From: Patescibacteria group bacterium
Lineage (GTDB): Bacteria > Patescibacteriota > Gracilibacteria > UM-FILTER-43-11
Assembly (NCBI GenBank): GCA_018814945.1
Contig: JAHIYT010000016.1
Location: 1 to 13,736 of the forward strand
Direction of reading: 5' to 3'
DNA length: 13,736 bases
Both the position numbers and the translations under genes were made by a program. Below the pieces are notes generated by a model. The model ran no database searches and had not been told where the DNA came from. It worked only from the letters and a program-made list of their open reading frames with translations. Positions 1 to 13,736 of the stretch are shown here, in pieces (the first letter of the stretch is position 1; every line of letters starts with the position of its first letter).

Positions 1-234
1 CCTAAAAATAGAGAAGGATCTGGTAAGCAACCAGGCGAAATGATATTAAGACTTGCTGATCATGGTAAATTTGCACCATTTACACGTGAAAGATTAAAAA
101 GTCTGGGTATTAGAGAGCAATCAAGCGTAGAAGAAATGGAAAATATAATAAACAGAATATCTTTTACGGATCAGAAAGAAAGAGCTGGAATGGAAATGCT
201 TAAGTTTTATTTACTACCGGAATTAAGAACCTAA
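1..234 (+). CDS. C-terminal end of an unrecognised protein (partial)
   Basis: The reading frame is open from the first base of the window and ends with TAA at 232-234, so the true start lies upstream. The visible 77 residues are charged and soluble-looking, with no membrane segment or signal. They begin K-N-R-E-G-S-G-K-Q-P-G-E and contain a likely helix-turn stretch (F-T-R-E-R-L-K-S-L-G-I) followed by an acidic helix. The internal ATG at 40 is probably not the start, because the same frame runs unbroken upstream and there is no promoter-like sequence in the 39 bases before it. I do not recognise the family and assign no function. The next gene starts 60 bases downstream on the same strand, so the two could share a transcript. 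Confidence 0.6.
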   Translation, partial: PKNREGSGKQPGEMILRLADHGKFAPFTRERLKSLGIREQSSVEEMENIINRISFTDQKERAGMEMLKFYLLPELRT

Positions 235-294
235 TTATCTGGCTTTTGAGCTAGAAACATGATAAACTTAACTAAGTAAATAATAAAAAATAAA

Positions 295-582
295 ATGGAA
301 TTCTTTGCAATGTACAACTCCCCACTGGAAGTATTATATCTAGTTCTATCAATTGGAATTGTTCTTTTGGTAATATTTCTAGTTCTTGCCCTATATCATC
401 TGATTGCAATTCTTAGCAACGTAAAAAAGGTTACCGCAAAAGCAAAAGATACTGTTGAATTAGTTAATCATTATCTTTGGCAGCCTATTAAAATTGCCAT
501 GATGATTATAGAAAAAGGTAAGCATTACGCATCACAGCAATGTGAAAAAGCGGAAAAGGCAAGCAAGAAGAAAAAGAAATAA
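295..582 (+). CDS. small single-pass membrane protein with Lys-rich tail
   Basis: A 95-residue protein of unknown function. One strongly hydrophobic segment spans about residues 13-38 (L-Y-L-V-L-S-I-G-I-V-L-L-V-I-F-L-V-L-A-L). It is followed by an amphipathic helix with regularly spaced Lys (about 43-60) and a very basic Lys-rich C-terminus. This single helix plus cytoplasmic amphipathic helix resembles DUF948-type or YtxH-type small membrane proteins, but I see no diagnostic motif, so this is only a resemblance. Two starts are possible, ATG at 295 and ATG at 310 (residue 6). Neither has a Shine-Dalgarno site, and the shorter form still contains the whole membrane segment. A possible extended -10 (TG-A-TAAACT, 260-268) lies upstream without a good -35. 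A terminator-like hairpin follows at 613-651. Confidence 0.7.
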   Translation: MEFFAMYNSPLEVLYLVLSIGIVLLVIFLVLALYHLIAILSNVKKVTAKAKDTVELVNHYLWQPIKIAMMIIEKGKHYASQQCEKAEKASKKKKK

Positions 583-603
583 TATTTCTGATTTGTGAAT
601 TGT

Positions 604-703
604 GATTTCTGATTCGATGTAAGATTTAAGATTTTACATTCGAAATTTTTTGACTAGTCACGATAAATACAAAATACCAAATGTGAAATAGGAATCAGAA
701 ATC
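604..703. repeat. 12-bp inverted repeat framing the convergent intergenic region
   Basis: GATTTCTGATTC at 604-615 is repeated as its exact reverse complement at 692-703, directly next to the gpmI stop codon (704-706). The arms enclose the terminator hairpin of the small membrane protein gene. Part of the left arm is also echoed at 587-600 (TTCTGATTTGTGAATTG). The arms are 76 bases apart, so a simple transcript hairpin is possible but not obviously a terminator. Function unknown. Confidence 0.6.
613..651 (+). terminator. probable Rho-independent terminator after the small membrane protein gene
   Basis: Left arm TTCG-ATGTAA (613-622), loop 623-633, right arm TTACAT-(T)-CGAA (634-644) with one bulged T, then A and six T (646-651). 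The stem is AT-rich and so weak, but the 10 base pairs and T-run are correctly placed 30 bases after the stop. The minus strand has no T-run beyond the hairpin, so it does not appear to serve gpmI. Confidence 0.5.
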
Positions 704-2212
704 TCAAATTAATGCATCACATTCCATTTCTTCCGGCTTCGGCACACCCAACAGCTTGAGAATGGTTGGTGCTATTTGGCATAATCCACCTTGTTTCACA
801 CTAGTAATTTTCTCATTTGGATCAGCTAGCAAAAAGATAACCGGATTCATGGAGTGGGCTGGTTTTTGATCACCATTTGCATACACCATATCATCTGCAT
901 TACCATGATCGGCAGTAAGTAGCATTGTGTAAGCAGATTCCATAGCTTGTTTGTAAAGTCTGCCTATTCCTTCGTCTACAGATTCTACAGCTTTAACGGT
1001 TGCCTCTAGGTCACCGGAGTGACCGACAAGATCGCAGTTAGCATAATTTACAATTATTACATCGTGGTGAGCATCTTTCAGTGCACCTACAACTTTCTCC
1101 GTTACTTCCGGTGCAGACATTTCTGGTTGCTCGGCATAACTTGGAACCTTTGGTGAATGCACTAGTATACGATCTTCACCTTTTACAGGCTCTTCAACTT
1201 GTGAGTTGAAAAAGAAAGTTACATGAGCGTATTTTTCTGTTTCTGCACATCTGAGTTGTGTTTTGCCATTTTTTGAGAGCCAATTAGCCAAATTATTTTC
1301 AACTTTTGGTACATCAAATACAACCGGTGCAATCTCGGAATATGGCCCCATGCATACAAACTCGACTGTACCCACATGCCTTTCAAATTCAGTGAAGTTA
1401 GGGTCAACGAATGCGGATGTAAGCTGACGTGTGCGGTCTGTTCGGTAATTGAAAAATATAAGTGCATCACCTTCTTTTACAAGTCCGGACTCGTCTAAAA
1501 CAATTGGCGGAATATAATAATCGGTTATATCTTTGTCCGCTTCGTAATGATGTGCAAGAGCCTTATAGGGATCAGAAAAAGATTCCCCTTCCCCAAGTGT
1601 CATTAGGCGATATCCTTTTTCTGTACGATCCCAATTTTTATCACGATCCATAGAAAAATAACGCCCAACCATTGTAGCAATTTTTCCAACACCAGTTTCT
1701 TCGATTTTGTTCTCAACCTGTTTTATAAATCTATCCGCACTACGTTCTTCTACATCACGCCCATCGAGTATTAGGTGGACGTAAACATTTTCAAGTTTTT
1801 CTTTCGCCGCCCAATCTAGGAGGGCAAGAAGGTGATTGATATGAGAATGAACCCCTTTGTCAGAGATCATACCAAGTAAATGGAGAGATTTTTTGTTCTC
1901 TTTGGCATGTTGGAATGCATTTACTAATGGTTTCTTTTTATAAAACGATCCATCTTCAATAGACCAATTTATATCGAGAAGAAATTGTGGAACGACACGC
2001 CCTGCACCAATGGTAAAATGACCAACTTCAGAACCGCCCATGCTACCTTCGGTAAGACCAACAGCTTCACCGAAGCATTGTAGAATATTAAAAGGATATT
2101 TTCTGCGGAGCATATCAATATTTGGCGTATTAGCCAAAGTAATGGCGTTACCAGGCCCCGGAGGAGCCTCACCAAAACCATCACATATTACAAGAAGAAC
2201 TTTCTTATTCAT
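704..2212 (-). CDS. gpmI: 2,3-bisphosphoglycerate-independent phosphoglycerate mutase
   Basis: Interconverts 3- and 2-phosphoglycerate in glycolysis/gluconeogenesis in the cytoplasm, using two metal ions (Mn in characterised bacterial members) and a phosphoserine intermediate. The alkaline-phosphatase-like fold is clear: metal Asp11 in V-I-C-D-G-F-G; nucleophile Ser61 in M-G-G-S-E-V-G-H; His122 in G-V-H-S-H; the substrate loop D-G-R-D-V (150-154); G-R-Y-F-S-M-D-R-D; F-F-N-Y-R-T-D-R; metal residues Asp394 and His398 (N-C-D-L-V-G-H-S-G), Asp435 and His436 (T-A-D-H-G-N), and His453 (A-H-S-M-N-P-V). All key residues are present, and 502 residues is close to the usual length of about 510. I chose the ATG at 2212 over the in-frame ATG at 2269: homology starts at N-K-K-V-L-L, and a good promoter (2237-2266) lies between the two ATGs. 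The gene converges with the small membrane gene and diverges from rel. Odd feature: residues 241-244 (E-S-G-L) are encoded by a near-copy of the palindrome found in the transposase gene. Confidence 0.97.
   Translation of the reverse strand: MNKKVLLVICDGFGEAPPGPGNAITLANTPNIDMLRRKYPFNILQCFGEAVGLTEGSMGGSEVGHFTIGAGRVVPQFLLDINWSIEDGSFYKKKPLVNAFQHAKENKKSLHLLGMISDKGVHSHINHLLALLDWAAKEKLENVYVHLILDGRDVEERSADRFIKQVENKIEETGVGKIATMVGRYFSMDRDKNWDRTEKGYRLMTLGEGESFSDPYKALAHHYEADKDITDYYIPPIVLDESGLVKEGDALIFFNYRTDRTRQLTSAFVDPNFTEFERHVGTVEFVCMGPYSEIAPVVFDVPKVENNLANWLSKNGKTQLRCAETEKYAHVTFFFNSQVEEPVKGEDRILVHSPKVPSYAEQPEMSAPEVTEKVVGALKDAHHDVIIVNYANCDLVGHSGDLEATVKAVESVDEGIGRLYKQAMESAYTMLLTADHGNADDMVYANGDQKPAHSMNPVIFLLADPNEKITSVKQGGLCQIAPTILKLLGVPKPEEMECDALI
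1481..1492. repeat. near-copy (11/12) of the GAGTCCGGACTC palindrome inside gpmI
   Basis: The plus strand reads AAGTCCGGACTC, with a perfect 10-bp palindromic centre (AGTCCGGACT, 1482-1491). On the gpmI strand it reads GAG TCC GGA CTT, encoding E-S-G-L in a surface-type loop just before K-E-G-D-A-L-I-F-F-N. It could be coincidence or a decayed member of the palindrome family seen at 7824-8456. Confidence 0.45.
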
Positions 2213-2236
2213 TATTTTTTTATTTACGTTGTCACT

Positions 2237-2266
2237 ACTATAACAATGACTGATGAACTGTGTCCA
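2237..2266 (-). promoter_or_regulatory. sigma70-type promoter of gpmI
   Basis: On the minus strand TGGACA (2266-2261) is followed after 18 bases by TATAGT (2242-2237). Both boxes match consensus in five of six positions. Transcription would start near 2230, giving a leader of about 18 bases to the ATG at 2212. This makes the upstream ATG at 2269 impossible on this transcript. Confidence 0.65.
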
Positions 2267-2294
2267 CATTGGTAATTAATCAATTAAGACATTC

Positions 2295-2319
2295 ATTGAA
2301 AATTGAAAATTGAAAATTG
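2295..2319. repeat. 7-bp tandem repeat (ATTGAAA), about 3.6 copies
   Basis: Three full ATTGAAA units (2295-2301, 2302-2308, 2309-2315) plus a partial ATTG lie between the divergent gpmI and rel promoters, 22 bases upstream of the rel -35 box. A simple repeat of this kind is prone to length change. I see no binding-site symmetry. Confidence 0.8.
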
Positions 2320-2340
2320 TTAAATTTATAGCTAATTGAT

Positions 2341-2369
2341 TTGCTTAACAACACTTAGTAAGGTAGAAT
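2341..2369 (+). promoter_or_regulatory. sigma70-type promoter of rel
   Basis: TTGCTT (2341-2346), a 17-base spacer, then TAGAAT (2364-2369; five of six consensus). Transcription would start near 2376, leaving a leader of only about 18 bases without a Shine-Dalgarno site. The -35 box is poor (three of six), so the call rests on spacing, the -10 box and position. Confidence 0.55.
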
Positions 2370-2393
2370 GTTAGCTATTCCTCGTAATTTTAT

Positions 2394-4568
2394 ATGGCCA
2401 AAAAAGCAACTATAAACGACATAATCAACGGGGCAAAAAAATATCTTCCAAAAGTTGATGAGGAAAGGCTTTTGAGGGCATACGAGTTTGCTAAAAAAGC
2501 CCATGAGGGAACTTTGCGTAATTCTGGAGATCCATACATTCAACATCCACTGGAGGTCGCAAAAATACTTCTAGATCTTAGACCAGACGAAGACTCGTTA
2601 GTGGTTGCCTTGCTTCATGACGTACTTGAAGATACGGATGTAACTGTTGATGATTTGAGAAAAGAATTCAACGACAGTGTTATTCCTCTGCTAAAGGGCA
2701 TGGAAAAATTGGGAACAGTATATTATCGCGGACGTGAAAGGCAAATCGAAAATTTAAGAAAAATGTTTTTGGCGATGTCTAACGACATTCGTGTAATTTT
2801 AGTAAAATTGGCAGATCGTCTTCATAATATGAAAACGCTGGAATATCTTCCTGAAGAAAAACAAAAGGTAATAGCAAAAGAAACATTAACAATTTATTCG
2901 CCTATAGCAGCCCGTTTGGGTATCTATCGAGTAAAGAATGAATTGGATGATCTTGCTTTCAAGCACCTCTACCCGGATGAATACAAAAGGCTTTTAGATG
3001 ACATGCAGGAGACTACTGGAATGCAGCAGAACATAATAAAAAAGAGTAAGAGTATTCTGGCAAAAACCTTAAAGGACGCTGGTTTGGAGGTGGAGATTGA
3101 GGGAAGGGTGAAACATTTATATAGCATATATAAAAAACTTGATAAGAAAGATAAGAATTACATTTCTGAACTTTACGATATTTTTGCTTTGAGAATTATT
3201 GTAGAAAATGAGGAAGAATGCTACAAAACTCTTGGAACCGTACATAAAAACTGGACTCCACTTTCCAGAAGATTTAAGGACTACATTGCAAACCCAAAAG
3301 TTAATGGCTATCAAAGTTTGCATACTACTCTAATTGGTCTTTGTCCAAAATTACATAATCAGCCAATTGAAATTCAGATTAGATCAAAGGAGATGAATTT
3401 GGTTGCTAAGTATGGTGTCGCCGCACATTGGCAATATAAAGAACAGGACGGATATTCTATTGCCGTTCCTGAGCAAAAATTAAAATGGATTCAAAACCTC
3501 GTAAGCCTTCACGAAAATTTAAAAAACAATAGTGAGTTTATTGAATCTCTCAGTATTGATATCTTTCATGACAGAATTTTTGCCTTAACACCAAAGGGTG
3601 ATGTATTGGATCTACCAATGGATGCAACCCCTATAGATTTTGCCTACACAGTACACACAGACCTTGGTCATTGTTGTAAAGGAGCCAAAATAAACGGGAA
3701 AATAGTACCTCTGGACTATAAATTGAGAAATGGACAAATGGTTGAAATTATCAAAAGTAACGCAGCACAGCCTAATCGTTATTGGCTTTCATTTGTAAAG
3801 ACATCTCATGCCAAAAACAAAATCAAGCAATGGTTTAATTCTCAAGACAAAGACAACTTAGTAAAGATGGGGAAGGAGCTTGTAAACAAACATCTAACTA
3901 GATTCAATCAATCATTATTAGACCCAGACCTTGGGATTTTAAAAAATTATGCGAATAAAAAGATGACAATCCGTGAAAGGGAAGAATTATTGGAAAAAAT
4001 TGGAAACGGTTCGATTGACGTAATGAGTGTAATTAAAAAAATTCTACCAGAAGATACTGTACTAAAAACACCATTGAAAGAAAAAATGGCCAGTGCAGTA
4101 CTTACAGAGGGTGTACAACTGGATAAAGATACGGAGATCTTAATTACGGGAGATAAAGGATATAAAACACAAATTGCTACTTGTTGCATGCCTACCCAAA
4201 ATGATGAAATTATTGGCTACATCACTCTTGGTCGAGGTGTAACAATTCACAACAAAAATTGTAAAGTTTTAAAAGGACATAGTGATAAGAGATTAATTAA
4301 GGCTTCTTGGAGCACCAGAAAAGAACCAAAGTATGAAGTTAAACTATCTTTGAAACGTCAGTCCCGTATAGGTATGTTGCGTGACATAGCAGAGGTTTTC
4401 GCAAATGCTGAAATACCAATTTTAGATATAGAGAATATACGTCATGAAGATTCAGACATGGGGGAAATTATTATAACCGCAAGTTTGGATAGCTGGGAAA
4501 CATTAAATGACATCATACAGAAGCTTGAAGCCATTCCTGGTATATTCAACGTGAAAGAGATAGATTAG
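2394..4568 (+). CDS. rel: bifunctional (p)ppGpp synthetase/hydrolase, Rel/SpoT family
   Basis: Makes and degrades the alarmone (p)ppGpp, the signal of the stringent response; long Rel proteins bind stalled ribosomes. 724 residues, full length for a long RSH protein. Order: HD hydrolase domain (about 20-190) with His51 (Q-H-P-L-E-V-A), His75-Asp76 and Glu79-Asp80 (L-L-H-D-V-L-E-D-T), and Asp140 (K-L-A-D-R-L-H-N-M); synthetase domain (about 235-350) with Y-D-I-F-A-L-R, the R-F-K-D motif (292-295), N-G-Y-Q-S-L-H-T and E325 in I-E-I-Q-I-R; TGS domain (about 390-454); a helical region; the Cys-rich/zinc-finger-like part (C-C-M-P near 600, N-K-N-C-K-V-L near 630); and a C-terminal ACT domain (from about 650). 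The HD residues are intact and R-F-K-D is the form found in bifunctional enzymes, so both activities are expected. It has its own promoter and diverges from gpmI. The symbol rel is used because rel, relA and spoT cannot be separated by sequence alone in lineages with one such enzyme. Confidence 0.95.
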   Translation: MAKKATINDIINGAKKYLPKVDEERLLRAYEFAKKAHEGTLRNSGDPYIQHPLEVAKILLDLRPDEDSLVVALLHDVLEDTDVTVDDLRKEFNDSVIPLLKGMEKLGTVYYRGRERQIENLRKMFLAMSNDIRVILVKLADRLHNMKTLEYLPEEKQKVIAKETLTIYSPIAARLGIYRVKNELDDLAFKHLYPDEYKRLLDDMQETTGMQQNIIKKSKSILAKTLKDAGLEVEIEGRVKHLYSIYKKLDKKDKNYISELYDIFALRIIVENEEECYKTLGTVHKNWTPLSRRFKDYIANPKVNGYQSLHTTLIGLCPKLHNQPIEIQIRSKEMNLVAKYGVAAHWQYKEQDGYSIAVPEQKLKWIQNLVSLHENLKNNSEFIESLSIDIFHDRIFALTPKGDVLDLPMDATPIDFAYTVHTDLGHCCKGAKINGKIVPLDYKLRNGQMVEIIKSNAAQPNRYWLSFVKTSHAKNKIKQWFNSQDKDNLVKMGKELVNKHLTRFNQSLLDPDLGILKNYANKKMTIREREELLEKIGNGSIDVMSVIKKILPEDTVLKTPLKEKMASAVLTEGVQLDKDTEILITGDKGYKTQIATCCMPTQNDEIIGYITLGRGVTIHNKNCKVLKGHSDKRLIKASWSTRKEPKYEVKLSLKRQSRIGMLRDIAEVFANAEIPILDIENIRHEDSDMGEIIITASLDSWETLNDIIQKLEAIPGIFNVKEID

Positions 4569-4653
4569 TTTCTCTGAAAACTTTTACTCCTTTGATTTAA
4601 TAATATCGAATATCGATTTTATATTTTTGAATATGGTATTTGGCTCTGTATGG

Positions 4654-4662
4654 TGGTATACT
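4654..4662 (+). promoter_or_regulatory. extended -10 promoter of the trigger factor gene
   Basis: TGG-TATACT fits an extended -10 (TG-n-TATAAT with one mismatch). No convincing -35 lies 16-18 bases upstream, as is common with extended -10 promoters. The start would be near 4669, about 25 bases before the ATG. The 125-base gap after rel has no clear terminator, so some read-through from rel is possible. Confidence 0.5.
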
Positions 4663-4693
4663 ACTCACACTGTGTTTTTAACATATTTTAACT

Positions 4694-5983
4694 ATGAAAG
4701 CAGAAATTAAGAAGCTTCCACAATCCCAAGTGGAAATTACAATTACCGTAGCTTATGACGATTATAAAAAGGCTGAAAAGTCAGCTATTGAAGAAATAAG
4801 TAAGGAAATTAAAATTGATGGTTTTAGATCTGGAAATATCCCAGAGGATATTGTGCGGAAGCAAGTTGATGAGAAAACTATCGCTGCAGTCACTCTAGAA
4901 AAGGTGATCCCTGTAACATACACAAAGGCCGTTAAGGACAATGATGTTCAGGTTATAGCCCAACCTAAGGTAGACATTAAAAAACCTGTTAAAAAGGAAG
5001 GAGATGAAATGGTATATACCGCCACAGTTGCCGTTATGCCAGAGGTGAAAGTAGGTGACTACAAAAAAATCAAAGTTGCTCGTCCAAAGGTAAAAGTTGA
5101 AAAGAAACAAGTCGATGAAACCATTCAAATGATCATGAACAGATTCGCTGAATGGGGTGATGTTAAACGCAAAGCTAAAGAAGGCGATAGAGTTGAAATT
5201 ACATTTACCGGATATGATGAAAAAGGTGAAGAAATACCTAATACTGCCAGTAAAAATCACCCATTAATACTTGGTAGTAAGTCTATGGTGCCTGGCTTTG
5301 AAGAGGCTATTGTTGGTATGGAAGTTGGGGAAGAAAAGGAATTTGATGTGAAATTTCCTAAAGAATATCACGCAAAGGCAATGCAAGATAAAAAGGTAAA
5401 ATTTAAACTCACCCTTGGCCGCCTGGAAGAGAAAAAAGACCAAAAGCTGGATGAAGCATTGGTAGAAAAAGTTTCAGGTCAGAAACAATCTGTAGATGAA
5501 TTTAAAAAGCGTGTTGAAGAAGATCTAATGCAAGAAATGGAACATCGCACAAGGCAAGAGCACGACAATAATGTTGTTAAGGAAATCATTAAAATCACTA
5601 AAGTAGATTTACCTGAGATTCTTATTATAGATGAAATTTCACAAATGAAAGAAGAGCAGAAGGCCAGAATACAACAGCAAGGCTTAAATTGGGAACAATA
5701 CTTACAACACATCAAAAAAACTGATGAAGATTTTGCCAAAGATCACAAAAAAGCTGCTGAAGAAAGATTACTCGCACGATTTGGTGTAACCCATATTATT
5801 AAGGACGCAAAGGTTGGTGTAGAGGATAAAGAAGTAGACGAAAAAATTAAAGAAATGGGTACTCAATACCCCAAAGAACAACAATCTCAATTTAAAGAGT
5901 ACTACAAAAAAGGATCCGATAATTATCGCAATCTTAAAAACAATATGGCAGCCGACAAGTTAATCGACATGTTATCTAAGTAA
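4694..5983 (+). CDS. tig: trigger factor, ribosome-bound chaperone/peptidyl-prolyl isomerase
   Basis: Binds next to the ribosomal exit tunnel and shields new chains; the middle domain is an FKBP-type prolyl isomerase. 429 residues, normal for the family. The N-terminal ribosome-binding domain (1-115) carries the signature loop G-F-R-S-G-N-I-P (43-50), matching the family pattern G-F-R-x-G-x-x-P. The FKBP domain covers about 162-245 (G-D-R-V-E-I-T-F-T-G, then M-V-P-G-F-E-E-A-I-V-G-M). The C-terminal helical arms follow (250-429), very rich in Lys, Glu and Gln. The ATG at 4694 starts exactly where family homology begins (M-K-A-E-I-K-K-L), 25 bases after the predicted transcript start. No Shine-Dalgarno site is visible. 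It converges with the lipoprotein gene across an inverted repeat (5985-6042). In many bacteria tig precedes clpP and clpX; here it does not. Confidence 0.95.
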   Translation: MKAEIKKLPQSQVEITITVAYDDYKKAEKSAIEEISKEIKIDGFRSGNIPEDIVRKQVDEKTIAAVTLEKVIPVTYTKAVKDNDVQVIAQPKVDIKKPVKKEGDEMVYTATVAVMPEVKVGDYKKIKVARPKVKVEKKQVDETIQMIMNRFAEWGDVKRKAKEGDRVEITFTGYDEKGEEIPNTASKNHPLILGSKSMVPGFEEAIVGMEVGEEKEFDVKFPKEYHAKAMQDKKVKFKLTLGRLEEKKDQKLDEALVEKVSGQKQSVDEFKKRVEEDLMQEMEHRTRQEHDNNVVKEIIKITKVDLPEILIIDEISQMKEEQKARIQQQGLNWEQYLQHIKKTDEDFAKDHKKAAEERLLARFGVTHIIKDAKVGVEDKEVDEKIKEMGTQYPKEQQSQFKEYYKKGSDNYRNLKNNMAADKLIDMLSK

Positions 5984-5984
5984 T

Positions 5985-6042
5985 TGTCTTTCGTTGTTTG
6001 CTATTGGTTTTTCGAACAACGAAGAACGAACAGTAAAAGACA
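5985..6042. repeat. nested inverted repeats between two convergent genes
   Basis: Two adjacent arms, TGTCTTT (5985-5991) and CGTTGTT (5992-5998), are matched by AACAACG (6015-6021) and AAAGACA (6036-6042), with 14 extra bases between the right-hand arms. A transcript from either gene could fold here, so it may mark transcript ends for both. Neither strand has a T-run after the structure, so I do not call a Rho-independent terminator. Confidence 0.5.
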
Positions 6043-6055
6043 GAAAAAGATAATT

Positions 6056-6586
6056 CTACGAATTTTCTTTTTCCTCCTCCCTCAATTTTTTGATCGCCTG
6101 TTGTGTCTGCAGATCAGTTTTGCGGAATTCAAGTTGCCAAGCATTGAAGTATTTTTCAGCTTCTTTACGGTTACCAGCCCGAATATAAGCCCAAGTAATA
6201 TCATATAGATAATCGAGGTCATTAAACTTGTCAATAATTGCCTGATACTGCTCCACAGCCAAATCAAACTCACCTACATCTTCGTAGAGACGCCCAAGAT
6301 TATGATGTGCGACACTTAGGGTATAACCATCAGACAATACATCTTTATAAACTTCAATTGCCTTATCTAATTCACCAAGTTTTTGATATGCACGAGCCAA
6401 TTCAACTATCTCCAGCGCAGCTTTACCCTCCCCTGTGTAATGTTCAATTTCATATTTAAGCACTTCAATATCAAACTCAATTTGCTTGATTTCCTCATCT
6501 GTCAAATCAACAGCAATTTTATGGCTATTAAAACAGCCGGATAAAAGAATAATTGAAACAACGAGTAACGATAATAACTTCTTCAT
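6056..6586 (-). CDS. TPR-repeat lipoprotein
   Basis: A 176-residue exported protein. The N-terminus M-K-K-L-L-S-L-L-V-V-S-I-I-L-L-S-G-C is a lipoprotein signal peptide with lipobox L-S-G-C and lipidated Cys18, so it should be anchored on the outer face of the cytoplasmic membrane. Residues from about 55 to 155 form tetratricopeptide-like helix pairs: A-R-A-Y-Q-K-L-G-E-L-D-K-A-I-E-V-Y, then A-H-H-N-L-G-R-L-Y-E-D-V-G-E-F-D-L-A-V-E-Q-Y, then I-T-W-A-Y-I-R-A-G-N-R-K-E-A-E-K-Y-F. Such scaffolds bind other proteins; the partner here is unknown. The C-terminus is highly charged. It lies 44 bases after the secreted FN3-type gene on the same strand and also has its own promoter whose -35 box lies in the tail of that gene. 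A role at the cell surface with its neighbour is an inference. Confidence 0.85.
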   Translation of the reverse strand: MKKLLSLLVVSIILLSGCFNSHKIAVDLTDEEIKQIEFDIEVLKYEIEHYTGEGKAALEIVELARAYQKLGELDKAIEVYKDVLSDGYTLSVAHHNLGRLYEDVGEFDLAVEQYQAIIDKFNDLDYLYDITWAYIRAGNRKEAEKYFNAWQLEFRKTDLQTQQAIKKLREEEKENS

Positions 6587-6615
6587 AATATAATAGTTTT
6601 AAAATTTAGATTAGA

Positions 6616-6644
6616 ATTATAGTACCTCTCTTACTCTTCATCAA
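6616..6644 (-). promoter_or_regulatory. sigma70-type promoter of the TPR lipoprotein gene
   Basis: Minus strand TTGATG (6644-6639), a 17-base spacer, then a perfect TATAAT (6621-6616). The -35 box and part of the spacer lie inside the last codons of the upstream gene. Start near 6609, leader about 22 bases. Confidence 0.6.
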
Positions 6645-7776
6645 TAAAATAATGAACACGGTTTAGAGCTTTGCCAAGTGCGGAACAATAACTGGCTGGT
6701 TCTTCTGCTTCTTCACAATTATCAACATAACGTGCTTCAGAATACTTCAGACGTTTTTCCATTAGCTCTAGATCCCAATCTGTTAGCTCTGTATCTACAT
6801 CTTCTTCGGACAAGGTGTTTTGTGTATATACAAGGTCAATACGCGCCCATAAACAAGCACTATCGTTTACGGCAGCAGGAACACCACTAGGCATACATTT
6901 TATTGCATAACGTATTTTATAGTAATTATATTTAGATTCTAAGTACGTAGTTTCTTCGTTCTCTTCCACTGGTTCCTCAACTGGTTCTTCAACTGGTTCT
7001 TCAATTTGCTCCCCAACAGTAAAACTAAGTTCATATACCTCACCTAAATTCCTTTGATCACGTGCATATATATAGTAAGTAAGTTCATCCCTCTCTTCCA
7101 CATTGGAATCAACAAATTGATCGGTATAAAGTGCTTCCATTTCGATGGTTTGATTGCCTCCATTGAGAACTCTTTCCACATTATTACTTACAAGATCGTA
7201 ATCTGGTGGATTGGTCCAATGTATAGCAACAGAAGAAAAGTCTTCAGCAATTTCATAACTAACATCATAAACAGGATATGGCGGTGTTTGGTCGCTCCTT
7301 ACGGAGGTAGTAACCTTGTATGAGTTTAAGTCACTAAAGTCAGCAACAAGATCTCCATTTAAATCAAGACCAATAAAACGGTTACTAAAATCGCGATTGT
7401 AGCTACGCATAGCAAGACCGGTAAGTGTTACTACCTCGCCATCTATAAAATCGCTATTAACGGAAATATGGAGGCTCTTTTTATCATTTGAATAAACAGG
7501 AGTGATTTCTGCATCCAAACGCCCCTCATCTACAGCAGTTCCACTAGCAGTAAGTTCTGCATCACCCCAGAGAATATATTGGTCAACATCAACTAACAAA
7601 TTAATCCCAAATTCTGCAGTAATTTCTGCATCAGCTTCTGCAACAATAGTTAAGGGGGAAATTTCTTGAGTATAGTTCTGAGCAATGTTATTTGCATAAT
7701 CAGAATATATACTAGCCGCATAAGCTACTGGCATTATTAGTAAGCTCAGAACCAGACTTATAGCTATTTTTTTCAT
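6631..7776 (-). CDS. secreted protein with FN3-like domain and dockerin-like calcium loop
   Basis: 381 residues of unknown function. A signal peptide (M-K-K-I-A-I-S-L-V-L-S-L-L-I-M-P-V-A-Y-A) is probably cut after A-Y-A at residue 20. The mature N-terminal part (about 40-160) is a beta-rich domain ending in D138-L-N-G-D-L-V-A-D-F-S-D149, which fits the D-x-N-x-D-x-x-x-D-x-x-D calcium loop of dockerin/EF-hand-like segments. A fibronectin type III-like domain follows (about 163-255; D-Q-T-P-P start, I-H-W-T-N-P-P-D-Y-D core). Next is an acidic linker of E-E-P-V repeats (259-273). The last 100 residues are helical with four Cys (294, 308, 353, 364) that could form two disulfides outside the cell. 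The RAYT gene stops 29 bases upstream and the lipoprotein gene follows 44 bases downstream, all on the minus strand. The promoter is unclear; a TATAGT-like box is visible near the RAYT stop codon but has no good -35. Confidence 0.8.
   Translation of the reverse strand: MKKIAISLVLSLLIMPVAYAASIYSDYANNIAQNYTQEISPLTIVAEADAEITAEFGINLLVDVDQYILWGDAELTASGTAVDEGRLDAEITPVYSNDKKSLHISVNSDFIDGEVVTLTGLAMRSYNRDFSNRFIGLDLNGDLVADFSDLNSYKVTTSVRSDQTPPYPVYDVSYEIAEDFSSVAIHWTNPPDYDLVSNNVERVLNGGNQTIEMEALYTDQFVDSNVEERDELTYYIYARDQRNLGEVYELSFTVGEQIEEPVEEPVEEPVEENEETTYLESKYNYYKIRYAIKCMPSGVPAAVNDSACLWARIDLVYTQNTLSEEDVDTELTDWDLELMEKRLKYSEARYVDNCEEAEEPASYCSALGKALNRVHYFIDEE
6967..7002. repeat. 12-bp tandem repeat coding for the E-E-P-V linker
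   Basis: Three 12-base units, CACTGGTTCCTC then AACTGGTTCTTC twice, encode the repeated Glu-Glu-Pro-Val linker of the secreted protein. The last two units are identical, so the array looks recently duplicated and could vary in copy number between strains. Confidence 0.85.
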
Positions 7777-7805
7777 GATAATTGGAATTAGGAATTGATA
7801 CGTAA

Positions 7806-8375
7806 CTATATATTACCAAATTCGAGTCCGGACTCCAATAGCCCATCGAATTTTTTAAAGCTATTGCAATAGTCTTCAAAAGTTATTAAATCGGAGTCCG
7901 GACTCGATTCTAAATAAAAAGACAAAGAAGTATATGGCCAATTCCAATCAGAGGCAATTTTGTGGTGACTTGGTTGTCTGTGAACATAATGTAGTAATTG
8001 TATCAAATATTCCTCATTATCCACCATCTTAGCCTCAAATCTACCCTGAAAAACTGATCCCATTTTCTCATATTGATTTTTAAAATACATTGCATGTGAC
8101 TGCTGTAACTTTAAGAAAAATGATGAAATTGGATTTGGAGTCCGGACTCCATTTTTACCACCGTCAGCCTCAATCGCCCTAACAAGCATATGAAAATGAT
8201 TTGGCATTAATGCCCAGGCAAGCACCTGAACATTGTATTTATCTTTATACTTATAAATTTTCCCCAAAAAACGTTCATAATCCTTATCTCGCAAAAATAT
8301 ACTCTCTTTGCGAATCCCTCTATTATATACGTGATACACTTGTTCATTAATAAGTTCTACTTTTCTATATGGCAT
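7806..8375 (-). CDS. REP-associated tyrosine transposase (RAYT), Y1/HUH family
   Basis: A 189-residue member of the IS200-like Y1 transposase superfamily (Y1_Tnp), RAYT branch. These enzymes nick single-stranded DNA through a tyrosine and act on short palindromic REP elements rather than on an IS with defined ends. The HUH pair is His60-Phe-His62 in A-L-M-P-N-H-F-H-M-L-V. The likely catalytic Tyr is Tyr130 in L-H-Y-V-H-R-Q-P, equivalent to the usual Y-I-H-x-N-P motif. The tail W-P-Y-T-S-L-S-F-Y (146-154) matches the family's W-S-S-Y-x-x-Y region. The start is supported by N-x-x-Y-H-V-Y-N-R-G near residue 10 and by a strong promoter. It has neither flanking IS ends nor a tnpB partner. The palindrome GAGTCCGGACTC occurs three times inside the gene, at residues 76-80, 157-161 and 181-184, in three different frames, and once next to its promoter. 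The gene appears intact. Confidence 0.9.
   Translation of the reverse strand: MPYRKVELINEQVYHVYNRGIRKESIFLRDKDYERFLGKIYKYKDKYNVQVLAWALMPNHFHMLVRAIEADGGKNGVRTPNPISSFFLKLQQSHAMYFKNQYEKMGSVFQGRFEAKMVDNEEYLIQLLHYVHRQPSHHKIASDWNWPYTSLSFYLESSPDSDLITFEDYCNSFKKFDGLLESGLEFGNI
7824..7835. repeat. GAGTCCGGACTC palindrome, copy 1 (inside RAYT gene)
   Basis: Perfect 12-bp palindrome. On the coding strand it starts at codon position 1 and is read GAG TCC GGA CTC, E-S-G-L, residues 181-184, six residues before the C-terminus. It lies after the conserved transposase core. Confidence 0.95.
7893..7905. repeat. GAGTCCGGACTC palindrome, copy 2 (inside RAYT gene)
   Basis: Perfect 12-bp palindrome at 7894-7905 with one extra G at 7893. 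On the coding strand it starts at codon position 3 and is read as S-P-D-S (residues 158-161), in a Ser/Asp-rich linker after the conserved W-P-Y-T-S-L-S-F-Y region. Confidence 0.95.
8137..8150. repeat. GAGTCCGGACTC palindrome, copy 3 (inside RAYT gene)
   Basis: A 14-bp perfect palindrome, GGAGTCCGGACTCC. On the coding strand the 12-bp core starts at codon position 2 and is read G-V-R-T-P (residues 76-80), within a Gly/Asn/Pro-rich loop between the HUH strand and the next helix. Confidence 0.95.
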
Positions 8376-8407
8376 AATAATTCACTTAAATACTATTTAT
8401 CGAAACC

Positions 8408-8436
8408 ATATTAGTAAACTTTTGTTCACTTGTCAA
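8408..8436 (-). promoter_or_regulatory. sigma70-type promoter of the RAYT gene
   Basis: Minus strand TTGACA (8436-8431, perfect -35), a 17-base spacer, then TAATAT (8413-8408). Start near 8401, leader about 25 bases. The perfect 20-bp palindrome 8437-8456 touches the -35 box with no gap, a position suited to control of transcription. Confidence 0.7.
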
Positions 8437-8456
8437 TAGGGAGTCCGGACTCCCTA
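8437..8456. repeat. extended 20-bp palindrome, copy 4, adjoining the RAYT promoter
   Basis: TAGG-GAGTCCGGACTC-CCTA is a perfect 20-bp palindrome, the longest of the four copies and the only one outside coding sequence. It is much richer in G and C than its surroundings. It could be the least altered REP-like unit, an operator, or both. Confidence 0.95.
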
Positions 8457-8473
8457 CAAAAAACCCAACCACC

Positions 8474-8505
8474 AAAAAACCCCCGCCTTTCGGCGGGGGT
8501 TTTTT
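8474..8505 (-). terminator. strong Rho-independent terminator of the S-layer gene
   Basis: A 14-bp perfect stem: six A, five C, GCC, loop TTTC, then the exact complement ending in six T. On the minus strand the loop is a stable GAAA tetraloop and the hairpin ends in six U, 41 bases after the S-layer stop. It is symmetrical and would also stop plus-strand transcription. It insulates the RAYT gene from the strongly expressed S-layer gene. Confidence 0.95.
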
Positions 8506-8507
8506 CT

Positions 8508-8523
8508 GATTCTTCATAGAATC
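8508..8523 (-). other. small hairpin just before the S-layer terminator
   Basis: GATTCT (8508-8513), loop TCAT, AGAATC (8518-8523). On the S-layer transcript it directly precedes the terminator stem and could help protect the 3' end. The role is inferred from position only. Confidence 0.5.
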
Positions 8524-8546
8524 GAATTCCTAGATTGAACTCACGA

Positions 8547-11500
8547 TTAGTAAGTTAAAGTATTAGAAGTTAATTCTGTAATACCTAACAAGTAACCGTT
8601 TGTCCAGTCGTAAGAACCAAGACCGTCACCAACGTTCAAACTGTGAGCGTCAGCTGATTTATCTGACCAGATAATATTCCTAATTGTAGTACCGTACAAT
8701 TGTTGTAGATCAGTTGTGGCAGCAACGAAGATACCACGAGTAGCATCACCAACATCAGTAATAGCACCAGTATTAGGATTAGTTTCAGCATTTAAACCAC
8801 TAAGAGCTGTACCTTCATCACCACTAGCAAGACGAGCTGTAACAGCATCGTTACTAACAGCACCGGAAACAGTACCCTTTAAGTAATATGTGTTAGTTGC
8901 ACCCTTGCTAACAGTTTGTTCTGTAGTAAAGGAAACAAGAACCTTATATGTACCATCAGCGGTTGTAGCATCATTAGCACCATCACAATCCTCAAATGTA
9001 GGAGTTGCACTAACAGCAATGTCATGCGCAGCAATTACATTAAGAGGACACCAGATGTCTGCTGTAGTCATTAGAGTTGCACCTTTGTAGAAAGCAAAGT
9101 CTTGGATGTCAGCGATACCAGCGGTTGTAACATCAAATACTAAACGTGCAAATCCAACAGAACCACCAACACCATCAGCTGTAATACTTACACCGTACAA
9201 TGTGTTTTCACCATTGATAAGAGTGGTAGAACCACTAACCTTAGCAAAGGTTGGTTTAGTTGTACGAACAGTAAATCCATTAACAGTAGAAGATGTGTTC
9301 ATTGTTGGGTTTAAGAATGTGCTAGAAGAAGATTCACCAACAGCTGTAAATGTAGAAGCAGTGTTTCCTGTTTCTTGGATACCAAGACGGAATGTCTGAC
9401 CGGAAATAGCTTCACCTACATTGGTTTTACCGTTAACGTTTGCATAAACTTCTACGTAAGCATCATCATCTTTTGGTACATAGAAAGTTAATCCAGATAG
9501 TGTAGCTACACCACCAGACAGAGAAGCTGTCTTTGATTGTTCTACACCGTTAACGTCGGTATATTTGATAGTTACACTACTAACAGCACTGGTAGCAGTA
9601 GCTGTTTCAAATGTAGTAGTAGTATCGTTCATTACAGTAAGTTTTGTGATATCAAAACCTTCTTGTAATGCATGGTAACGATATTTAGCAACTAATTGCT
9701 CAGTTGTACCACCAACAGTAATATCAGCATCTGGGTTACCTTCAGAGTAAGCAGTAAGAGTACCAGATGTACCGATAGTCATAAGTGGGTTTGGTGTACC
9801 AGCAAGGTTCAAGTTAGTAGAACCACTAGCAGTAATGGTATTATCATCTGAATCTTCAGCAATAATATCAGTACTTGGGATGATATCTAATGCAACATAA
9901 GAAATAGCAGACATACCGTTAAGTAGGTCAAGTTTAGCTACATAAGTATTTGTAGCACCAGCATCTACTTCAAGATTTAGGTCTTCAAATATAGCATTAT
10001 AGTAATCACGTTCACCATCAAATGAACCTGCAGTACCACCAGTAACATCAACTAGACTAATTGATTCAGGACCAGCAACTACGTCATCACCATCGTAAAG
10101 AGTTACAGATGATACATAATTGTTAGCAGCAATATCACCAGTTGCTTGAACTGCATCTGCATCACCATTGTTGAAATTACCATCATTATCACCGTATACA
10201 CGTACTGTCAATCTCTTAAGTGTGATAGGACCAGCATCACCAGCTCTCATAGCAAGACCAAGAGCAGGAACTGCATCCTCACCCTTAACATAAGTTTGAG
10301 AAGTTGGTGTAGAAGAAGCAGTAACAGTAAGGCTGTTAGCTGCAACTGTCATGCTCTTACCAGTTAATGGAGAACCAACGATGTCACCAACGGCAACATA
10401 TTCGTTAGCATCTGCATCTTTGATGTAGCTAGCGTTAGTTGTGTAATCAACTGTAGCAGAGATTTGGTAATCAGCAGGTAGGTTGATATCTGTATCAAAC
10501 CATACAGCCATGTGACGAGCGTCACCACCTGTTAGGTCGAAATCTTCTGTGAAGACTTTTGTATAAGTAGTGTTTGTACCACCACCATTTTCAGTACCTT
10601 GGTTAGCATAAGTTAATGGACCAGCAAGTGTAGAACCACTGTCTCTATCCACAACTTTTACGTTCTTAAGGTAACCGTAAACGTTTACCTCAGTCCAAGT
10701 TTCTGTACCAACAAGAGCTGTTAAGTCATCATCAGATGCAACACAAAGTCCACCATCGTTGGTAGAACCATCGTTAGTAACTACACGCATGTAGTTTGTA
10801 CCAATCTGCATCATATCAGCAGCTGTAAGGTCAGCTTGGTGAGCAGCAGTGTTAAGTTCGTATTCAGTAGCTGCACAAGCACCACCTAAAATTGGAACTG
10901 CATCGATTGTACCAGTGTTACCACTAGCCCAGTCAGGTGTATCAGTACCATCAGTAATTGTAATAGTTACATCAGTATTTTTAACCTGAAGGTCACGATC
11001 TACTGTAAGAGAGAAGTCTAGAAGACTTAGGTTAGTAGCATTGCTAGCAACTTGAGTTGCAGCAGGACCGTTGTCAGTTAAAGTAACTTTACCACCTTTA
11101 AGGTTGATAGCTGTTACACCAGCAATTGTGTAGCTAGTGTTAGTAATTACAGCACCAAAACCATATTGTTGGTCGATAGCAATTACATCTGTGTTCTCAT
11201 CTAGGTAAAGTTCGATAGTATCAGTTGTACGTCCACCATCGATATCACCACGAACATAGAAAGATTTAGTTTGACCTTTAGGGATCACATAAGGTGTATC
11301 AAGAACGAATGTAGCAGTATCTCCATCGAATCCATCAGATGTAGCTACTTCGTCTGTACCACGCAATAAGCGTAGGTTAACCATTTTCTCAGAGTTCAAT
11401 GAACCATTTTGAGTAACAGTAATTTGATGTAGAGCAATGTCATTGCTAGCTCCTGCTTGCATTCTAATAGCAGAAATTTCTACATCTTGAGCACCAATTT

Positions 11501-12689
11501 GTGGTTGAGCAGGTGTAGAGCCAGTAGTAAGTGTAAGAGTTTCTACAGAAACAGAACCAGTTGTAAATGTGTTACCTGCAACCGGGAAGTCCCCAGAAAC
11601 AGATAGAGCATTTGTGCTCATGTCAGCTGCAGAAGCAATGTAGAAGTAGTGTTGGTTGCTAGAGTTAGCAGTAGCAGCCATGTCACCTACTAATGTAAGT
11701 GTAGTAGTTGTACCAGCTTCAACAGCAAGAGATACTGGGAAAGTAGCTGTGTTGGTGTCACTGTTAAGTGTACGACCACTAGTCAAACGTTTTGTACCGT
11801 TGTATAGGTATAAAGCATTCCAATCTGTAACTTGACCTACACCACCACGAGTCATAACAACTTGTGTTATTTCAACATCGTCGTCAGCAGCAGTAACATC
11901 GAAAGAAAGAAGATTTACAGAAGAAGCAGAGATAGGAACTGTAGAAGAAGCAGGAGTATCGTCATTTAGAGATACTTCAAGTTCTCCTTCACCAGTAACC
12001 TCACCTTCTCCTTCACCTTCTCCTTCACCTTCTCCTTCACCAACTACACGTTCTACTGGGTTCTGTGAAAGTACAACAAGTTTTGCAACTTGAGCACGAG
12101 TCACAGGATCAGCAGGGCCGAAGTAACCATTATCATAACCATCTAGAATAGATTGGTTGTATGCAGTTACTACATAGTCGTAGTACCAAGCAGAAGAAGT
12201 TACATCAGGGAAGATAGAAGCTGGATCAAGATCTGTTGGAACGCTGAAAGCGTTAACAAGGATCTTTGTAGCAGCTGCACGGTTTACAGTGTCTCCAGGA
12301 CCAAACATTCCGGTAAGGTTACCAGAAGCATCGGTGTATCCGTTAACAATGCCAAGCTGTACAGCAGCTTCTACGTAATCGTAGTACCAAGCATCAGTAG
12401 CAACATCATCGAAGGTAGCTGTAGCTGGAGCTTCATATCCAGCAAGACCATCGATAGCAGTAACTGCGATCTTGACAAGTTCTGCACGATTAAGTGCATC
12501 AGCAGGACGATAGTTATCAGCAGCGTCGATAACTCCATCGTCTACTAGTTGTTCAACATAGTCGAAGTACCAAGCGTCTGTTGATACGTCGTTGAACGTT
12601 TGAGCAAGAGCTACAGATGCGTTTGTTGCAAATAAAGCAACAGTAGCAAGAATAGCAAATGTTCTTTTAAATTTAAGAGCAATACTCAT
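8547..12689 (-). CDS. S-layer protein with three N-terminal SLH domains
   Basis: A 1380-residue exported protein, probably the surface-layer subunit. A signal peptide (1-29; A-S-V-A-L-A before Gln30) is followed by SLH domains at about 32-81, 93-150 and 160-209, each with D-V-x-x-x-A-W-Y-(F/Y)-D-Y-V and the second-half motif N-R-A-E, N-R-A-A or T-R-A-Q. SLH domains anchor such proteins to a cell-surface polymer; the polymer used here is unknown. A Gly-Glu repeat linker (217-236) leads into a long Thr/Ser/Ala/Asp-rich beta region. Its modules begin in a similar way near 237, 381, 528, 781, 970 and 1135 (V/L-x-L/V, a nearby Pro, later D/I-x-L-x-x-L/I-T-V). The end (from about 1335) has I-I-W-S-D-K-S-A and Y-D-W-T-N-G-Y-L-L-G. 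Only four Cys are present. Codon choice is restricted, as expected for high expression. It is monocistronic, closed by the terminator at 8474-8505, with no Shine-Dalgarno site before its ATG. Confidence 0.93.
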   Translation of the reverse strand: MSIALKFKRTFAILATVALFATNASVALAQTFNDVSTDAWYFDYVEQLVDDGVIDAADNYRPADALNRAELVKIAVTAIDGLAGYEAPATATFDDVATDAWYYDYVEAAVQLGIVNGYTDASGNLTGMFGPGDTVNRAAATKILVNAFSVPTDLDPASIFPDVTSSAWYYDYVVTAYNQSILDGYDNGYFGPADPVTRAQVAKLVVLSQNPVERVVGEGEGEGEGEGEGEVTGEGELEVSLNDDTPASSTVPISASSVNLLSFDVTAADDDVEITQVVMTRGGVGQVTDWNALYLYNGTKRLTSGRTLNSDTNTATFPVSLAVEAGTTTTLTLVGDMAATANSSNQHYFYIASAADMSTNALSVSGDFPVAGNTFTTGSVSVETLTLTTGSTPAQPQIGAQDVEISAIRMQAGASNDIALHQITVTQNGSLNSEKMVNLRLLRGTDEVATSDGFDGDTATFVLDTPYVIPKGQTKSFYVRGDIDGGRTTDTIELYLDENTDVIAIDQQYGFGAVITNTSYTIAGVTAINLKGGKVTLTDNGPAATQVASNATNLSLLDFSLTVDRDLQVKNTDVTITITDGTDTPDWASGNTGTIDAVPILGGACAATEYELNTAAHQADLTAADMMQIGTNYMRVVTNDGSTNDGGLCVASDDDLTALVGTETWTEVNVYGYLKNVKVVDRDSGSTLAGPLTYANQGTENGGGTNTTYTKVFTEDFDLTGGDARHMAVWFDTDINLPADYQISATVDYTTNASYIKDADANEYVAVGDIVGSPLTGKSMTVAANSLTVTASSTPTSQTYVKGEDAVPALGLAMRAGDAGPITLKRLTVRVYGDNDGNFNNGDADAVQATGDIAANNYVSSVTLYDGDDVVAGPESISLVDVTGGTAGSFDGERDYYNAIFEDLNLEVDAGATNTYVAKLDLLNGMSAISYVALDIIPSTDIIAEDSDDNTITASGSTNLNLAGTPNPLMTIGTSGTLTAYSEGNPDADITVGGTTEQLVAKYRYHALQEGFDITKLTVMNDTTTTFETATATSAVSSVTIKYTDVNGVEQSKTASLSGGVATLSGLTFYVPKDDDAYVEVYANVNGKTNVGEAISGQTFRLGIQETGNTASTFTAVGESSSSTFLNPTMNTSSTVNGFTVRTTKPTFAKVSGSTTLINGENTLYGVSITADGVGGSVGFARLVFDVTTAGIADIQDFAFYKGATLMTTADIWCPLNVIAAHDIAVSATPTFEDCDGANDATTADGTYKVLVSFTTEQTVSKGATNTYYLKGTVSGAVSNDAVTARLASGDEGTALSGLNAETNPNTGAITDVGDATRGIFVAATTDLQQLYGTTIRNIIWSDKSADAHSLNVGDGLGSYDWTNGYLLGITELTSNTLTY
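11982..12041. repeat. 12-bp tandem repeat coding for the Gly-Glu linker
   Basis: Five 12-base units: TTCTCCTTCACC at 11982, a diverged unit at 11994, then three identical units at 12006, 12018 and 12030. On the coding strand they give G-E-G-E repeats, interrupted once by V-T. The linker joins the SLH anchor to the rest of the protein, so copy-number change would alter its length without a frameshift. Confidence 0.9.
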
Positions 12690-12798
12690 AATATGTATGG
12701 GTATTAAAGAAATAAAATTTTTCGCGAAGTTTACAATTTATAATGTGGCTAGCACTGTTAAGTGCGGTGAGCCTTAAATGTCTTCGCTATATAGTAAG

Positions 12799-12873
12799 TA
12801 TAGGGATTCATTCGTAGAACCCTATAAAATCAATAAGCATTTATTGATTCAAATAAAGGAGCAACAAGCTCCT
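12799..12873 (-). other. three consecutive stem-loops in the S-layer leader
   Basis: Stem 1: TATAGGG (12799-12805) with CCCTATA (12820-12826). Stem 2: AATCAATAA (12828-12836), loop of four, TTATTGATT (12841-12849). Stem 3: AGGAGC (12857-12862), loop of five, GCTCCT (12868-12873). They follow one another with gaps of one and seven bases, starting 110 bases before the S-layer ATG. Possible roles are mRNA stability or control of translation. Confidence 0.6.
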
Positions 12874-12880
12874 AGCTAAT

Positions 12881-12911
12881 TGTCTGAGATAGACATTAGA
12901 TCCCTTGTCTA
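12881..12911 (-). other. mutually exclusive hairpins in the S-layer leader
   Basis: AGACA at 12891-12895 can pair with TGTCT at 12881-12885 (loop of five) or, as TAGACA (12890-12895), with TGTCTA at 12906-12911 (loop of ten). Only one pairing can form at a time, the arrangement seen in attenuators and switches. No T-run follows either hairpin on the minus strand, so this is not a classical attenuator. Confidence 0.4.
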
Positions 12912-13165
12912 CCTACAACCCCATGTTGTTAATGAACAGCACATTAATATTTTTGATGTGCAGACAGAGTGTCATCTTTTGAATCAGAGACGAGACCTTT
13001 GTCTACAATCAACGGCTAATTGGACAGAACTACAGCACGTAATATGCACACCGACAATCCCAATTTTTTAGGATATTTACTTTACGTAATCAGTATGCTT
13101 TATGCACGGCTTAAATAAAGCCTATAAGCGCCTTAGGGAGTGTCTAAAATAAGACAATCGAAGAT

Positions 13166-13194
13166 AGTTTACTGAAGTGGACTTTTTGTGTCAA
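13166..13194 (-). promoter_or_regulatory. possible promoter of the S-layer gene
   Basis: Minus strand TTGACA (13194-13189, perfect), a 17-base spacer, then TAAACT (13171-13166, four of six). Start near 13159 would give an unusually long leader of about 470 bases. It has the best -35 box in this region, but a weaker AT-rich promoter closer to the gene cannot be excluded. Confidence 0.5.
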
Positions 13195-13228
13195 ACATAA
13201 GGAAAACTTGCTATTTTTGACACCACTT
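13175..13228. repeat. interrupted inverted repeat over the S-layer -35 box
   Basis: AAGTGG (13175-13180) and TGTCAAA (13189-13195) are matched by TTTGACA (13216-13222) and CCACTT (13223-13228). The left half has eight extra bases between its two parts. The arms include the -35 box and spacer of the predicted promoter, as expected of a site for a dimeric regulator, but no regulator is known. Confidence 0.45.
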
Positions 13229-13473
13229 CCAGAAAGCGCTTTTTTTAGCCGAATTTTCGCTTTGTATAACTATATTATGGACAGAATGTTACATATTTTA
13301 TGTTGCATAAACCCTTCAAACATTATGTAATACCCGTTTATGGCTTATATTCTTTCAAAATGGACAATTGGAGACAAAGTTAGACACCAATCAACACAAC
13401 CAAAAAATGGAGCCCCCCGCAAAATGAAAAACGGAGCGAATTTTACCGGGAATGAGTAAAAATATGCGTAAAC

Positions 13474-13506
13474 TAAAAAGAAGCCGGAACTTATGTAAGC
13501 TTCTTT
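13474..13506 (-). terminator. terminator of the initiator tRNA gene
   Basis: On the minus strand AAAGAAGC (13506-13499), a 14-base loop, then GCTTCTTT (13484-13477) continuing into two more T. The hairpin begins 24 bases after the tRNA 3' end, which separates the tRNA transcript from the S-layer unit. Confidence 0.65.
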
Positions 13507-13529
13507 GTAAATTGAAGTATATTTTGTGA

Positions 13530-13604
13530 TGGTTGCGGGGATAGGATTCGAACCTATGACCTCCGGGTTATGAGCCCGACGAGCTGCCACTGCTCTACCC
13601 CGCG
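13530..13604 (-). tRNA. initiator tRNA-Met (fMet), anticodon CAT
   Basis: A complete 75-nt cloverleaf: acceptor CGCGGGG / CCCCGCA, D stem GAGC/GCTC with a seven-base D loop, anticodon stem TCGGG/CCCGG with loop CTCATAA, a five-base variable region, T stem ATAGG/CCTAT with loop TTCGAAT, and an encoded CCA end (13530-13532). Anticodon CAT lies at 13570-13572. Three initiator marks are present: the mismatch C1-A72 at the acceptor end, three consecutive G-C pairs at the bottom of the anticodon stem, and a purine-pyrimidine A11-U24 pair. It is therefore the start tRNA rather than elongator Met or Ile-lysidine tRNA. The D loop is slightly shorter than in E. coli. Confidence 0.97.
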
Positions 13605-13637
13605 ACGATTGATTTTGATATTTCAAAGACGCGTTAC

Positions 13638-13666
13638 CTTTTACCATATTTATTGAGGGGTGGCAA
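13638..13666 (-). promoter_or_regulatory. possible promoter of the initiator tRNA
   Basis: Minus strand TTGCCA (13666-13661), a 17-base spacer, then TAAAAG (13643-13638). Both boxes are only moderate matches. Start near 13631 would leave a 5' leader of about 27 bases for RNase P to remove. Beyond it, 13667-13736 shows nothing else I can support. Confidence 0.35.
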
Positions 13667-13736
13667 AGTTTTTTTGTTTTTTACTTCTCTAATATTTAAA
13701 CGGATTTTCTCCAAAGAAAAATTCCCACCACTTCCG

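What the first reader, a model, noticed from the sequence alone, without database searches (positions are those of the whole stretch)
7824..8456. A perfect palindrome repeated four times at its own transposase locus, read in all three frames
GAGTCCGGACTC occurs exactly at 7824-7835, 7894-7905, 8138-8149 and 8441-8452. A given 12-mer is expected about once in 17 million positions at equal base use, and this one is GC-rich in AT-rich DNA. Three copies lie inside the RAYT gene and start at codon positions 1, 3 and 2, giving E-S-G-L, S-P-D-S and G-V-R-T-P, so protein-level selection cannot explain the shared sequence. All three sit in loops or linkers and none adds a stop, as the motif is open in every frame. 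RAYT enzymes are known to work on short REP palindromes, usually between genes. A REP-like unit that tolerates insertion into coding sequence, including its own transposase gene, would be unusual. The alternative is a highly iterated palindrome of the HIP1 type kept for DNA binding or methylation.
Basis: partly seen in the sequence, partly recalled or inferred. Interest (0 to 1): 0.88.

Follow-up and report, generated by a model that had tools for sequence, protein, structure and literature searches.

The report
Transposase gene carrying its own targets
In a group of tiny uncultured bacteria, genes for a RAYT-type transposase often carry copies of their own short DNA palindrome around and inside their coding sequence, and the same palindrome recurs elsewhere in the genome, often in frame inside ordinary genes, which links each enzyme to its probable DNA target.

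Summary
Observation confirmed. GAGTCCGGACTC lies at the four stated places and 16 times in the 1.03-Mb genome (about 0.01 expected). The gene is a RAYT by fold: best PDB match 4er8, a RAYT bound to a REP hairpin. The three in-ORF copies fall in predicted loops or tail.

The palindrome goes with the RAYT. In its family, 4 of 18 genomes have the 12-mer, and the same four have a close RAYT. RAYTs of the same class carry other palindromes: of 31 with a flank-defined palindrome, 20 hold their own inside the ORF; another RAYT's was there in 2 of 341 tests. In relatives, doublets are inserted in frame in household genes, with empty sites in the same genus. Copies are conserved as DNA.

Best reading: a REP/RAYT-like system with very short targets and no GTAG tag. 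A role of the local copies in self-regulation is inferred. Single copies in this genome's household genes are mostly not insertions and remain unexplained. Intragenic REPs and RAYT/REP coevolution are published; palindromes inside RAYT genes that switch with them were not found in eight searches. New variant of a known kind.

The parts
7806..8375 (-). RAYT-type Y1 (HUH) transposase gene, 189 aa
   Evidence: Pfam Y1_Tnp E 4e-9; NCBIfam REP_Tyr_transpos E 2.7e-14 but 53 bits, below its cut-off of 80; AlphaFold2 model with best PDB match 4er8, E 2.2e-8
7824..7835 (.). palindrome copy 1, residues 181-184 (E-S-G-L), C-terminal tail
   Evidence: exact; present in L040 and L041, not in L039
7894..7905 (.). 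palindrome copy 2, residues 158-161 (S-P-D-S), loop after a helix
   Evidence: exact; 10-bp core present in all four RAYTs of this clade
8138..8149 (.). palindrome copy 3, residues 76-80 (G-V-R-T-P), loop 68-81
   Evidence: exact; 10-bp core present in all four RAYTs, outer bases vary
8437..8456 (.). 20-bp perfect palindrome upstream of the RAYT, with palindrome copy 4 (8441-8452) as core
8431..8436 (-). promoter-like -35 box TTGACA, 5 nt after the palindrome core
   Evidence: consensus match only (position worked out)
8408..8413 (-). promoter-like -10 box TAATAT, spacing 17
   Evidence: consensus match only (position worked out)
8474..8505 (.). terminator-like inverted repeat between the S-layer-type gene and the RAYT; neighbour, not part of the palindrome family
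   Evidence: 14-bp arms, 100% complementary
1481..1492 (.). one-mismatch copy AAGTCCGGACTC in the iPGM gene 704-2269 (-), read as E-S-G-L

Best explanation
The palindrome is the cognate REP-like target of the RAYT in whose gene it lies. A branch of RAYTs in the window's class each has its own 10-12 bp perfect palindrome, nearly always with centre CCGG or TCGA. Shown by sequence: the palindrome is densest just before and after the RAYT gene, often recurs inside the ORF, is scattered through that genome as singles and inverted doublets, and differs between closely related RAYTs. Shown in relatives: doublets are inserted in frame in household genes, and copies are conserved as DNA. Inferred from known RAYTs: the enzyme binds the palindrome as a single-stranded hairpin and moves doublets by cutting and joining, like REPINs. 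Inferred from anatomy: copies beside the promoter and start codon, and perhaps inside the ORF, let the RAYT limit its own expression. Not explained: how single copies in household genes of the window's genome came to match in place, mostly without an indel; point mutation under selection and short conversion are both open.
For: Co-occurrence in the family: 4 of 18 genomes with the 12-mer are the 4 with a RAYT at 68% identity or more. Own palindrome inside the ORF in 20 of 31 RAYTs (38 copies, 10 different palindromes) against 2 of 341 tests with other palindromes. Close relatives L178, L179, L180 (support 100/94) have three different palindromes, each inside its own gene. Genome counts: GAGACCGGTCTC 32 in G101, GAGTTCGAACTC 22 in G053, CATCCCGGGATG 14 in G096, where RAYTs with these palindromes lie. 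Density 16.9/kb in the 100 bp before, 8.3/kb in the 100 bp after the gene, under 0.5/kb beyond 400 bp. In-frame doublet insertions with empty sites in congeners: LeuB, IspE, IspH, MnmA. Conservation as DNA: 32 of 33 same-residue codons identical inside palindromes against 860 of 1657 outside. RAYT fold.
Against: No binding or cleavage was tested. 11 of 31 RAYTs with a cognate have no copy in the ORF. G114 has 12 GAGACCGGTCTC and G101 has 8 GAGTTCGAACTC without a matching RAYT found in those incomplete genomes. G030 has 5 copies of the window's 12-mer, G059, G084 and G105 one each, with no match to this RAYT. Copy numbers are low (2-34). No GTAG tag. Window-genome copies in household genes mostly lack an indel, as do the close-set doublets in IspG and ArgS of G101 (1 and 2 extra residues). 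The density profile is from RAYTs chosen for having nearby copies. Promoter matches are weak one by one.
Confidence: 0.8

Rival explanations
1. The copies near and inside the RAYT genes are by-products of a RAYT that acts mainly near its own gene; they sit in loops because insertions are tolerated there. They have no regulatory role.
For: Density falls steeply with distance. In G096, 11 of 14 copies lie within about 21 kb of the RAYT on one contig. Loop 1 is longer in RAYTs with a loop copy (median 18 residues, n 17) than in cognate-bearing RAYTs without one (14, n 14) or RAYTs without palindrome (14, n 35).
Against: Copies in the window RAYT clade and in orthologous household genes keep their DNA sequence while other codons diverge. 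14 of 57 upstream copies lie 2-8 nt before the start codon. 6 of 17 RAYTs with a loop copy have a loop no longer than 14 residues.
Confidence: 0.35
2. A HIP1-type iterated palindrome or a site for a methylase or other DNA-binding protein, unrelated to the RAYT.
For: Short perfect palindrome, often in coding sequence, conserved as DNA. Some genomes have it without a matching RAYT found.
Against: Sequence differs between close relatives and matches the copies in and around each RAYT. 14 of 18 genomes of the window's family lack the 12-mer.
Confidence: 0.06
3. A DNA uptake sequence.
For: Short motif in permissive stretches of coding sequence, mostly without an indel in the window's genome.
Against: 2-34 copies per genome, where known uptake sequences number hundreds to thousands (PMC2346458, abstract start in a listing); local to the RAYT; palindromic. 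Competence genes were not looked for.
Confidence: 0.02
4. Selection on the amino acids, or chance.
For: E-x-G-L and G-V-R-like stretches occur in PDB relatives of some of these proteins, for example E-A-G-L in TsaB and G-V-K-T-P in Ung.
Against: Three reading frames; 16 copies against about 0.01 expected; reversed control 0; identical codons where others diverge.
Confidence: 0.01

Closest known systems
REP/RAYT systems (REPtrons; TnpAREP)
   Same: HUH/Y1 enzyme with RAYT fold; a palindrome family specific to each enzyme, close to its gene and elsewhere in the genome; coevolution of the two is published (PMC2817692, passages). Small perfect palindromic REPs concentrated near the gene are published for Marinomonas Mb (PMC8266576, passages).
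   Different: 10-12 bp uninterrupted palindromes without a conserved GTAG, 2-34 copies, mostly in coding sequence in the window's genome, and copies inside the RAYT ORF in 20 of 31 cases.
REPINs
   Same: Two inverted copies with a spacer; spacer diverges while palindromes stay.
   Different: Much smaller (about 25-45 bp from end to end by the common spacings), few copies, in-frame in household genes.
Intragenic REPs and Rickettsia palindromic elements (RPE-4, RPE-6)
   Same: Single or double palindromes inside protein genes; dimers encode 20-30 residues (PMC3733652, sections 15 and 16).
   Different: There CGTC elements have no dedicated transposase; here each palindrome is tied to a RAYT. Copies inside RAYT genes are not mentioned in those sections, which name only overlap of flanking repeats with the gene ends.
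HIP1-type palindromes
   Same: Short palindrome, mostly in coding sequence (recalled).
   Different: Here the sequence varies with the RAYT and copies are few.

Membership tests
RAYT / TnpAREP | Y1 HUH fold with H-x-H motif | tested here: met
   H60-F-H62 invariant in 52 sequences; best fold match 4er8
RAYT / TnpAREP | Score over the curated NCBIfam cut-off for REP_Tyr_transpos | tested here: not met
   53.3 bits against 80; three relatives 57.8-62.8
RAYT / TnpAREP | Gene flanked by palindromes on both sides | tested here: inconclusive
   Over 29 RAYTs 49 copies in the 100 bp before and 24 in the 100 bp after; the window RAYT has a copy before the gene, but after it only the one inside the ORF end
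RAYT / TnpAREP | Cleaves its cognate single-stranded palindrome | not testable with these tools
   needs protein
REP element | Conserved GTAG (or similar) tetranucleotide 5' of the palindrome | tested here: not met
   No conserved tetranucleotide in 5 palindrome sets; G053 shows a partial T-A-G (48, 45, 80%) but G before it in 3%
REP element | 20-40 nt length, often over 100 copies per genome | tested here: not met
   10-12 bp core; 2-34 copies
REP element | Mostly extragenic | tested here: not met
   In G000 3 of 16 copies in the RAYT, 9 in other ORFs, 1 at a MurD-like N-terminus, 3 outside ORFs
REPIN | Mobile doublet of inverted palindromes | tested here: met
   In relatives: doublet present in one species, absent in a congener, in LeuB, IspE, IspH, MnmA. 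Movement itself not observed
HIP1-type iterated palindrome | One sequence over a whole clade without link to a transposase | tested here: not met
DNA uptake sequence | Hundreds to thousands of copies | tested here: not met
   2-34 copies

The most novel reading that the evidence does not exclude
The RAYT maintains and rewrites its palindrome in place: near-matches and old sites of another specificity are turned into the current cognate palindrome, so that a set of host genes stays marked, and the RAYT acts as a regulator of itself and of that set. This would explain single copies without indels, base-for-base conservation of sites in household genes, and AroC, where a pair reads AGTTCGAACT in G101 and G114 and ATCCCGGGAT (one of the two with one mismatch) at the same two positions in G096.
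Probability: 0.17. Interest if true: 0.92.

Novelty: new variant of a known kind. Interest (0 to 1): 0.74.

Why it matters
What RAYTs do for the cell is an open question (recalled). Here enzyme and probable target can be read from one gene: ten different palindromes sit inside the ORFs of their own RAYTs, and close relatives differ in palindrome. That gives ready pairs for working out how a RAYT reads its palindrome and a direct test of self-regulation. It also shows palindrome doublets entering household genes in frame, with empty sites in the same genus.

Tried and rejected
Chance and protein selection: rejected by counts and codons. HIP1 or uptake sequence: rejected by distribution. A rule for all RAYTs: rejected. 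78 of 80 named RAYT loci kept (of 565 confirmed) lack a palindrome with three or more copies within 700 bp (five have two copies); 24 of 24 RAYTs of other classes examined (a part of the matches) have none with two. Insertion as origin of the window genome's single copies: not supported. GTAG tag: not found. PDB search of the RAYT by sequence: no hit; the fold search gave one. Phasing of doublet spacing by DNA turns (11, 21, 32 bp in G101/G114): other genomes show 15-18 bp. Promoter matches: 20 of 28 score 9 or more of 12, but shuffled sequence often does as well; in 18 of 28 the match ends 29-43 nt before the start. Rfam at gathering thresholds: one tRNA.

Selections made: one search drops palindromes of A and T only; the window's own RAYT is not among its 31 because it has one flank copy; both off-diagonal cases are L225, whose flanks hold two palindromes. 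Searches (29 genes; 31; 28) use cognates that I listed by hand; one search leaves out one of the two L204 genes, L213 and L224; for L148 and L225 I took AACCCGGGTT there. Start codons are the nearest ATG before or at the domain start. Codon pairs share sequences and are not independent.

Full report
Observation. The 12-mer GAGTCCGGACTC lies at the four stated places. Three copies are in the ORF 7806-8375 (-), in three frames; the fourth is the core of a 20-bp palindrome, 65 nt before the start codon. A one-mismatch copy lies in the iPGM gene at 1481-1492. The genome, G000, has 1,034,134 bases in 187 contigs, is 89% complete with 3.9% contamination, and holds 16 exact and three one-mismatch copies; the reversed control has none. 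A Markov model from 89 kb of it expects 0.010.

The gene. Pfam finds Y1_Tnp; NCBIfam finds REP_Tyr_transpos below its cut-off. An AlphaFold2 model on 52 sequences has mean pLDDT 87.6. Its best PDB match is 4er8, a RAYT bound to a REP hairpin. The three in-ORF copies fall in loop 68-81, loop 158-165 and the low-confidence tail.

Co-occurrence. Of 116 genomes, 11 have the exact 12-mer. Of the 18 in the window's family four have it: G006 34, G000 16, G012 4, G001 2. These four, and no others of the 18, have a RAYT at 68% identity or more; three others have weak hits. The seven further genomes with the 12-mer have one to five copies; G053, G080 and G091 have a more distant RAYT, while G030 (five copies), G059, G084 and G105 have no match to it. 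Reversed controls are 0, or 1 in three genomes. In the four close RAYTs the 10-bp core recurs at homologous places: all four at V-R-T and S-P-D-S, three of four at E-S-G-L. Of the 34 copies in G006, 17 were read.

Other RAYTs, other palindromes. Of 80 RAYT genes, 31 have a palindrome with at least two copies in their 700-bp flanks. The own palindrome is inside the ORF in 20 of 31 (38 copies, 10 different palindromes); those of other RAYTs in 2 of 341 tests, both in L225, whose flanks hold both. Ten of the 12 sequences have centre CCGG or TCGA; the others are GATCTAGATC, which lies inside longer CCCGGG palindromes, and TAAACGTTTA, perhaps chance. In-ORF copies fall at window residues 67-80, 102, 156-161 and 181-189, with one at the very start of L182, where the start codon is unsure. 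L178, L179 and L180 group with support 100/94 and have three different palindromes. AGACCGGTCT and AGTCCGGACT each occur in two separate parts of the tree.

Limits of the branch. The scan of named genomes kept 80 of 565 confirmed RAYT loci. Only L068 (contig JAHJBZ010000047.1, same length and position as G006:C18) and L088 (a Gracilibacteria bin) show three or more copies near the gene. The 24 RAYTs of other classes examined show none. In-frame TGA in RAYTs of the window's class and the title of L088 suggest the GTDB class Gracilibacteria; this is inference.

Genome counts in 18 chosen genomes. GAGACCGGTCTC: G101 32, G509 13, G114 12, G533 8, G553 4, G080, G093 and G096 one each, ten none. GAGTTCGAACTC: G053 22, G101 8, G114 6, G080 one, 14 none. 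CATCCCGGGATG: G096 14, G114 one, 16 none. Reversed controls: 0, or 1 in three genomes. Of the eight genome-palindrome pairs with four or more copies outside G101/GAGTTCGAACTC and G114/GAGACCGGTCTC, each has a RAYT with that palindrome: G101, G509, G533, G553; G053, G114; G096. That makes seven pairs with and two without a RAYT found.

Place and density. In 29 RAYTs the cognate occurs 16.9 times per kb in the 100 bp before the gene, 8.3 in the 100 bp after it, 2.6 in the ORF and under 0.5 beyond 400 bp; the genes were chosen for having nearby copies. Fourteen of 57 copies within 150 nt upstream lie 2-8 nt before the start codon. In 18 of 28 genes the best promoter-like match ends 29-43 nt before the start; in 10 of 28 a palindrome core ends 5-14 nt before the -35 box, two of these ten with poor boxes. 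This looks like operators; it rests on consensus matches.

Household genes. In G000, AroB, Ung, CutA, a PabB-like protein and TsaB show no indel against PDB relatives at the palindrome, and MiaB a two-residue gap; the other ORFs with copies were not compared. In the genus of G096, G101 and G114: LeuB of G101 has 18 extra codons with two copies, absent in G096 and G053. IspE of G114 has 21 extra residues, absent in G101 and G096. IspH of G101 has 11 extra over G096. MnmA of G101 and G114 has two insertions, absent in G096 and in E. coli MnmA. ArgS of G114 has 10 and that of G101 only 2 more residues than G096; IspG of G101 has 1 more, so close-set doublets can come without a sizeable insertion. 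AroC has an AGTTCGAACT pair in G101 and G114 and an ATCCCGGGAT pair (one copy with one mismatch) at the same positions in G096; G091, G053 and G106 lack 14 residues there and G693 has unrelated ones. IspDF has AGACCGGTCT in G101 and G114 and ATCCCGGGAT in G096; G693, G053 and G023 lack the stretch. PgeF has AGTTCGAACT in all three, plus an AGACCGGTCT pair in G114 and an ATCCCGGGAT pair in G096; G091 has neither. ValS of G096 has the same length as in G101 and G114 but no intact palindrome. Names rest on Pfam or PDB hits.

Conservation as DNA. In five orthologue pairs of G101 and G114, 32 of 33 same-residue codons inside palindromes are identical, against 860 of 1657 outside; with G114 as reference 20 of 20 against 872 of 1670. 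Codons whose residue changed are not counted. AGACCGGTCT sites kept in G101 are damaged or absent in G114 in ValS (second site), IspDF (first site), MnmA and the ArgS C-terminus; this would fit decay without the matching RAYT, but numbers are small, and AGTTCGAACT sites persist in G101, where no matching RAYT was found. In the window clade the counts are 10 of 10, 10 of 10 and 7 of 9, against 49-57% outside; over all pairs 49 of 54 against 406 of 696, and in a second clade (AGACCGGTCT) 45 of 48 against 411 of 642.

Mechanism. Shown: link of RAYT and palindrome, local density, switching, presence and absence of in-frame doublets in relatives, conservation as DNA. Inferred from known RAYTs: binding and cleavage of a single-stranded hairpin and movement of doublets. 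Inferred from anatomy: self-regulation. Unexplained: single copies without indel.

Print. Eight searches of the library (listings) showed no paper on RAYT palindromes in Patescibacteria or inside RAYT genes. Passages were seen of PMC3733652, PMC6006769, PMC2817692 and PMC8266576 and sections 15 and 16 of PMC3733652. Supplements, paywalled papers and preprints were not seen.

Noticed in passing
L293:320-2200 (-) in G101; similar stretch in L302 of G114: The ValS-like ORF has a histidine-phosphatase domain (His_Phos_1, residues 17-158) ahead of its class I tRNA-synthetase match. The class I synthetase ORF of G096 (L279) ends in an R-H-G-E stretch that looks similar by eye, without a Pfam hit.
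   Followed up: no
G101, G114, G096, G053 doublets (L274-L312): Start-to-start spacings of doublets peak at 11, 21-23 and 31-33 bp in the genus of G101 and at 15 bp in G053, 16-18 bp in the window's family.
   Followed up: partly
L225:1238-2143 (-), G080: RAYT-like ORF of about 302 residues whose loop 1 is 78 residues long and rich in palindrome-encoded repeats.
   Followed up: no
L274, L275 (G053:C6) and L276 (G053:C7): Copies of AGTTCGAACT crowd towards the end of contig C6 and near the start of C7, where the RAYT lies; the contigs may be neighbours.
   Followed up: no
window 8547-12689 (-): 1380-residue protein with three S-layer homology domains upstream of the RAYT.
   Followed up: no
G000:C46:2016-2228 (L017): A second Y1_Tnp hit in the window's genome (26 bits), on a contig with one palindrome copy outside listed ORFs.
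   Followed up: no
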